Below, piece by piece: positions 1 through 64,000 of a stretch of DNA of 64,000 nucleotides; positions within the stretch are counted from its first letter, which is position 1, and each line of letters starts with the position of its first letter. The notes under the pieces are model-generated. The model was not told where the DNA came from, searched no databases, and was given only the letters and a program-made list of their open reading frames with translations. This DNA is from Marilutibacter spongiae (GTDB taxonomy: Bacteria > Pseudomonadota > Gammaproteobacteria > Xanthomonadales > Xanthomonadaceae), in the NCBI RefSeq assembly GCF_014145325.1, contig NZ_JACHTF010000007.1, positions 1 through 64,000 of the forward strand. Reading direction: 5' to 3'. A program made the translations under genes and the position numbers.

Positions 1-2632
1 ACTCCAGCGTCCCGTCCGCGCGCCAGCGCACCAGGTCGCCCGTGCGGTACATCCGCGCACCCGCCTCGCCCGCGAACGGGTCGGCCACGAAACGCTCCGC
101 CGTCAGCGCCTCGCGCCCCAGGTAACCACGCGCCACGCCCGCCCCGCCGATGTGCAGCTCGCCCGACACCCCCACCGGCACCGGCTGGCCATACGCATCG
201 AGCACGTACAGCCGCGTGTTCCATAGCGGCCGGCCGATGTGGACGCCAACCGGCTCGCCAGCCTCGAAGCGCGCCCAGGTCGAATATGTCGTCGTCTCGG
301 ACGGGCCATACAGGTTCGCCACCGCCGTCGCCGGCGTCGACGCGAAGATGCGTTCGACCAGTTCGTCCCTGAGGGCTTCACCGGCCAGGTTCACCGTGCG
401 CACCGTCGCCGGGACCCGGCCACTGTCGAGCAGGGCGACCATCGCCGAGGGCACGGTGTTGAGCAGCGTGACGGGTGGCAGTTCCGCCGTCTCGGCCAGC
501 TCGAGCAGGTCGCGGACCAGGGTGAGCGAGCCGCCACAGGTCAGGGGCCCGAACATCTCGAACACGGACAGGTCGAAGCTGATCGAGGTCGAGAACAGGG
601 TGTTGGACCACTCCTCTGGCGAAAACGACGCATGCGCCCATGCCAGGAGGTTGACGGCGTTGCGGTGCTCGATGGCCACGCCCTTGGGCGTACCGGTCGA
701 CCCGGAGGTGTAGATCACATAGGCGAGATGGTCCGCGCGCGGGCCATCCTCGGCCAGGCAGGAGGCACCCTCGGCGGAGCCGGCCCGCATCAGCGCGTCG
801 GGCGAGCGCAACCCGATGCCCTCCAGCCGCAGCGTGCCCAGCACATCCGCCGGCGCGTCGTCGGTGAGCACCAGGCGCGGCCCGCTGTCGTCGAGGATGC
901 CCTGCAGGCGCTGGCCGGGATAGCGGGGATCGAGCGGCACGTAGGCACCCCCCGCCTTCAACACCCCGAGGATCGCGGCCACCATCGCCGGCGTACGTTC
1001 CATGCAGATGGCCACGCGCGTTTCGCTGCCGATGCCGCAGGCGCGCAGTCCGCGTGCGATGCGGTCGGCCCGGTCGGCGAGCTCCGCGTAGGTCATGATC
1101 TGCCCGCGGTACCGGATGGCGGGCGCGGCGGGCGAGCGTGCAGCCTGGGCGTCGAACAGGGCGGACAACGACGCGGCACGCGGGATCTCCACGGCGGTGT
1201 CGTTGAACGTCTCCAGCAAGCGATGCCGCTCGCCTTCCCCGAGATAGGGCAGCGCCGAGACGCGGGCGCTTGGCGACTCGGTCATCGCCAGCAGGATGGA
1301 CTCGAACGCGGCCGCCAGGCCGGACACGGAGGCGCGCTCGAAGCAGTCCGGATCGAAGACGAAGTCGCAGCGTATGCGTTCGGTCAGCTCCATCGCATGG
1401 AGCGACAGCGGCAATCGGTCGTTGGCGACACGGTGGTGGTGCGGAAAGGCGTGCACCGTCATCCCGCCCCAGCGCGACACGGGCGCCGAATCGGCTTCGG
1501 GCTCCCACAGGGCACGGAGTTCACCCGCGTGGCGGGGGTTCTGGTAGACGAACGAGGTCTGGAACAGCGGATGCTCGCCGCTGTCTCGACCCGCGCCCAG
1601 GCGCTCGACCAGCATCGGGAAGGGATAGGCCTGGTGCGCGATGGCCTTCAGGACGCCGCGCCGGGTGCTGCGCAGGAGTTCGGCCACCGTCGGATCGCCC
1701 TTGAAGTCCGCGGGCAGGGCCACGAGGTTGACGAAGTCGCCGACCACGCGCTCCCAGTCGCCGCGCGAACGCCCGGGCAGCGCCGAGCCCACGACGACCC
1801 GCTCCTGCCCGCTGTAACGGTGCAGCATCACCTGGTAGGCGCACAGCAGCACGGCGAACACCGAGCCGCCATGCGCGGACGCGAGGGCCTTGACCATCCA
1901 GCTCTGTCGCGGCGAGAGGGTCAAGGTGTGGAAAGCCTGTTCGGCGGCGCCGCGCCGGGAACGCGGCCGGTCGACCGGCAGTGCGAGCACGTCGGGCTCT
2001 TCCGCGAAGAGCTCCCGCCAGTACGCCAGCTTCCGCTCCGCCGCGGGCGAGGCCAGCCAGTCGCGTTGCGCACGTGCGTGGTCGAAGTAGCGGTGGCGTC
2101 CGTCGTTCCGGGGGGGAGCGGCAGGCGCGTCGCCCATCAGCGCCTTGAGCTCGTCGAGCATCACCCAGTAGGACCAGCCATCGCAGACCAGATGGTCGAA
2201 CGCCAGCAGCAGCACCGACTCTTCCGCCGTGCGGCCATACAGAACGGCGCGCATCAGCGGTTCGCAGGGGTCGGTGAAGGGCCGCCATGCCTCGGCATCG
2301 ACGCGCCGCCGCAGGCTCTCGTCGTCCAGTCCCGCGACATCGACGCGTTGCAGGGGCTCCAGCAGTGGATCGGCAGGCATGATCCATTGCACCGGCTCGC
2401 CGTCTTCGCGGCGGGCGATCCGCGCGCGCAACATCGGATGGCGCTCGACCAGGGTGGCGATGGCGGCGCAGAGCCGCGCCGGATCGATGCCGCCCCTGAG
2501 GGTGGCGACGAACACATTGTTGTGGTTGCCCCGCGCTTCCGGGTCCAGCTGGTAGAGGAACCAGCGACTTTGCTGGGTCGCCGCCAAGGGCACCCACTGG
2601 CTGTCCATGTCCATCTTCGCGTCCGTATCCAT
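1..2632 (-). CDS. Non-ribosomal peptide synthetase, N-terminal part (C-A), runs off the left edge
   Basis: One uninterrupted minus-strand frame from the ATG at 2632 to the window edge gives 877 residues with no stop, so this is a partial gene and not a broken one. Residues about 10-440 are a condensation domain: a TQQSRWFLYQL first motif, RHPMLRARI, the active-site motif DHLVCDGW with the second His present and the first replaced by Asp, then GDFVN. Residues about 460 onward are an adenylation domain with LKAGGAYVPLDP, YTSGSTGTPKG, FDLSVFEMF, NLYGPSETT, GELHIGGAG and YRTGDLV. The carrier domain and later modules lie outside the window. The start is supported by AGGGAAG about seven bases upstream. 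It would build a peptide on a carrier-bound thioester. The product is unknown; the adjacent exporter and acylase suggest a modified, periplasmically matured peptide. Confidence 0.95.
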   Translation of the reverse strand, partial: MDTDAKMDMDSQWVPLAATQQSRWFLYQLDPEARGNHNNVFVATLRGGIDPARLCAAIATLVERHPMLRARIARREDGEPVQWIMPADPLLEPLQRVDVAGLDDESLRRRVDAEAWRPFTDPCEPLMRAVLYGRTAEESVLLLAFDHLVCDGWSYWVMLDELKALMGDAPAAPPRNDGRHRYFDHARAQRDWLASPAAERKLAYWRELFAEEPDVLALPVDRPRSRRGAAEQAFHTLTLSPRQSWMVKALASAHGGSVFAVLLCAYQVMLHRYSGQERVVVGSALPGRSRGDWERVVGDFVNLVALPADFKGDPTVAELLRSTRRGVLKAIAHQAYPFPMLVERLGAGRDSGEHPLFQTSFVYQNPRHAGELRALWEPEADSAPVSRWGGMTVHAFPHHHRVANDRLPLSLHAMELTERIRCDFVFDPDCFERASVSGLAAAFESILLAMTESPSARVSALPYLGEGERHRLLETFNDTAVEIPRAASLSALFDAQAARSPAAPAIRYRGQIMTYAELADRADRIARGLRACGIGSETRVAICMERTPAMVAAILGVLKAGGAYVPLDPRYPGQRLQGILDDSGPRLVLTDDAPADVLGTLRLEGIGLRSPDALMRAGSAEGASCLAEDGPRADHLAYVIYTSGSTGTPKGVAIEHRNAVNLLAWAHASFSPEEWSNTLFSTSISFDLSVFEMFGPLTCGGSLTLVRDLLELAETAELPPVTLLNTVPSAMVALLDSGRVPATVRTVNLAGEALRDELVERIFASTPATAVANLYGPSETTTYSTWARFEAGEPVGVHIGRPLWNTRLYVLDAYGQPVPVGVSGELHIGGAGVARGYLGREALTAERFVADPFAGEAGARMYRTGDLVRWRADGTLE

Positions 2633-2872
2633 TCGTGCTTCCCTGCCCTGTTCCCCCGAACGAAGCCGCCGCCTCGCTCCCTGCAATGCCGACCGCTCCA
2701 CGGTCGACGCACCCCCTCCGCTCAGGCGCTTGGGCCTCCCGCGGGCGCGTGGGCGGCGCCGTGGCCGCGGGCGCACCACCAGGCCAGGCGCGCGCAACGG
2801 TGCCGTCCGCGCTGGCCGCGCGGCGCCGGGGCTGGAGGACTGATGATCGCGGCGTTATGTGTCATTCCGGCC

Positions 2873-4633
2873 TCATGCCACCGTCGCATCGACCGGACGC
2901 GGCCCGGGCGCGACGCGCCGGCCGTGGTCGTGCTGTTGGCTGGCGACCTGCCGCGCGCGGGCGAGCGTCGCTCCCGACAGGTTCCTGTCGGTGATCCGGC
3001 CGTCCTCCATGACCACCAGCTGATCGGCTACGTCGAAGTAACGATCGTCGTGGCTGATGACGACCACGGCCTTGCCGCGCTCCTTCAGTCCGGGGAGGAT
3101 CGCGTTGTAGAAGAAGGCCTTGAAAGCGGGATCCTGGTCGGCCGCCCACTCGTCGAACAGATAGAGCTCGGCGTCTTCGAGGTAGGCAGCCACCAGCGCC
3201 AGGCGTCGCTTCTGCCCGTCCGAAAGCGCCAGCGTGGTGAAACGCCCGTCGCGATACTCCACCTTGCCCGCCAGGCCCAGCGCGACGAGGTGCGAGTCGA
3301 CCTCGTCCTTGAGCTCCGCGCCCTCGCGGCCGAGGACGCGATCGAACAGGAAGTAGTCGGAGAAGATCGCCGACACGCCCTGCCGGAAGCCGGCGATGTT
3401 GGCCGGGCCCAGGACCTCGTCGTCGAAGCGCACTTCGCCGTCGAGGCGCTGGTAGTGCATCGTCACCAGCTTGGCGAGCGTCGACTTGCCCGAACCGTTG
3501 CCGCCCACTATGAAGGTGATCTCGCCCTTGCGGATCTCCAGGTCGAGCGGACCGATCTCGAAGCCCGCCTCGCCCGCGTCGTCGAGATAGCGGTAGCCCA
3601 CGCCTTCGAAACGCATCGCCTGCCAGTCGCGGCGCGGCGCCACGTCCCGCGCCACGGCCTCCTCCGGGATCCGGGCGAAGAGCGCGTTGAGTTTGCGAAG
3701 CGCGATCCTGGCCATCATGATCTGCGGGATGAAGTTCAGCAGGATCGCGATCGGGCCGGTGACGTAGAGCAGCGCCATGATCACGCCCACCAGCTCGGGT
3801 CGCGAGATCGCGTGGTAGTTGACGAAGACGAAGGCGGTGGCGCCGATCACGAAGAAGGTGATCAGGTCCCCGTAGTTCTGCGCGATGCGCATCACCGTCT
3901 GTCCGGTCTTGCCGTCGTCGCGCACGCGATGCTCGGCCTCGGCGAGCACCCGGCGGAAGTAGTCCTCGCGGCGCGCATCGTTGAGCTTGAGCTCCTTGGC
4001 GCCATGGACCAGTCCGCGGATGGATTCGTGCAGCCCGTCGAGATGGTTGCGCGCGCGCACCAGGTAGCGCCTGGCGATCAGCGCGGGCACCTGGTAGGTG
4101 ACCACGCCGAAGCCGATGCAGCCCATCACGAACCAGAACACCGGCGCGTTGAGGTACAACAGGTAGCCCAGCATGCCGACCAGGGTGACCATGTTGGTGA
4201 ACAGGTCGGGCAACAGCCGGGCGCCCGCGACCACCATCGGCACGTCCGAGGTGATCGCCGCGACGAGTCGCGGCATGCCGACCTTCTCGAGCTCGGCGAT
4301 CGGCGCCGACGAGACCCGCTCGTACAGGCGACGGCGCATGTCGGTGGAGACGTCCAGCGACAAACGGATCAGGATGACCTGCGAGGCCGTGCGTGCCAGC
4401 AGGATCAGCACGCACAGCCCGAGGAAGGACGCGGCGAAGCCGAAGTTGCTGATCTCCCAGCCCAGCACGTAGGCCTTGTTGTCGCGCACGCCAGGAAAAG
4501 CGCCGGGATCGGCCAGGGCGGCGAGGACCAGCGGGATGATGCCCGCGTAGGCGATGCCGGCGATGGCGCCAAGCAGCAGCGCGGCGAACATGCGGTTGGG
4601 CGCCTTGGCCGAGAATGCACCGAACATGTTCAT
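2873..4633 (-). CDS. Cyclic-peptide export ABC transporter (PvdE/SyrD type), fused permease and ATPase
   Basis: 586 residues. Residues 1-330 hold about six membrane segments (for example around FAALLLGAIAGIAYAG and the LLYVTGPIAILL stretch). The C-terminal ATPase has Walker A GGNGSGKST, signature LSDGQKRRLAL, Walker B LYLFDEW and switch His in VISHDDRYF. The degenerate signature LSDGQ and the DEWAADQDP stretch are those of the cyclic-peptide exporter family that includes PvdE and SyrD, which move peptide siderophores or lipopeptides from cytoplasm to periplasm. The ATG at 4633 overlaps the upstream acylase stop as ATGA, so the two are translationally coupled. The NRPS follows 240 bp downstream on the same strand. 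The family is clear; the cargo is inferred to be the product of that NRPS. Confidence 0.93.
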   Translation of the reverse strand: MNMFGAFSAKAPNRMFAALLLGAIAGIAYAGIIPLVLAALADPGAFPGVRDNKAYVLGWEISNFGFAASFLGLCVLILLARTASQVILIRLSLDVSTDMRRRLYERVSSAPIAELEKVGMPRLVAAITSDVPMVVAGARLLPDLFTNMVTLVGMLGYLLYLNAPVFWFVMGCIGFGVVTYQVPALIARRYLVRARNHLDGLHESIRGLVHGAKELKLNDARREDYFRRVLAEAEHRVRDDGKTGQTVMRIAQNYGDLITFFVIGATAFVFVNYHAISRPELVGVIMALLYVTGPIAILLNFIPQIMMARIALRKLNALFARIPEEAVARDVAPRRDWQAMRFEGVGYRYLDDAGEAGFEIGPLDLEIRKGEITFIVGGNGSGKSTLAKLVTMHYQRLDGEVRFDDEVLGPANIAGFRQGVSAIFSDYFLFDRVLGREGAELKDEVDSHLVALGLAGKVEYRDGRFTTLALSDGQKRRLALVAAYLEDAELYLFDEWAADQDPAFKAFFYNAILPGLKERGKAVVVISHDDRYFDVADQLVVMEDGRITDRNLSGATLARARQVASQQHDHGRRVAPGPRPVDATVA

Positions 4634-7116
4634 TGCGATGTCCCGGTGGCGGCGGATGCGCGCGCGCGCGGCAGGAGCTCGAGCGTCGAGGCGGGTACGC
4701 CGCCCGCATCGCCCATCTCGAGGAAATCGACGTCGCGGAACGGTTCGACCATGTCGTCGTAGTGGCCGCTCAGCAGGTGGCCCGACTGGCCGGTGGAGTT
4801 CATGTACAGGTGGCGAACCCGGGCGGGCGTCATCGCGAACAGCTGCCGGAAGCCGGCGCCGAAGTCCTGGACGTAGCCGTTGCCCGATGGGTCGGGCTCG
4901 AAGCTCGCGACGTTGACCGTGTCCGGCGTGCCGCCGGCGCCGATGCGGCGTTCGAACACGCGCTTGAGCAGGCGACTGTCGCTGAACGGCACGTGGCGGT
5001 AAAGCGTGCGATGCACGTCGCCCCAGGCCCAGTCGTCCATCGAGTCGTCCGACTCCAGCTTGGCCAGCTCGCGCAGGGCCCGGTCCAGGGCGACGTCGAT
5101 GACTTCGTCGCAGGATTCCCGCTCGTCGGGCGTGCCGCGGTTGTCGCACCACGCACCGGTGGGATCGTCGAGCATCTGGCGAAGCGCCTGCGGTCCGACG
5201 GACTGCGCGAGCGCCTGCAGGACGCGGCGCTCCTGGGCGGCGTTCCAGTAGCCGCGCGTATCGTCGGCCAGGAGCGTCTTTCGGACCTGTCGCGTCCACT
5301 CGTTGAATATCGTCGCTGCCGGGCTGGCGGCATCCATCGACCCGTTCCACTCGCGAAGGTGGGCGAACGCGGTGCGTTGGGCGTCGTTGTTGGGTTCGTG
5401 CTCGAGCAGCCGGGCCAGCAGCGCGAGGGCCGGCTCGCTGTGCTCGTCGGCCTGGATGCGCGCCATCGTCGACAGGTCCACCGGCTTGCCCGCGCCGATG
5501 GCCTCCTCCAGCAGCAGCGTGATGCGGTCGGCGCGCCCCGGGGGCGCCCAGTCCTTGGAGATCAGGTAAGGATAGGCCGCATCCACGGGCTTGTTGTTCG
5601 CCGACACCAGGAAGCCACTGGGCGGGTTGTAGGCGCGCGGGAGCGCCTCGAACGGTACGTGCCCGGTCCAGTCGTGGGCATCGGTCCAGCCCGGGACGGG
5701 GATCGTGCCGTCGCCTTCGCTGCGCACCGGTATGCGCCCGGCCGAAAGCATGCCGATGTTGCCGTGGCGGTCGGCGTAGAGCATGTTCAACGCGGGCACC
5801 ACGTGGTGGCGCAGCGCCTCCTCGAAGTCGCTCCAGTCGCTGGCATAGTTCAGCCGCAGGAACGATTCGTACGAAGTGTCGTCGTCGTCGAGGCCCGTCC
5901 AGCGCAAGGCCGCGGGCTGGCCAAGGGCCTGGAACAGGTCGCTGACGATGGGCCCGTGGCGCGAGGCGCGGACCCGTATCTCCACCGGTCGCAAGGGGCC
6001 GCGGAGCTGCTCGGGGAAGTCCTGTCGCACCTGGATCGACTCAGTGCGCGACTGGAAGCGCAACCAGGCCTCGCCCGCGCGGTACTGCGTGGGATCGTCG
6101 GTCCTGGGCTGCTCGAAATAGAGGTCCTGCACGTCGGCCATCAGGTTCGTGCCGCCCCATGCGATCGACTGGTTGCGCCCGAAGATGACCACCGGCAGGC
6201 CGACGAGGGTGGCCCCGGAGGCGTCGAGCCGGTCGCCCTTGAGCGACGCCATGTACCACAGGGACGGGATCTGCAGGCCGAGGTGCGGATCGTTGGCCAG
6301 CAACGCTCCAGCGCCGGTCACCCGGCCCGATACCGCCCAGGCATTGCTGCCGACGAAGCGCCCGCCGATGCGCAGCTCTTCCTCGAGGGAGGCCTGGAAA
6401 CCGGACATCCGCGCATAGGCATCGACGTCGCCGGGCGCCAGCACGAGCTGCGACGTGGCGCCGGAGGCTTCGTACTCGGGGAACAGCAGCGCCATGCGTC
6501 GCGCGTCGAAGGCCTGGCCCGCCACCAGGCGCTCGAGTTCACGCGACTGGTTGCCGGCGAGGTTGAGCGCGAACACCTTGGCCCAGGCCAGCGAATCGTA
6601 GACGGTCCAGGGCTCGGGCTCGATGCCGAGCAGGAGGAACTCCGGTGGCAGGGGATGCCCGGACGCCAGGTACTGGTTGACGCCATCGGCGTAGGCCTGC
6701 AGCGACGCACGCGCCTCACCACCGAGCGAAGACCACGATGCATGGGCCGCGCGCTCGAGCCCCAGGGTGCGGAACCAGATGTCCTGCTGCACGCTCTGCT
6801 TGCCGAACACCTCGCTCAGGCGTCCGCCGGCGATGCGGCGCTGGAGTTCGAGTTGCCAGAGGCGATCCTGCGCGTGCGCGTATCCGAGCGCGAAGAACGC
6901 GTCGTGGTCGCTGGCGGCGGTGATGGTGGGGACGCCATGGCGGTCGCGCTCGACGACGACCCGTGAGCGGAGGCCCTCCACGCTCGCCTGCCCCTCGACG
7001 AGCGGCAGGCTCCTGGCGAGGAGCCAATAGCCGTATCCGATGGCCAACAGCGCAGGCAGGACGACGAGCAACACCAGTCGAACGACCAACGGATACCTAC
7101 TGTACATCCTGTACAT
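4630..7116 (-). CDS. Penicillin acylase family Ntn-hydrolase, membrane-anchored or exported (PvdQ-like)
   Basis: 828 residues from the chosen ATG at 7116, which has a strong AGGGAAGGGG site; an in-frame ATG at 7179 would add 21 residues before the membrane segment and looks less likely. Residues about 10-35 are one hydrophobic signal or anchor helix. The alpha-chain motif RDRHGVPTI and the AHAQDRLWQLELQRR stretch follow. The beta-chain nucleophile is Ser257 in GSNAWAVSG, followed by NDPHLGLQIP, as in self-cleaving penicillin acylases, acyl-homoserine-lactone acylases and PvdQ. Such enzymes remove an N-acyl group in the periplasm. The position immediately upstream of a PvdE-type exporter and an NRPS resembles the pyoverdine arrangement. 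The substrate cannot be read from the sequence; acyl-homoserine lactone or antibiotic hydrolysis remains possible. Confidence 0.9.
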   Translation of the reverse strand: MYRMYSRYPLVVRLVLLVVLPALLAIGYGYWLLARSLPLVEGQASVEGLRSRVVVERDRHGVPTITAASDHDAFFALGYAHAQDRLWQLELQRRIAGGRLSEVFGKQSVQQDIWFRTLGLERAAHASWSSLGGEARASLQAYADGVNQYLASGHPLPPEFLLLGIEPEPWTVYDSLAWAKVFALNLAGNQSRELERLVAGQAFDARRMALLFPEYEASGATSQLVLAPGDVDAYARMSGFQASLEEELRIGGRFVGSNAWAVSGRVTGAGALLANDPHLGLQIPSLWYMASLKGDRLDASGATLVGLPVVIFGRNQSIAWGGTNLMADVQDLYFEQPRTDDPTQYRAGEAWLRFQSRTESIQVRQDFPEQLRGPLRPVEIRVRASRHGPIVSDLFQALGQPAALRWTGLDDDDTSYESFLRLNYASDWSDFEEALRHHVVPALNMLYADRHGNIGMLSAGRIPVRSEGDGTIPVPGWTDAHDWTGHVPFEALPRAYNPPSGFLVSANNKPVDAAYPYLISKDWAPPGRADRITLLLEEAIGAGKPVDLSTMARIQADEHSEPALALLARLLEHEPNNDAQRTAFAHLREWNGSMDAASPAATIFNEWTRQVRKTLLADDTRGYWNAAQERRVLQALAQSVGPQALRQMLDDPTGAWCDNRGTPDERESCDEVIDVALDRALRELAKLESDDSMDDWAWGDVHRTLYRHVPFSDSRLLKRVFERRIGAGGTPDTVNVASFEPDPSGNGYVQDFGAGFRQLFAMTPARVRHLYMNSTGQSGHLLSGHYDDMVEPFRDVDFLEMGDAGGVPASTLELLPRARASAATGTSQ

Positions 7117-7537
7117 GCCCCTTCCCTGATGTCCTAGCTTCGCATGCCGCGATCCCGGATGGGAAGAGCGCGGCGCCACCTGCCATCACTGGCGGGCACC
7201 ACGACCAACCGACCCGGGGCTTCCCTCGCGATCCACCGATGCCGCCGGATCGCGACGCTTCCGTCGCCATCGGTCCGCATCAACATACGCCCCTTGGATG
7301 ACACACTATTACAGATCCGGCGTATTCGAAAGCGGGGAATCGGCGCGTCCTCCGTTCAGCCTGTCGCGCACGGCACGGGACCGCGGGTGGTGAATCCGTG
7401 TCCACCCTTGGAGTCTCGTGTTCCGCAGCCAGGACGAACGCGGGAAGCGCCCGCGGGGGGACACGACGCGACCCGCGGCGGGACGGCGTGCCCGGGCCGG
7501 GCCCGCTGCGCGGCCGTTGCGGGACGGTTGGGCGCGT
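7117..7537. other. 421-bp intergenic region between acylase gene and copper island
   Basis: No convincing gene. Open frames here are short, arginine-rich and lack ribosome binding sites. The stretch must hold the promoter of the acylase-exporter-NRPS run, and an AT-richer patch with TGTAATAG on the minus strand near 7305 is a weak candidate, about 190 bases from the ATG. A GGGTGG/CCACCC hairpin near 7384-7407 lacks a T tract. Confidence 0.5.
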
Positions 7538-7996
7538 TCAGTCTTCCGGCTGCGCTTCAAGGTCCCGGATCAGGGCCTTCATTTCGTCGATCTCGCGGAC
7601 CTGGGCGTCGATGATGCCGTCGGCCAGCTCGCGGACGCGCGGGTCGGAGATGTGGGCACGGCGACTGGTCAGCACGGCGATGGAATGGTGCGGGATCATG
7701 GCCCGCATGTAGGAGACGTCGTCGACGGTCTCCTGGCTGCGCACCAGCCACAACGCACCCGCGAACACGAGCGCGCTGCCCGCCAGGATCGCGATATTGG
7801 CGCGTGCGTCGTCGTACATGCCCAGCATGAACAGGAGCATCACGACGGCCATCGAGGCGCCCATCACCATGGCCATGTATGCGCGCGTCTCGCTGAAGAA
7901 CACGTGGTCCAGGCTGTAGGTGTTCAGGTACATGAGCCCGAACATGACCAGGGTGGACGTGGCGATCATGGCGGCGAATTTCGCGTACTTGTTCAT
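7538..7996 (-). CDS. DUF305-type membrane protein, copper-associated
   Basis: 152 residues. Three or four hydrophobic segments occupy residues 1-90 (for example ATSTLVMFGLMYL and GSALVFAGALWLV). The C-terminal 50 residues carry MIPHHSIAVLTS and then VRELADGIIDAQVREI, the His-His and helical pattern of the DUF305/CopM-like family, several members of which bind copper. The gene lies 26 bp downstream of the copper ATPase on the same strand and is probably the last gene of the cueR operon. A role in periplasmic copper handling is inferred from that neighbourhood; no enzyme activity is evident. Confidence 0.82.
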   Translation of the reverse strand: MNKYAKFAAMIATSTLVMFGLMYLNTYSLDHVFFSETRAYMAMVMGASMAVVMLLFMLGMYDDARANIAILAGSALVFAGALWLVRSQETVDDVSYMRAMIPHHSIAVLTSRRAHISDPRVRELADGIIDAQVREIDEMKALIRDLEAQPED

Positions 7997-8021
7997 TGGA
8001 TCGAATCTCCTTCAAAGGACA

Positions 8022-10451
8022 TCATGAATGGGCCCCGGGGGACCGCTCCGGGCTCGCCCCGTCGGCGGGCACCGGATCGCCCCCCGGATCGGCGACCGCA
8101 CCGTGCCTGAGCCGCAACGCGTTGGAGATCACCGAGACAGACGACAGGCTCATCGCAAGCGCCGCGACCATCGGGCTGAGCAGCAGGCCCAGCCACGGGT
8201 ACAGCACGCCGGCCGCGACCGGCACCCCGATGCTGTTGTAGAGGAAGGCGAAGCCGAGGTTCTGTTTCATGTTGCGGACCGTGGCCTCCGACAGCGCACG
8301 GGCGCGCAGGATGCCGCGCAGGTCGCCCTTGACCAGGGTCACCTGGGCGCTGGACATGGCCACGTCGGTGCCGGTGCCCATGGCGATGCCGACGTCGGCG
8401 GCAGCGAGTGCCGGCGCGTCGTTGATGCCGTCGCCGGCCATCGCCACGCAGCCGCCCTCCTCCTTCAGGCGCTTGACGAGGGCCGCCTTTTCCTCCGGAC
8501 GCACCTCGCCATGGAACTCGTCGATGCCGAGCCTGCCGGCAATGGCCCGCGCAGTGGTCTCACCGTCGCCGGTGGCCATGACCACGCGGATGCCGGCCTC
8601 GTGCAATGCATCGATGGCCGGCTTGCTGGACGCCTTGACTGGATCGGCGACCGCGATCAGTCCATGCAGTCGCCCGGCGACGGCGAGGAACATGACGCTG
8701 GCGCCCTCCTCCCGGAGGCGCTCGGCGGCCTCGCGCATGGGCGCGGGATCGATACCGGCTTCTTCCATCAGTCGACTGTTGCCGAGGACGACCTCGCGCC
8801 CGGCGACACGGCCGCGCACCCCCAGCCCGGTCACCGACTCGAAGTCCTCCGCCGCCTTCAACGAGAGGTCGCGTCGGCGCGCTTCCTCGACGATCGCTTC
8901 GGCAAGCGGGTGCTCGCTGCCCTGGTCCAGGCTCGCCGCGACCTGCAGGAGCGCGTCCGGTTCCACGCCCTCGATCCCGATCGCATCGTGGAACGCAGGC
9001 CGGCCTTCGGTCAGGGTGCCGGTCTTGTCGACCACCAGCACGTCGACCTCGCGGAAGCGTTCGACCGCCTCCGCGTCGCGGAACAGCACGCCGACGCTTG
9101 CGGCGCGGCCGGTGGCGACCATGATCGACATCGGGGTGGCCAGCCCCAGCGCACACGGACAGGCGATGATGAGCACCGACACCGCGTTGAGCACGGCGAA
9201 GGTCCAGGCGGGCTCCGGACCGAAGAAGCCCCATGCGAAGAAGGTCGCCACGGCGGCCGCCAGCACCGCGAGGACGAATCCGTAGGCCACCTTGTCGGCC
9301 ATGCGCTGCATCGGGGCACGCGAGCGCTGGGCCTGGGCGACGAGCTGCACGATCCGGGCCAGCACGGTACCCGAACCGACCTCGTCCGCGCGCATCACCA
9401 GGCTGCCGTTGCCGTTCATCGTCGCGCCGATCAGGGCATCGTCGACACCCTTGGCGACCGGCATCGCCTCGCCGGTCAGCATCGACTCGTCCACGCTCGA
9501 ACGTCCTTCCAGCACGGTGCCGTCGACCGGCACCTTCTCGCCGGGCCTGACCCGCAACCGGTCGCCGACGTGGACGTGCGCGAGCGGGACGTCCTCCTCG
9601 GTGCCGTCGTCGCGCAGGCGTCGTGCCGTGGTCGGCGCCAGGCCAAGCAACGCCTTGATCGCCGCGGAGGTCTGCGAACGCGCACGAAGCTCCAGCAGCT
9701 GCCCCAGCAAGGTCAGCGACACGATCACCGCAGCGGCTTCGAAGTACACGCCCACCCGTCCATGCGACTGGAACGAAGCGGGGAAGATGCCCGGGGCGAC
9801 GGTGGCGACCACGCTATAGAGGTAGGCCGCGCTGACGCCGATCCCGATCAGCGTCCACATGTTGGGGCTGCGATTGCGGATCGACGCCACGCAGCGCTCC
9901 AGGAAGGGCCAGCCCGCCCACAGCACCACCGGCGTGGCGAGTACCAGCTCGATCCAGCTGCGCGCCCCGGCGTCCGGTACGGGCAAGTGCTGGCCGAACA
10001 TGCCGAGCACGAACACGATCGCGCTCAGCGGCAACGTCCACCAGAAGCGCCGACTGAAATCGCGCAGTTCGGGATTCTCTTCGTCCTCCAGGCCGGGCAT
10101 CTCCGGCTCGAGCGCCATCCCGCACTTGGGACAGGTACCCGGCCCTTCCTGGCGCACCTCCGGATGCATCGGACAGGTGTAGATGGCGCCGGCCGGGGGC
10201 GTTGGCCCGGCGTCCCCGGCCGCGCCGTCCTTTCCGTCGAGATGGCGCGCCGGATCGGCCTCGAACTTCTGCCGGCAACGATCGGAACAGAAGTGGTACG
10301 TCTCCCCTTCGAATGTCGCCTTGTGGGGGCTGGTCGCCGGGTCCACGTCCATGCCGCACACAGGATCGGTGGCATGGCCCGCACGGGCCTGCGCCTGCTC
10401 CGCGCCACAGCAATGGCCCGTGCGATCGTCTTGATGGGCGCCGTTGCTCAT
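8022..10451 (-). CDS. copA: Copper-translocating P1B-type ATPase with YHS and zinc-ribbon-like N-terminus
   Basis: 809 residues. There is no classical HMA metal-binding domain. The N-terminus has a His/Cys-rich start, a YHS domain ([20 protein letters not shown], about residues 30-75) and a heavy-metal-binding domain ([19 protein letters not shown], about residues 90-120). Eight membrane helices follow, with CPC in helix six ([12 protein letters not shown]), phosphorylation motif DKTGTLTEG, actuator LTGEAMP, the ATP-hinge [10 protein letters not shown], and helix-7/8 motifs YNSIGVP and MSSAQV, which fit Cu(I) export. The ATG at 10451 overlaps the stop of cueR (ATGA), so the pair is co-translated and copper-induced. 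The name is shared by tradition with the unrelated multicopper oxidase at 12608-14419. Confidence 0.95.
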
Positions 10452-10846
10452 GCCCCGTCCTCCGCCAGTGCGTTGAGGATGGGGCATCGATCAAGCGCGC
10501 CGTGCCCGGGACAGGCGTCGACCAGGCTGCGAAGGCCGTCGCGCACGCGCGCCAGTTCGAGCATGCGCTGCTCGACATCGCGCAGCTTTTCCTGCGCGGT
10601 GGCCTTCAACGTGGCCATGTCGTCGTCGCGGTTGTCCGACAGCGCCAGCAGTTCGCGGATCTCGACCAGGGTGAAGCCAAGCGCCTTCGCCCGGCGGATG
10701 AAATGCAGGCGCGACACGTCCTGGTCGTCGAACAGGCGATAGCCGGAGGGCAGGCGCGAGGCCGGACGCATCAGTCCCTGTTGTTCGTAGTACCGCACGG
10801 TGTCGATGCCGACGCCGGTCCTGCGGGCGAGTTCTCCGATCTTCAT
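10448..10846 (-). CDS. cueR: MerR-family copper-responsive activator (CueR-like)
   Basis: 132 residues. The N-terminal winged helix reads [20 protein letters not shown], with YEQQGLM and SGYRLF following. A long dimerisation helix spans about residues 75-110. The C-terminal metal loop has two cysteines, [10 protein letters not shown], the same layout as CueR and its relatives, which activate export genes on Cu(I), Ag(I) or Au(I). The start at 10846 was chosen at the domain boundary; an upstream in-frame ATG would put 19 extra residues across the promoter. A perfect 16-bp dyad with a -35 hexamer lies about 50 bases upstream. Metal specificity for copper over lead, zinc or cadmium is inferred from the adjacent ATPase. 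Confidence 0.9.
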
Positions 10847-10884
10847 GCAGTGCTCCGTCCGTGTCCGGATGTGGGGATCGCTGC

Positions 10885-10916
10885 AGTCTGCAGGCTGGAC
10901 CATGGTCCAGAGTCAA
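10885..10916 (-). promoter_or_regulatory. MerR-type operator/promoter of cueR-copA
   Basis: On the minus strand a -35 hexamer TTGACT (10916-10911) is followed at once by the perfect dyad CTGGACCATGGTCCAG (10910-10895). MerR promoters place such a dyad between -35 and -10 with a 19-20 bp spacer. The -10 here (CAGACT or GCAGAC) is weak, as expected of an activator-dependent promoter. It lies about 40-70 bases upstream of the cueR start. Confidence 0.75.
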
Positions 10917-10962
10917 GCCCCCGCCCCGCCCTGCCCCCATGGGGCCGCGGGGCGGGACACGC

Positions 10963-11574
10963 TCAATGTTGCACGTAGACCGTGGTCGATCCGTCAGCGT
11001 CGACACGCTCGACCGCGAACGGCACCTTGCGGCCATCGGGCATCTCCATGCCCGGCGAGCCCATCGGCATTCCCGGCAGCACCAGGCCGCGGGCGTCGAT
11101 GCGCTCGGTGAGCATGCGCTTGACGTCTTCCGCCGGCACGTGGCCCTCGACGAAATAGCCGCCGACCTCGGCGGTGTGGCACGAGCCCTTGCCGTACGGG
11201 ATGCCGAGGCCGCGCTTGAGCGCCTCCAGCGCGTCGGGCGCGTGCTCGCGCGTCTGGACCCTGAAACCGGCGTCGACCAGGTGCTCGACCCACAGCGTGC
11301 AGCACCCGCAGGTGGGGCTCTTGTGGACGATCACCGGGGGCCAGTCCGACGCGGCGTCATGGGCCTGCGTCCCGGCAGGCCCGGGTGGTCGCGCGGTGTC
11401 GCTCGCGGGCGCTGCGGCAGGCATCGCCGCCGACGGTGCGACGACGGAGGCCTGCGCGAAGCCGGCGGGCGAGCCGCCCTCGGCACAGGCGACCACGCCA
11501 CTTCCGATCGAAAGCGCCAACAGGATGCGCGTGGACATGCGCCTTGCCCGGCGCGGATCAAGTCGTTCGTTCAT
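10963..11574 (-). CDS. DUF411 metal-binding protein, copper resistance (CopG-like)
   Basis: 203 residues. An N-terminal export signal (ILLALSIGSGVVACAEG, with a possible lipobox at VVAC) is followed by an Ala/Pro-rich linker. The DUF411 core begins at VIVHKSPTCGCCTLWVEHL with the CxCC metal site, continues to GKGSCHTAEVGGYFVEGHVP and ends near residue 203. AAGGAGG sits seven bases before the ATG at 11574. It is the last gene of the copL-copA-copB operon, 14 bp after copB. The family is periplasmic and recurs in copper and silver resistance loci; a copper-binding or chaperone role is inferred. Confidence 0.85.
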   Translation of the reverse strand: MNERLDPRRARRMSTRILLALSIGSGVVACAEGGSPAGFAQASVVAPSAAMPAAAPASDTARPPGPAGTQAHDAASDWPPVIVHKSPTCGCCTLWVEHLVDAGFRVQTREHAPDALEALKRGLGIPYGKGSCHTAEVGGYFVEGHVPAEDVKRMLTERIDARGLVLPGMPMGSPGMEMPDGRKVPFAVERVDADGSTTVYVQH

Positions 11575-11588
11575 GCTGTCCTCCTTGT

Positions 11589-12611
11589 TCAGAACCAGAA
11601 GCGCAGGCCCATGACCAGGCGCGTGTCGTCGCGGTCTTCGCCCCCCGCCACCCGGTAGTCGGCGGTGCCCCCGTAGGCCCGCTCCCAACTCACGCCCACA
11701 TAAGGCGCGAAGCGCCGGCTGAACTCGTAACGCAGGCGCGCGCCGGCTTCGAGGTGACCCAGCCCACTGCCGATGCCACGACGCGGGTCGTCCTTGCCGT
11801 TGAATTCCGCCTCGGCCGACCATTGCAGGATCAGGCGATTGGTGAGCAGCGTGTCGTACTCGGCTTCGAACGTCGCCGCGCTCTGCCCCGACTCGCCCAG
11901 GTACGCAGTCGCCGACACTTCGAACTTGTACGGCGCCAGGCCCTGCACGCCGAACGCGGCGAATGTCTGCGACGGCCCCTCGCCACCGAAGTCGTGGCGG
12001 ATGCCGGCCACCACGTCCCACCAGCGGGAAATGCCGTGGCCGTAGAGGACCTCCAGGTCGGCCGACTCGGTGCCGGCGTCGCTGCGTTCGCCCTCGCTGC
12101 GCAACCAGACCCGATCGACGTCGCCGCCGATCCATGCCAGCGCTTCCCAGGCGGTGCCGGTCCCGTGCTCGTCGGCGTCCCAGGCCTCCAGGCGGTCCAT
12201 CGACCAGTAGCTGTGCACGCTGTCGCCGTGGGTGGCGTGGGCATGCAGGTCGGGGAATGCGGCACGCAGGTCGGCCTCGCTGATGGGCGGGATCGGCGTC
12301 CTGGGTGCAGCGGTCGCGGACCCGGGCCCGGACACGCCATGTCCCATCGCGGCATGGTCCATGCCCGAGTGATCCATCGTGGAGTGGTCCATTTTCGAAT
12401 GGTCCATCGCCGCCTGTTGCGTGGTCGGCGGCACATGTCCGGGAGCCTCGGACGGATCGTCGCCCGGCGCATCCTGCGCGGTCGCGGATGTCGCGGCACG
12501 GTGGTGGGCATGGGGGTCCTGTGCCCGGGCCATCGACGACCAGGCGAGAGTCGCCAGGGCCGTGGCGAGGGCGACGGAAAGCGTCGCGTGTTTCGATACG
12601 GGGGCGTTCAT
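11589..12611 (-). CDS. copB: Copper resistance outer-membrane protein CopB
   Basis: 340 residues. A signal peptide ends near residue 30 (SSMARAQ). Residues about 65-95 hold four near-identical MDHSxMDHS-type copies followed by AAMGHG, a methionine/histidine copper-binding region. From residue about 130 the CopB domain starts (DLEVLYGHGISRWWDVVAG) and alternates amphipathic strands up to the terminal Phe of GLRFWF, typical of an outer-membrane beta barrel. The ATG overlaps the stop of the upstream copA (ATGA). In Xanthomonas and Pseudomonas, CopB works with the multicopper oxidase CopA in periplasmic and outer-membrane copper sequestration. Confidence 0.93.
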   Translation of the reverse strand: MNAPVSKHATLSVALATALATLAWSSMARAQDPHAHHRAATSATAQDAPGDDPSEAPGHVPPTTQQAAMDHSKMDHSTMDHSGMDHAAMGHGVSGPGSATAAPRTPIPPISEADLRAAFPDLHAHATHGDSVHSYWSMDRLEAWDADEHGTGTAWEALAWIGGDVDRVWLRSEGERSDAGTESADLEVLYGHGISRWWDVVAGIRHDFGGEGPSQTFAAFGVQGLAPYKFEVSATAYLGESGQSAATFEAEYDTLLTNRLILQWSAEAEFNGKDDPRRGIGSGLGHLEAGARLRYEFSRRFAPYVGVSWERAYGGTADYRVAGGEDRDDTRLVMGLRFWF

Positions 12612-14419
12612 GCCTCGATCCTCACTTCCCGCATCATCCCGGCTTCCATGTGATACAGCAGGTGGCAGTGGTAGGCCCAGCGACCCAGTGCGTCGGCGCG
12701 CACCCGGTAGCTGCGTCGCGTACCCGGCTGCATGTCCACGGTGTGCTTGCGCACCATGAAGTTGCCGTCCTCGTCCTCCAGGTCGCTCCAGACGCCGTGC
12801 AGGTGGATCGGATGCGTCATCATCGTGTCGTTGACCAGCACGATGCGAAGGCGTTCGCCATAATTCATCCGCAGCGGTTCGGCGCTGGCGAACTTGATGC
12901 CATCGAAGGACCAGGCGAACTTCTCCATGTGCCCGGTCAGGTGCAGTTCGACCGTGCGCCCGGGATCGCGGCCGTCCGGATCCTCGAACCGGCTGCGCAG
13001 GTCGGCATAGCTGAGCACGCGCCGGCCGTTGTCGCGCAGGCCGACGCCCGGATCGGCAAGGCGGGGCTCGGGCGCCATCGTCTGCATGTCGACGAGCGGA
13101 TTGCCCGCCTCGCTGGCCGGATGCGACTGCATGCCGCCGCCATGCGACATGGCCGACATGTCGTGGCTGCCGCCGTGCCCCATGTTCGCACCGCAGCCGC
13201 CTTCCATGCCCTTCATCGCGCCCATGTCGTGGTCCATGCCGCCCATGCCGCCGTGACCCATGTCGGCCATGGTGAGGATGGGACGCGGGTCGACCGCCGG
13301 CACCGGCGCACGCAGGCCTTCGCGGGTCGCGAGCGTGCCGCTGACATACCCGGTGCGTCCCATGTCCTGCGCGAATATCGTGAAGGCGTCCTGCCCGCTC
13401 GGCTCGACGATGACGTCGAAGGTCTCGGCGACGGCGATGCGGAATTCATCGACGGTGACCGGGTGCACGTACATGCCGTCGGAGGCGACCACCGTCATCT
13501 TCAGCCCGGGGATGCGGACGTCGAAATACGTCATCGCCGAGCCGTTGATGAAGCGCAGGCGGACCTTCTCGCCGCTGCGGAACAGTCCCGTCCAGTTGCC
13601 CAGCGAGGTGGTGCCGTTCATGAGGTAGGTGTAGGTGTTGGCGTTGACGTCGGACAGGTCGGTCGGCGTCATCCGCATCTCGCCCCACATGCCACGGTCG
13701 TCCAGGGTGTCGGCCAGGCCCTTGCGTTCGACGTCGCGCACGAAATCGCCGACAGTGCGCATGTAGGTGTTGTCGTAGCTGGCCATCTTCTTGAGACGCG
13801 CGAACAGGGCCGACGGATCCAGGTCGGTCCAGTCCGAGAGCATCACCACATGATCGCGATCGAAGGCGAAGGGTTCCGGTGCGGCCGGGTCGATCACCAG
13901 TGGACCGTACAGGCCGGCCTGCTCCTGGAAACCGGAGTGGCTGTGGTACCAGTAGGTGCCACCCTGGTTGACGTCGAAGCGGTAGTGGTAGGCCTCGCCG
14001 CGGCCGATACCGTCGAAGCTCAGGCCGGGCACGCCGTCCATGTTCGCCGGCAGGATGATGCCGTGCCAATGGATGGACGTGGCATCGCCATGCATGGAGC
14101 CCGGCGGCAGGCGGTTGTGCACGCGCAGGTTGACGGTGGTGCCTTCGCGCCAGCGCAGCAGCGGCGCGGGAAGACGGCCATTGACGGTGATGGCCGGTCG
14201 CGTGCGGCCGGTGAAATTGACCGGCGATTCACCGATGGCGAGATCGAACTCGGTGCCGGTGAGCACCGCGCCCGGCGTTGCTGCCGGCGACGACCATGCG
14301 CGACCGGCCCAGGGGGCCAGGCCGGCGACGACGCCACCGGCGGCCAGGCCCTGGACGAAACGCCGGCGCGAGAGGGCGCCGGGGACTGCGTCCGCGCCCT
14401 TGGGGGAAAAGAAAGACAT
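12608..14419 (-). CDS. copA: Copper resistance multicopper oxidase CopA (Tat-exported)
   Basis: 603 residues from the ATG at 14419. A twin-arginine signal SRRRFVQGLAAGG is seen near residues 16-28. The copper ligands are in HWHG, WYHSHSG, HPIHLHG and HCHLLYHMEAGM, giving complete type 1 and trinuclear sites. Residues about 385-435 are a Met/His-rich insert (MGHGGMGGMDHDMG, SHDMSAMSHGGGM) as in plasmid and chromosomal CopA proteins, which oxidise and sequester Cu(I) in the periplasm. It lies between copL (130 bp upstream) and copB (overlapping). This enzyme is unrelated to the P-type ATPase that shares its gene name. Confidence 0.95.
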   Translation of the reverse strand: MSFFSPKGADAVPGALSRRRFVQGLAAGGVVAGLAPWAGRAWSSPAATPGAVLTGTEFDLAIGESPVNFTGRTRPAITVNGRLPAPLLRWREGTTVNLRVHNRLPPGSMHGDATSIHWHGIILPANMDGVPGLSFDGIGRGEAYHYRFDVNQGGTYWYHSHSGFQEQAGLYGPLVIDPAAPEPFAFDRDHVVMLSDWTDLDPSALFARLKKMASYDNTYMRTVGDFVRDVERKGLADTLDDRGMWGEMRMTPTDLSDVNANTYTYLMNGTTSLGNWTGLFRSGEKVRLRFINGSAMTYFDVRIPGLKMTVVASDGMYVHPVTVDEFRIAVAETFDVIVEPSGQDAFTIFAQDMGRTGYVSGTLATREGLRAPVPAVDPRPILTMADMGHGGMGGMDHDMGAMKGMEGGCGANMGHGGSHDMSAMSHGGGMQSHPASEAGNPLVDMQTMAPEPRLADPGVGLRDNGRRVLSYADLRSRFEDPDGRDPGRTVELHLTGHMEKFAWSFDGIKFASAEPLRMNYGERLRIVLVNDTMMTHPIHLHGVWSDLEDEDGNFMVRKHTVDMQPGTRRSYRVRADALGRWAYHCHLLYHMEAGMMREVRIEA

Positions 14420-14549
14420 GCTGGACTCCGTGGGAGCATCGACGGGACCTTCCGCAACGGAAGGCCGGCAGGCGGCCGCTCGACGGGCCATCGCGGCGAA
14501 GGCCGCGACGGCGATCGAGCCTGGCACGGCACGAGGGTGCCGGACGGGC

Positions 14550-14981
14550 TCAGGCGATCGGCGGTCGGATCAACTGCGTGCGCAAGGGGTCGGGCGCGCC
14601 TTCGCCGGTGCGATCGAGCCGCAGCGGTCCCGGCGTTGGCCGCATCGCCGCGAAAACGGCCGGAGGCAACGCCGAAGCATGTAAAAGGCAGGCGCAGACG
14701 CAGCTGTCGCCCGCGCAGCAGTCGTCGCCACCGGCATGGCCGGCGTGCGCCGCCAAGGAGGAGGCGTCGGCGTCCGCGACGGGCAGTGGCGTTCCCTCGT
14801 CGTGGCAGGGGGCCGACGCAATGGCGACCGTCGCCTCGTGCCCCGTCCCCGCATCGGCCGCGGTGTCGTGGATGCCGGCATGCACGAACGCCATGCGCAC
14901 CGACGCCGCCGCGCCACCGGCTCCATTGAGGACCAGCAGCAGCGCGACCAGGACACGCAACGCGAGCGAACGGAGAGGCAT
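14550..14981 (-). CDS. copL: CopL-family metal-binding regulatory protein
   Basis: 143 residues. A hydrophobic N-terminus (LALRVLVALLLVLNGAGG) is consistent with a signal peptide. A cysteine cluster DDCCAGDSCVCACLLH lies near residue 90, with an isolated Cys in APCHDE upstream, and the tail is proline-rich. In Xanthomonas copLAB operons CopL precedes copA and copB and is required for copper-inducible expression; the mechanism there is not fully settled. Here it occupies the same place, 130 bp before the multicopper oxidase gene and on the same strand. The family call rests on size, cysteine pattern and position. Confidence 0.85.
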   Translation of the reverse strand: MPLRSLALRVLVALLLVLNGAGGAAASVRMAFVHAGIHDTAADAGTGHEATVAIASAPCHDEGTPLPVADADASSLAAHAGHAGGDDCCAGDSCVCACLLHASALPPAVFAAMRPTPGPLRLDRTGEGAPDPLRTQLIRPPIA

Positions 14982-15105
14982 GGGCAGATCGTACGCCAGG
15001 ACGGGTTAACGGCGCGAATACTGCGCCATCCGTGCCGACCGCGGCAACTCTGGAGGGCGCCCGGAGTCCTTGCGCCCCGGCCCCGTCGAAACGCGGGGCG
15101 CGAAA

Positions 15106-15138
15106 AAGCAGAAGCCCGCGCAAGGCGGGCTTCTGCTT
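15106..15138 (-). terminator. Intrinsic terminator of the tRNA-Ala/tRNA-Glu unit
   Basis: A 12-bp perfect stem GCAGAAGCCCGC/GCGGGCTTCTGC with a 5-base loop, extended by A:T pairs and followed on the minus strand by TTTTTCG. It begins eight bases beyond the CCA end of tRNA-Glu. Confidence 0.85.
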
Positions 15139-15145
15139 CGGTGTA

Positions 15146-15221
15146 TGGCGTCCCCACGGGGATTCGAACCCCGGTCGCAACCGTGAAAGGGTTGTGTCCT
15201 AGGCCTCTAGACGATGGGGAC
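15146..15221 (-). tRNA. tRNA-Glu (anticodon TTC)
   Basis: 76 bases including the encoded CCA. The acceptor GTCCCC pairs with GGGGAC. The anticodon stem CAACC/GGTTG encloses the loop CTTTCAC, giving anticodon TTC. The T arm CCGGG-GTTCGAA-TCCCCG region is intact. It lies 38 bp downstream of tRNA-Ala and before the terminator, probably in one transcript. Confidence 0.97.
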
Positions 15222-15259
15222 GAGGTGTTGCTTTAGAGGTACTTCTATTTCCAGGAAAG

Positions 15260-15335
<76 letters not shown>

Positions 15336-15379
15336 ACGTGCTGGAAAGACGGCTATGTTAGGGGTCGTTTTCGAAGTCG

Positions 15380-15874
15380 TCAAGCGGTTTTGATGACTTC
15401 TTCCGAAACAATTTCCGGCCCATGCAAGGTCGCGATGCCGTGGCCGCGTTCGCCCAGGTATTCGAGCCATTTGCCCAGGAAGGTGTTCATCCGCATGCGG
15501 TGCCCGACCACCTCGGCAGGCGGCGGATACAGGCCGATCACGTCCTGCCAGCGCCGCCCGATGTAGCAGTGCGTGGCCTCGAGCTGGCGTGTGTCGTGGT
15601 ACACGCGCAGCCATGCCGAGGGATCGGGCTCGCCGGTCACCGGGTCGGGCATCGCGTAGGTCAGGCGCAGCTCGGTCGTGTAGCGGTGCTGCTCGATCAC
15701 GTCCAGGTGCAGGTCCAGGCCGTCGCCCACCGAGGAACGATGCCGGCCGACGGCCAGGCGCGCCGGCGCGAACAGGCGCTGGAAACGCCCGTGGTTCTCG
15801 CCGTAGAGCCCCATCAACCAACCGAACCGGTTGAGGCGTGGGAGGCGTTCGGCGGTGGTGGCGAGCATCGGCAT
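15380..15874 (-). CDS. DUF1249 family protein (YqiB-like)
   Basis: 164 residues from the ATG at 15874 (MPMLATTAERL). Motifs include RFGWLMGLYGENHGRF, DLHLDVIEQHRYTTELRLTY, RVYHDTRQLEATHCYIG and MRMNTFLGKWLEYL, which match the DUF1249 family of small cytosolic proteins such as E. coli YqiB. No catalytic motif is recognisable and the function is unknown. It sits upstream of the two tRNAs with no overlap. Confidence 0.85.
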   Translation of the reverse strand: MPMLATTAERLPRLNRFGWLMGLYGENHGRFQRLFAPARLAVGRHRSSVGDGLDLHLDVIEQHRYTTELRLTYAMPDPVTGEPDPSAWLRVYHDTRQLEATHCYIGRRWQDVIGLYPPPAEVVGHRMRMNTFLGKWLEYLGERGHGIATLHGPEIVSEEVIKTA

Positions 15875-15988
15875 GGCTTCGATCCTACACGCGCATCGAC
15901 GCCCGCGGCAGCGTTGACCGCGGCCGTCGTGGGGCATACCTTCAGGATTCACCCCGCGCGAAGGCGCGTGCCGGTTCCCTGCCCCGGC

Positions 15989-16807
15989 TCAGAACATCTC
16001 GCGGCGGATGCCCAGGGTCGACAGGACCTTGCTGGAGATCTCCTCGATCGAGGTATGGGTGGTGCTCAGCGTGGGGATCCGCTCGGCACGGAACATCATC
16101 TCCGCCGCGGCCACCTCGCGCTTGCAGGTCTCGAAACGCGCGTAGCGCGAATCGGGGCGTCGCTCCTGGCGGATCTGCTGCAGGCGGACCGGGTCGATGG
16201 TCAGGCCGAACAGCTTGTTGCGGTAAGGGCGCAGGCGGGGGGGCAGCTGGTCGTGCTCCAGGTCCTCCTCGGTCAACGGATAGTTCGCCGCGCGGATGCC
16301 GTAGTGCAGCGCCAGGTAGACGCAGGTCGGCGTCTTGCCCGCCCGCGACACCGCCACCAGGATCAGGTCGGCCTCGGCGTAGTCGATGCTGGCGCCGTCG
16401 TCGTGGGTCAGCGCGTAGTTCATCGCGTTGATGCGGCGGTGATAGGTCTCGAAGTCGACCAGGCCGTGCGCTTGTCCGACCGCATGGCGGCGGGTCTCGC
16501 CGAACTCCTCCTCCAGCGGTGCGATGAACGGGGCGAACACGTCCAGCAACAGCCCGCCGCTCTCCTCGAGCACCGCGCTGACCTTGTTGTCGACGCAGGA
16601 ATTGATGATCACCGGGCGCACGCCGTGCATCTCGGCCGCCTTGCGGATGCGCTCGGCGGCCTCCCGGGCGCGCTCGACGCTGTCGACGAATGAGATCCGC
16701 TCGCTGACGAAGCGGGTCTCCTGGAACTGGGTCAACAAGGTGTGGCCAATGGTCTCGGCGGTGATGCCGGTGCCGTCGGAAACATAGAAAACCGGTCGCA
16801 AACCCAT
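15989..16807 (-). CDS. ppsR: Phosphoenolpyruvate synthase regulatory protein (kinase/pyrophosphorylase)
   Basis: 272 residues, close to the family length. The N-terminus reads [19 protein letters not shown] and the P-loop is [16 protein letters not shown] near residue 150, followed by GIRAANYPL and KLFGLTIDP. In this DUF299 family the enzyme uses ADP to phosphorylate a threonine of PEP synthase and removes it with phosphate, giving inactivation and reactivation. The target gene ppsA is divergent, 159 bp away, so the two are probably controlled from one intergenic region. Confidence 0.95.
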
Positions 16808-16966
16808 GCCTGGCTCCCCCGGAGAATGCCGTGCCCATACGAAAAAGCCCGCCGGATCAACCTTGTAAGCGCCCGGCGCACAGGCGATCATAGCGGCTTG
16901 TCCGCGGGACATGTGCGCCCGCCCCGCCCCAGCCCCGATGTCGCGCCGTACCAGGAGTCCCCCGTC

Positions 16967-19348
16967 TTGAAAGAGAACATCCTCTGGCTGCATGAGTTGC
17001 GCCTGTCCGACCTCGCCCGCGTAGGCGGCAAGAACTCCTCGCTCGGCGAGATGATCGGCAACCTGGCCAACCTCGGCGTCTCGGTCCCCGGCGGCTATGC
17101 CACCACGTCGGAGGCGTTCAAGTCCTTCATCGAACACAACAACCTGCACCAGCGCATCTTCGACCGCCTGGCCACGCTCGACGTGGAGGACGTGCCGGCG
17201 CTGACGGCCGCGGGCGCGGAGATCCGCGGCTGGGTGACGGATGCGCCGCTCCAGCCCGACCTGGACGCGGCCATCCGCGAGGCCTACCGCCGCCTCTGCG
17301 ACCAGAACGGCGGAGGCGAGGTCGCCGTCGCGGTGCGTTCCTCGGCGACCGCCGAGGACCTCCCCGATGCCTCGTTCGCCGGCCAGCAGGAGACCTTCCT
17401 CAACGTGACCGGCGAGGACGACGTCGTCCACAAGGTCAAGGAAGTCTTCGCCAGCCTCTACAACGATCGCGCGATCGCGTACCGCGTCCACCACGGCTTC
17501 AAGCACGAGGACGTGTTCCTGTCGGCCGGCGTGCAGCTGATGGTCCGCTCCGACGTCGGCGCCTCCGGCGTGCTGTTCACCCTGGACACCGAGTCGGGCT
17601 TCCGCGACGTGGTCTTCATCACCTCCAGCTATGGCCTGGGCGAGATGGTGGTGCAGGGCGCGGTCAATCCCGACGAGTTCTTCGTCTACAAGCCCACCGC
17701 GCGCGAGGGTCGCCCGGCGATCCTGCGCCGCGCGATCGGGGCCAAGCAGCTGCGCATGGTCTACTCCGACCAGCCCGGCGAGCGCGTGCGCATCGAGGAC
17801 ACGCCGGCCGAACTGCGCAACCGCTTCTCGATCGACGACGCGGACGTGCACGAGCTGGCCAAGCAGGCGATGGTCATCGAGAAGCACTACGGCCGCCCGA
17901 TGGACATCGAATGGGCGAAGGATGGCGTCAGCGGCAAGCTCTTCATCGTCCAGGCGCGCCCCGAGACGGTGAAGTCGCGCGCCAAGGCCACCCAGATCGA
18001 GCGCTTCCAGCTCGGCGAGCGCGGCCCGGTGATCTGCGAGGGGCGCGCGATCGGCCAGAAGATCGGCAGCGGCGTGGCGCGCGTCGTCCGTTCCCTCGAC
18101 GACATGAACCGCGTGCAGCCCGGCGACGTGCTGGTCGCCGACATGACCGATCCGGACTGGGAGCCGGTGATGAAGCGCTCGGCGGCGATCGTCACCAATC
18201 GCGGCGGACGCACCTGCCATGCCGCCATCATCGCCCGCGAACTGGGCGTGCCGGCCGTGGTCGGCACCGGCAACGCGCTGGACACGATCCAGGACGGCCA
18301 GGTGGTGACGATCAGCTGCGCCGAGGGCGACACCGGCTTCATCTACGACGGCGCCCTGCCCTTCGAGCGCCACACCGCCGACCTGGAGCACATGCCGCCG
18401 GCGCCGCTCAAGGTGATGATGAACGTCGCCAACCCCGAGCGCGCGTTCGACTTCGCCATGTTGCCCAATGCCGGCGTTGGCCTGGCCCGACTGGAGATGA
18501 TCATCGCCAGCCACATCGGCGTGCATCCCAAGGCCCTGCTCGAGTACGACCAGCAGGACGCCGAGACGAAGAAGCGCATCGACGAGCGCACCGCCGGCTA
18601 CGGCAACCCCGTCGACTTCTACGTCGACCGGCTGGCCGAGGGCATCGCGACGATCACCGCGTCGTTCGCGCCCAACCCGGTGATCGTGCGGCTCTCGGAC
18701 TTCAAGTCCAACGAGTACGCCAACCTGGTCGGCGGCAGCCGCTACGAACCGCACGAAGAGAACCCGATGATCGGCTACCGCGGCGCCAGCCGCTACGTCG
18801 ACCCGGCGTTCTCGGAGGCCTTCGCGCTGGAGTGCCGTGCGGTGCTGAAGGTCCGCGAGCAGATGGGGCTGACCAACTGCTGGGTGATGATCCCGTTCGT
18901 TCGCACCCTCGACGAGGGCCGGCGCGTGGTCGAGGTGCTCAAGGCGAATGGCCTCGAGCAGGGCAAGGACGGGCTGAAGATCATCATGATGTGCGAGCTT
19001 CCGTCCAACGCGCTGATGGCCGAGGAGTTCCTGGAGATCTTCGACGGCTTCTCGATCGGTTCCAACGACCTGACCCAGCTGACCCTGGGCCTGGACCGCG
19101 ATTCGGGCCTGATCGCCCACCTGTTCGACGAGCGCGACCCGGCCGTCAAGAAACTGCTCGCGATGGCGATAGCGACCGCCAAGGCCAAGGGCAAGTACGT
19201 CGGCATCTGCGGCCAGGGCCCGAGCGACCACCCCGACCTGGCGCAATGGCTGATGGAACAGGGCATCGATTCGGTCTCGCTCAACCCCGACACCGTCGTC
19301 GACACCTGGCTCAAGCTGGCCAAGGCCAAGGATGCCGCGAAGGGCTGA
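16967..19348 (+). CDS. ppsA: Phosphoenolpyruvate synthase
   Basis: 793 residues from a TTG start at 16967, which has AGGAG nine bases upstream and gives the expected family N-terminus ([22 protein letters not shown]). The swivelling-domain catalytic His is in [21 protein letters not shown] and the PEP-binding barrel has [14 protein letters not shown] and [18 protein letters not shown]. The enzyme converts pyruvate and ATP into PEP, AMP and phosphate for gluconeogenesis. A frame extending upstream to 16742 overlaps ppsR and lacks family similarity. The threonine next to the catalytic His (GGRTCHA) is the site PpsR would phosphorylate. Confidence 0.97.
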
Positions 19349-19403
19349 AGCGGCGGCATGACGCAACGCTAACGCGCCGGCATCTATGCTGGCCGCCACA
19401 ACC

Positions 19404-19428
19404 GGAGCCCCGCATCAAGCGGGGCTCC
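19404..19428 (+). terminator. Hairpin after ppsA
   Basis: Perfect 10-bp stem GGAGCCCCGC/GCGGGGCTCC with a 5-base ATCAA loop, 55 bp after the ppsA stop. The following bases GCATTTG are only weakly T-rich, so termination may be partial. It ends 26 bp before the mscS start. Confidence 0.65.
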
Positions 19429-19453
19429 GCATTTGAAGAATCCGGAGATGCGA

Positions 19454-20359
<906 letters not shown>

Positions 20360-20385
20360 GGCGCGAGCAGGCCCGGCGGCGGCGC

Positions 20386-20958
20386 TCAGGCGCCGTCCAG
20401 CCCCGACAGGCGTCCCATGAAGCCGCGGTAGTGGCGCAGCTCGGCGATGGAGTCGTGGACGTCGCTCAGGGCCGTGTGGCGCGCCTGCTTCTGCACGCCC
20501 GACAGCACGCTGGGCGCCCAGCGGCGCGCGAGCTCCTTGATGGTGCTCACGTCCAGGTTGCGGTAGTGGAAGTGGCGCTCCACCGCGGGCATCAGGCGAT
20601 GCAGGAAGCGCCGGTCCTGGCAGATGGAGTTGCCGCACATCGGGGAGGCGCCCGCCGACACCCACTCCTGCAGGAACGCCAGCGTGCGCGATTCGGCCTC
20701 GGCCATGTCCACGTCGCTCTCGACCACGCGCTTCCACAGGCCGGAGCCGCCGTGCTGCCGGCGGTTCCAGTCGTCCATCGCCTGCAGGCACGCCTCGCTG
20801 TGGCGGATCGCCAGCTCGGGGCCCTCGGCCAGGATATCCAGGTTTGCGTCGGTCACCAGCGTCGCGATCTCGAGGATCGAGTCGTTGTCGGTATCCAGGC
20901 CGGTCATTTCCAGGTCGATCCAGATGAGCCGGTCGCCCTTCCCTGTCTTCGTCGTCAT
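20386..20958 (-). CDS. orn: Oligoribonuclease
   Basis: 190 residues. DEDDh exonuclease motifs are visible: [10 protein letters not shown] near residue 14, [10 protein letters not shown] in the middle, and [11 protein letters not shown] near the C-terminus. The enzyme degrades 2-5-nucleotide RNAs, including pGpG from cyclic-di-GMP turnover, and is essential in many gammaproteobacteria. It is divergent from the DUF2721 gene with only about 27 bp between starts, so their promoters overlap each other or the coding ends. Confidence 0.96.
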
Positions 20959-20985
20959 GTCTCGCCGCTGCTGTCGTGTCCGGGC

Positions 20986-21498
20986 ATGATAGCGGCAACC
21001 CCGCCATCGCGTACCGACATGCTCCAGGACGCCGCCGCCCACTACACCATCCTGACCGCGATGCTCGCGCCCGCGTTCTTCCTCACCGCCACCGCGTCGT
21101 TGCTGATGTCGGCGAACGCGCGCCTGGCCCGCGTGATCGACCGGGCGCGGACGCTCCTGCAGGAGCTGGAGAGCGCATCGGATGAGCAGGAGCTTCGCAG
21201 GATCGAAAGCCAGATCGCCATCCAGCGGCGGCGCAGCCGGATCACGCTGTATGGCGGCCAGCTCCTGTACATCGCCGTCAGCTGCTTCGTCGGCACCAGC
21301 CTGACCGTGGCCGCGGACGCCTTCCTGGGATACCGCTTCGTGTCCGCGCCCACGGCGCTCGCGGCCCTGGGCGTGACCATGCTGCTGGCGGCGAGCGTGC
21401 TGCTCGCCTACGAGTCGAGCCTGGCCGTGCGCGTCATCAACGACGAAATGGACCACGGCCACGCCCGGGCCACGGCCCGGCGGACCCGCGGACGCTGA
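20986..21498 (+). CDS. DUF2721 membrane protein
   Basis: 170 residues from the ATG at 20986; a second in-frame ATG at 21019 would give 159 residues. The family signature is visible in [29 protein letters not shown], followed by a charged coiled stretch ([19 protein letters not shown]) and two further hydrophobic segments ([18 protein letters not shown] and [20 protein letters not shown]). The function of DUF2721 proteins is unknown. No operon partner is evident: fdxA follows end to end on the other strand. Confidence 0.8.
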
Positions 21499-21503
21499 TC
21501 GGG

Positions 21504-21830
21504 CTAAAGGGACCGGCCGAACACGATCGCGAACTTGCCGGGGCGCCCTTCCCACTTGGCCGCATCCGCCGGCGGCTCGCCCTTGCGGGTGATCACGGGT
21601 GCGTGCGCCGACTGCTCGGCGGCGAACGCGATCCAGGGCCCCAACGCGTCCTCGTCGTCGCGCTGGATCGCCTCGACGGGACACTCGGGTTCGCAGACCC
21701 CGCAGTCGATGCAGGCCTCCGGGTCGATGACCAGCATCGCGTCGAGCTCGTGGAAGCAGTCCACCGGGCAGACCTCCACGCAGTCCATGTACTTGCAGCG
21801 GATGCAGTTGTCGGTGACGACGTAGGTCAT
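21504..21830 (-). CDS. fdxA: Seven-iron ferredoxin FdxA
   Basis: 108 residues. The first half has two Cys clusters, [18 protein letters not shown] and [12 protein letters not shown], which provide the [3Fe-4S] and [4Fe-4S] ligands of the Azotobacter FdI type. The C-terminal 50 residues ([16 protein letters not shown]) form the usual FdxA extension. It is a low-potential soluble electron carrier. The start lies in a short divergent intergenic region shared with the GntR gene, so that regulator may also affect fdxA. Confidence 0.93.
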
Positions 21831-21843
21831 GAGCGGGAGCGCG

Positions 21844-21891
21844 TTGCATTGATTGTCCGCTGATGTTGTCTGACAATATCACGCAATGCAA
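21844..21891. promoter_or_regulatory. Nested inverted repeats between fdxA and gntR, probable GntR operator
   Basis: The inner site is a perfect dyad TTGTC-T-GACAA (21866-21876). It sits within a wider inverted repeat, TTGCATTG (21844-21851) and CAATGCAA (21884-21891); the right arm covers the gntR ATG. A further TTGTC half-site lies at 21853-21857. FCD-type GntR regulators typically bind short dyads of this form. Confidence 0.65.
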
Positions 21892-22581
21892 GCCGCCACG
21901 CCCAAGCCAGGAACCGCCACCGCCATCGCTGCGGTCGAACCACCGTCGGCCGTGGACGCGGTCGTCGACGCCATCACCCGTGCCGTCCGCGACGGCCAGT
22001 TCGTTCCGGGACAGCGCCTGGTCGAGCTGGACTTCGCTCGTCGGCTGGGGGTCTCGCGATCTTCGGTACGCGAGGCGTTCCAGCGACTGGTCGCCGACGG
22101 GCTGCTCGCCGCGATACCCAACCGCGGGGTCACCATCCGCCAGCTGTCGCGCGAGGAAGTCGAGGATTGGTTCGAGGTCCGGATCGCGCTCGAATCGCTC
22201 GCCATCCGCAAGGCCACGCCCGTACTCGCGGGCGATCCGGCGGTCCTGTACTTGCTTCTCGATGCCATGGACGAAGCGGTCGGCGATGGCGACATCCGTC
22301 GCTACTCGGACCTCAACCGCGAACTGCATGAACGCTGCACGCGCGCTGCCGGCAACCCCCATCTGGCCACCCTCCTCGAGCGGCTCGGCCATTCGATCCA
22401 CGGGCTGCAGTTCCGCTTGATGGTCGAGCCCCGCAAGGCCTTCGACACGCATGCGCAGCACCATCGGCTCGTGCAGGCCATCCTCGCGAACGACGCGGAC
22501 GCTGCAGAAGGCGCGGTGCGCGCCCACCTGGAAACCACGCGGCGCCTGATCCAGGCCCTGCCCGACCACCACTTCGCCTGA
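21886..22581 (+). CDS. GntR-family transcriptional regulator, FCD/FadR-type
   Basis: 231 residues. The winged helix spans residues about 20-90: [32 protein letters not shown], then [10 protein letters not shown]. The C-terminal FCD effector domain has [24 protein letters not shown] and [19 protein letters not shown], where His and Asp residues usually bind a metal and a carboxylate ligand. It precedes the deiodinase-like flavoprotein by 19 bp on the same strand, so it is probably an autoregulator of that pair. The effector is unknown. Confidence 0.9.
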
Positions 22582-22600
22582 CACCCGGAAGGACACGCCG

Positions 22601-23290
22601 ATGCCCGCTGCCCCGACCCACGACTACGTGCCCATTCCCCTGCCCGACTACGAGGAGCTGCCGCTCGATGCGATGCGCGCCAACGCGCTGGCCTTCCATG
22701 CACGCATGCGCACGCGCCATAGCGTGCGCGACTTCGACAGTCGACCGGTGCAGCGCGACATCATCGAAACCTGCCTGCGCGCCGCGGGCACCGCCCCCAA
22801 TGGCGCCAACCACCAGCCCTGGCATTTCAGCGTCATCGGCGACGCCGGCATGAAGCGCCGGATCCGCGAGGCCGGCGAGCGTGAGGAGCGTGCGTTCTAC
22901 GAGGGCAAGGCGGGAGAGGAATGGCTGGACGCCCTGAAGCCGCTGGGGACTGACGCCGACAAGCCCTTCCTGGAAGAAGCGCCCTGGCTGATCTGCATTT
23001 TCGGCGAGCGCAAGAGCGTCTCGGCGGACGGCGTGCTGCGCAAGAACTACTACGTGCCCGAGTCGGTGAGCATCGCCACCGGCTTCCTGATCGCCGCGCT
23101 CCACCATGCCGGGCTGGCCACGCTCACGCATACGCCCAACCCGATGAACTTCCTCAACGAAGTCTGCGGGCGGCCGGCGCACGACAAGGCGTACATCCTG
23201 CTGGTGGTGGGCTACCCCAGGGCCGGTGCGACCATTCCCCGGCATGCGACCGAGAAGCGGTCGCTGGAAGAGATCGCCAGCTTCTTCTGA
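22601..23290 (+). CDS. Nitroreductase-superfamily flavoprotein resembling iodotyrosine deiodinase
   Basis: 229 residues. The FMN-binding motif RHSVRDFD (residues 40-46) and [11 protein letters not shown] are those of the nitroreductase fold. Beyond that the sequence follows iodotyrosine deiodinase: the active-site lid EREERAFY...W...[10 protein letters not shown], then [22 protein letters not shown] and [17 protein letters not shown]. The lid residues that hold the amino-acid zwitterion in human IYD (Glu157, Tyr161, Lys182) align with Glu96, Tyr100 and Lys121 here, with the same spacings of 4 and 21. The family reductively removes halogen from halotyrosines with NADPH-derived electrons. Activity on iodo- or bromotyrosine is therefore plausible but unproven; a generic nitroreductase is the alternative. 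Confidence 0.85.
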
Positions 23291-23296
23291 TGGGCT

Positions 23297-23782
23297 TCAG
23301 CCTGCTCGGGGCTTGCCGCGCTTGGCCCTGAAGTAGGCGGTCAGCCGCGCACCCGCCTCCTCGCCCAGCACGCCACCCGCCGCCTCGACGCGGTGGTTGT
23401 GCCGCGGATCGGCCAGCAGGTCGAACACGCTGCCCGCCGCCCCCGTCTTGGGATCACTGGCGCCGTAGACGACGCGCGCGACGCGCGCGTGGACCATCGC
23501 CATCGCGCACATCGCACAGGGCTCGAGGGTCACGTAGAGCGTACTGCCTAGCAGGCGGTGGTTGCCCAGGCGCCGCCCGGCCTGGCGCATGGCGACGATC
23601 TCGGCATGCGCGGTGGGGTCGTGCTCGGTGATGTTGCGGTTCCAGCCCTCGCCCAGCACCTCGCCCGTGTCCGAGACCAGCACGGCGCCGACGGGGATCT
23701 CGTCGTCCTCGCGTTCCGCCCGCGTGGCCAGGGCCAGGGCATGGCGCATCCAGCGTTCGTCTTGGGTCATGCGCTCAGTCAT
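23297..23782 (-). CDS. tadA: tRNA-specific adenosine(34) deaminase
   Basis: 161 residues from the ATG at 23782, which overlaps the upstream hydrolase stop by eight bases; an ATG at 23770 would give 157 residues. The catalytic zinc site is PTAHAEI (His and Glu) and PCAMCAMAM (two Cys). VGAVLV and DPKTGAAGSVFDLL are conserved TadA features. It converts the wobble adenosine of tRNA-Arg(ACG) to inosine and is normally essential. Confidence 0.94.
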   Translation of the reverse strand: MTERMTQDERWMRHALALATRAEREDDEIPVGAVLVSDTGEVLGEGWNRNITEHDPTAHAEIVAMRQAGRRLGNHRLLGSTLYVTLEPCAMCAMAMVHARVARVVYGASDPKTGAAGSVFDLLADPRHNHRVEAAGGVLGEEAGARLTAYFRAKRGKPRAG

Positions 23783-24776
23783 CGGCGGCATCGACCAGGA
23801 CGTCGAGCAGGGCCGCGTGGAAGCGCGCCGGCGCCTCGACCTGGGGCGAATGGCCCAGCTCGGGGAACTCGACCAGGGTCGCCTCGGGGATCGCTTCGGC
23901 CGCCTGCCGGCCCAGCACCGGGTAGTCGCCCAGGCGCGCGGCAACCTCCGGCGGCGCGCGCCCGGCGCCCGGCGCGGTCCGGTCCTTGCCGCCGATCATC
24001 AGCACGACAGGCACGCGGATGGACCCGAACTCGTGCACCACCGGCTGGGTGAACAGCATGTCGCTGGCCAGGGCCTGGTTCCAGGCGACCTGGCGTCCGC
24101 CCGGCCCGGCATACATGCCGGCGAGCATGTCGACCCAGCGGTCGTACTCCGGCTTCCACGCGCCGTTGTAGTAGAAGCGCGACTGGTAGGCCTTGATGGA
24201 GGCGGCGTCGGTACGCAGTTCCCCCGCGAACAGGGCGTCGATGCTGGCATAGGGCACGCCCTTGGCCTGCCAGTCTTCGAGCCCGATCGGGTTGACGAGC
24301 ACCAGGCGCTCGACCGCATCGGGGAAATCCAGCGCATGGCGCGTGGCCAGCATGCCGCCCATCGAGTGGCCCACGACGATGGCCCGCTCGACGCCGGCAC
24401 CGGCCAGCAGCGCGTGGGTATTGGCTGCCAGCTGGTGGAAGCTGAACTGGTAGGCGGCGGGCTTGCTCGACTTGCAGAAGCCGACCTGGTCGGGGGCGAT
24501 CACGCGGAATCCGGCGTCGGACAGCACCCCGATGGTGGCGTCCCAGGTCGCCGCGCAGAAGTTCTTGCCGTGCAACAACACGACGGTCCGGCCGTTGGGT
24601 GCGCCAGCCGGCGGCACGTCCATGTAGGCCATCTCCAGTGCCTGCCCCTGAGACTGCAGGCGGAAGGTCGACACCGGATACGAATAGTCGAAGCCCTCCA
24701 GCCGCGCGCCGTAGGACTGGGCCTGGGCCACCGGTCCGATCGCGGCCAGCAGGACGGCCAGGACCCCGTGCTTCAT
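23775..24776 (-). CDS. Exported alpha/beta hydrolase
   Basis: 333 residues with a signal peptide (HGVLAVLLAAIGPVAQAQ). The oxyanion region is LLHGKNFCAATW, the nucleophile Ser is in GHSMGG, the acid is the Asp of GGKDRTAPG and the catalytic His is in ELGHSPQ. The fold and triad are complete, so it should be an active esterase or lipase-like enzyme of the periplasm. The exact substrate is not evident. The stop overlaps the start of tadA, so the two are probably co-transcribed. Confidence 0.88.
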   Translation of the reverse strand: MKHGVLAVLLAAIGPVAQAQSYGARLEGFDYSYPVSTFRLQSQGQALEMAYMDVPPAGAPNGRTVVLLHGKNFCAATWDATIGVLSDAGFRVIAPDQVGFCKSSKPAAYQFSFHQLAANTHALLAGAGVERAIVVGHSMGGMLATRHALDFPDAVERLVLVNPIGLEDWQAKGVPYASIDALFAGELRTDAASIKAYQSRFYYNGAWKPEYDRWVDMLAGMYAGPGGRQVAWNQALASDMLFTQPVVHEFGSIRVPVVLMIGGKDRTAPGAGRAPPEVAARLGDYPVLGRQAAEAIPEATLVEFPELGHSPQVEAPARFHAALLDVLVDAADD

Positions 24777-24816
24777 TGGCTTGCTCCGATTCGCCTACAG
24801 GTGGAACGCGCCCGCG

Positions 24817-26382
<1,566 letters not shown>

Positions 26383-26386
26383 GGTG

Positions 26387-26480
26387 GGTGATGGGTATTG
26401 GGTGATGGGTGATTCGATTGGCGGCAACGGCCTGCGGTCCGGATGTTCGCGAATCACGAATCCCCGAATCACCAATCACG
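26387..26480. repeat. GTGATGGGTGATTCG inverted-repeat element, copy 1 (guaB-guaA gap)
   Basis: Left arm GTGATGGGTGATTCG (26402-26416) is complementary to CGAATCACCAATCAC (26465-26479) with 14 of 15 matches. A direct partial copy, GGTGATGGGT, precedes it near 26388. The element nearly fills the guaB-guaA gap. A related copy with the same core lies at 44565-44658, between fadB and fadA. Confidence 0.7.
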
Positions 26481-26491
26481 CCGTGCCGGCG

Positions 26492-27949
26492 TCAGCCGGC
26501 ACGGTAGTTCGGCGGTTCCTTGGTGATCTGCACGTCGTGGACGTGGCTCTCGCGGCTGCCGGCATTGGTCACGCGCACGAAGCTGGGCTTGCGGCGCATG
26601 TCCTCGATGGTCGCGCAGCCGACGTAGCCCATGGTCGCGCGCAGGCCTCCGGCGAGCTGGTGGACGACGTTGCCCAGCGGGCCCCGGTAAGGGACGCGTC
26701 CCTCGATGCCCTCGGGCACCAGCTTGTCGGCGTCGGAGGCGTCCTGGAAATAGCGGTCCTTGGAGCCCTGCTCCATCGCTCCCAGGCTGCCCATGCCGCG
26801 GTAGCTCTTGTAGCTGCGCCCCTGGAACAGCTCCACCTCGCCGGGGGCTTCCTCGGTGCCGGCGAACAGGCCGCCGACCATGACCGTGGAGGCACCGGCG
26901 ACGATCGCCTTGCCGATGTCGCCCGAGTAACGGATGCCGCCGTCGGCGATCAGCGGGATGCGGTCCTGCAGCGCCTCGGCCACCATGGCGACCGCGGTGA
27001 CCTGCGGCACGCCGACGCCGGCAACGATGCGGGTGGTGCAGATCGAGCCGGGGCCCACGCCCACCTTGACCGCGTCGGCACCATGGTCCATCAGGGCCAG
27101 GGCGGCGTCGCCGGTGACGATGTTGCCGCCGATGACCTGCAGTTGCGGGAAGGTCTTCTTGACCCAGCGCACGCGCTCGAGCACGCCCTGCGAGTGGCCG
27201 TGCGCGGTGTCGACCACCACCACGTCCACGCCCGCGGCGGCCAGCGCCTCGATGCGCGCTTCGGTGTCGCCGCCCACCCCGACCGCCGCGCCGACCAGCA
27301 GGCGCTCGCTGCTGTCGTAGGCGGCGTTGGGGTTGTCGCGCTTCTTCTGGATGTCCTTGACCGTGATCAGGCCACGCAGTTCGAAGCCGTCGTTGACCAC
27401 CAGCACCTTCTCGATGCGGTGCTTGTGCAGCAGCTCCAGCACTTCCTCGTCGGACGCGCCCTCGCCCACCGTCACCAGGCGTTCCTTCTTGGTCATGATG
27501 TGGCGGACCGGATCGTCGAGCTTCTTCTCGAAGCGCATGTCGCGGCTGGTGACGATGCCGACCAGGGTGCCGCCATCGACGACGGGGACGCCGGAGATGT
27601 TGCGCGCGCGGGTCAGGTTGATGACCTCGCCGATGGTCGTCTCGGGACCGACGGTGAACGGCTCCTTGATCACCCCGGCCTCGAAGGTCTTGACCTGGGC
27701 GACCTGGGCGGCCTGCGCCGTCGCGCTCATGTTCTTGTGGATGATGCTGATGCCGCCGAGCTGGGCCATCGCGATGGCGAGGCGCGCTTCGCTGACCGTG
27801 TCCATCGCCGCCGACAGGATCGGCAGGCGGATGCTGAGGTCGCGGGTGAGGCGGGTCGTGAGGGAGACGTCCTTCGGCAGGACGGTGGAATGCGCCGGAA
27901 CGAGCGATACGTCGTCGTAGGTAAGCGCTTCAGCCTGGATGCGCAGCAT
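26492..27949 (-). CDS. guaB: IMP dehydrogenase
   Basis: 485 residues. The TIM barrel begins [13 protein letters not shown], is interrupted by two CBS domains at about residues 95-205 ([10 protein letters not shown] region), and has the catalytic Cys in [10 protein letters not shown], the flap in RGMGSLGAM and [18 protein letters not shown] near the end. The enzyme oxidises IMP to XMP with NAD+, the committed step to GMP. A possible -10 TACAAT lies at 27984-27979, about 30 bases before the ATG. Confidence 0.98.
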
Positions 27950-28081
27950 GGGCGGGCCCGGGGAGGATGAAGCGCGTCATTGTAACCTGTTCGGCCCCCG
28001 CTGGCGCTGCCCCGTGGGGCAACCGAGCGTTCCAGCGGCGGCGACGACGGCGCCGGCTTGGCCGCCGTTCAGCGAACGCGC

Positions 28082-28990
28082 TCAGGCGGCGTCGCCGTCG
28101 GCCGACTCCGCCGCCTCCAGGGTGTTCTGCATCAGCGTGGCCACCGTCATCGGCCCGACGCCACCCGGTACAGGGGTGATCCAACTGGCGCGCTGCAGTC
28201 CCGCCTCGAAGCCGACGTCGCCGACCAGGCGGCCATCGTCCAGCCGGTTGATGCCCACGTCGATCACCACCGCGCCGGGCTTGACCCACTCCCCGGGGAT
28301 CAGCCCCGGACGCCCGACCGCCACCACGAGGATGTCGGCGCCGCGCACGGCCGCTTCCAGCACGTCGGGCGGGGTGAACTTGTGGCAGCTGGTGACGGTG
28401 CAGCCGGCGATCAGCAGTTCCAGCGCCATCGGCCGGCCGACGTGGTTGGACACGCCGACGATGGTCGCGCTCTGGCCCCGCACGGGGCGGTCGGTGTAGG
28501 CCAGCAGCGTGGTGATGCCACGCGGGGTGCAGGGGCGCAGGCCGAACTGGCGCAGGGCCAGGTGGCCGACGTTTTCGGGATGGAACCCGTCCACGTCCTT
28601 GGCCGGGCTGATCCGGTTGATCAGCGCGGTGGCGTCGCGCCGGTCAGGCAGCGGCAGCTGCAGCAGGATGCCGTGGATGGCAGGATCGGCGTTGAGGCGG
28701 TCGATCAGCGCCAGCAGCTCGGCGTCGCTGGTATCGGACGGCAGGTCGTGGTCGATCGCGCGGATGCCGACCTTCTCGGCCGCCCGGCGCTTGTTGCGCA
28801 CGTAGACCGCGGACGCCGGGTCGTCGCCCACCAGCACGACCGCCAGGCCGGGCCGGGACTTGCCGGCGGCCAGGCGCGCGTCGACCTGCGTCCTGAGCGA
28901 GTCGAGCAGGTCCTCGGCGATGCGCTTGCCATCGAGGATCCGTGCGGTCCCGGCCAGCGCGGCGGGTCGGGAGGGTTGCGGGTCGGTCAT
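28082..28990 (-). CDS. folD: Bifunctional methylenetetrahydrofolate dehydrogenase/cyclohydrolase
   Basis: 302 residues. The catalytic Lys is in [17 protein letters not shown], and the folate/NADP motifs are [26 protein letters not shown] and [15 protein letters not shown]. The protein interconverts 5,10-methylene-, methenyl- and 10-formyl-tetrahydrofolate in the cytoplasm. The Arg-rich N-terminus before [12 protein letters not shown] is about 15 residues longer than in E. coli FolD. Monocistronic; divergent from the DUF1244 gene. Confidence 0.97.
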
Positions 28991-29073
28991 GCGGTTTCCG
29001 GGAGGCTGCGCTAGAGTCGGGGCCCGCCATTATCGCCCATCCGGCCGACGAGGCCGAGCCCGACGGACGCACC

Positions 29074-29379
29074 ATGACCGACATCGACCACGAAACCCTC
29101 CACCTGGAGGCCGCGGCCTTCCGCCGGCTGCGCGACCACCTCATGCAGGCGCGCCCGGACGTGCAGAACATCGACCTGATGATCCTCGCCGGCTTCTGCC
29201 GCAACTGCCTGGCGGACTGGTACCGCGAAGCCGCCCAGGCGCGCGGCATCACCATGAGCCGCGATGAGGCCCGCGAGGCCGTCTACGGCATGCCCTTCGC
29301 CGAATGGAAGGCGCTGCACCAGCGCGAGGCGACCGCCGAACAGCTGGCGGCCTTCGAGGTGGCGCGGAAGCGGGAATGA
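29074..29379 (+). CDS. DUF1244 family small protein
   Basis: 101 residues, matching the family length. Key features are AAAFRRLRDHLMQARPDVQNIDLM, ILAGFCRNCLADWYREAA and EAVYGMPFAEWKALHQ. The CRNC motif could bind metal or be redox-active. The function is unknown. The stop overlaps the start of the next gene as ATGA, so it is translationally coupled to the membrane-anchored hydrolase. Confidence 0.85.
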   Translation: MTDIDHETLHLEAAAFRRLRDHLMQARPDVQNIDLMILAGFCRNCLADWYREAAQARGITMSRDEAREAVYGMPFAEWKALHQREATAEQLAAFEVARKRE

Positions 29380-30164
29380 GCGCTGGCCGGACAGCCCTGG
29401 GCACGCTGCTCGCCCTGGCCTTGGGCTATGCCGCCCTGTGCGCCTGGCTGTATGCCGGGCAGCGCCAGATGGTCTATTTCCCGGCCGCGACGCGGGTGGC
29501 GGCGCGCGAGACGGACTTCGTGCTCCGGCACGAGGGCGAAACCCTGCGCGGCTGGGTGCTGAACCGGGACGCCGAACGCGCCCTGCTCTACTTCGGCGGC
29601 AACGCCGAGGCGGTCGCCGCCAACCGCGCGGCCTTCGCCCGCTGGTTCCCCGAACACGCGGTCTACCTGGTGGCCTATCGCGGCTACGGCGCCAGCACGG
29701 GCACGCCGGAGGAAGCGGCACTGGTCTCGGACGCGCGTTTCCTGTTCGACGTCGTGTCCAGCCGGCACCGCTCGGTCGACGTGATCGGTCGCAGCCTGGG
29801 CAGCGGCGTCGCCAGCCAGCTCGCCGCCAACCGCCCGATCGCACGCCTGGTCCTGGTGACCCCCTTCGACAGCCTGGCGGCCGTCGGACAGGCGCATTAT
29901 CCGTGGCTGCCGGTGCAGTGGCTGGCACGCGACCGCTACGACTCCGCCCGCCACCTGGCCGATTACCGGGGCCCGGTGCTGGTCGTGCGCGCCGAGCACG
30001 ACGCGCTCATCCCGGCCGACAGCACGCGGCGCCTGGCCGAGGCCTTGCCGCAGCCGCCCCGGATCGTGGTGCTCGAGGGCGCCGGGCACAACGGATTCGA
30101 TGCCGCCCCGGCCTATGCGCGGGCGCTGCAGGCCTTCCTGGACGACCGCCCCGCCAGCGACTGA
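29376..30164 (+). CDS. Membrane-anchored alpha/beta hydrolase
   Basis: 262 residues. Residues 6-28 form a hydrophobic signal-anchor. The hydrolase core follows: YFGGNAEAV in the oxyanion region, VAYRGYGAS, nucleophile Ser in GRSLGSG, acid in RAEHDALIP and His in GAGHNGFD. This layout is that of the BEM46/YfhR group of membrane-associated hydrolases of unknown substrate. The start overlaps the DUF1244 stop (ATGA). Confidence 0.87.
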   Translation: MSAGRTALGTLLALALGYAALCAWLYAGQRQMVYFPAATRVAARETDFVLRHEGETLRGWVLNRDAERALLYFGGNAEAVAANRAAFARWFPEHAVYLVAYRGYGASTGTPEEAALVSDARFLFDVVSSRHRSVDVIGRSLGSGVASQLAANRPIARLVLVTPFDSLAAVGQAHYPWLPVQWLARDRYDSARHLADYRGPVLVVRAEHDALIPADSTRRLAEALPQPPRIVVLEGAGHNGFDAAPAYARALQAFLDDRPASD

Positions 30165-30171
30165 GGACCGC

Positions 30172-31194
30172 TCAGTCGCGCGGCACGGGCACGCCGCTGG
30201 CCGGCTTCGGGCAACGCGGCACCCCCGAGCCCACCACGCAGTTCACGCAACACTGCTGCGGCCGTGGCGGGCCGTCCCAGGCCGGGGTCGACGGCGGCGC
30301 CAGCATCGGCAGCCCGGGCTTGAGCTTGAGCAGCGCCGCCCAGTTCTGCTCGTTGAAGCTGCAGCCCTTCGGGTTGGCCGGGCTGCAGGTGGCGTTGCGG
30401 CCATGCGGCAGGTTCCAGAAGCGCCCGTTGCGGTTGACCGGCAGCATTCGCATGGTGACGCTGTGCTGGACATTGCCGCCGACCAGGTCGGCCTGCCTGC
30501 CGTCCACGTTGACGACGACATCGCAATGCATCGCAAGTGAACTGGATGGGTTCGCGGCCAGCCAGCGCACCAGGCCCGCGTGACCATCGACCGAGGATGC
30601 GTCGCCACGCACGAAGCAGAGCAGGTCGCCCCTCGCCGGCGCGGCGTTGTCGGGGTCGAGCAGGGTGAACGGACTGTCGGGATTGCGATAGGCATCGCGC
30701 ACGTAGTCGACATGGCTGGGAGACGACCGGAAGCCCGGCACGCCCGACTGCACCATCACGTATGAGATGAACGCCGCCGACCAGGGGGTGTCGATCAGGA
30801 ACCCACGGCAGTTGGGCGATGCATAGCTGTTGTTGTTGACGAACTCGCAGGTGCTCGCGCCGGGACGTGAGGCCATCGCGTGCAGCAGGCCGCTGCCGCG
30901 CCAGTAATCGACCACGCGTTTCCAGGCGGGCGTGACACCGTCGCTCAGGGGCGCGGCTTCCATCTCGGCGGCGCCGGCGCTGGCCAGGCGGCCGTCGGTG
31001 TCGATGAATGGCTCGAACCACAGGCGGTTCTCGCGGCAGGCGACCGCGGAAATCCGTGTCGGCAGGTCGCGCGCGTGCGCAGGGTCCATGAACCCGCAAC
31101 CGGCTGCGAGCGCGGCGCCCGGCCACCCCAGCCATGCGGCGCACGCGAGCAGCGCGAACCCCACGACCTGTCCTGCCAGACCCCTGCTCCGCAT
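30172..31194 (-). CDS. DUF2272 secreted protein
   Basis: 340 residues with a clear signal peptide (VVGFALLACAAWLGWPGAALA). The core resembles the DUF2272/NlpC-like fold: PWSAAFISYVMVQSGV holds the segment where such hydrolases carry the catalytic residue, followed by ARGDLLCFVRG, GHAGLVRWLA and DVVVNVDGRQADLVGGNV. The expected Cys before WSAAF is not obvious, so catalysis is uncertain. The tail is Cys-rich and Pro-rich (QQCCVNCVVGSG). No function is assigned; the gene converges with the hydrolase gene. Confidence 0.75.
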   Translation of the reverse strand: MRSRGLAGQVVGFALLACAAWLGWPGAALAAGCGFMDPAHARDLPTRISAVACRENRLWFEPFIDTDGRLASAGAAEMEAAPLSDGVTPAWKRVVDYWRGSGLLHAMASRPGASTCEFVNNNSYASPNCRGFLIDTPWSAAFISYVMVQSGVPGFRSSPSHVDYVRDAYRNPDSPFTLLDPDNAAPARGDLLCFVRGDASSVDGHAGLVRWLAANPSSSLAMHCDVVVNVDGRQADLVGGNVQHSVTMRMLPVNRNGRFWNLPHGRNATCSPANPKGCSFNEQNWAALLKLKPGLPMLAPPSTPAWDGPPRPQQCCVNCVVGSGVPRCPKPASGVPVPRD

Positions 31195-31272
31195 GGCGCA
31201 ATCCCCGCTCGACCGGCCTACATCGTTCCAGAGCCGATGTCGCCGGCGGGTGAGCGCCACGCGTCGACGGTT

Positions 31273-32409
31273 TCAGGCACCGCCGCAGAAGCGGGCGTAG
31301 TCGATGTAGCCGGGAAAGGCACGACCCGCCGCGCAGACCGGGCAGTCGGGGTCGGCGGCCAAGCGCGTTTCGCGGAAGCGCATCGCCAGCGCGTCGAAAT
31401 GCAGGAGCCGACCCCGCAGCGGCTCGCCGAGGTCGAGCACCAGCTTGAGCGCCTCGGTGGCCTGGAGCATGCCGACCACGCCCGGCAACACCCCCAGCAC
31501 ACCCGCCTCCGCGCAGTTGGGCGCATCCTCCGGCGCTGGCGGTTCGGGAAACAGGCAGCGGTAACAGGGTGCGCTGCCGCGGTGGCGACCGGCATCGAAC
31601 ACGCTGGCCTGGCCCTCGAAGCGATGCACGGCGCCGTAGACCAGGGGCTTGCCGAGCTTCACGCAGGCATCGTTGAGCAGGTAACGGGCCGGGAAATTGT
31701 CGGCGCCGTCGATCACCACGTCGGCCGCGCCGATCAGGGCCTCGACGTTGTCGGAGGTGATGCGTTCGGGAAAGGTCTCGATCCGGACGCGCGGGTTGAG
31801 CGCCGACAGCGCCAGGCGCGCGGACTCGACCTTGGCCATGCCGACGCGGGCCTCGGTATGCAGGATCTGCCGCTGCAGGTTGCTGCGGTCGACGACATCG
31901 TCGTCGGCCAGCACCAGCGTGCCCACGCCCGCCGCGGCCAGGTAATACGCTGCCGGCGATCCCAGGCCGCCGGCCCCGACCATCGCGATGCGGGCCGCCT
32001 GCAGGCGCTGTTGGCCGGCTTCGCCGATCTCCGGCAACCGCAGGTGGCGCGAATAGCGCTCGAAGTAGTCGCGGTCGCCGTCGGGCCGCTCGATGGGGAG
32101 CCCCTCGGCCATCCAGCGCTCGGTCCCACCTTCGACCGAAGCCACGTGGGCGTAACCGGACTCGACCAGGGTTTCGGCCGCCTTGAGCGAGCGCCCCCCC
32201 ACCTGGCAGATCAACAGCAGCGCCTGCCCGGCCGGCACCGCGTGCGCGGCCAGTCCCTGGGCGAGGCTCCCAAGCGGGATCCCCACTGCCGACGCCGCGT
32301 ATCCGAGGGCGCGCTCATGCGACTCGCGCACGTCCACCAGCAGCGCGCCGGCGCGCTGCCGGCGCAGCGCCTCCTCCGGCGCGATGCGTTCGATGCGGGC
32401 CTCACGCAT
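31273..32409 (-). CDS. moeB: Molybdopterin-synthase adenylyltransferase with N-terminal rhodanese domain
   Basis: 378 residues. Residues 1-110 are a rhodanese-like domain (LLVDVRESHERALGY) with the loop Cys68 in LLLICQVGGRS. Residues 115-378 are a ThiF/MoeB E1-like domain: SRHLRLPEIGEAGQ, VGAGGLGSPAAYYL, DDDVVDRSNLQRQ, and two zinc CxxC pairs in CYRC and CPVC. MoeB adenylates the C-terminus of MoaD. The rhodanese may supply sulfur, as in MOCS3, but there it is C-terminal. The stop of the upstream moeA overlaps the start by eight bases. Confidence 0.9.
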   Translation of the reverse strand: MREARIERIAPEEALRRQRAGALLVDVRESHERALGYAASAVGIPLGSLAQGLAAHAVPAGQALLLICQVGGRSLKAAETLVESGYAHVASVEGGTERWMAEGLPIERPDGDRDYFERYSRHLRLPEIGEAGQQRLQAARIAMVGAGGLGSPAAYYLAAAGVGTLVLADDDVVDRSNLQRQILHTEARVGMAKVESARLALSALNPRVRIETFPERITSDNVEALIGAADVVIDGADNFPARYLLNDACVKLGKPLVYGAVHRFEGQASVFDAGRHRGSAPCYRCLFPEPPAPEDAPNCAEAGVLGVLPGVVGMLQATEALKLVLDLGEPLRGRLLHFDALAMRFRETRLAADPDCPVCAAGRAFPGYIDYARFCGGA

Positions 32410-33622
32410 ACACCATCACCTCGACGGCACTGCCGGCAGGCAGCGATTGCGGGCCTTCGGGGACCACGATCAGCGCATTGGAGTCCGCGACCGCGCGCAA
32501 CCGGTTGGAGCCGGTCGCCGGATTCGGATCGGCCCACAACACGCCGTCGTCCGATGCGAAGAGTCGCGCGCGCTGGAACTCGCGCCGCGCATGCGGCTTC
32601 TCGATCCCCGCGACCAGCCGCGCGCGCCAGGCAGGGCGCGCCTCCCCGAAACCCTGCATCGCATCGACCAGGGGCCGGCCCAGGGCCAGCCATGTCGCCA
32701 GCACCGAGACCGGGTTGCCGGGCAGGCCCAGGAACCGGCAGCGGTCCATGCCGCCGAACAACAGCGGCATGCCCGGCTTCATCATGACCTTCCAGAAGTG
32801 GACCTCGCCGAAGCGCTGCAGCACGGCCGGGATATGGTCCTTCTCCCCCGCCGACACCGCGCCGCAGGTGATCACCAGGTCGAAGGCGCAGGCCGCGTCG
32901 CGAAGCGCGACCTCGACCTGGCGCGGCTCGTCGGGCAGGCGCGGCCACGCCGTGGGCTCCAGGCCTTCGGCGCGCAGCAGGCCCATCAGCAGTTCACGAT
33001 TGCTGTCGTGGATCTGGCCCGGCTGCAACGGCAGCCCGGGCTCCACCAGTTCGTCGCCGCTGGTGAAAACCGCCACCGTCGGCCGGCGCGAAACCGCCAG
33101 GGCAGGCAGGCCCAGCGACGCGGCCAGCGACACGCGCGCCGGCGACAGGCGCTCGCCGGCATGCAGGACCGTGTCGCCTACGGCGACGTCCTCTCCGGCG
33201 TGGCGCACGTGGGTGCCCCGCGCCATGCCCCCGGGGACCCACACGACATCGCCCGACACGCGCGCGTCCTCCTTGACGACCACGGTATCGGCACCTTCGG
33301 GCATGGGTGCGCCGGTGGTGATCCGGAGGCCCTGCCCGGTCCCGACTGCCCGTCCCGTGGCCACCCCGGCGAACTGTTCGCCAACGAGCGCCAGCGAAAC
33401 GCCCTCGCCTGCCAGGTCGGCATGGCGCACGGCGAAGCCGTCCATCGCACTGTTGTCGAACGGCGGCAGCGCGATCGGCGCCACCACGTCGGCAGCCAAT
33501 GCCCGTCCATGGCAATGGCGCAAGGGCACGGTTTCCGTCTCAAGGCGGTGCCGTGCGCCGACCTCGCGGACGATGGCCAGGGCGTCGTCGAAGCCCAACC
33601 GGGTCGGGAAATCATGGCTCAT
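32402..33622 (-). CDS. moeA: Molybdopterin molybdenumtransferase
   Basis: 406 residues, usual length. Motifs: DNSAMDGFAVRHADL, RITTGAPMPEGADTVV, FTSGDELVEPG, DSNRELLMGLL, TCGAVSAGEKDH and FLGLPGNPVSVLATW. The enzyme inserts molybdate into adenylylated molybdopterin. It lies between mobA (overlap ATGA at 33619-33622) and moeB, so the three form a tight operon; the moaA-moaE genes are not in the window. Confidence 0.95.
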   Translation of the reverse strand: MSHDFPTRLGFDDALAIVREVGARHRLETETVPLRHCHGRALAADVVAPIALPPFDNSAMDGFAVRHADLAGEGVSLALVGEQFAGVATGRAVGTGQGLRITTGAPMPEGADTVVVKEDARVSGDVVWVPGGMARGTHVRHAGEDVAVGDTVLHAGERLSPARVSLAASLGLPALAVSRRPTVAVFTSGDELVEPGLPLQPGQIHDSNRELLMGLLRAEGLEPTAWPRLPDEPRQVEVALRDAACAFDLVITCGAVSAGEKDHIPAVLQRFGEVHFWKVMMKPGMPLLFGGMDRCRFLGLPGNPVSVLATWLALGRPLVDAMQGFGEARPAWRARLVAGIEKPHARREFQRARLFASDDGVLWADPNPATGSNRLRAVADSNALIVVPEGPQSLPAGSAVEVMVYA

Positions 33623-34227
33623 CGGGCAGGTGCCTCCACCGGCGTGGGGATCGGCAGGCCGGCATTGGCCAGGTCCTGCGGGGTGTTGAGGTTGCCCAGG
33701 CGCACGCCCGGCAGGCGGCAGGTGGGCATCCCCAGGCGCGCCTGCAGGTCATGGACGGCCAGGCGACCCGCGTCCAGGGCGTCCGATACCGCCGGGCGCA
33801 ACCTGGCCACCTCCCAGAGCGCCACCAGCGGCTGCGGGCCCTCGTCGTCCGCGGCCACGCCCCCGCTCGCGCCGACCGTGTCCAGCAGCACGTCCAGGCC
33901 CGGCTCCAGCGCGACCAGGTCGACCGGCAAGGTCAACAGCCACGGCGTTTGGCAGGCCGCGGCCAGCGCCGCGATGCCGGCCAGCGGTCCCTGGTCCGGC
34001 CGGCGGTCGGGGATCGCGCGCAGGCCCAGATCGCGATAGCGACCGGCATGGGTGTTGGCACTGACGAGGACGGGCCAGGCCCGGCGCGCCAGTTGCCCGG
34101 CCAGCCATGCAACCTGGGACTGGCCATCGCGCTCCAGCCAGGCCTTGTCGACGCCGCCCAGTCGCGTGCCGCGCCCGCCGGCCAGCAGGCCGACGGTCAC
34201 CGTATCGGGGGAAACTCTTGCAGGCAT
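33619..34227 (-). CDS. mobA: Molybdenum cofactor guanylyltransferase
   Basis: 202 residues from the ATG at 34227. The nucleotide-binding motif LLAGGRGTRLGGVDKAW and the DRRPDQGPLAGIAAL and LPVDLV motifs are those of MobA, which couples GTP to Mo-molybdopterin to give the bis-MGD precursor. Its C-terminal LGNLNTPQDLA is also conserved. First gene of the mobA-moeA-moeB operon, 68 bp after der. Confidence 0.93.
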   Translation of the reverse strand: MPARVSPDTVTVGLLAGGRGTRLGGVDKAWLERDGQSQVAWLAGQLARRAWPVLVSANTHAGRYRDLGLRAIPDRRPDQGPLAGIAALAAACQTPWLLTLPVDLVALEPGLDVLLDTVGASGGVAADDEGPQPLVALWEVARLRPAVSDALDAGRLAVHDLQARLGMPTCRLPGVRLGNLNTPQDLANAGLPIPTPVEAPAR

Positions 34228-34295
34228 CGCAGACCCGGCGCGCAAAGTGCCATTGTGCCGCGCCCATCCGGGGCCGGCCAGCGCGAAAGCGGCGA

Positions 34296-35693
34296 TCAAC
34301 GACGCTTGACGTGCTTGATCAGCCGGCGCTTCTTGGCGATCTGCCGTTCGGTCAGCGTGTTCTTCTTCCCCTCGTAGGGATTGCTGCCTTCCTTGAAGAC
34401 GAAGCGCACCGGGGTACCGACCAGCTTGAAACGCTTGCGGAAGAAGTTCTCCAGGTAGCGCTTGTAGCTCTCGGTCAGGGTGCGCAGGCGGGTGCCGTGG
34501 ATCACGAAGGTCGGCGGATTGGTGCCGGAGGGATGGCCGAAGCGCAGCTTGGCCACGTGCCCGCGCACGGTCGCCGGCGGGTTGCTGGCATAGGCGGCCT
34601 CGAGCGCGTTGTTCACCTCGGTGGTGCCGAACACGCGCGTGGCCGACGCATGCGCGCGATGCACCGCGCGGAACAGCTCACGCAGGCCGGACCCATGCTT
34701 GGCGCTGATGCGCACCGCTTCGGCCCAGCTGACGAAGCCGAGCTTGCGGGCCAGCATGGCCTCCGCCTGTTCGCGCTGGTAGTCGCTCAGGCCGTCCCAC
34801 TTGTTGATCGCCACCACCAGGGCGCGGCCGGCATCGAGCGCCAGCGCCAGCACCGTGGCGTCCTGGTCGGTCACGCCCTCGGTGGCGTCGAGCATGATCA
34901 CCGCCACCTGGCACTGCTCGATCGCCTGCAGCGTCTTGATGATCGAGAACTTCTCGACGGCCTCGTCCACGCGGGACTTGCGGCGCACGCCGGCGGTGTC
35001 GACGAGCCGGTACAGGCGCCCGTCGCGCTCCATGTCGATGGCGACCGAGTCGCGCGTGGTGCCGGGCACTTCGGAGGCGATCATCCGCTCCTCGCCGAGC
35101 AGGCGGTTGACGAGCGTCGACTTGCCCACGTTGGGCCGGCCGATGAAGGCGATGCGGACACGGTCGGGATCGCTGTCGAGTTCGACCTGCGCGCCCTCCT
35201 CCGGCAAGCGCCCGATCACCTCGTCGATCAACTCGTCGATGCCCCGCCGATGCGCGGACGAGACGTCGACGGCATCGCTGAAGCCGTAGCGAGAGAATTC
35301 GTTGATGGCCGCGTCGCTGTCCAGGCCGTCGGTCTTGTTGACCACCAGCAGGGTCGGTCGCGCGGTCTTGCGCAGCCAGGCCAGGATCTCGTCGTCCAGC
35401 GCCGAAGCGCCCTCGCGCCCGTCGACGATGAACAGGACGAGGTCGGCCTCTTCCGCGGCGGCGCGCGCCTGTCGCGTGGTCGCGCCGACCAGGCCCTCGT
35501 CCTCGCCGGCGATGCCGCCGGTGTCGACGACCGCGAAATGCCGCCGCCCCTCGGGGCGGCAGACCCCGTAATGGCGGTCGCGGGTCACGCCCGGCTCGTC
35601 ATGGACAAGCGCGTCCCGGGTGCGGGTCAGGACATTGAACAACGTGGACTTGCCGACGTTGGGGCGGCCGACGAGGGCGACGAGCGGAAGCAT
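34296..35693 (-). CDS. der: Ribosome-assembly GTPase Der (EngA)
   Basis: 465 residues from the ATG at 35693, the normal length. Two G domains in tandem: [12 protein letters not shown] with DTGGIAG and NKTDGLD, then [12 protein letters not shown] with DTAGVRR and [10 protein letters not shown], followed by the KH-like domain ([17 protein letters not shown]). Der is required for 50S maturation. The next upstream gene is bamB, 188 bp away. Confidence 0.97.
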
Positions 35694-35881
35694 AGGACGA
35701 GCCTGGCAGTGTGCAGTCGCGGGGCCGGGAGACGCCCGCGGTGGATGGAAACGACAACGGTCGGCAGGCACCGGGGCGCCCGTCGACCGTGGCAGTGTGT
35801 ATCAAAGCGCGGGCGCGCGCATCCGGACCGCCCGCGGGGAGACCCGGTCGACCCCATCGGGGCCCGACCGGGATGCGTCGC

Positions 35882-37072
35882 CTACCGGAGCGCGAACGCG
35901 CTCAGCCGGCCATCGACGTTCTGCACCAGGAGGATGCCGTCGGCCACCACCGGCGCGGCCCGCAGGGGATCGCGACCGGCGCGGACACGCGCCGCGAACT
36001 CGCCGTTGTCCAGCTTCATCCAGTGCAGGTAACCCTCGAAGTCGCCCACGACGGCGTAATCGCCCTGCACCGCGGCACCCGTCGGGCTGCGGCGCGCCAA
36101 CGCGGGCTGCTGCCAGAACGCCGAGCCGCTGCGCTTGTCCAGCGCATAGACGCTGCCCGTCGGCGAGGAGACCACCAGGCGGTCGGACGCGACGCCGATG
36201 CGGCCGGCACCGCCTTCCTCGGCCGCCCACAAGGGTCGGCCACTCGGTCCGTCGATGGCCAGGGTGCGGCCCTCATAGCTGGTGGCGAAGATGATCTGAC
36301 CGTCCAGGACCGGCGTGCCATCGACATCGGACATGCGGTCGAGTTCGGTGCGGCCTTCCTGCTGCCCGACTGCCTGTTCCCAGAGCGGGCGACCATCGTT
36401 GAGGGACAGCGCCGACACCGTGCCGTCGTCGTTGCCGACGAAGACGAAGCCGGGGCCGAGCAGCGGCGCGTCGTTGCCGCGCACCGAAAGCGCCGGGACG
36501 TCGTGGTTCCAGAACCAACGGCGCTCGCCGCTGGCGGCGTCGAACGCGGTCACGCGGTTGTCGTTCGAACGCACCAGCACCAGGCCCATGCCAATCGCCG
36601 GCGCGGCGATGACTTCATTGGGCACCTGCGCCTGCCAGCGCTCGGCACCGGTCTCGGCATCGAGCGCGATGACGACGCCATCGAGCGTGCCCAACACGAC
36701 CAGGCCGTCGCCGACGCCGGGACCGCCGCTGACCGGCAGGTCGCTGTCGTAGTGCCACAGCCGGTTGCCGCTTTGCAGGTCCAGCGCCGATACGCCGCCC
36801 TTCACCGCGGCAGCATAGACGCGCCCGTCGAGCACGACCGGGCCCTGGCGGGCGCCCATGCGGCCCTCGCCCTTGCCGACGTTTGTCGACCACAGCTCGG
36901 CGACGGTCTGGCTGGGAGCGAACTCCACCAGCTCGGCCGGCTCGTTCGGCTTGACCTTGCCACCGCCGAACCAGCCCTTCACGGTGCTGCAGGCGGCCAA
37001 GGCGAACACGCAGGACACCACCAGGGTGCCACGGATCAGGAAGGACAGCGGACGCGTGGGAGCGGACTTCAT
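35882..37072 (-). CDS. bamB: Outer-membrane assembly lipoprotein BamB
   Basis: 396 residues. A lipoprotein signal with lipobox ALAAC ends at residue 28. The mature part is an eight-bladed PQQ-like beta-propeller with repeating units such as GRVYAAAVKGGVSALDLQSG, DGLVVLGTLDGVVIALDAETG and GSVYALDKRSG. BamB belongs to the BAM complex that folds outer-membrane proteins. The start overlaps the yfgM stop (TGATG at 37070-37074). Confidence 0.96.
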   Translation of the reverse strand: MKSAPTRPLSFLIRGTLVVSCVFALAACSTVKGWFGGGKVKPNEPAELVEFAPSQTVAELWSTNVGKGEGRMGARQGPVVLDGRVYAAAVKGGVSALDLQSGNRLWHYDSDLPVSGGPGVGDGLVVLGTLDGVVIALDAETGAERWQAQVPNEVIAAPAIGMGLVLVRSNDNRVTAFDAASGERRWFWNHDVPALSVRGNDAPLLGPGFVFVGNDDGTVSALSLNDGRPLWEQAVGQQEGRTELDRMSDVDGTPVLDGQIIFATSYEGRTLAIDGPSGRPLWAAEEGGAGRIGVASDRLVVSSPTGSVYALDKRSGSAFWQQPALARRSPTGAAVQGDYAVVGDFEGYLHWMKLDNGEFAARVRAGRDPLRAAPVVADGILLVQNVDGRLSAFALR

Positions 37073-37701
37073 CAGGACTTGGCCTCGTCTTCGGCAGGCG
37101 TACCACCGACTTCGGTGAGTTTGAGTTCGAGCAGGCGGCGCAGCGGCGACCCGACATCCATCTTCGCCAGGGCTTTCTCGTAGGCACCGCGGGCGGCGTC
37201 CTGGTCGCCGAGGGCGTAGTGGGCGTCGCCCAGCACCTCAAGGCCACTGGCACTGTCCTCGGCCGCCACCAGGCGGGCGGCCTCCTCGGCCTTGCCCGAA
37301 TCGATCAGCAGGCGGGCCAGGCGCTGGTCGATCACGGCCTTGAGCGCCGGATCGGCCTGCTGGATGCCACGCAGGGTGGCGATCGCCTTGTCGGCCTCGC
37401 CAGCGGCGGCCTGCGACTTGGCCAGTTCCAGCGCGGCGAGTGTCGAAAGCATGCCCGGCTCGAGCGCGGCGCTCAGTTGCGCGGCGTCGGCCTGCCCGGC
37501 GTCGATGGCCTCGACGGCCACGGAATACCGGTCGGCCTCGGCCAGGCGCTTCTGGGTGGCCTGCTGCTGCCACCACTTCCAGCCGCCGATCGCCCCGAGG
37601 CCGAGCGCGATGCCGCCCAGCAGGCCCAGCGCATTGTTGCGCAGCCACTGGAGCACGCGCTCGCTTTGTTCGTGTTCGTCGAGAAGTTCGTCGATTGCCA
37701 T
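37072..37701 (-). CDS. yfgM: YfgM-type tetratricopeptide membrane protein
   Basis: 209 residues. An N-terminal cytoplasmic segment (DELLDEHEQSERVLQWLRNN) is followed by one membrane helix at about residues 28-47 (ALGLLGGIALGLGAIGGW), then TPR-like helices in the periplasm. In E. coli the homologue is an ancillary SecYEG translocon subunit next to BamB. The ispG and hisS genes that separate yfgM from rodZ in E. coli are not present here. Confidence 0.9.
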   Translation of the reverse strand: MAIDELLDEHEQSERVLQWLRNNALGLLGGIALGLGAIGGWKWWQQQATQKRLAEADRYSVAVEAIDAGQADAAQLSAALEPGMLSTLAALELAKSQAAAGEADKAIATLRGIQQADPALKAVIDQRLARLLIDSGKAEEAARLVAAEDSASGLEVLGDAHYALGDQDAARGAYEKALAKMDVGSPLRRLLELKLTEVGGTPAEDEAKS

Positions 37702-37737
37702 TGGGTCTGAGCTACCTGCACGGTCGGGGGAAACACC

Positions 37738-37761
37738 ACAGCCGGCCTTGCGGCCGGCTGT
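37738..37761 (-). terminator. Hairpin between rodZ and yfgM
   Basis: Perfect 10-bp stem ACAGCCGGCC/GGCCGGCTGT with a four-base loop, in the 120-bp gap. The 3' side on the minus strand is GGTGTTTCC, so the T tract is weak and it may only attenuate. Confidence 0.5.
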
Positions 37762-37821
37762 CGGGTCCCGGTCTCTGGCCTGGGCCAGTGGAGGGATTCA
37801 AGCCGCGATGGCCGGAATCGC

Positions 37822-38664
37822 TTAGTCCGATGCCGGCACCACGGAACCGTCAGAGGATAGCTTAAAGCGCGCCACCGTGCCTCGACTGAACGGTGCCAGA
37901 TCGAGGGATTGGCCGTCGGCGGTGACGTCGACCGCGGCGGCATTGCCCAACTTGACGCTGGCGACTTCGCCCGCCTCGAAGCGGCGTTCCTGGCCGGCGG
38001 CGAGCAGCCCCTTCTCGACCGAGCGGCCCTCGGCGTCGAACAGTTCCACCCAGCTCTCGCCGTTGAACTTGAGCACCAGGTCGCCCTCGCCATCGTCGAC
38101 CGGCGAGGTGCGCGGTGTCATCGACGCGACCACCGGCGTGCGGCGCACGACCGGCGCGTGGCTCGGCTCGATCGGGGCCGGAGAAGGCGCCGCGAGGTCG
38201 TCGGGCACCTCCAGCGACTGCGTGGCCGGCGCCTTCCGGCCCAGGTGCGGGCCCGTGTAGTACCAGACGGGCACCGCCAGCGCGAGTGTCATGACGATAT
38301 AGACCGCCCGCTTGGTGGCCTGCTCCAGGACGCGGCGGTATCGCGGCGTGTGGGTATAGCTCACCAGTTCGGGCGGCGCCACCGGCGCGACTTCCGCCCG
38401 GTCCAGGCAGGCATCCACGTCGAGGTCGAGCTTGAGCAGGCGCGCATAACTGCGGAGCTGCCCGCGAACGAAGATCGTCGCGCCCAGGGCGCTCCAGTCG
38501 TCGTTCTCCAGGGCCTGCACGATCCTCGCCGGCATCTTCAGCCGGGAGGCGACTTCCTCGCGCGTGAGACCGGCGCCCTCGCGGGCCAGCCGCAGGCGAT
38601 CGCCGCAACTCAAGTCCGCGCCCACGGACGCCGGGCCGGATTGGGTTGGGTTCAACTCATTCAT
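37822..38664 (-). CDS. rodZ: RodZ-like cell-shape protein
   Basis: 280 residues. A Cro-type helix-turn-helix spans residues about 20-80 (GDRLRLAREGAGLTREEVASRLK). A membrane helix follows at about residues 120-137 (RAVYIVMTLALAVPVWYY), then a Pro-rich periplasmic linker and a C-terminal DUF4115 domain (DLVLKFNGESWVELFDAEG). This is the RodZ architecture that links MreB to the membrane. The start overlaps the stop of pilF (ATGA). Confidence 0.9.
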   Translation of the reverse strand: MNELNPTQSGPASVGADLSCGDRLRLAREGAGLTREEVASRLKMPARIVQALENDDWSALGATIFVRGQLRSYARLLKLDLDVDACLDRAEVAPVAPPELVSYTHTPRYRRVLEQATKRAVYIVMTLALAVPVWYYTGPHLGRKAPATQSLEVPDDLAAPSPAPIEPSHAPVVRRTPVVASMTPRTSPVDDGEGDLVLKFNGESWVELFDAEGRSVEKGLLAAGQERRFEAGEVASVKLGNAAAVDVTADGQSLDLAPFSRGTVARFKLSSDGSVVPASD

Positions 38665-39497
38665 GGTGTACCACTCTCCCCCGTATCGGAGCCCACCGCA
38701 GCCGGGAACTCCGCCCTCAGTCTCTGAACATAGCGATCCGCGGCGGCGTTGTCGCCGAGTTGGCGCTCAATCTGTGACGCAAGCATCAGCGCTTGCGGGT
38801 CCGCCGGTGCCGCGGCCAGCCTGCGCTCGGAAAAAGCGCGTGCCTGGAAGGCCCGGCCGGCCCGGAACTCGCGTTCGGCCATGACCCCGAGCGCCACCGG
38901 ATTGGCCGGGTCGACCTTCAGCGCGGCCTCCAGGTACTGCCCCGCGCGAGCGGACATGCCGGCCTTGTCGGCGCAGGCGCCGGCGTTGGCCATCGCGAAC
39001 GACGGCGTGGCATAGCCCGGGTCCGCCAGCGCGCGGTTGAACCAGTCCAGCGACTCGCCCTCGCGCCCGGCCTGGCGGCACATCCAGATGCCATAGTTGT
39101 TGAAGCTGGTGCCGCGCGGGTAGACCTCGGCCGCCTTGCGGTAGTAGTCGCCCGCGCTCGATTCGCGGCCCCGCCGGGATTCCACCGCCGCCATCAGGGT
39201 CAGGCCGGCGACCGAATGGTCGTCGAAGCGGATGGCCTTGCGCGCCGCGGCCTCGGCATCGTCCAGGCGCCCCTCGGCCAGGGCCTGCTGGCCCTCGCGC
39301 GCCGCCAGCAGCGCGCGGGACGAGGATTGCCCGCGATCGCCGTCGCTGGCCTGGTAGTCGGGCGCCACCTGGGTGTAGTCGACGTCGCTGAGGTCGGGCC
39401 GGACGAAGCTGAGGCGGCTGCAGGCCCCGGCGGCAAACAGCACCAGCGCGGAAAGGATAAGTGGGCGGGCCAGTCGGGCCAGCCCGGTCGAAGTCAT
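38661..39497 (-). CDS. pilF: Type IV pilus biogenesis/stability lipoprotein PilF (PilW)
   Basis: 278 residues from the ATG at 39497; an earlier ATG at 39527 would overlap rlmN. The lipobox is FAAGAC near residue 26. Then come TPR repeats: EGQQALAEGRLDDAEAAARKAI, FNNYGIWMCRQAGREGESLDWF, ADKAGMSARAGQYLEAAL. PilF-family lipoproteins are needed for the PilQ secretin and pilus assembly. The neighbours rlmN and rodZ match its usual location in gammaproteobacteria. Confidence 0.92.
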   Translation of the reverse strand: MTSTGLARLARPLILSALVLFAAGACSRLSFVRPDLSDVDYTQVAPDYQASDGDRGQSSSRALLAAREGQQALAEGRLDDAEAAARKAIRFDDHSVAGLTLMAAVESRRGRESSAGDYYRKAAEVYPRGTSFNNYGIWMCRQAGREGESLDWFNRALADPGYATPSFAMANAGACADKAGMSARAGQYLEAALKVDPANPVALGVMAEREFRAGRAFQARAFSERRLAAAPADPQALMLASQIERQLGDNAAADRYVQRLRAEFPAAVGSDTGESGTP

Positions 39498-39510
39498 CGG
39501 CAATCGGGCT

Positions 39511-40794
<1,284 letters not shown>

Positions 40795-40814
40795 CGTCGG
40801 GCGTGCGTGTGGGA

Positions 40815-41240
40815 TCAGCGTGCGAACACGTCGGTGGCCGGGAAGAAGTAGGCGATCTCGATCGCGGCATTCTCCAGGCTGTCGGAACCGTGCACCGCGT
40901 TCGCGTCGATGCTGTCGGCGAAGTCGGCGCGGATCGTGCCCGCCTCGGCTTCCTTCGGGTTGGTCGCGCCCATCAGCTCGCGGTTCTTGAGCACGGCGCC
41001 CTCGCCCTCGAGGGCCTGCACCATCACCGGGCCGGAGATCATGAACTCCACCAGGGCGTTGAAGAACGGACGCTCGCGGTGCACGGCATAGAAGCCTTCG
41101 GCTTCCTGGCGCGACAGCTGCTTCATCTTCGCGGCGACGACCTTCAGGCCCGCCTTCTCGAAGCGGGAGTAGATTTCGCCGATGACGTTCTTGGCGACGG
41201 CATCGGGCTTGATGATCGAAAGGGTGCGCTCCAGCGCCAT
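40815..41240 (-). CDS. ndk: Nucleoside diphosphate kinase
   Basis: 141 residues from the ATG at 41240, the normal length. The active-site His is in [12 protein letters not shown], and [15 protein letters not shown] and [11 protein letters not shown] are family motifs. It exchanges the gamma phosphate between nucleoside di- and triphosphates. It heads the ndk-rlmN-pilF-rodZ group; its leader has a terminator-like hairpin (41307-41330). Confidence 0.97.
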
Positions 41241-41306
41241 GGAAATTTCTCCGGGTAGGCGGGCCGCTCTCGCCGGATCCTTGGCGAGTGCCCGAGAGTA
41301 ACAGAA

Positions 41307-41330
41307 AAACCCGTGCAGTGGCACGGGTTT
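41307..41330 (-). terminator. Terminator-like hairpin in the ndk leader
   Basis: Perfect 10-bp stem AAACCCGTGC/GCACGGGTTT with a four-base loop. Read on the minus strand it is followed by TTCTG after the T run of the stem, the form of an intrinsic terminator. It lies 67 bases upstream of the ndk ATG and 20 bases downstream of the promoter at 41350-41379, with no other minus-strand gene between. Confidence 0.65.
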
Positions 41331-41349
41331 AGCCGATATGGCTGCGGTA

Positions 41350-41379
41350 ATTCTAACGAATTGACGACGCGCTTGTCAC
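41350..41379 (-). promoter_or_regulatory. Candidate ndk promoter
   Basis: On the minus strand GTGACA (-35, 41379-41374, five of six matches) and TAGAAT (-10, 41355-41350, five of six) are separated by 18 bp. Transcription would begin near 41343, about 100 bases before ndk. Confidence 0.6.
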
Positions 41380-41440
41380 CGGAAGTCTGAACCATCCCCG
41401 GCAGCGGCCTCCATTGACGACCGCCCCGCCCGCGCCTACG

Positions 41441-41458
41441 ATCAAACAAGCGTTTGAT
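41441..41458. promoter_or_regulatory. PsrA-type operator upstream of the TetR regulator
   Basis: ATCAAAC-AAGC-GTTTGAT, a perfect dyad with 7-bp arms. It contains CAAAC-N4-GTTTG, the consensus I recall for Pseudomonas PsrA. It lies 34 bases before the regulator's ATG and implies autoregulation. Confidence 0.8.
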
Positions 41459-41492
41459 TCATTACGCCCTTCCCTCCCCACACGAGACGCCC

Positions 41493-42128
41493 ATGGCGGC
41501 CACTGCCCCTGCTCCGACGCGGCACTTCTCGACCAAGGACCGCATCCTCGGCGCCGCCGAAGAACTGTTCGCCCAGTTCGGCTTCACAGGCACCTCGCTG
41601 CGCCAGGTCACCAGCCGTGCCGACGTCAACATCGCCGCGGTCAATTACCACTTCGGCAGCAAGGAGAACCTCGTCAACGAGGTGTTCCGGCGGCGCATGG
41701 ACGACATGAGCGCCCAGCGCCTGGCCGCGCTGCGGGCCGCGGTGGCGGATGCGCCGGGCGAGCTCGAGCCCATCCTCGCCGCGTTCGTCGAGCCGGCCCT
41801 GGCTCTCGCCCAGGACCGCCACGGCGGGGCATCCTTCGTGCGCGTGGTCGCCCGTGCCTACGCCGAGAAGAACGACAGCCTGCGCAAGTTCCTGTCCGAC
41901 CACTACGGCCACGTACTGCGCGAGTTCGCCAAGGCCATTTCGGCCTGCGTCCCCGCCCTGAGCAAGGAAGAGCTGTACTGGCGCCTGGACTTCCTGGCGG
42001 GGGCACTGACCTATGCCATGGCCGACTTCGGCCTGATCAAGCGCCCCGCGGGCGTCACCGAAGCCGCCCACCGCGAGCGGGCGGCCCGCGAACTGATCCG
42101 CTTCGCCGCCGCCGGCTTCAAGAGCTGA
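41493..42128 (+). CDS. psrA: TetR-family fatty-acid regulator, PsrA-like
   Basis: 211 residues from the ATG at 41493. The helix-turn-helix reads RILGAAEELFAQFGFTGTSLRQVTSRADVN, then IAAVNYHFGSKENLVNEVF, close to PsrA in the same segment. The C-terminal ligand domain has SFVRVVARAYAEKNDSLRKFL and WRLDFLAGALTYAMADFG. PsrA proteins are released from DNA by long-chain fatty acids and control beta-oxidation. The matching operator lies upstream and fadB follows 40 bp after the stop, so fadBA is the likely target. The gene symbol is an inference from similarity and site. Confidence 0.85.
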   Translation: MAATAPAPTRHFSTKDRILGAAEELFAQFGFTGTSLRQVTSRADVNIAAVNYHFGSKENLVNEVFRRRMDDMSAQRLAALRAAVADAPGELEPILAAFVEPALALAQDRHGGASFVRVVARAYAEKNDSLRKFLSDHYGHVLREFAKAISACVPALSKEELYWRLDFLAGALTYAMADFGLIKRPAGVTEAAHRERAARELIRFAAAGFKS

Positions 42129-42168
42129 GCCTCTTATTTTATCGTTTTACAACAAGGACTTGAAAGAC

Positions 42169-44556
42169 ATGTCTAAGAACATTTCTGTACGCCGTGCCGC
42201 GGTCCTGGGCGCCGGCGTGATGGGCGCCCAGATCGCCGCCCACCTCACCAATGCCGGCGTCGACACCGTGCTGTACGACCTGCCGGCCAAGGACGGCGAC
42301 CCGAACGGCATCGTCACCCGCGCCATCGCCAACCTGGCCAAGCTGAGCCCGGCCCCGCTGGCCGACAAGGCCCTGGCCGCGCGGATCACCCCGGCCAACT
42401 ACGAGACGGGGCTGGAACTGCTGCAGGGGTGCGACCTGGTCGTCGAGGCGATCGCCGAGCGGATGGACTGGAAGCAGGACCTCTACCGCAAGATCGCCCC
42501 CTTCGTGGCCGACCACGCGATCCTCGCCAGCAACACCTCGGGCCTGGGCATCAACGCCCTGGCCGACGTGCTGCCCGAACAGCTGCGCCACCGCTTCTGC
42601 GGCGTGCACTTCTTCAATCCGCCGCGCTACATGCACCTGGCCGAGCTGATCCCCGCCCGCTCGACCGACGCCAGCGTCCTGGCCGGCCTGGAAACCTTCC
42701 TGACCACCACCCTGGGCAAGGGCGTGGTCATCGCCAAGGACACCCCCAACTTCATCGGCAACCGCATCGGCGTGTTCTCGATGCTGGCCGCGATGCACCA
42801 CACCGAAGCGTTCGGCCTGGGCTTCGACACGGTCGACGCGCTGACCGGCCCGCTGATCGGGCGCCCGAAGTCGGCCACCTACCGGACCGCCGACGTGGTG
42901 GGCCTGGACACCATGGCCCACGTCATCAAGACCATGGCCGACACCTTGCCCGAGGATCCGTGGCACAAGTACTTCAAGGCCCCCAAGTGGCTGCTGGGGC
43001 TGATCGAGAAGGGCGCACTGGGCCAGAAGACGCGCGCCGGCGTCTACACCAAGCAGGGCAAGGACATCATGGTCCTGGACCTCGAGGCGCAGGGCTACCG
43101 CCCCACGGCGGGCGAGCTCGATCCCGAGGTCGCCGCGCTGCTCAAGGAACGCGATCCGGCCCGGAAGTTCGCCGCGCTGCGCGCCAGCGCGCACCCGCAG
43201 GCGAAGTTCCTGTGGGCATGCTTCCGCGACACCTTCCATTACAGCGCCTACCACCTGGAGTCGATCGCCGACACCGCGCGCGACGTCGACTTCGCGATGC
43301 GCTGGGGCTACGGCTGGTCGATGGGCCCGTTCGAGAGCTGGCAGGCGGCCGGCTGGAAGCAGGTCGCGGAGTGGATCGCCGAGGACATCGTGTCCGGCGA
43401 CGCGATGAGCGCCGCGGCGCTCCCCGACTGGGTATTCGACGGCCGCGAGGGCGTGCACTCCACCGACGGCAGCTACAGCCCGTCCCGCGACGCGAAGGTG
43501 CCGCGTTCGACCAACCCGGTCTACGCCCGCCAGCGCTTCCCCGACCCGCTGCTCGGCGAGCAGTTCCCGCAGGGCCGCACCGTGTTCGAGAACGACGGGG
43601 TGCGCATGTGGGTGGACGGGGCCGACGGCGATGGCGACGGCATCGCGGTGCTGGGCTTCAAGACCAAGATGCACACGGTCAACGACCAGGTGCTCGACGG
43701 CATCCAGGAGGCGATCGGCATCGCCGAGCGCGACTTCCGCGCCATGGTGATCTGGCAGCCGCGCGAGCCCTTCTCGGCGGGCGCCGACCTGTCCGGCGCG
43801 CTGGGCCTGCTGCAGGCGGGCGACGTCAAGGGCTTCGAGGCGATGGTGGCCAACTTTCAGGCGACCAGCCAGCGGATCAAGTACTCGCTGGTACCGGTGG
43901 TCGCGGCGGTCCGCGGGCTGGCGCTGGGCGGCGGTTGCGAATTCCAGATGCACGCCGCGCACACCGTGTTCGGCCTGGAGAGCTACGTCGGCCTGGTCGA
44001 GGCCGGCGTCGGCCTGCTGCCGGCCGGTGGTGGCCTCAAGGAGTTCGCGGTGCGCGCCTCCGAGCGCGCCGGCGACAGCGGCGACGTCTTCGCCGAGCTG
44101 AAGACGGCCTTCGAGAGCGTGGCGATGGCCAAGGTCGCGACCTCGGCGATGGAAGCCAAGGCCCTGGGGCTGGCGCGCGGGGACGACACGGTCGTGTTCA
44201 ACGCGTTCGAGCTGCTGCACGTGGCCAAGGCGCGGGCGCTGGCGATGGCCGAGAGCGGCTACCGCCCGCCCCTGCCCGCCCGCCGGGTCCGCGTCGCCGG
44301 CGACGTCGGCATCGCCACCTTCAAGATGATGCTGGTCAACATGCTCGAGGGCCGCTTCATCTCGCCGCACGACTACGAGATCGCCAGCCGCATCGCGACC
44401 GTCATGTGCGGGGGCGAGGTCGACAAGGATGCCCTGGTGGACGAGGACTGGCTGATCCGCCTGGAGCGCGAGCACTTCGTCGCCCTGGCGCAGATGCCCA
44501 AGACCCAGGAGCGCATCGCCCACATGCTCAAGACCGGCAAGCCGCTCAGGAACTGA
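42169..44556 (+). CDS. fadB: Bifunctional 3-hydroxyacyl-CoA dehydrogenase/enoyl-CoA hydratase
   Basis: 795 residues from the ATG at 42169, with AAGGA ten bases upstream. The NAD-binding dehydrogenase domain is N-terminal (LGAGVMGAQIAAHLTNAG, then FFNPPRYMHLAELIP and KDTPNFIGNRIGVF) and the hydratase domain follows (FSAGADLSGAL, PVVAAVRGLALGGGCEF). This order is the reverse of E. coli FadB and resembles Bacillus FadN. The protein hydrates enoyl-CoA and oxidises 3-hydroxyacyl-CoA in fatty-acid beta-oxidation. The symbol follows function; FadN-like would also fit. Confidence 0.93.
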   Translation: MSKNISVRRAAVLGAGVMGAQIAAHLTNAGVDTVLYDLPAKDGDPNGIVTRAIANLAKLSPAPLADKALAARITPANYETGLELLQGCDLVVEAIAERMDWKQDLYRKIAPFVADHAILASNTSGLGINALADVLPEQLRHRFCGVHFFNPPRYMHLAELIPARSTDASVLAGLETFLTTTLGKGVVIAKDTPNFIGNRIGVFSMLAAMHHTEAFGLGFDTVDALTGPLIGRPKSATYRTADVVGLDTMAHVIKTMADTLPEDPWHKYFKAPKWLLGLIEKGALGQKTRAGVYTKQGKDIMVLDLEAQGYRPTAGELDPEVAALLKERDPARKFAALRASAHPQAKFLWACFRDTFHYSAYHLESIADTARDVDFAMRWGYGWSMGPFESWQAAGWKQVAEWIAEDIVSGDAMSAAALPDWVFDGREGVHSTDGSYSPSRDAKVPRSTNPVYARQRFPDPLLGEQFPQGRTVFENDGVRMWVDGADGDGDGIAVLGFKTKMHTVNDQVLDGIQEAIGIAERDFRAMVIWQPREPFSAGADLSGALGLLQAGDVKGFEAMVANFQATSQRIKYSLVPVVAAVRGLALGGGCEFQMHAAHTVFGLESYVGLVEAGVGLLPAGGGLKEFAVRASERAGDSGDVFAELKTAFESVAMAKVATSAMEAKALGLARGDDTVVFNAFELLHVAKARALAMAESGYRPPLPARRVRVAGDVGIATFKMMLVNMLEGRFISPHDYEIASRIATVMCGGEVDKDALVDEDWLIRLEREHFVALAQMPKTQERIAHMLKTGKPLRN

Positions 44557-44564
44557 AAACAGCC

Positions 44565-44658
44565 GTGATGGGTGATCCGGAACAGGTGATTGGTGGAAGC
44601 CGGCTCGTGCTTCCCCACTCGCTTCCCTCATCACCCATCACCAATGACGAATCACGCT
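44565..44658. repeat. GTGATGGGTGAT inverted-repeat element, copy 2 (fadB-fadA gap)
   Basis: GTGATGGGTGAT (44565-44576) and ATCACCCATCAC (44630-44641) are perfect 12-bp inverted arms. An inner pair, GGAAGC and GCTTCC, lies between them, and CCAATGACGAATCACG continues outside. It shares the core of the element at 26387-26480. It fills most of the fadB-fadA gap. Confidence 0.72.
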
Positions 44659-44671
44659 TTCGGAGAAAGCC

Positions 44672-45877
44672 ATGAAACAAGTACAAGACGCCTACATCGT
44701 TGCCGCCACCCGTACCCCGGTCGGCAAGGCGCCGCGCGGCGTGTTCCGCAACACCCGGCCCGACGAGATGCTCGCGCACGTGCTGCGCAGCGTGGTCGCG
44801 CAGGCGCCGGGCATCGACACCAGCCGGATCGACGATGCGGTGATCGGCTGCGCCATGCCCGAGGGCGAGCAGGGCATGAACGTGGCGCGCATCGGCGTGC
44901 TGCTGGCGGGCCTGCCCAACACGGTGGCCGCCCAGACGATCAACCGCTTCTGCTCCTCCGGCCTGCAGGCGGTCGCCCTGGCCGCCAACGAGATCCGCCT
45001 GGGCAATGCCGACCTGATGCTGGCCGGCGGCACCGAGTCGATGTCGATGGTGCCCATGATGGGCAACAAGGTCGCGCTGAGTCCCGAGGTGTTCGCGCGC
45101 GACGAGAACGTCGCCATCGCCTACGGCATGGGCATCACCGCCGAGAAGGTCGCCGAGGAATGGAAGGTCTCGCGCGAGCAGCAGGATGCGTTCGCCCTCG
45201 CCTCGCACCAGAAGGCCATCGCCGCCATCGAGGCCGGCGAGTTCCGCGACGAGATCAGCCCCTACGAAGTGGTGTCGCACCAGCCCGACCTGGCCGGCAA
45301 CACCGTTCGACTGCGCAAGCTGCTGGTCGAGAACGACGAGGGCCCGCGCCCGGATTCCTCCATGGAAGGCCTGGCCAGGTTGCGCCCGGTGTTCCGCAAC
45401 GGCCAGTTCGGCGGCAGCGTCACCGCCGGCAACAGCTCGCAGATGAGCGATGGCGCCGGCGCGGTGCTGCTGGCCTCCGAGCAGGCCGTCAAGGACTACG
45501 GCCTGACCCCGCTGGCCCGCTTCGTCAGCTTCTCCGTCGCCGGCGTGCGCCCCGAGGTGATGGGCATCGGTCCGATCGCCGCGATCCCGAAGGCACTGGC
45601 GCAGGCAGGCCTCACCCGCGACCAGCTGGACTGGATCGAACTCAACGAAGCCTTCGCCGCGCAGGCCCTTGCCGTCATCCGCGACTGCGAGCTGGACCCC
45701 GGCAAGATCAACCCGCTGGGCGGCGCGATCGCCCTCGGGCATCCGCTGGGCGCGACCGGCGCGATCCGCACGGCGACGATCCTGCACGGCCTGCGCCGTC
45801 GCCAGCAGAAGTACGGCATGGTGACGATGTGCATCGGCACCGGCATGGGCGCGGCGGGCATCTTCGAATCGCTCTGA
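44672..45877 (+). CDS. fadA: Acetyl-CoA C-acyltransferase (3-ketoacyl-CoA thiolase)
   Basis: 401 residues. The acyl-enzyme Cys is in INRFCSSGLQAV, and the second and third catalytic residues are in GGAIALGHPLGATGA and MCIGTGMGAAGIF. SDGAGAVLLAS and NEAFAAQALAV are conserved thiolase motifs. It cleaves 3-ketoacyl-CoA to acetyl-CoA, the last step of the cycle served by the upstream fadB. GGAG precedes the ATG by nine bases. Confidence 0.96.
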   Translation: MKQVQDAYIVAATRTPVGKAPRGVFRNTRPDEMLAHVLRSVVAQAPGIDTSRIDDAVIGCAMPEGEQGMNVARIGVLLAGLPNTVAAQTINRFCSSGLQAVALAANEIRLGNADLMLAGGTESMSMVPMMGNKVALSPEVFARDENVAIAYGMGITAEKVAEEWKVSREQQDAFALASHQKAIAAIEAGEFRDEISPYEVVSHQPDLAGNTVRLRKLLVENDEGPRPDSSMEGLARLRPVFRNGQFGGSVTAGNSSQMSDGAGAVLLASEQAVKDYGLTPLARFVSFSVAGVRPEVMGIGPIAAIPKALAQAGLTRDQLDWIELNEAFAAQALAVIRDCELDPGKINPLGGAIALGHPLGATGAIRTATILHGLRRRQQKYGMVTMCIGTGMGAAGIFESL

Positions 45878-45912
45878 GCCACCCCGCCCGGCTGCAGCCG
45901 CCGGAACGCACG

Positions 45913-45942
45913 CGAAAACGGCGCCCATGGGCGCCGTTTTCG
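45913..45942. terminator. Bidirectional terminator after fadA
   Basis: A 30-base perfect palindrome: CGAAAACGGCGCCCA and its complement TGGGCGCCGTTTTCG. The A and T flanks make it usable on either strand, between the convergent fadA and the CsaA-like gene. Confidence 0.85.
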
Positions 45943-45964
45943 TTGCCGCCGGGACGGGCGGTCC

Positions 45965-46297
45965 TCAAGCCATGCGGGTACCGTTGGGCACCGCACGCTC
46001 GAGCGTTGTGAGCACGACGCCCGCCTCGGTCGGGAAGCCCGTCAGCAGGAACTCGGACATGAACCGGCCCACCTGCTTTGGGGGGAAGTTGAGCACGCCC
46101 ACCACCTGCCGTCCCACGAGCGCTTCCGCCGCATAGAGGTCGCGCACCTGCGCGCTTGTCTTGAGCACGCCATGCGGTCCGAAGTCGACCCACAGGCGCC
46201 ATGCCGGCTTGCGGGCCTCCGGGAAGTCCTCCACGCGCAGCACCGTGCCCGCGCACATCTGCACGCGCGCAAAATCCGCCCACTCGATCTTCGCCAT
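45965..46297 (-). CDS. csaA: CsaA-like tRNA-binding-domain protein
   Basis: 110 residues from the ATG at 46297 (MAKIEWADFARVQMCAGTV). The EMAP/tRNA-binding OB fold is indicated by ARKPAWRLWVDFGP, LKTSAQVRDLY, VGRQVVGVLNFPPKQVG and GFPTEAGVVLTTLE, as in CsaA, a small export-related chaperone in Bacillus. The role in Proteobacteria is not established. The start overlaps the end of the upstream oxidoreductase region by none; the gap is 17 bp, so they are likely co-transcribed. Confidence 0.87.
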   Translation of the reverse strand: MAKIEWADFARVQMCAGTVLRVEDFPEARKPAWRLWVDFGPHGVLKTSAQVRDLYAAEALVGRQVVGVLNFPPKQVGRFMSEFLLTGFPTEAGVVLTTLERAVPNGTRMA

Positions 46298-46314
46298 TCC
46301 GGCTTCGTCCTGCG

Positions 46315-47604
46315 TCACGCCGTCGCCCTCCCTTCCCGCCACGCTTTCCATCCGTCGCGCGCCATGGCCCACCAGTAACTCGACTGGGCCGCGGCGAATC
46401 CCAGCGGCTTCATCGCCGACACCAGGCCGTAACCATCGAAGCGCCTCCAACGCGTGTCGCCTTCGGCTATGGCGCTGGCAAGCAGGTCCCCGGCATGGGT
46501 GCTCGGCGCGACGCCGTGCCCGCCGAACGCCTGCGCGAGCCACAGGCCCTCGCCAATGGCCCCGATCTGCGGCATCTGGTGGCGCGCGTAGCTCATGCGG
46601 CCGGACCATGCATGCTCGATCTCCACCCCGTCCAACTGCGGGAAGACCTTGAGCATGTCGCGGTACAGCAGTCGCCTGACGGCGCGCGGCGAGCGCTCGC
46701 GGATCGAGATCCGGCCCCCCCAGAGCAGGCGGGTGTCGGCGAGTGGGCGATAGTAGTCGAACGCGAAGCGGGTGTCGTAGACGGCCGCGCGCGTGGCCAT
46801 CACCTCGTCCAGCCGATCCCCCAGGGGCGCGGTCGTCATGACATAGGTCGAGATGGGCAGCACGGCCGCGTCCACGTGGCGCACCAGGCCCGCCAGGTAG
46901 CCACCGCAGGCCAGTACGACCGTTTCGGCCTCGACGCTTCCCCCGGGGGTCTGCACACGCCAGCCCGCGCCCCGGCGCTGCAGGCCGATGGCCGGGGATG
47001 CCTCGTGGACGCAGGCGCCCCGCTCGACGGCCATGCGCGCCAGTCCATGCACGTACTTCAAGGGGTGGAAGTGGAACGCATCGCGTTCGAACAGGCCTTC
47101 GCCATAGCGCCTGGTCCTCAGCAGCGACGCCATCTCCTCGCGCGACAGCCATTCCCACGACACGCCATAGGCATCCGCGAGCAGGCGCTGGCGTTCGCGC
47201 AGGGGACCGGGATCGCGGAACCAGTTGGCCCAGATGACGCCGCTCTCGCTGAGCTCGCATTCGATGGCGCCCTGCCGGATGCGCCGCCGGATCAGCTCCA
47301 CCGCCTCCCGCGTGCCCGCGTAGAGCTCGCGCGCCCGGACTGGCCCGAGGTCGGCAAGCAGGGTCGCTTCGTCCCGGGAATAGCCACCGAAGACGAAGCC
47401 GCCGTTTCGACCCGAAGCGCCGTGGCCAATGCGCCCGGCCTCCAGCAGCAGGACCCCGTCATGGCCGCGCTCCACCAGGCCGAGCGCCGTGTTGAGACCC
47501 GCGAAACCGCCGCCGATGACGCAGGTGCGCACCTCCCGCCGCCCCTCCAGGCTCGGATGCCGGTGGGACTGGAGCATTGGATCGGCGGCGTAATAGGTGT
47601 CCAA
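46315..47604 (-). CDS. FAD-dependent amine/amino-acid oxidoreductase (DAO family)
   Basis: 429 residues from a TTG at 47604, with GGGAG nine bases upstream. This start keeps the N-terminal DTYYAA motif common in this family; the first ATG (47577) would remove it. The dinucleotide fold is CVIGGGFAGLNTALGLVERG, then ASGRNGGFVFGGYS, and the C-terminal FAD motif is GGHGVAPSTHAGDLLA. Relatives include gamma-glutamylputrescine oxidase and glycine-type oxidases. The substrate is not evident; a polyamine is possible but no pathway neighbours support it. Confidence 0.85.
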   Translation of the reverse strand: MDTYYAADPMLQSHRHPSLEGRREVRTCVIGGGFAGLNTALGLVERGHDGVLLLEAGRIGHGASGRNGGFVFGGYSRDEATLLADLGPVRARELYAGTREAVELIRRRIRQGAIECELSESGVIWANWFRDPGPLRERQRLLADAYGVSWEWLSREEMASLLRTRRYGEGLFERDAFHFHPLKYVHGLARMAVERGACVHEASPAIGLQRRGAGWRVQTPGGSVEAETVVLACGGYLAGLVRHVDAAVLPISTYVMTTAPLGDRLDEVMATRAAVYDTRFAFDYYRPLADTRLLWGGRISIRERSPRAVRRLLYRDMLKVFPQLDGVEIEHAWSGRMSYARHQMPQIGAIGEGLWLAQAFGGHGVAPSTHAGDLLASAIAEGDTRWRRFDGYGLVSAMKPLGFAAAQSSYWWAMARDGWKAWREGRATA

Positions 47605-47649
47605 TGGGGGCGACTCCCGGAGCGACCGGATGGCCGGCAAGCATAGGCG

Positions 47650-48087
47650 ATGAAGACATTCGACACCCACCCCGCCGACCGGGCCTACCGCCGCCGACTG
47701 GCCTGGCTGTTGTCGATCGCCGCCTTGCTTGGCATGCCGATGCTGGCGTTCTTCGGGCACTGGCTCGGCGAGGTCGGCGAGTCCCTGCGACTGGCCTCGC
47801 CGCTGGAGCGCCGCCAGGGCCTGCGCGTCCTGCTTGCCGGCCTGGGCCTTGGCCTGGGCGCCGCGGCGACGGGCGTGGCCGCCGCGATCGGACGCAGGCG
47901 GCGCGACATCCTCGAGACCGCGACCCTGCCCCCGCCGCATTGGCGGACGATCCGCGACGTCAGGGTCCTGCGCGGTCCGCCCGCGCTGGCCTGGGGCCGG
48001 CGCCTGGGCTGGGCCCGCGACGCCGCCGCCACGATCGCGCTGGCCTCGCTGCTGGGATCGCTCTGGGCGCTGGCGCACTATGCCTGA
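47650..48087 (+). CDS. Small membrane protein of unknown function
   Basis: 145 residues; not recognised. Three hydrophobic segments: about residues 18-38 (AWLLSIAALLGMPMLAFF), 60-80 (VLLAGLGLGLGAAATGVAAA) and 123-143 (ATIALASLLGSLWALAHYA). A charged GRRRRDILE loop lies between the second and third. It diverges from the oxidoreductase gene, starts 46 bp apart, and converges on galU. Codon use looks native. Confidence 0.65.
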   Translation: MKTFDTHPADRAYRRRLAWLLSIAALLGMPMLAFFGHWLGEVGESLRLASPLERRQGLRVLLAGLGLGLGAAATGVAAAIGRRRRDILETATLPPPHWRTIRDVRVLRGPPALAWGRRLGWARDAAATIALASLLGSLWALAHYA

Positions 48088-48129
48088 GCCGGCGACCCGC
48101 ACGACGGGCGCGAGCGCCGTCGGCGTGCG

Positions 48130-49044
48130 CTACTGGATCTCGCGAACGCCCAGTTCGTAGAGCGCGTCCTGCATCATCCGTGCCGCCGCGTCGCTGAGCT
48201 TCTCGTGGTCGAGCGCATAGCGGATCGTCGCTTCGATCAGCCCCAGGTGGGTACCGCAGTCGAAGCGCGTGCCCTTGAACCGGTACGCATTGACGGATTC
48301 CTCTTCCAGCAGCGCCGAGATGGCATCGGTCAACTGGATCTCGCCGCCCGAGCCGGGCGTGGTGGACTCAAGCAACTCGAAGATGCGGGGGGTCAATACA
48401 TAGCGCCCGACGACGGCAAGCGTGCTGGGGGCATCCTCCGGCGCGGGCTTCTCGACCATCGCGGTGATACGCCCCTGGCGATCGGCGAAATCCTCGGTGG
48501 CGACGATACCGTAGCTTCCGGTCTGCGCCTGCGGCACGTCCTGCACCGCGATCGTGCTGGCGCCGCTGGCCTGCGCCGCGTCGGCCATCTGGCTCAGCGC
48601 GCCCGCGCCGCGATTCCAGATCAGGTCGTCGGGCAGCAGGACGGCGAAAGGCTCGTTGCCGATGACTTCCTTCGCGCACAGCACCGCGTGGCCGAGCCCC
48701 TTGGCCTCGGACTGGGTGACGAAGATCGCGGTGACGCCCTCGGGCAGCACATGCCGGACCAGCTCGAGCTGCTCGTGCTTGCCGGCCTTCTCCAGGCGCT
48801 GCTCCAGTTCATACGCCTTGTCGAAGTAGTCGGCGACCGCGTGCTTGTAGCGGTTGGTGATGAAGACCAGCGTGTCGCAACCCGCCTCGATGGCCTCGTC
48901 GACGGCGTACTGGATCAGCGGCCGGTCGATGATCGGCAGCATCTCCTTGGGAACGGTCTTGGTCGCGGGGAGGAATCGGGTACCCAGTCCGGCGACGGGG
49001 AATACGGCCTTGCGGATACGGCGTGCAGCGGGGGCTTGGGGCAT
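48130..49044 (-). CDS. galU: UTP-glucose-1-phosphate uridylyltransferase
   Basis: 304 residues from the ATG at 49044. The nucleotide-binding motif is GLGTRFLPATKTVPKEMLPI, then QYAVDEAIEAG, VLLPDDLI, VEKPAPEDAPS and GTRFDCGTHLG. It makes UDP-glucose for lipopolysaccharide and exopolysaccharide. The start overlaps the stop of the WbpM-like gene by one base (TGATG), so it is coupled to nucleotide-sugar modification. Confidence 0.96.
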   Translation of the reverse strand: MPQAPAARRIRKAVFPVAGLGTRFLPATKTVPKEMLPIIDRPLIQYAVDEAIEAGCDTLVFITNRYKHAVADYFDKAYELEQRLEKAGKHEQLELVRHVLPEGVTAIFVTQSEAKGLGHAVLCAKEVIGNEPFAVLLPDDLIWNRGAGALSQMADAAQASGASTIAVQDVPQAQTGSYGIVATEDFADRQGRITAMVEKPAPEDAPSTLAVVGRYVLTPRIFELLESTTPGSGGEIQLTDAISALLEEESVNAYRFKGTRFDCGTHLGLIEATIRYALDHEKLSDAAARMMQDALYELGVREIQ

Positions 49045-50957
49045 CAAATCTTCCTGGCGTTGCGTGCGGGGAACGGTACGACCGTGGGACTGGGCAGCAG
49101 CGGATCCTCGGTGGCCTGTTCCGGAACGAAGTCCGGCACGGCCTCGCGGAGCAGGTCGGCGAGGCGTTCCACGTCGTAGGCCTGGGAGGCATCGCGCATG
49201 GCCGCGACCGCGTGGGCGATCTCCTTGGCGACGATCCGGCGCGGTTCGGCTTGGAGGATCTGCGGGTGCGCGGTGGGTCGGTAGCGCTCGTCGGCATGGA
49301 ACAGGGTCTCGTGGAGCTTCTCGCCTGGACGCAGCCCGGTGTAGACCACGGCGACGTCGCGACCCGGTTGCTTGCCGGCCAGGCGGATCATCTGCTCCGC
49401 GAGCAGGCGGATCGGCACGGCCTCGCCCATGTCGAGGGTATAGATCGCCTCGTGGGTGCCGATCGCCGAGGCCTGGAGGATCAGCTGGCAGGCCTCGGGG
49501 ATGGTCATGAAGTAGCGGGTCACGTCGGGGTCGGTCACGGTGACCGGGCCGCCCCGGCGGATCTGTTCGCGGAACAGCGGCACCACGCTGCCCGCCGAAT
49601 CGAGCACGTTGCCGAAGCGGACGGTGACGAAACGCGTGTTCCGCTCCAGGGCCAGCGACTGGCACATCATTTCGGCCAGGCGCTTGGTCGCGCCCAGCAC
49701 GTTCACCGGGTCGACCGCCTTGTCGGTGGAAATAAGGACGAAGGTGCCCACGCCCGCGTCGCGGCAGGCCGAGGCCACGGTCGTGGTCGCCAGGACGTTG
49801 TTGCGCACCGCCTCGCGGAGCTGCGTCTCCAGCAGGGGCACCTGCTTGTAGGCCGCGGCATGGAACGCCGCCTCCGGTTCGGACAGGCGCAGCGCGTGCG
49901 CGATGACGGCGGGGTCGCCGCAGTCGCCGAGCACCGAGATGTACTCCAGGTCCGGGAAGTCGCGCTTGAGCGCGGCCTCGGTCGTGGTCAGCGCCAGTTC
50001 GTCGATCTCGACCAGCGCGATGCGCCGCGCGCCGTGGCGTGCGCACTGCCGGCACAGCTCGGAACCGATCGAGCCGCCGGCGCCGGTCACGAGCACCGAG
50101 CGCGCACCCAGCCAGTGGCGGATGGCCTTCCAGTCGGGCAGCACCGGCTTGCGGCCGAGCAGGTCCTCGATCGCGACCTCCTTCAGTTCGCCCGGCAGCG
50201 AGCGCCCTTCCAGGACATCGGACAGCTTGGGCACCATCCGGAACGGCAGCCCGGTCCGCTCGCAGGCGATGACCACGCGCTGCAGGGCGGTGGCATCGGC
50301 CGAAGGCATGGCGATGACCAGCAGCTTGGCCGCGGTCTCCCGCGCGATTTCGGCGACATCGCTGACCTTGCCCAGGACCGGGACGCCCTGGACCTTGGTG
50401 CCGCGCATGCGCGCGGCGTCGTCCAGGAAGCCGACAGGCTGGTAGGTGCCCAGGCGGCGCAGGTCGCGGACCAGTGCCTCGCCCGCGTGCCCGGCGCCCA
50501 GGATCAGGATGCGTACCGAGGCCGCCGCGCTGCGCTCGGTGGAGCTGTCCTTCCACGCGCGATAGAGCAGCCTGGGGGCGCCCAGCAAGGCCATCAGGCT
50601 GAGCGGATACAGGACCAGCACGGTCCGCGACACCAGGTCCAGGCGGTTATAGAGGAACAGGCCCAGTGCGATCGCGAACAGGCCCAGCGCGCAGGCCTTG
50701 AAGATGTTCCAAAGGTCCGGGACGCTGGCGAAGCGCCAGAGGCCGCGATACAGGCCGACCTGCCAGAACACCAGCCCCTGCGCGGCGAGCACCAGCGCGA
50801 TCTCGGTCGACCACAGGGGCATTTCCGGCGGATTGGGGAGGATGCCGAACCGCAGGCGGTGCAGTCCCTCCCACACCAGCCAGACCATGATCAGGTCGTG
50901 CGCCACCACCGCCACCCGGGGGGCGATCGCGCTCAATCGGTCGCGCCATGCACTCAT
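49044..50957 (-). CDS. Membrane nucleotide-sugar 4,6-dehydratase (WbpM/CapD/FlaA1 family)
   Basis: 637 residues from the ATG at 50957. Four membrane helices fill residues about 10-130, then a first Rossmann unit (ILGAGHAGEALVRDL) and a catalytic extended SDR domain at about residue 285 (VTGAGGSIGSELCRQ). The triad segment is STDKAVDPVNVLGATKR, in which Leu holds the place of the classical SDR Tyr (Met in WbpM) before the Lys. Such enzymes convert UDP-GlcNAc to the 4-keto-6-deoxy sugar for O-antigen. galU is downstream and a WbpL-like transferase upstream. Confidence 0.92.
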   Translation of the reverse strand: MSAWRDRLSAIAPRVAVVAHDLIMVWLVWEGLHRLRFGILPNPPEMPLWSTEIALVLAAQGLVFWQVGLYRGLWRFASVPDLWNIFKACALGLFAIALGLFLYNRLDLVSRTVLVLYPLSLMALLGAPRLLYRAWKDSSTERSAAASVRILILGAGHAGEALVRDLRRLGTYQPVGFLDDAARMRGTKVQGVPVLGKVSDVAEIARETAAKLLVIAMPSADATALQRVVIACERTGLPFRMVPKLSDVLEGRSLPGELKEVAIEDLLGRKPVLPDWKAIRHWLGARSVLVTGAGGSIGSELCRQCARHGARRIALVEIDELALTTTEAALKRDFPDLEYISVLGDCGDPAVIAHALRLSEPEAAFHAAAYKQVPLLETQLREAVRNNVLATTTVASACRDAGVGTFVLISTDKAVDPVNVLGATKRLAEMMCQSLALERNTRFVTVRFGNVLDSAGSVVPLFREQIRRGGPVTVTDPDVTRYFMTIPEACQLILQASAIGTHEAIYTLDMGEAVPIRLLAEQMIRLAGKQPGRDVAVVYTGLRPGEKLHETLFHADERYRPTAHPQILQAEPRRIVAKEIAHAVAAMRDASQAYDVERLADLLREAVPDFVPEQATEDPLLPSPTVVPFPARNARKI

Positions 50958-50977
50958 TGGACTCGTATATCTCCTTA

Positions 50978-51973
50978 TCAAGGCCGGGCGTGCCGGTCTC
51001 CATCGCGCTCGATGCCTTGCAGCCACAGCCACAAAACCGCGGCGGACGTATACCACGCGAGCAGGCTAAATGACATGAAGGACCCGGACGCATCGCGGCA
51101 ATACCAGGCCACCGCGAGCCCCGCCGCGGCCACTACGCCATAGGCCATGGTGACGGGCACGTGGCCGAACCGGCGTGCCGCGACCTGGTAGGCATGCTGG
51201 ACATGCGGTGTCCACCAGCGCTCGCCCCGCAGCATCCGCCGCGACAGCGTCAGCCCGGCGTCGACGAGGAAGGGCGCCAGCGGCAACAGCAGCCAGGCGG
51301 CCCCGTGGGCCCCGGTCGTCGCCACCGCCAGGGCGAGCAACGCGCCGATCGCGAAACCGAGCGCACCGCTGCCGACGTCGCCCATGAAGATTCTCGCCCG
51401 CGGGAAGTTGAACGGCAGGAAGCCCATGCAGGCGGCGACCAGGGCCATCGCCAGCGCATCGTGGGGACCGGCCAGGAACGGCAGGCAGGCCAGCACGACG
51501 ATCACGGCCTGGGTGGCCGCGATGCCATCGATGCCATCCATGAAGTTCCAGATGTTGGTCAGGACCAGCGGGGCCAGGAAGCCCACCGCGACCGCCATCG
51601 CGCCGGCGCCCTCGCGCGCCAGCACCGCCGCGAAGACCGCTGCCGCGAGGGCATGGACCCCCAAACGCAGCCAGGGGGACAGCGGGCGATGGTCGTCCAC
51701 CCAGCCCACCGCAGCGACGAGCCCCGTGCCCAGCCCGAACGCCAGCAGGATGGGCGACGGCCCCCGGATCGCCAGGAAGAGGGCCGCGAGGACCGTGCCG
51801 GCCACGATCGCGATGCCGCCGCCCCGGGGCGTGGGCACGCTGTGGCTTCGCCGCTCGCCGGGCGCGTCGAGCAGGCGCCGCCCGAGGGCGTAGCGACGCG
51901 CGGCCCAGGTGCCGATGGCACCCAGGCAGAAGAACACGGACAGCCAGAGGTACGGGCCGTCAGACAACGGCAT
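50978..51973 (-). CDS. Undecaprenyl-phosphate sugar-1-phosphate transferase (WbpL/WecA family)
   Basis: 331 residues with about ten membrane helices. The substrate motifs are RRSHSVPTPRGGGIAI, GWVDDHRPLS, NFMDGIDGIAAT, RARIFMGDVGSG and the C-terminal HVQHAYQ, all in the polyprenyl-phosphate N-acetylhexosamine-1-phosphate transferase family. It would start O-unit assembly on undecaprenyl phosphate. The start overlaps the end of lapB by 14 bases. The donor sugar (FucNAc, QuiNAc or GlcNAc type) cannot be told from sequence. Confidence 0.92.
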   Translation of the reverse strand: MPLSDGPYLWLSVFFCLGAIGTWAARRYALGRRLLDAPGERRSHSVPTPRGGGIAIVAGTVLAALFLAIRGPSPILLAFGLGTGLVAAVGWVDDHRPLSPWLRLGVHALAAAVFAAVLAREGAGAMAVAVGFLAPLVLTNIWNFMDGIDGIAATQAVIVVLACLPFLAGPHDALAMALVAACMGFLPFNFPRARIFMGDVGSGALGFAIGALLALAVATTGAHGAAWLLLPLAPFLVDAGLTLSRRMLRGERWWTPHVQHAYQVAARRFGHVPVTMAYGVVAAAGLAVAWYCRDASGSFMSFSLLAWYTSAAVLWLWLQGIERDGDRHARP

Positions 51974-53138
51974 AGTTCAGCAGCGGCTTGACCGAACCCC
52001 ATTCCTTGCAGCTGGGGCATTGCCAGTGGTGGCTGCGGGCACCGAATCCGCAGCGGCTGCAGCGGTAGCTGGGATTGCGCACCAGCAACTGGTCGGTGAT
52101 GTGCTTGAGGTCGTGCAGGGTCGCCAGTGGGTCGGCGCTCTCGGCCAGCGTCAGGTCGATCAGGGCCGCCTCGCCGCGCACCGACGGCCGGTCCTTGAGC
52201 TGGCGGGCGAGGTAGGCGCGCGCCGCGGCCACGCCCTCTTCGGCCTCGACCATGCGCGTCAGCGCCAGCACCGGGGCGATGCCGCGGTAGTGTTCGCACA
52301 TTTCCGCCAGGAAGGTCCGCGCGCCGGTCGTCTCACCGGTGTTGGCATAGCAGGCCAGCAACGCCGGCAGGACTTCGGGCAGGTAGTCCGGGTCGGCACG
52401 GGCCACGCGTTCGAAGGCCCGGATCGCACTGGCATCGCGCCCCGCCTCGACCTCGATGCGGCCTTCGATCATGCCCGCGCGCACCGAGTTGGCATCGGCC
52501 TCGTAGGCCCGGGCGACCGCGGCGCGCGCGGCCTCGACGTCGCCGGCGGCGCGGTGGCGCTCGGCGAGTTCGCACTCGAACTGGGCGATCAGCTTGCCCA
52601 TCGGCTCGTCGGTGGCCGCCTCGTAGCGACGCGCATTCTCGATCGCCTTGTCCCAATCGCGCTCGGACTGGTAGATGCCGATCAGGTGCCGCAGCGCCAG
52701 CGGCGCGCGCATGTCGAGCGCGACCAGGTCGCTGAACACGGTTTCCGCGCGGTCCAGCAGTCCCGAGCGCATGTAGTCCTCGCCCAGGGCCAGCAGGGCC
52801 TGCACCTTCTGCGCGTCGCTGAGGCCGGGGCGCTGCACCAGGGCCTGGTGCAGGCGGATGGCGCGATCGACCTCGCCGCGGCGGCGGAACAGGTGGCCCA
52901 GGGCGACCTGGGTCTCGAAGGTGTCCTTGTCGAGTTCGGCGATATGCAGGAACAGTTCGATCGCCTTGTCGGGCTGTTCGTTGAGCAGGTAGTTCAGGCC
53001 GCGGAAATACGTCGTGGACAGTCGGCTGACCTGGGTGCTGCTGTGGCGCTCGCCCCCACGCCGCCCGATGATCCAGCCGCTGACGGCCGCGACCGGCAAC
53101 AGCAGGAAAAACCAGAACCATTCGCTGATGAAGGCCAC
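51960..53138 (-). CDS. lapB: Lipopolysaccharide assembly protein LapB
   Basis: 392 residues. An N-terminal membrane helix (FWFFLLLPVAAVSGWIIG) is followed by TPR repeats (YFRGLNYLLNEQPDKAIELF and later units), and a C-terminal rubredoxin-like metal site CSRCGF...CPSCKEWG. In E. coli LapB (YciM) recruits LpxC to FtsH and controls lipid A synthesis. lapA is 3 bp upstream. Confidence 0.94.
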   Translation of the reverse strand: MAFISEWFWFFLLLPVAAVSGWIIGRRGGERHSSTQVSRLSTTYFRGLNYLLNEQPDKAIELFLHIAELDKDTFETQVALGHLFRRRGEVDRAIRLHQALVQRPGLSDAQKVQALLALGEDYMRSGLLDRAETVFSDLVALDMRAPLALRHLIGIYQSERDWDKAIENARRYEAATDEPMGKLIAQFECELAERHRAAGDVEAARAAVARAYEADANSVRAGMIEGRIEVEAGRDASAIRAFERVARADPDYLPEVLPALLACYANTGETTGARTFLAEMCEHYRGIAPVLALTRMVEAEEGVAAARAYLARQLKDRPSVRGEAALIDLTLAESADPLATLHDLKHITDQLLVRNPSYRCSRCGFGARSHHWQCPSCKEWGSVKPLLNYAVV

Positions 53139-53141
53139 GGC

Positions 53142-53435
53142 TCAGCGCCCTCCCTGGTCACCGGGAACCACCGGCTGCGGCGCGGTCGCTGCCCGGGGAA
53201 CCGTTTGTCGCTCGAGCCTGCCGAGGCGGCGGCGCAAGGGGAGCACGACGCTGGCGGCGATCGCCAGCCCGCCCAGCAGCACGCCGGACAGCAAGGACAC
53301 GATCAGGGCCACGCCCAGGGTGGTCGTCACCCGGGCCACGGCGAAGTCGATGTCGACCAGGTCCCGATTCAACGCCCCGAGGATGGCACCCACCGCAAGA
53401 CAGACGAAAGCGATGATCAGGCGAATCAGGCGCAT
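53142..53435 (-). CDS. lapA: LapA-type inner-membrane protein (DUF1049)
   Basis: 97 residues from the ATG at 53435. Two membrane helices (LIIAFVCLAVGAILGALN and LIVSLLSGVLLGGLAIAAS) separated by a short loop carry NRDLVDIDFAVA, the LapA/YciS signature. It works with LapB in lipopolysaccharide assembly and lies between ihfB and lapB. The Pro-rich tail is not conserved. Confidence 0.9.
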   Translation of the reverse strand: MRLIRLIIAFVCLAVGAILGALNRDLVDIDFAVARVTTTLGVALIVSLLSGVLLGGLAIAASVVLPLRRRLGRLERQTVPRAATAPQPVVPGDQGGR

Positions 53436-53595
53436 GGTGGCCTCGTGGTGCAATGGGGGTGGCACTAGCTTACCGGTGATCCCGGTACTCCAGAAGCCAT
53501 TGAGGCATTCAATCGCGTCGCGAATGCGACACGGGACCCGTTCGGTCGAGGCGAGGAAGTGGTACTGCACCGACCAGCGAGGTCGGACGACGGAC

Positions 53596-53901
53596 TCAGC
53601 CCGCGGTGTCGCCCTGCGGCATCACGTCGCTGACGCGCTCGCGCAGCTCCTTGCCGGGCTTGAAATGGGGCACGTGCTTGCCGGGCAGCGCGACCGACTC
53701 GCCGGTCTTCGGGTTGCGACCCATGCGCGGCGGCCGGTAGTGCAGGGAAAAACTGCCGAAGCCGCGGATCTCGATGCGGTCGCCGGTGGCCAGCGAGCTG
53801 CTCATCATCTCCAGCAAGGCCTTGACCGCCAGATCCACGTCATCGCTCTTCAGGTGCGCCTGACGTTGCGAAAGGATCTCGATCAGTTCGGACTTGGTCA
53901 T
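53596..53901 (-). CDS. ihfB: Integration host factor, beta subunit
   Basis: 101 residues. [14 protein letters not shown] begins the HU/IHF fold; [27 protein letters not shown] is the DNA-binding arm with the intercalating Pro. It bends DNA as a heterodimer with IHF-alpha. It follows rpsA, as in many gammaproteobacteria. Confidence 0.96.
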
Positions 53902-54000
53902 GGGTGGGACGGGTCGCTCGCGTTGATAACTGGATTGAACGATCGCCAGGGGCGACCGTCATCCGGCATCGCCCCCCTGGACGAGTCCGGCACCTCAGTC

Positions 54001-54031
54001 AGGGCGGCCCGGCCATCGACCGGGCCGCCCT
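54001..54031. terminator. GC-rich hairpin after rpsA
   Basis: A 12-bp perfect stem AGGGCGGCCCGG/CCGGGCCGCCCT with a seven-base loop, 22 bp past the rpsA stop. There is no T tract on the minus strand, so it may protect the rpsA mRNA end or attenuate ihfB. Confidence 0.5.
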
Positions 54032-54053
54032 GGGTACTGCGGTTTGCTTCGAC

Positions 54054-55742
54054 TTACTCGGACTTGCCGCCCAGCTGCTCGCGCAGCAGCGCGCCCAGCT
54101 TGGTGGTGCCGCTGGCGGCGTCGGCATTGGCGCGGTTGTAGTCGGCCACGGCCTCCTGCATCTCCGCGGCGTCCTTGGCCTTGATCGACAGCTGCATCAC
54201 GCGGCCCTTGCGGTCCATGCCGATGAAGCGCGCTTCGATCGGATCGCCGGCCTTGAGGTGCTTGGTGGCGTCGTCGACGCGCTCTTCCGAGATGTCGCGG
54301 GCGGCGATGTAGCCTTCCACGCCGTCGCTCAGCTCGATCACGGCGCCCTTGGCGTCGACTTCCTTGACGGTGCCGCTCAGCATCGAGCCCTTGGCGTTGG
54401 ACGCCATGAACTGGCCCAGCGGATCCTGTTCCATCTGCTTCAGGCCCAGGCTGATGCGCTCGCGCTCCGGATCGACCGCAAGGACGACGGCTTCGAGCGT
54501 GTCGCCCTTCTTGAAGTTGCGGACCACGTCCTCGCCGGTGGTGTTCCAGCTGATGTCGGACAGGTGGACCAGGCCGTCGATGCCGCCGTCCAGGCCGATG
54601 AAGATGCCGAAGTCGGTGATCGACTTGACCTGGCCCTCGACCTTGTCGCCCTTCTTGTGGATGACCGCGAAGGTCTCCCACGGGTTGGAGCTTACCTGCT
54701 TCATGCCCAGCGAGATGCGGCGGCGCTCCTCGTCCACGTCCAGGACCATCACCTCGACGTCGTCGCCCACCTGGACGATCTTCGACGGGTTGACGTTCTT
54801 GTTGGTCCAGTCCATCTCGGAGACGTGCACCAGGCCCTCGACGCCCGGCTCGATCTCGACGAACGCACCGTAATCGGTGACGTTGGAGACCTTGCCGAAG
54901 ACGCGGGTCTGCGACGGGTAGCGGCGCGAGATGTTGTCCCACGGATCCTCGCCCAGCTGCTTCAGGCCCAGGCTGACGCGGTTGCGCTCGCGGTCGTACT
55001 TGAGCACGCGCACTTCCAGCTCCTGGCCGACCTCGACCACCTCGGACGGATGGCGCACGCGCTTCCAGGCCATGTCGGTGATGTGCAGCAGGCCATCGAT
55101 GCCGCCCAGGTCGACGAACGCGCCGTAGTCGGTCAGGTTCTTGACGACGCCCTTCAGGACGGCGCCCTCGACCAGCTTCTCCATCAGCTGTTCGCGCTCG
55201 GCGCTGTACTCGCTCTCGACCACCGCACGGCGGGAGACGACGATGTTGTTGCGCTTGCGGTCCAGCTTGATCAGCTTGAACTCCAGCTCCTTGCCTTCCA
55301 GGTACGCGGAATCGCGGACCGGGCGCACGTCGACCAGCGAGCCGGGCAGGAAGCCGCGGACGTCCTTGATGTCGACGGTGAAGCCGCCCTTCACCTTGCC
55401 GCTGATGCGGCCGGTGATGGTGTCGTTGTTCTCGAGCGCCTGCTCGAGCTCGTCCCACACCATCGCGCGCTTGGCCTTCTCGCGCGACAGCACGGTCTCG
55501 CCGAAGCCGTTCTCGATGGAGTCGAGGGCGACCTTGACTTCGTCGCCTTCGGCGACGTCGATCTCGCCGGCGTCGTTACGGAACTGCTCGATCGGCACGA
55601 TGCCTTCGGACTTCAGGCCGGCGTTGATCACGACCACGTCGCCACGGACCTCGACGACGGTACCGGTGACGATGGCGCCCGGCTTCAGCTTCGCCAGGTT
55701 CTGCTGGCTCTGCTCGAACAGTTCTGCAAATGATTCGGTCAT
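54054..55742 (-). CDS. rpsA: 30S ribosomal protein S1
   Basis: 562 residues, standard length. Six S1 OB domains are visible from repeats such as [61 protein letters not shown] and [19 protein letters not shown]. It binds mRNA on the small subunit and is essential for most initiation. The order cmk-rpsA-ihfB is typical of gammaproteobacteria. Confidence 0.98.
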
Positions 55743-55917
55743 TGTTTGGATACTCGGTTGAACACACGGGCCGGGGGCGTGCTTGACGAGGCACTCGATG
55801 CCGCCGACCCACCCGTTGAGATATGGCGCGATGCGGCTACGCCACGTGCATGGATTGATCCGCCGCGGGATTGCGGCGGGGCTGGTTGCCTGCGGCGGGA
55901 TGCCGGCCCCGGGGCCC

Positions 55918-56586
55918 TCAGCGGGCCACCTGCGCCAACACCTGCTCGACGACTTCCGGGATGCTCAGGCCGGTGGTATCGATGCGGACGGCGTCTTCGG
56001 CCGGCCTCAGCGGAGCCACCGCGCGCTGGGCGTCGCGGGCGTCGCGGGCGAGAATCTCCCGCAGCAGACCGTCCAATGTAACCGAAACCCCCTTGTCATT
56101 CAACTGCTTATAGCGCCTTTGCGCCCGTTCGTCGGCGCTGGCGGTCATGAACACCTTGAACGGGGCGTCCGGGAAGATCACCGTCCCCATGTCGCGGCCG
56201 TCGGCGACCAGGCCCGGCGGCTGGCGAAATGCGCGCTGACGGTCCTTCAGCGCGGCCCGCACCTCTGGGATCGCGGCGATCGCCGAAGCCGCCGCGCCGG
56301 CGGTCTCGGTGCGCAGTTCCCCGGTGGCATCGACGTCGTTGACCAGCACCCGCAGCTCGTCGCCGTCGTCGCGGAAGCCGATCCGGGTATCGAAGGTGCA
56401 GCGCACCAGGGCGCCATGGTCGTCGAGGTCGATGTCGGCCCAGCCGGCCGCGAGCCCGATGGCCCGGTAAAGGGCCCCCGAGTCCAGGTAGTGCCAGCCC
56501 AGGCGCTGGGCGACGAGTCGGCTGATGGTGCCCTTCCCGGAACCGGAAGGGCCGTCGATGGTCAGTACGGGGGTGTCGGTCGTCAT
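55918..56586 (-). CDS. cmk: Cytidylate kinase
   Basis: 222 residues from the ATG at 56586. P-loop [14 protein letters not shown], then [33 protein letters not shown] and RAQRRYKQL are Cmk motifs. It phosphorylates CMP and dCMP. The next gene downstream is rpsA, 175 bp away. Confidence 0.96.
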
Positions 56587-56673
56587 GCGGGCATTATGTC
56601 CGCTCGCCGCGCCGTCGCCAGCCCGGCCACGCCCTCGGGCGGGTGCGGCGCATGAACCGTCGCCCACAAACAC

Positions 56674-56702
56674 TTGATCGCCAAAGAAATAGCCTGCATA
56701 AT
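56674..56702 (+). promoter_or_regulatory. rpmJ promoter
   Basis: TTGATC (56674-56679), a 17-bp spacer and CATAAT (56697-56702) match the sigma-70 consensus at four and five of six positions. Transcription would start near 56709, about 35 bases before the rpmJ ATG. Confidence 0.75.
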
Positions 56703-56743
56703 TGGCGGCTTGATTCTCTTAACCCCGTTTGCCGAGGTCTGTC

Positions 56744-56869
56744 ATGAAGGTCCTGTCCTCCCTGAAGTCGGCGAAGTCCCGTCACCGCGACTGCAAAGTC
56801 GTCCGCCGTCGTGGCAAGGTCTTCGTGATTTGCAAGTCGAACCCCCGTTTCAAGGCGCGCCAGCGCTGA
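56744..56869 (+). CDS. rpmJ: 50S ribosomal protein L36, zinc-ligand-poor form
   Basis: 41 residues: starts [20 protein letters not shown] and ends [10 protein letters not shown]. Only two cysteines (DCKV and VICK) remain, so the four-ligand zinc site of the other L36 form is incomplete. Xanthomonads carry this form as the 41-residue single protein. The gene has its own promoter and terminator. Confidence 0.95.
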
Positions 56870-56899
56870 GTCCGGGTTCGGCACTGCCGTAACGGAAAG

Positions 56900-56919
56900 G
56901 CCGCCGGAAGGCGGCTTTT
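56900..56919 (+). terminator. rpmJ terminator
   Basis: GCCGCC-GGAA-GGCGGC stem-loop followed by TTTT, 30 bp after the rpmJ stop. Confidence 0.85.
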
Positions 56920-57056
56920 CTGCGTCTGGGGCCCCTGGCCCGCCTGGCGTGCCACGGCCTGGGCCCGCTGCGTTCGCGTTCCGTGACGGCGACCCGCTGC
57001 CCGCCGGCGGCCCGTTGTGCATACAATCCAGCAATTCCATGCGAGGTATCGCCACG

Positions 57057-57389
57057 ATGACGCTCTTCCGCAGCAAGCTGGCCGCCCTGTCGGTCCTGAT
57101 CGCCCTGTCCGGTGCCGCTTCGGCCGAAACCCTCCTCATCGAGCGCGTGCAGGAAACCGCCAACGCGGCGCTGCCGGCCCGCGGCATGACCATGGCCCAG
57201 GTCGAGGCCAAGTACGGCGCGCCGAGCGAGCGCATGGATCCGCGTGGCGGCCAGAAGCGCCAGTGGCCGACGATCAACCGCTGGGTCTACCCCGCCTTCA
57301 CCGTCTATTTCGAGAAGAGCCGCGTCATCGACGCCGTGGCCAACCAGGCCAGCGCCGACGAGATCGGCCCCAAGCCCCCGATCAACTGA
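57057..57389 (+). CDS. Small exported protein with a BamE-like fold pattern
   Basis: 110 residues from the ATG at 57057, with GAGG ten bases upstream; an ATG at 57039 would add six residues. A signal peptide ends near residue 24 (ALSGAASAE). The mature part has the pattern ALPARGMTMAQVEAKYGAPSE and then WVYPAFTVYFEKSRVIDAV, which resembles the BamE/SmpA-type fold, where a G-x-T-x-x-Q-V-x-x-x-x-G-x-P helix is followed by a W-x-Y strand. No lipobox is seen. The stop is seven bases before the aguA ATG, so the two are co-transcribed. The function is unknown. Confidence 0.75.
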   Translation: MTLFRSKLAALSVLIALSGAASAETLLIERVQETANAALPARGMTMAQVEAKYGAPSERMDPRGGQKRQWPTINRWVYPAFTVYFEKSRVIDAVANQASADEIGPKPPIN

Positions 57390-57396
57390 GCCATCG

Positions 57397-58431
57397 ATGC
57401 CCCGTAACGCGTTGCGCTTCCCCGCGGAGTGGGAACCCCAGTCCGCCGTCCTGATCGCCTGGCCGCATGCCGATACCGACTGGGCCGGGCGCCTCGACGG
57501 GGTCGAGGACACCTATATCGCCCTGGTCGCGGCGATCACCCGCTTCCAGCCCGTGGTGGCGTGCGTGGCCGATGCGGACGTCGAGGCCTACGCACGGGCC
57601 CGGCTCTCGTCGGCGCGCGTGGACATGGACCGCGTGCGCTTCATCGAGGCCGGTTACGACGACACCTGGCTGCGCGACTCGGGACCGATCACCCTGCGTG
57701 GCCCGGACGGTTACCGCCTGCTGGACTTCCGCTTCACCGGCTGGGGCGGCAAGTTCGAGGCCAGCCGCGACGATGCGCTGGTGGGCACGCTGGAAAACCT
57801 CCAGCTGTTCGCGAACAGTGAGCGGCAAGAGATTGATTTCGAACTAGAAGGTGGTGCCATCGACACCGATGGCGCCGGCACGCTGCTGACCACCTGGACC
57901 TGCCTGCACGAGCGCCATCCCGAGCTGGACCGGGACACCCTGGGCGAACGCCTGGCCACCTGGCTCAGGCAGGATCGCGTGCTGTGGCTGGACCACGGCT
58001 ACCTGGAGGGCGACGATACCGACGCCCACGTGGACACCCTCGCCCGCTTCGCCGCGCCCGATGCCATCGTCTACCAGGCCTGCGACGACCCCGACGACAG
58101 CCACCATGCCGAACTCGCGGCAATGGCGCACGAGCTGGCCGCGCTGCGGACCGCCGACGGCCATCCCTACCGCCTGTTCCCCCTGCCCTGGGCCCGCCCG
58201 GTGATCGACGAAGGTCGCCGCCTGGCCGCGAGCTATGCCAACTTCCTGATCATCAACGGCGCGGTGCTGATGCCGGCCTACGGCGACGAGGCCGACGCGG
58301 CCGCGGCGGAGGTGCTGGCGCGCGCGTTCCCGGACCGCGAGATCGTCCCGGTGCCCTGCCGCCCGCTGATCTGGCAGAACGGCAGCCTGCATTGCATCAC
58401 CATGCAGTTGCCGGAAGGCGTGCTGGGCTGA
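57397..58431 (+). CDS. aguA: Agmatine deiminase
   Basis: 344 residues. The N-terminus has AEWEPQSAVLIAWPHADTDW; catalytic residues lie in DTWLRDSGPIT (Asp), DAHVDTLARF (His) and the C-terminal GSLHCITMQLP (Cys nucleophile). It converts agmatine to N-carbamoylputrescine and ammonia in the cytoplasm, the first step from agmatine to putrescine. aguB follows 97 bp downstream and completes the path. Confidence 0.95.
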   Translation: MPRNALRFPAEWEPQSAVLIAWPHADTDWAGRLDGVEDTYIALVAAITRFQPVVACVADADVEAYARARLSSARVDMDRVRFIEAGYDDTWLRDSGPITLRGPDGYRLLDFRFTGWGGKFEASRDDALVGTLENLQLFANSERQEIDFELEGGAIDTDGAGTLLTTWTCLHERHPELDRDTLGERLATWLRQDRVLWLDHGYLEGDDTDAHVDTLARFAAPDAIVYQACDDPDDSHHAELAAMAHELAALRTADGHPYRLFPLPWARPVIDEGRRLAASYANFLIINGAVLMPAYGDEADAAAAEVLARAFPDREIVPVPCRPLIWQNGSLHCITMQLPEGVLG

Positions 58432-58528
58432 GCCCGGCAATCCTGCCCCGAACCTCCCCCCGTTGGCGCCCCTGGCGCGCGTCGCTCCCGACCACGGGGC
58501 CTGCACCCCGTATGCATACAATGCCGGC

Positions 58529-59413
58529 ATGAAGACCAAGACCCTGCCCGTTGCCCTCATCCAGGAAAAGAACCACGGCGGCGCCGGGGAGAACCTCGCC
58601 GTCATCGAGGATCGCGTGGCCGAAGCCGCCCGCTCGGGCGCCCGGCTCGTGCTCCTGCAGGAGCTCCACAACGGACCGTACTTCTGCCAGCACGAATCGG
58701 TGGACGAGTTCGACCTCGCCGAGCGCATCCCGGGGCCCAGCACCGAACGCCTGGGCGCCCTGGCCCGGGCACATGGCGTGGTCCTGGTCAGTTCGCTTTT
58801 CGAGAAGCGCGCCGCCGGCCTTTACCACAACACCGCGGTGGTCTATGAGACCGACGGCCGGATCGCCGGCAAGTACCGCAAGATGCACATCCCGGACGAT
58901 CCCGGGTTCTACGAGAAGTTCTATTTCACGCCCGGCGACCTGGGTTTCGAGCCGATCGACACGTCCGTCGGTCGCCTGGGCGTGCTGGTCTGCTGGGACC
59001 AGTGGTATCCCGAAGGCGCGCGCCTGATGGCGCTGGCGGGCGCGGAGTTGCTGCTCTACCCCACCGCGATCGGCTGGGACCCGGACGACGCGCAGGACGA
59101 GAAGCACCGCCAGCGCGATGCCTGGGTGCTTAGCCACCGGGGCCACGCGGTCGCCAATGGCCTGCCGGTGCTCAGCTGCAACCGGGTCGGCCACGAGGCT
59201 TCGCCGCTGGCCGCGTCGGGCATCGACTTCTGGGGCAACAGCCACGTGCTCGGGCCGCAGGGCGAGTTCCTGGCCGAGGCCGGCACCGATCCCACGATCC
59301 TGATGGCCGAGGTGGACATGCAGCGCAGCGAACACGTCCGCCGTATCTGGCCCTTCCTGCGCGATCGCCGGATCGACGCCTACGGCGACCTGCTCAAGCG
59401 TTACCGCGACTGA
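58529..59413 (+). CDS. aguB: N-carbamoylputrescine amidase
   Basis: 294 residues. The nitrilase triad is Glu in LVLLQELHNGPYF, Lys in AGKYRKMHIPDDPGFYEK and Cys in LVCWDQWYPEGARL, as in AguB. It hydrolyses N-carbamoylputrescine to putrescine. A TACAAT hexamer ends six bases before the ATG, so the transcript may be leaderless. The GNAT gene follows 13 bp after the stop. Confidence 0.95.
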   Translation: MKTKTLPVALIQEKNHGGAGENLAVIEDRVAEAARSGARLVLLQELHNGPYFCQHESVDEFDLAERIPGPSTERLGALARAHGVVLVSSLFEKRAAGLYHNTAVVYETDGRIAGKYRKMHIPDDPGFYEKFYFTPGDLGFEPIDTSVGRLGVLVCWDQWYPEGARLMALAGAELLLYPTAIGWDPDDAQDEKHRQRDAWVLSHRGHAVANGLPVLSCNRVGHEASPLAASGIDFWGNSHVLGPQGEFLAEAGTDPTILMAEVDMQRSEHVRRIWPFLRDRRIDAYGDLLKRYRD

Positions 59414-59426
59414 GGCAACGGGCCCG

Positions 59427-59996
59427 ATGCCCCCGTCCACCGACACCCACCCGCGCGTGCGGGCCGCGACCGAGGCCGACCTGCCCGCGATCACCGCGTT
59501 GTATGCGCAGGAGGTCCGCGAGCGGGTGGCCACCTACGAATACGAGGTCCCAAGCCTGGAGGACATGCACTCGCGATGGCGCCGGCTGGTGGACCACGGG
59601 TTTCCCTACCTGGTCGCGGAAGCCGCGGACGGCTTCGCGGGCTACGCCTACGCGGGGCCGTATCGCAGTCGCATCGGTTACCAGTGGACGGTCGAGAACG
59701 CGATCTACATCGATCCCGGCCAGCAGGGGCGCGGCGTGGGCCGGGCATTGCTCCAGGCCCTGATCGACGCCTGCGAGGCACAGGGCTTCCGGCAGATGGT
59801 CGCGGTGATCGGCGACGGCAGCAACGCCGCTTCGGTCCGCCTGCACGAGCGCCTGGGCTTCAGCACCGTCGGCGTCTACCGGGGCCTGGGCCGCAAGCAC
59901 GGGCGCTGGCTGGACACCGTGCAGATGCAACGCGCGCTCGGCGCGGGCGATGCAAGCGCGCCCCCGGGTCCCGCCGTGCCCCACTGGCCGGGTTGA
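59427..59996 (+). CDS. GNAT N-acetyltransferase (phosphinothricin/methionine-sulfoximine type)
   Basis: 189 residues. The acetyl-CoA site is ENAIYIDPGQQGRGVGRALLQ and the remaining family motifs are VRAATEADLPAITALYAQEV, VIGDGSNAASVRLHERLGF and KHGRWLDTVQMQ. Members acetylate phosphinothricin, methionine sulfoximine or related amino acids. It is 13 bp downstream of aguB and may be co-transcribed. The substrate is not assigned. Confidence 0.9.
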   Translation: MPPSTDTHPRVRAATEADLPAITALYAQEVRERVATYEYEVPSLEDMHSRWRRLVDHGFPYLVAEAADGFAGYAYAGPYRSRIGYQWTVENAIYIDPGQQGRGVGRALLQALIDACEAQGFRQMVAVIGDGSNAASVRLHERLGFSTVGVYRGLGRKHGRWLDTVQMQRALGAGDASAPPGPAVPHWPG

Positions 59997-60020
59997 CCCC
60001 CCGACAGGCGGTGCTTGCAC

Positions 60021-60046
60021 GTTTTTGAACGACCGTGCTATTTTTT
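60021..60046 (+). promoter_or_regulatory. Operator copy 1 upstream of the TetR gene
   Basis: GAACG-AC-CGTGC is an imperfect dyad within T-rich flanks. Its reverse complement matches the site at 60714-60743 at 19 of 22 bases. A weak promoter TTGCAC (60014-60019), 16 bp, TGCTAT (60036-60041) overlaps it. The GTG start is at 60051. Confidence 0.65.
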
Positions 60047-60050
60047 CTGC

Positions 60051-60665
60051 GTGAATGCACTGACCGCTACCTCCAAGGGCGTCGCCACCCGCGACAGCAT
60101 CATCGACCGCGCCTACGGCATTGCCTGCGCGGGCGGCCTGGAAAGCCTCTCGATCGGTCCGCTGGCGCAGGCGGTGGGCATGTCCAAGAGCGGCGTGTTC
60201 GCCCATTTCGGTTCGCGCGAAGACCTGCAACTGGCCGTCCTGGACAATGCCGCCGCGCGCTTCTTCGACGCCGTCCTGGTGCCTGCGCTGAAGGCCGAGC
60301 GGGGCCTGGACCGGCTGCGAGCGATCATGGAAGGCTGGTTCGACTGGGTCCGCCAGAACGAAGGCGGCTGCCTGCTGGTGGCGGCGGTCAGCGAGTACGA
60401 CGACCGCCCGGGCGCCCTGCGCGACCGGGTCGTGGCCCAGCAACGGCGCCGGCGGCAGGACATCGCCCGCGCCGCAGGCCATGCGATCGAGCGCGGGCAG
60501 CTGGATCCGGCCACCGATCCCATGCAGCTGTCCTTCGAGCTCTACTGCCTGGCCCTCGGCGTCCACCACGATGCCGGCCTCTTCGGGTATCCCGACAGCC
60601 TCGCGCGCGGCCTGGCGGGCCTCGACCGCCTGCTGCAGCGCCACGCGCCGACCTCCCCCTCCTGA
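60051..60665 (+). CDS. TetR/AcrR-family repressor
   Basis: 204 residues from a GTG at 60051. The helix-turn-helix reads IIDRAYGIACAGGLESLSIGPLAQAVGMSKSG, then VFAHFGSREDLQLAVLD. The C-terminal ligand domain is of the TetR_C_6 kind (WFDWVRQNEGGCLLVAA). Two copies of a matching operator lie just upstream of this gene and at the start of the next gene, so it probably represses itself and the hydrolase. Ligand unknown. Confidence 0.9.
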   Translation: MNALTATSKGVATRDSIIDRAYGIACAGGLESLSIGPLAQAVGMSKSGVFAHFGSREDLQLAVLDNAAARFFDAVLVPALKAERGLDRLRAIMEGWFDWVRQNEGGCLLVAAVSEYDDRPGALRDRVVAQQRRRRQDIARAAGHAIERGQLDPATDPMQLSFELYCLALGVHHDAGLFGYPDSLARGLAGLDRLLQRHAPTSPS

Positions 60666-60698
60666 CCTGAGCCGACCTCCCCCACGAGGATGACCGTC

Positions 60699-61625
60699 AT
60701 GCCCCGCCCTCCGTCAAAAATTAGCACGACCGTTCGAACTAACCTGCAACTGGCTATCCTGCGCATGGGATTCCGCGTGGCCAGCGCCTTCGCGCCGGAC
60801 GCGGCCGCGGTTCGCGCGGGGCGGCTGTTCGGCACGCCGATGCGGAGCTCGCACGCGCGAGCCCGCCAGGCACCGCGCCATGGCGCCCGCGAACGCCGTA
60901 TCGAGGTCGGCGACCATCACGTCCAGGCCTACGTCTGGGGCGATCCCGCCACGCAGCCCTATGTACTGTTCTCCCACGGCTGGTCCAGCCATGGCACCCG
61001 GATCGCGAGCTGGCTGCCCGGGCTGCGCGGAGCCGGCCTGGCGGTCGTCGCCTTCGACCAGTACGCGCACGGGCTCAGCCCGGGCGACTTCGCCACCCTC
61101 CCCAGTTTCGTCGAGCACCTGCTCGCGGTCGGGGCGCACTTCGGGCCGCCGCGCGTGCTCCTTGGACACTCGCTCGGTGGCGCGGCAGCGGTCCTGGCGA
61201 TGCAACGCGGGCTCCGCGCCGATCGCGTGGTGCTGGTCGCGCCGGCCGCCGACCCGATCGACGCCGGCCTGCGCTTCGCCGGCATGATCGGCCTGGCCCG
61301 CCATGCCTGCCTGCGCATGATGCGCGGCTTCGAACGTCGATACGGCATCAAGTTCGCCGGCATGCAGGCCCACCGCGTCGTACCGGCCCTGGGGTGCCCG
61401 GCGCTGGTGGTGCACGACCTGCGCGACCGCGAGGTGCCCTGGTGCGAAGGCGAGCGCTACGCCCGCCACTGGCCGCGGGCGCGGCTGCTCAGCACCGAGG
61501 GGCTGGGCCATCATCGGATCATGGACGACGCGGGCGTCATCGACGCCGCCTGCGCTTTCGTACAGGGTCGGCCTGTCGGCGAGCGCGTGGTGTCCAGCCC
61601 CAATCTCCCGTTCGGTTTGGCCTGA
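60699..61625 (+). CDS. Alpha/beta hydrolase, probable TetR target
   Basis: 308 residues from the ATG at 60699, which has GAGG nine bases upstream; a shorter start at 60765 (286 residues) is possible because an operator-like site covers residues about 6-14. The hydrolase motifs are FSHGWSSHGTR (oxyanion), AFDQYAHGLS, nucleophile GHSLGGAAAV, Asp in VHDLRDREV and catalytic His in GLGHHRIMDD. It is cytosolic, and the substrate is unknown. It directly follows the TetR gene. Confidence 0.85.
   Translation: MPRPPSKISTTVRTNLQLAILRMGFRVASAFAPDAAAVRAGRLFGTPMRSSHARARQAPRHGARERRIEVGDHHVQAYVWGDPATQPYVLFSHGWSSHGTRIASWLPGLRGAGLAVVAFDQYAHGLSPGDFATLPSFVEHLLAVGAHFGPPRVLLGHSLGGAAAVLAMQRGLRADRVVLVAPAADPIDAGLRFAGMIGLARHACLRMMRGFERRYGIKFAGMQAHRVVPALGCPALVVHDLRDREVPWCEGERYARHWPRARLLSTEGLGHHRIMDDAGVIDAACAFVQGRPVGERVVSSPNLPFGLA
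60714..60743 (+). promoter_or_regulatory. Operator copy 2 at the hydrolase start
   Basis: TTAGCACG-AC-CGTTCGAA is an imperfect dyad with six of eight paired positions, preceded by an A tract. It is the reverse-complement counterpart of the site at 60021-60046. It lies inside the longer reading of the hydrolase and 20-50 bases upstream of the shorter start at 60765. Confidence 0.6.
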
Positions 61626-61753
61626 ACCGCCCGAATCGCGACATCGATCGTGCCGAAGTGCCGCCGGGAACACGCCACGCCGGCTTGTCTGCTTCATCAT
61701 GGCCCCAATATCGACGGATCGGCCCGGCCGAACGTCCCGCCATGAGAGCCACG

Positions 61754-63001
61754 ATGACCGATACCCCCGCCACCGTCCCCACCGCCGACGCGCCGCACTG
61801 GCGCGACCAGCCGCACGAGGTCGTCGAACGCGATGGCGTCCGCTACACCCTGCTCGGGACGGCCCATGTCTCCCAGGCCAGCGTCGACGCGGTGCGCGAC
61901 GCCATCGGCAGCGGCGAGTTCGACACCGTGGCGGTCGAACTGGACCCCCAGCGCCTGCAGGCACTGACCGATCCCGACGCCCTGGCACGATTGGACCTGG
62001 TGGAGGTCATCCGCAGTGGCCGTACCGCGCTGTTCGCCGCCAACCTCGCGCTGGCGGCCTACCAGCGACGGCTGGCCGAACAACTGGGCGTGCAGCCGGG
62101 CGCGGAACTCAAGCGCGCCGTGCTCGAGGCGCGCCATCGCGAACTGCCGGTGCACCTGATCGACCGCGAAGTCGGGCTGACCTTCAAGCGCGCTTCCGCC
62201 CAGCTCGGCTTCTGGGGGCGGGCGAAACTGGCCGGCGGCCTGCTCGCCGGTCTGCTGGTCGACGAGCCCGTGGCCGAGGACGACATCGAGAAGCTCAAGA
62301 CCGGCGACATGCTGGAGTCCAGTTTCAGCGAGTTCGCCAGCGACACGCCGGCGCTCTACGACACGATCATCGACGAACGCGACCGCTACATGGCCGCGCG
62401 CCTGCGCGAGAGCACGGCCAGCGACGCTGGCGCGGGCCCCGCCCCGCGCGAGGTGCTGGCCGTGGTCGGCGCCGGCCACCTGCGCGGCATGGCCGGCTAC
62501 CTGCGCGAGGAAGACCGCCCGGCCACGGCCATCCGCGACGAGCTGGAGGCCCTGCCGAAGAAGAGCGACGTTCCGTGGTTCACGATCATCCTGACCACCT
62601 TCGTCCTGGGCGGCTTCGCCTGGGGCTTCTGGCAGGGCGGCATCGACGTCGGCTCCGACCTGCTGCTGCAATGGGTGCTGGCCACTGGACTGTTGGGCGC
62701 TCTGGGCTGCGCGATCGCCGGCGGGCATCCCCTCAGCATCCTGGTCGCGTTCGTCGCCTCGCCGATCACGCCCCTGCACCCGGCGCTGGCATCGGGGACG
62801 CTCAGCGCGCTCACCGAAGCCTGGCTGCGCAAGCCCACCTATGCCGACTTCATGGCCCTGCGCGAGGACGTCGGCACCCTCAAGGGCTGGTGGCGGAACC
62901 GCGTGGCCCGGGTGCTGCTGAACTTCTTCCTGACCAGCCTGGGCACCGCCATCGGAGTCTGGACCGGCGGTTTGAGGATGCTGGGCAAACTGGTGGGCTG
63001 A
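61754..63001 (+). CDS. TraB-family membrane protein
   Basis: 415 residues from the ATG at 61754; the ATG at 61742 is an alternative. The TraB/GumN core begins YTLLGTAHVSQASVDAV, then DTVAVELDPQRLQAL, LIDREVGLTFKRA and AVVGAGHLRGMAGYL. At least three membrane helices follow from about residue 275 (FTIILTTFVLGGFAWGFW, WVLATGLLGALGCAIAGG, LSILVAFVASPITPLHP). The His and Glu motifs suggest a metal-dependent hydrolase, but the function of this family in bacteria is unclear. It is not in an evident operon. Confidence 0.87.
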   Translation: MTDTPATVPTADAPHWRDQPHEVVERDGVRYTLLGTAHVSQASVDAVRDAIGSGEFDTVAVELDPQRLQALTDPDALARLDLVEVIRSGRTALFAANLALAAYQRRLAEQLGVQPGAELKRAVLEARHRELPVHLIDREVGLTFKRASAQLGFWGRAKLAGGLLAGLLVDEPVAEDDIEKLKTGDMLESSFSEFASDTPALYDTIIDERDRYMAARLRESTASDAGAGPAPREVLAVVGAGHLRGMAGYLREEDRPATAIRDELEALPKKSDVPWFTIILTTFVLGGFAWGFWQGGIDVGSDLLLQWVLATGLLGALGCAIAGGHPLSILVAFVASPITPLHPALASGTLSALTEAWLRKPTYADFMALREDVGTLKGWWRNRVARVLLNFFLTSLGTAIGVWTGGLRMLGKLVG

Positions 63002-63064
63002 TGCCCTCGACCGCGCGCACCGAAGGCGTCGTGGCAGGGATCGGCCACCGGACACGGAAAAAAG

Positions 63065-63090
63065 AAGGGCGCCACCGAGGGAGCGCCCTT
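63065..63090. terminator. Terminator between the TraB and RND genes
   Basis: AAGGGCGC/GCGCCCTT stem with a 10-base loop, A-rich on the left and T-rich on the right (TCTCTTTG). It serves the convergent pair on either side. Confidence 0.75.
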
Positions 63091-63155
63091 TCTCTTTGTC
63101 GACCGGCCGGGACCGTCAACCCGCACGCCCGCGGGAGCGGCAGGTCGGCGCGGGG

Positions 63156-64000
63156 TCAGTCCACGTGCAGCGCCGTCACCGACGCGACATCGCCGCGGAC
63201 GTCCTTGCCGCGTGCCCGCCTCACGATGCGGATGACGCCGTTGCGGGCATCGTCGAGCAGGGCGTAGATGGTGGGCAGGAACATCAGGCTCACCACGGTC
63301 GAGAACGCCAGGCCGCCGGCCACCGCGCGCGCCATCGGCGAGTACTCCGCGCCGCCGAGCACGACGGTGTCGCTCAGCGAGATCGGGATCATCGCCAGGA
63401 TCGCCGTGCCCATGGTCATCATGATCGGGCGCAGGCGTTCGCGACTGCCCTCGACCAGGGCATCGGTGCGCGACATGCCGCGCCGCCTGAGGTTGTTGAT
63501 GTGCTCGACCATCACGATGCCGTTGTTCACCACCACGCCCATCAACACCAGGATACCGATGAAGGCCATGATGCTGAACGCCGTGCCGGTGATCCAGAAC
63601 AGCCAGAACACGCCGAACACCGAGAACAGCACGCAGCTCATGATCGCCGCCGGGAACAGCAGCGACTCGAAGACCGCCGCCATCACCACGTAGATCATCA
63701 CCAGCGCCAGCAACGTGTTGAACATCATCTGGTTGACCGCCTCGTTGTCGCGCTCGAACGCACTGCCGTCGAAGGAATAGCTATAGCCCGGTGGGAACGC
63801 GACGGTCTTGAGGGTCGACTCCAGTGCCTTGCGCGCATCGGGCGTGGTGGTCTCCCCTGCCAGGTTCGCGGCGATGGTGACGGTCGTCTGGCGGTTGTAG
63901 CGGTTGATGTGGGTGGCGGCCGGCACGACGTTGACGTCGACCATGCTCAGCAGCGGCACCGAACGCCCGTCGGGCGATCGCACCATGAAGCTCTCCATGT
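63156..64000 (-). CDS. RND-family efflux pump permease, C-terminal part
   Basis: At least 281 residues; the N-terminal portion lies beyond the right edge. The start at 63998 is only the first Met inside the window. The porter segment VNVVPAATHINRYNRQTTVTI is followed by the second transmembrane half: MIYVVMAAVFESLLFPAAIM, FSIMAFIGILVLMGVVVNNGIV and EHINNLRRRGMSRTDALVEG, typical of AcrB/HAE1 pumps. They export drugs or other compounds by proton exchange. The proton-relay Asp pair lies outside the window. The gene is the distal end of a pump operon whose adaptor is not visible. Confidence 0.92.
   Translation of the reverse strand, partial: MESFMVRSPDGRSVPLLSMVDVNVVPAATHINRYNRQTTVTIAANLAGETTTPDARKALESTLKTVAFPPGYSYSFDGSAFERDNEAVNQMMFNTLLALVMIYVVMAAVFESLLFPAAIMSCVLFSVFGVFWLFWITGTAFSIMAFIGILVLMGVVVNNGIVMVEHINNLRRRGMSRTDALVEGSRERLRPIMMTMGTAILAMIPISLSDTVVLGGAEYSPMARAVAGGLAFSTVVSLMFLPTIYALLDDARNGVIRIVRRARGKDVRGDVASVTALHVD

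Follow-up and report, generated by a model that had tools for sequence, protein, structure and literature searches.

In iodotyrosine deiodinase (IYD; DEHAL1 in mammals), a glutamate, a tyrosine and a lysine of the lid bind the zwitterion of the substrate. A thyroid ferredoxin was reportedly linked to the enzyme in a proposal of about 1981, and we know of no settled natural reductant for IYD; to our knowledge, the bacterial enzymes likewise have no settled role, inducer or natural electron donor. Part of the text of one review describes IYD as already known in bacteria (PMC13078365), and part of another states that human IYD debrominates bromotyrosine too (PMC4708624). The surroundings of the gene are newer: we found no open-licence paper joining "iodotyrosine" with "GntR", and in our searches of the open-licence literature we did not come across the FCD-type regulator and its predicted operator, the island with the ferredoxin gene or the Nevskia gene row described below. 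The extra ferredoxin gene, the predicted operator, the likely transfer and the row of genes in Nevskia go beyond the preliminary description of this DNA.

In the window, that is, the whole 64,000-nucleotide stretch analyzed, the iyd gene occupies positions 22601..23290 of the forward strand and encodes 229 amino acids from an ATG start. It is present as a single copy in the host genome (3.63 Mb, 52 contigs), whose nearest named relatives by this locus are Lysobacter aestuarii and L. penaei, with IYD identities of 93% and 85%, respectively. The protein belongs to the nitroreductase superfamily (Pfam PF00881, 72.4 bits against a cut-off of 23.5), and its AlphaFold2 model had a mean pLDDT of 89. 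When it was compared with PDB chains by phmmer, the top matches were 5ko7, 5ko8 and 5krd (E 6.9e-59; entry name "Nitroreductase"), which we take to be the IYD of Haliscomenobacter hydrossis, with further matches to 3tnz (1.4e-43) and 3gb5 (2.7e-43), presumably mouse IYD, to 4ttb/4ttc (5.8e-40), presumably human IYD, and to 6pz0, named "iodotyrosine deiodinase" (2.6e-24). The first plain nitroreductase appeared only at 7.9e-14, at least ten orders of magnitude behind the IYD entries. This ranking bears out the preliminary description, which had placed an IYD-like enzyme at these positions, and the protein is almost certainly a member of the IYD class.

Against 5ko7, 91 of 193 aligned residues (47%) were identical, and the Glu/Tyr/Lys triad was the same, as were T176 and T178. 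The presumed Haliscomenobacter enzyme was compared by protein only; beside iyd here stand a GntR regulator with a predicted operator and a second ferredoxin gene. The triad and five of eight FMN contacts are shared with mammalian IYD, from which the window's protein differs in being a bacterial ORF without the membrane anchor region, in its regulation and setting, and in residues H40 and N67.

The gene upstream, gntR (21886..22581, forward strand), encodes a 231-residue FCD-type GntR regulator in which both Pfam domains scored above their cut-offs (GntR, 51.5 bits against 27; FCD, 80.5 against 24.3). The AF2 model had a mean pLDDT of 91, and residues N144, H148, H192 and H214, which we take to be the usual FCD metal site, were invariant in 20 of 20 cases. 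No named NCBIfam regulator model was above its cut-off for this protein, the best being phnR_burk at 129.2 against 271.5 bits. Between the end of gntR at 22581 and the start of iyd at 22601 there are 19 bp, so the ORF coordinates agree with the spacing given in the preliminary description.

We then compared 81 IYD loci, comprising our own and the best 80 of at least 583 relatives, in which GntR homologues were identified by tblastn at E 1e-5. A homologue lay upstream of IYD and co-oriented with it in 18 loci, from Lysobacter, Mesorhizobium, Phyllobacterium, Nitratireductor, Thalassospira, a Rhodospirillales MAG and Maritalea; it was divergent in two, from Sphingopyxis (L050) and Nevskia (L051), and the remaining 61 had no such GntR. 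Two genes stand between gntR and iyd in L018 and L019. The distances of the IYD and GntR proteins co-vary over 14 loci (r 0.87, permutation p 0.0001), a correlation to which shared organismal history contributes. In an even sample of the phylum, IYD was found in 45 of 398 genomes, our own included (E 1e-45); 45 loci were read from the other 44 genomes, several of them repeating loci of the 81-locus set, and a GntR was nearby (within up to 8 kb) in three. A search of 297 genomes that started from GntR matched three at E 1e-50, each of them with IYD adjoining. It was rejected as independent support for the pair: all three genomes were already among the IYD loci and at most nine candidates were scored per genome, so this search adds nothing.

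A predicted operator, TTGTCTGACAA, lies at 21866..21876, 9 bp before the ATG of gntR and 35 bp before that of fdxA, the divergent ferredoxin gene discussed below. It is a perfect palindrome of what is presumably the FadR type, the operators of the FadR group having the form TNGTNNNACNA. A left half-site, TTGTC, is found 13 bp before the operator, at 21853..21857. The regulator is like the FCD-type proteins of the FadR group in its GntR and FCD domains and in this operator form, but unlike them in the tandem arrangement at 13-bp pitch and in reaching no named NCBIfam model.

Of the 18 co-oriented loci in this set (our own and the top 80 of at least 583 relatives), 17 carry the strict site TTGTCNGACAA beside gntR or iyd. 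It precedes gntR in Lysobacter, iyd in Mesorhizobium, Phyllobacterium and Nitratireductor, and both genes in six Thalassospira-type loci and Maritalea. The one co-oriented locus without it, L005, carries TTGTAGGACAA and TTGTTAGACAA. All 26 strict sites fell within 4,518 bp of regulatory stretches, which were fixed after a first look; the remaining 214,635 bp of these loci contained none. None of the 61 GntR-less loci of the same set has TTGTCNGACAA within 250 bp of IYD; two of them carry it 1.1 and 4.3 kb away. The strict site is also absent from both divergent loci; L050 carries TTGACAGACAA, and L051 has a run at 13-bp pitch, TTGTAGTGCAA/TTGTAGGGCAA/TTGTCTGGCTA. G160, the fourth Lysobacter-type genome, has the strict site as well. 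At all 14 sites on the IYD side, a second copy of the right half GACAA follows at a distance of 13 bp and matches in at least 4 of 5 letters. In each of the three Lysobacter loci tested, a perfect left half TTGTC (5 of 5 letters) stands 13 bp ahead of the operator; a full half-site at this pitch was present at one of eight gntR-side sites outside Lysobacter. The tandem sites at 13-bp pitch between fdxA and gntR are the predicted operator of GntR. A scan of 21400-23450 for sigma-70 promoters gave no match.

The link between GntR and iyd, which had first been proposed from the adjacency of the two genes, stands up well, since Lysobacter and Alphaproteobacteria share the pair and, with it, a specific predicted operator. 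We predict with high confidence that GntR controls iyd. A wider GntR regulon was considered and rejected: TTGTCNGACAA occurs three times in the host genome, against four times for a reversed control pattern. Of the other two sites, one coincides with the very beginning of a rho-like ORF and one falls within a nuoE-like ORF (both named from their translations), and the L. aestuarii and L. penaei genomes have near-identical sites at contig positions that possibly correspond to the rho start. Eight other genomes had 2-11 TTGTCNGACAA sites, against 1-27 for controls.

The ferredoxin gene fdxA lies on the reverse strand at 21504..21830, divergent from gntR and separated from it by a 55-bp gap with the operator inside. 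Its 108-residue product is an FdxA-type ferredoxin (NCBIfam FdxA_Protbact; FdxA equivalog, 142.2 bits against a cut-off of 135). Unlike housekeeping FdxA, it is an extra copy tied to IYD, with 57% identity to the housekeeping protein; the gene for the latter was found in six of the seven genomes of the genus, the exception, G160, being 85% complete. IYD, gntR and the second fdxA occur together in four of the seven, and the second fdxA was present in 4/4 IYD-positive and 0/3 IYD-negative genomes (Fisher p 0.029); these represent one gain and not seven independent cases, so the fdxA link within the genus rests on a single gain.

The three genes are flanked on the left by a small ORF (21075..21498, forward strand) and bordered on the right by tadA (23297..23770, reverse strand). 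In the IYD-negative genome G019, PEP-synthase-like, mscS-like and oligoribonuclease-like genes, the small ORF, tadA and guaA are found in kept order, with ≈40 bp from the small ORF to tadA, and fdxA, gntR and iyd are missing together. The empty site was not clean in the other two IYD-negative genomes, G141, which has ≈1.8 kb from the oligoribonuclease gene to tadA, and G119, where only tadA was found, on a short contig. In the family, IYD was found in 21 of 198 genomes, our own included (E 1e-20). The IYD tree, which was made without one further family match that had no locus, placed the Lysobacter rows inside an otherwise alphaproteobacterial clade (100/96), and 16 loci from other genera of the family formed a separate clade (100/99). 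The island FdxA fell outside the native Lysobacter FdxA clade (100/100), and its weak sisters were FdxAs of another class of the phylum (87/69). These sister rows were the best matches of the island protein, and one genome of its own order, with 62% identity, was left out of the tree, so fdxA is likely, though not proven, to come from Alphaproteobacteria. On these sequence comparisons, fdxA, the operator, gntR and iyd are best explained as a horizontally acquired island, and the island hints at how IYD-type enzymes get switched on and fed electrons.

A related gene row was found on the Nevskia MAG contig JAQGNS010000356.1 (L051), consisting of IYD (5995-6663), an Fpr-like reductase (6660-7469), FdxA (7514-7843) and an aromatic aminotransferase (from 7840). 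The first and last joints are ATGA overlaps, and the middle one is 44 bp. The Fpr-like protein scored 156.9 bits with the NCBIfam ferredoxin-NADP reductase model, below the cut-off of 390, while FdxA was over its cut-off and the aminotransferase reached 451.9 against 377 with the aromatic amino acid transaminase model. The fpr gene of the row was the only one found in this MAG. An fpr gene transcribed divergently from gntR or iyd is present in eight Thalassospira-type loci; it was the sole fpr match in each of six genomes tested and, as the sole copy found, may be a housekeeping gene. A further genome, G597, has two fpr genes, one of them transcribed divergently from a nitroreductase-IYD pair. 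The second nitroreductase gene of that locus (L208, 6177-8676) lies directly 5' of IYD.

In this light, FdxA is predicted, with slightly less than even confidence, to be the electron donor to IYD. More tentatively, we propose a dedicated chain from NADPH through ferredoxin-NADP reductase and FdxA to IYD, which would be switched by a halotyrosine-sensing FCD repressor through tandem TTGTCNGACAA sites. Judged by gene content, the Nevskia row, which ends in the aromatic aminotransferase, would encode the whole of the proposed chain, and Lysobacter (fdxA) and Thalassospira (fpr) would have parts of it. If true, it would name the natural reductant of IYD. The same enzyme and regulator could also be accompanied by a ferredoxin that is only a passenger, IYD being reduced by general flavin or NADPH reductases, which we consider a serious possibility, if somewhat short of probable. 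The rarity of the ferredoxin speaks for a passenger: in the 81 loci (our own and the best 80 of at least 583), FdxA was within 6 kb of IYD only in Lysobacter and Nevskia, and it was within up to 8 kb in none of the 45 IYD loci of the even phylum sample. Moreover, fdxA is divergent from iyd and not in line with it. A passenger is, however, harder to reconcile with the joint gain and loss of the second fdxA and IYD in the genus, with the 55-bp gap and operator that fdxA and gntR have in common, and with the independent occurrence of FdxA 3' of IYD in Nevskia. Fpr was near 3 of the 45 loci of the even sample, two from Thalassospira and that of G597, representing two lineages; a fourth match, at 24%, was doubtful. 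Given the co-inherited ferredoxin and the gene order in Nevskia, the question of the reductant could be put to the test with a handful of purified proteins.

The nature of the substrate was considered from the active site. In a gapless alignment, E96 (codon 22886-22888), Y100 (22898-22900) and K121 (22961-22963) stand opposite the E, Y and K of 5ko7 and mouse IYD. The preliminary description had equated them with human Glu157, Tyr161 and Lys182; the alignment upholds this if, as we assume, human numbering is that of mouse plus four. In mouse numbering, with the FMN residues given in part of one report as the starting point of the count, they are E153, Y157 and K178 (PMC3930498). Together with T176, H177, T178 (23132-23134) and P179, they showed no variation across the 99 rows of the alignment (the window and 98 loci; 95 different), all picked by similarity to the query, so that the invariance reflects constraint inside the group and not the group's borders. 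The preliminary claim that most nitroreductases lack the triad was examined in the host genome, where it held: none of the four other PF00881 proteins has it, although the lid alignment of such distant paralogues is rough. The same part of the mouse report lists eight FMN contacts, R96, R97, S98, R100, P123, S124, T235 and R275 (PMC3930498). Five of these (R96, S98, R100, P123 and T235, the last opposite T178) are identical here. Mouse R97 is replaced by H40, with H in 79/99 rows, and S124 by N67, with N in 39/99, while R275 falls near K219/R220 with no firm alignment. Mukherjee and Rokita are said to have reported in 2015 that a single residue switches a dehalogenase to a nitroreductase; we take this residue to be the threonine corresponding to T178.

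An enzyme of the IYD fold might instead have another tyrosine analogue, such as 3-nitrotyrosine, as its natural substrate, with dehalogenation as a side activity. The Pfam name, which is merely "Nitroreductase", the departures from mouse IYD at H40 and N67, and a neighborhood in which no gene names the substrate would all suit this, but the invariance of T178 and the triad argues against it, and we consider it unlikely. An ordinary broad nitroreductase or flavin reductase next to an unrelated regulator is highly improbable: curated NCBIfam models do leave the protein unnamed (the best, BluB, gave 48.6 bits against a cut-off of 150), but IYDs top the PDB ranking, the triad is present and the gntR-iyd pair recurs with its operator.

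The locus is best read as a candidate inducible halotyrosine dehalogenation module. That the protein is an FMN-dependent halotyrosine dehalogenase and GntR a repressor released by halotyrosine or a related aromatic acid is, for the two parts jointly, probable on the evidence of the sequences. Halotyrosine is predicted as the inducer with the balance about even. GntR without inducer would occupy the tandem sites and repress gntR-iyd, and perhaps fdxA, until halotyrosine, or a derived or related aromatic acid, entered the FCD pocket and caused GntR to leave the DNA. FMN-bound IYD would then clamp the amino-acid end of 3-halo-L-tyrosine by E96, Y100 and K121, and iodide, bromide or chloride would be removed to give L-tyrosine, which would pass into ordinary metabolism. 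In what is the weaker step, electrons would flow from NADPH via ferredoxin-NADP reductase and the dedicated FdxA to the FMN of IYD. A conserved repressor with a defined predicted operator could serve as a reporter for the natural ligand.

No halogenated-substrate or uptake gene adjoins the island. In the even phylum sample, no shared partner emerged among the listed nearest-neighbor Pfam families (41 upstream and 45 downstream neighbors; best 25 of 50 and 25 of 37 families); genes there were called mechanically, as the longest ORF within 450 bp, so some neighbor calls will be wrong. A general neighborhood theme was rejected, as M32 carboxypeptidase, cytidylate kinase, transglycosylase, MutL, rhomboid, TldD and others were each confined to one lineage. 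The M32 carboxypeptidase-type gene (cluster 8; Pfam on L010 only) is upstream of IYD or gntR in L004-L007, L010, L015, L016 and L020, from Mesorhizobium, Aminobacter and Nitratireductor. In the host genome (G000), PF04820, the family of flavin-dependent tryptophan halogenases, has four strong matches (E 8e-116 to 5e-190), at C3:23364-24710, C16:16130-17512, C16:19453-20802 and C21:296541-297905, and the organism may also make halogenated aromatics. In the marine locus L055, a MarR-type regulator gene (6681-7271, reverse strand; Pfam on L055 only) is convergent with IYD and has relatives in the marine loci L045, L057, L058, L060 and L076; it may be an alternative switch for this enzyme. On a plasmid of Streptomyces sp. 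NBC_00525 (L227, 4306-5678), a gene annotated as an Lrp/AsnC regulator is divergent from an IYD homologue. On a plasmid of Deinococcus sp. AJ005 (L229, 4956-7398), an IYD homologue is followed by a gene annotated as an FAD-dependent oxidoreductase, possibly another redox partner.
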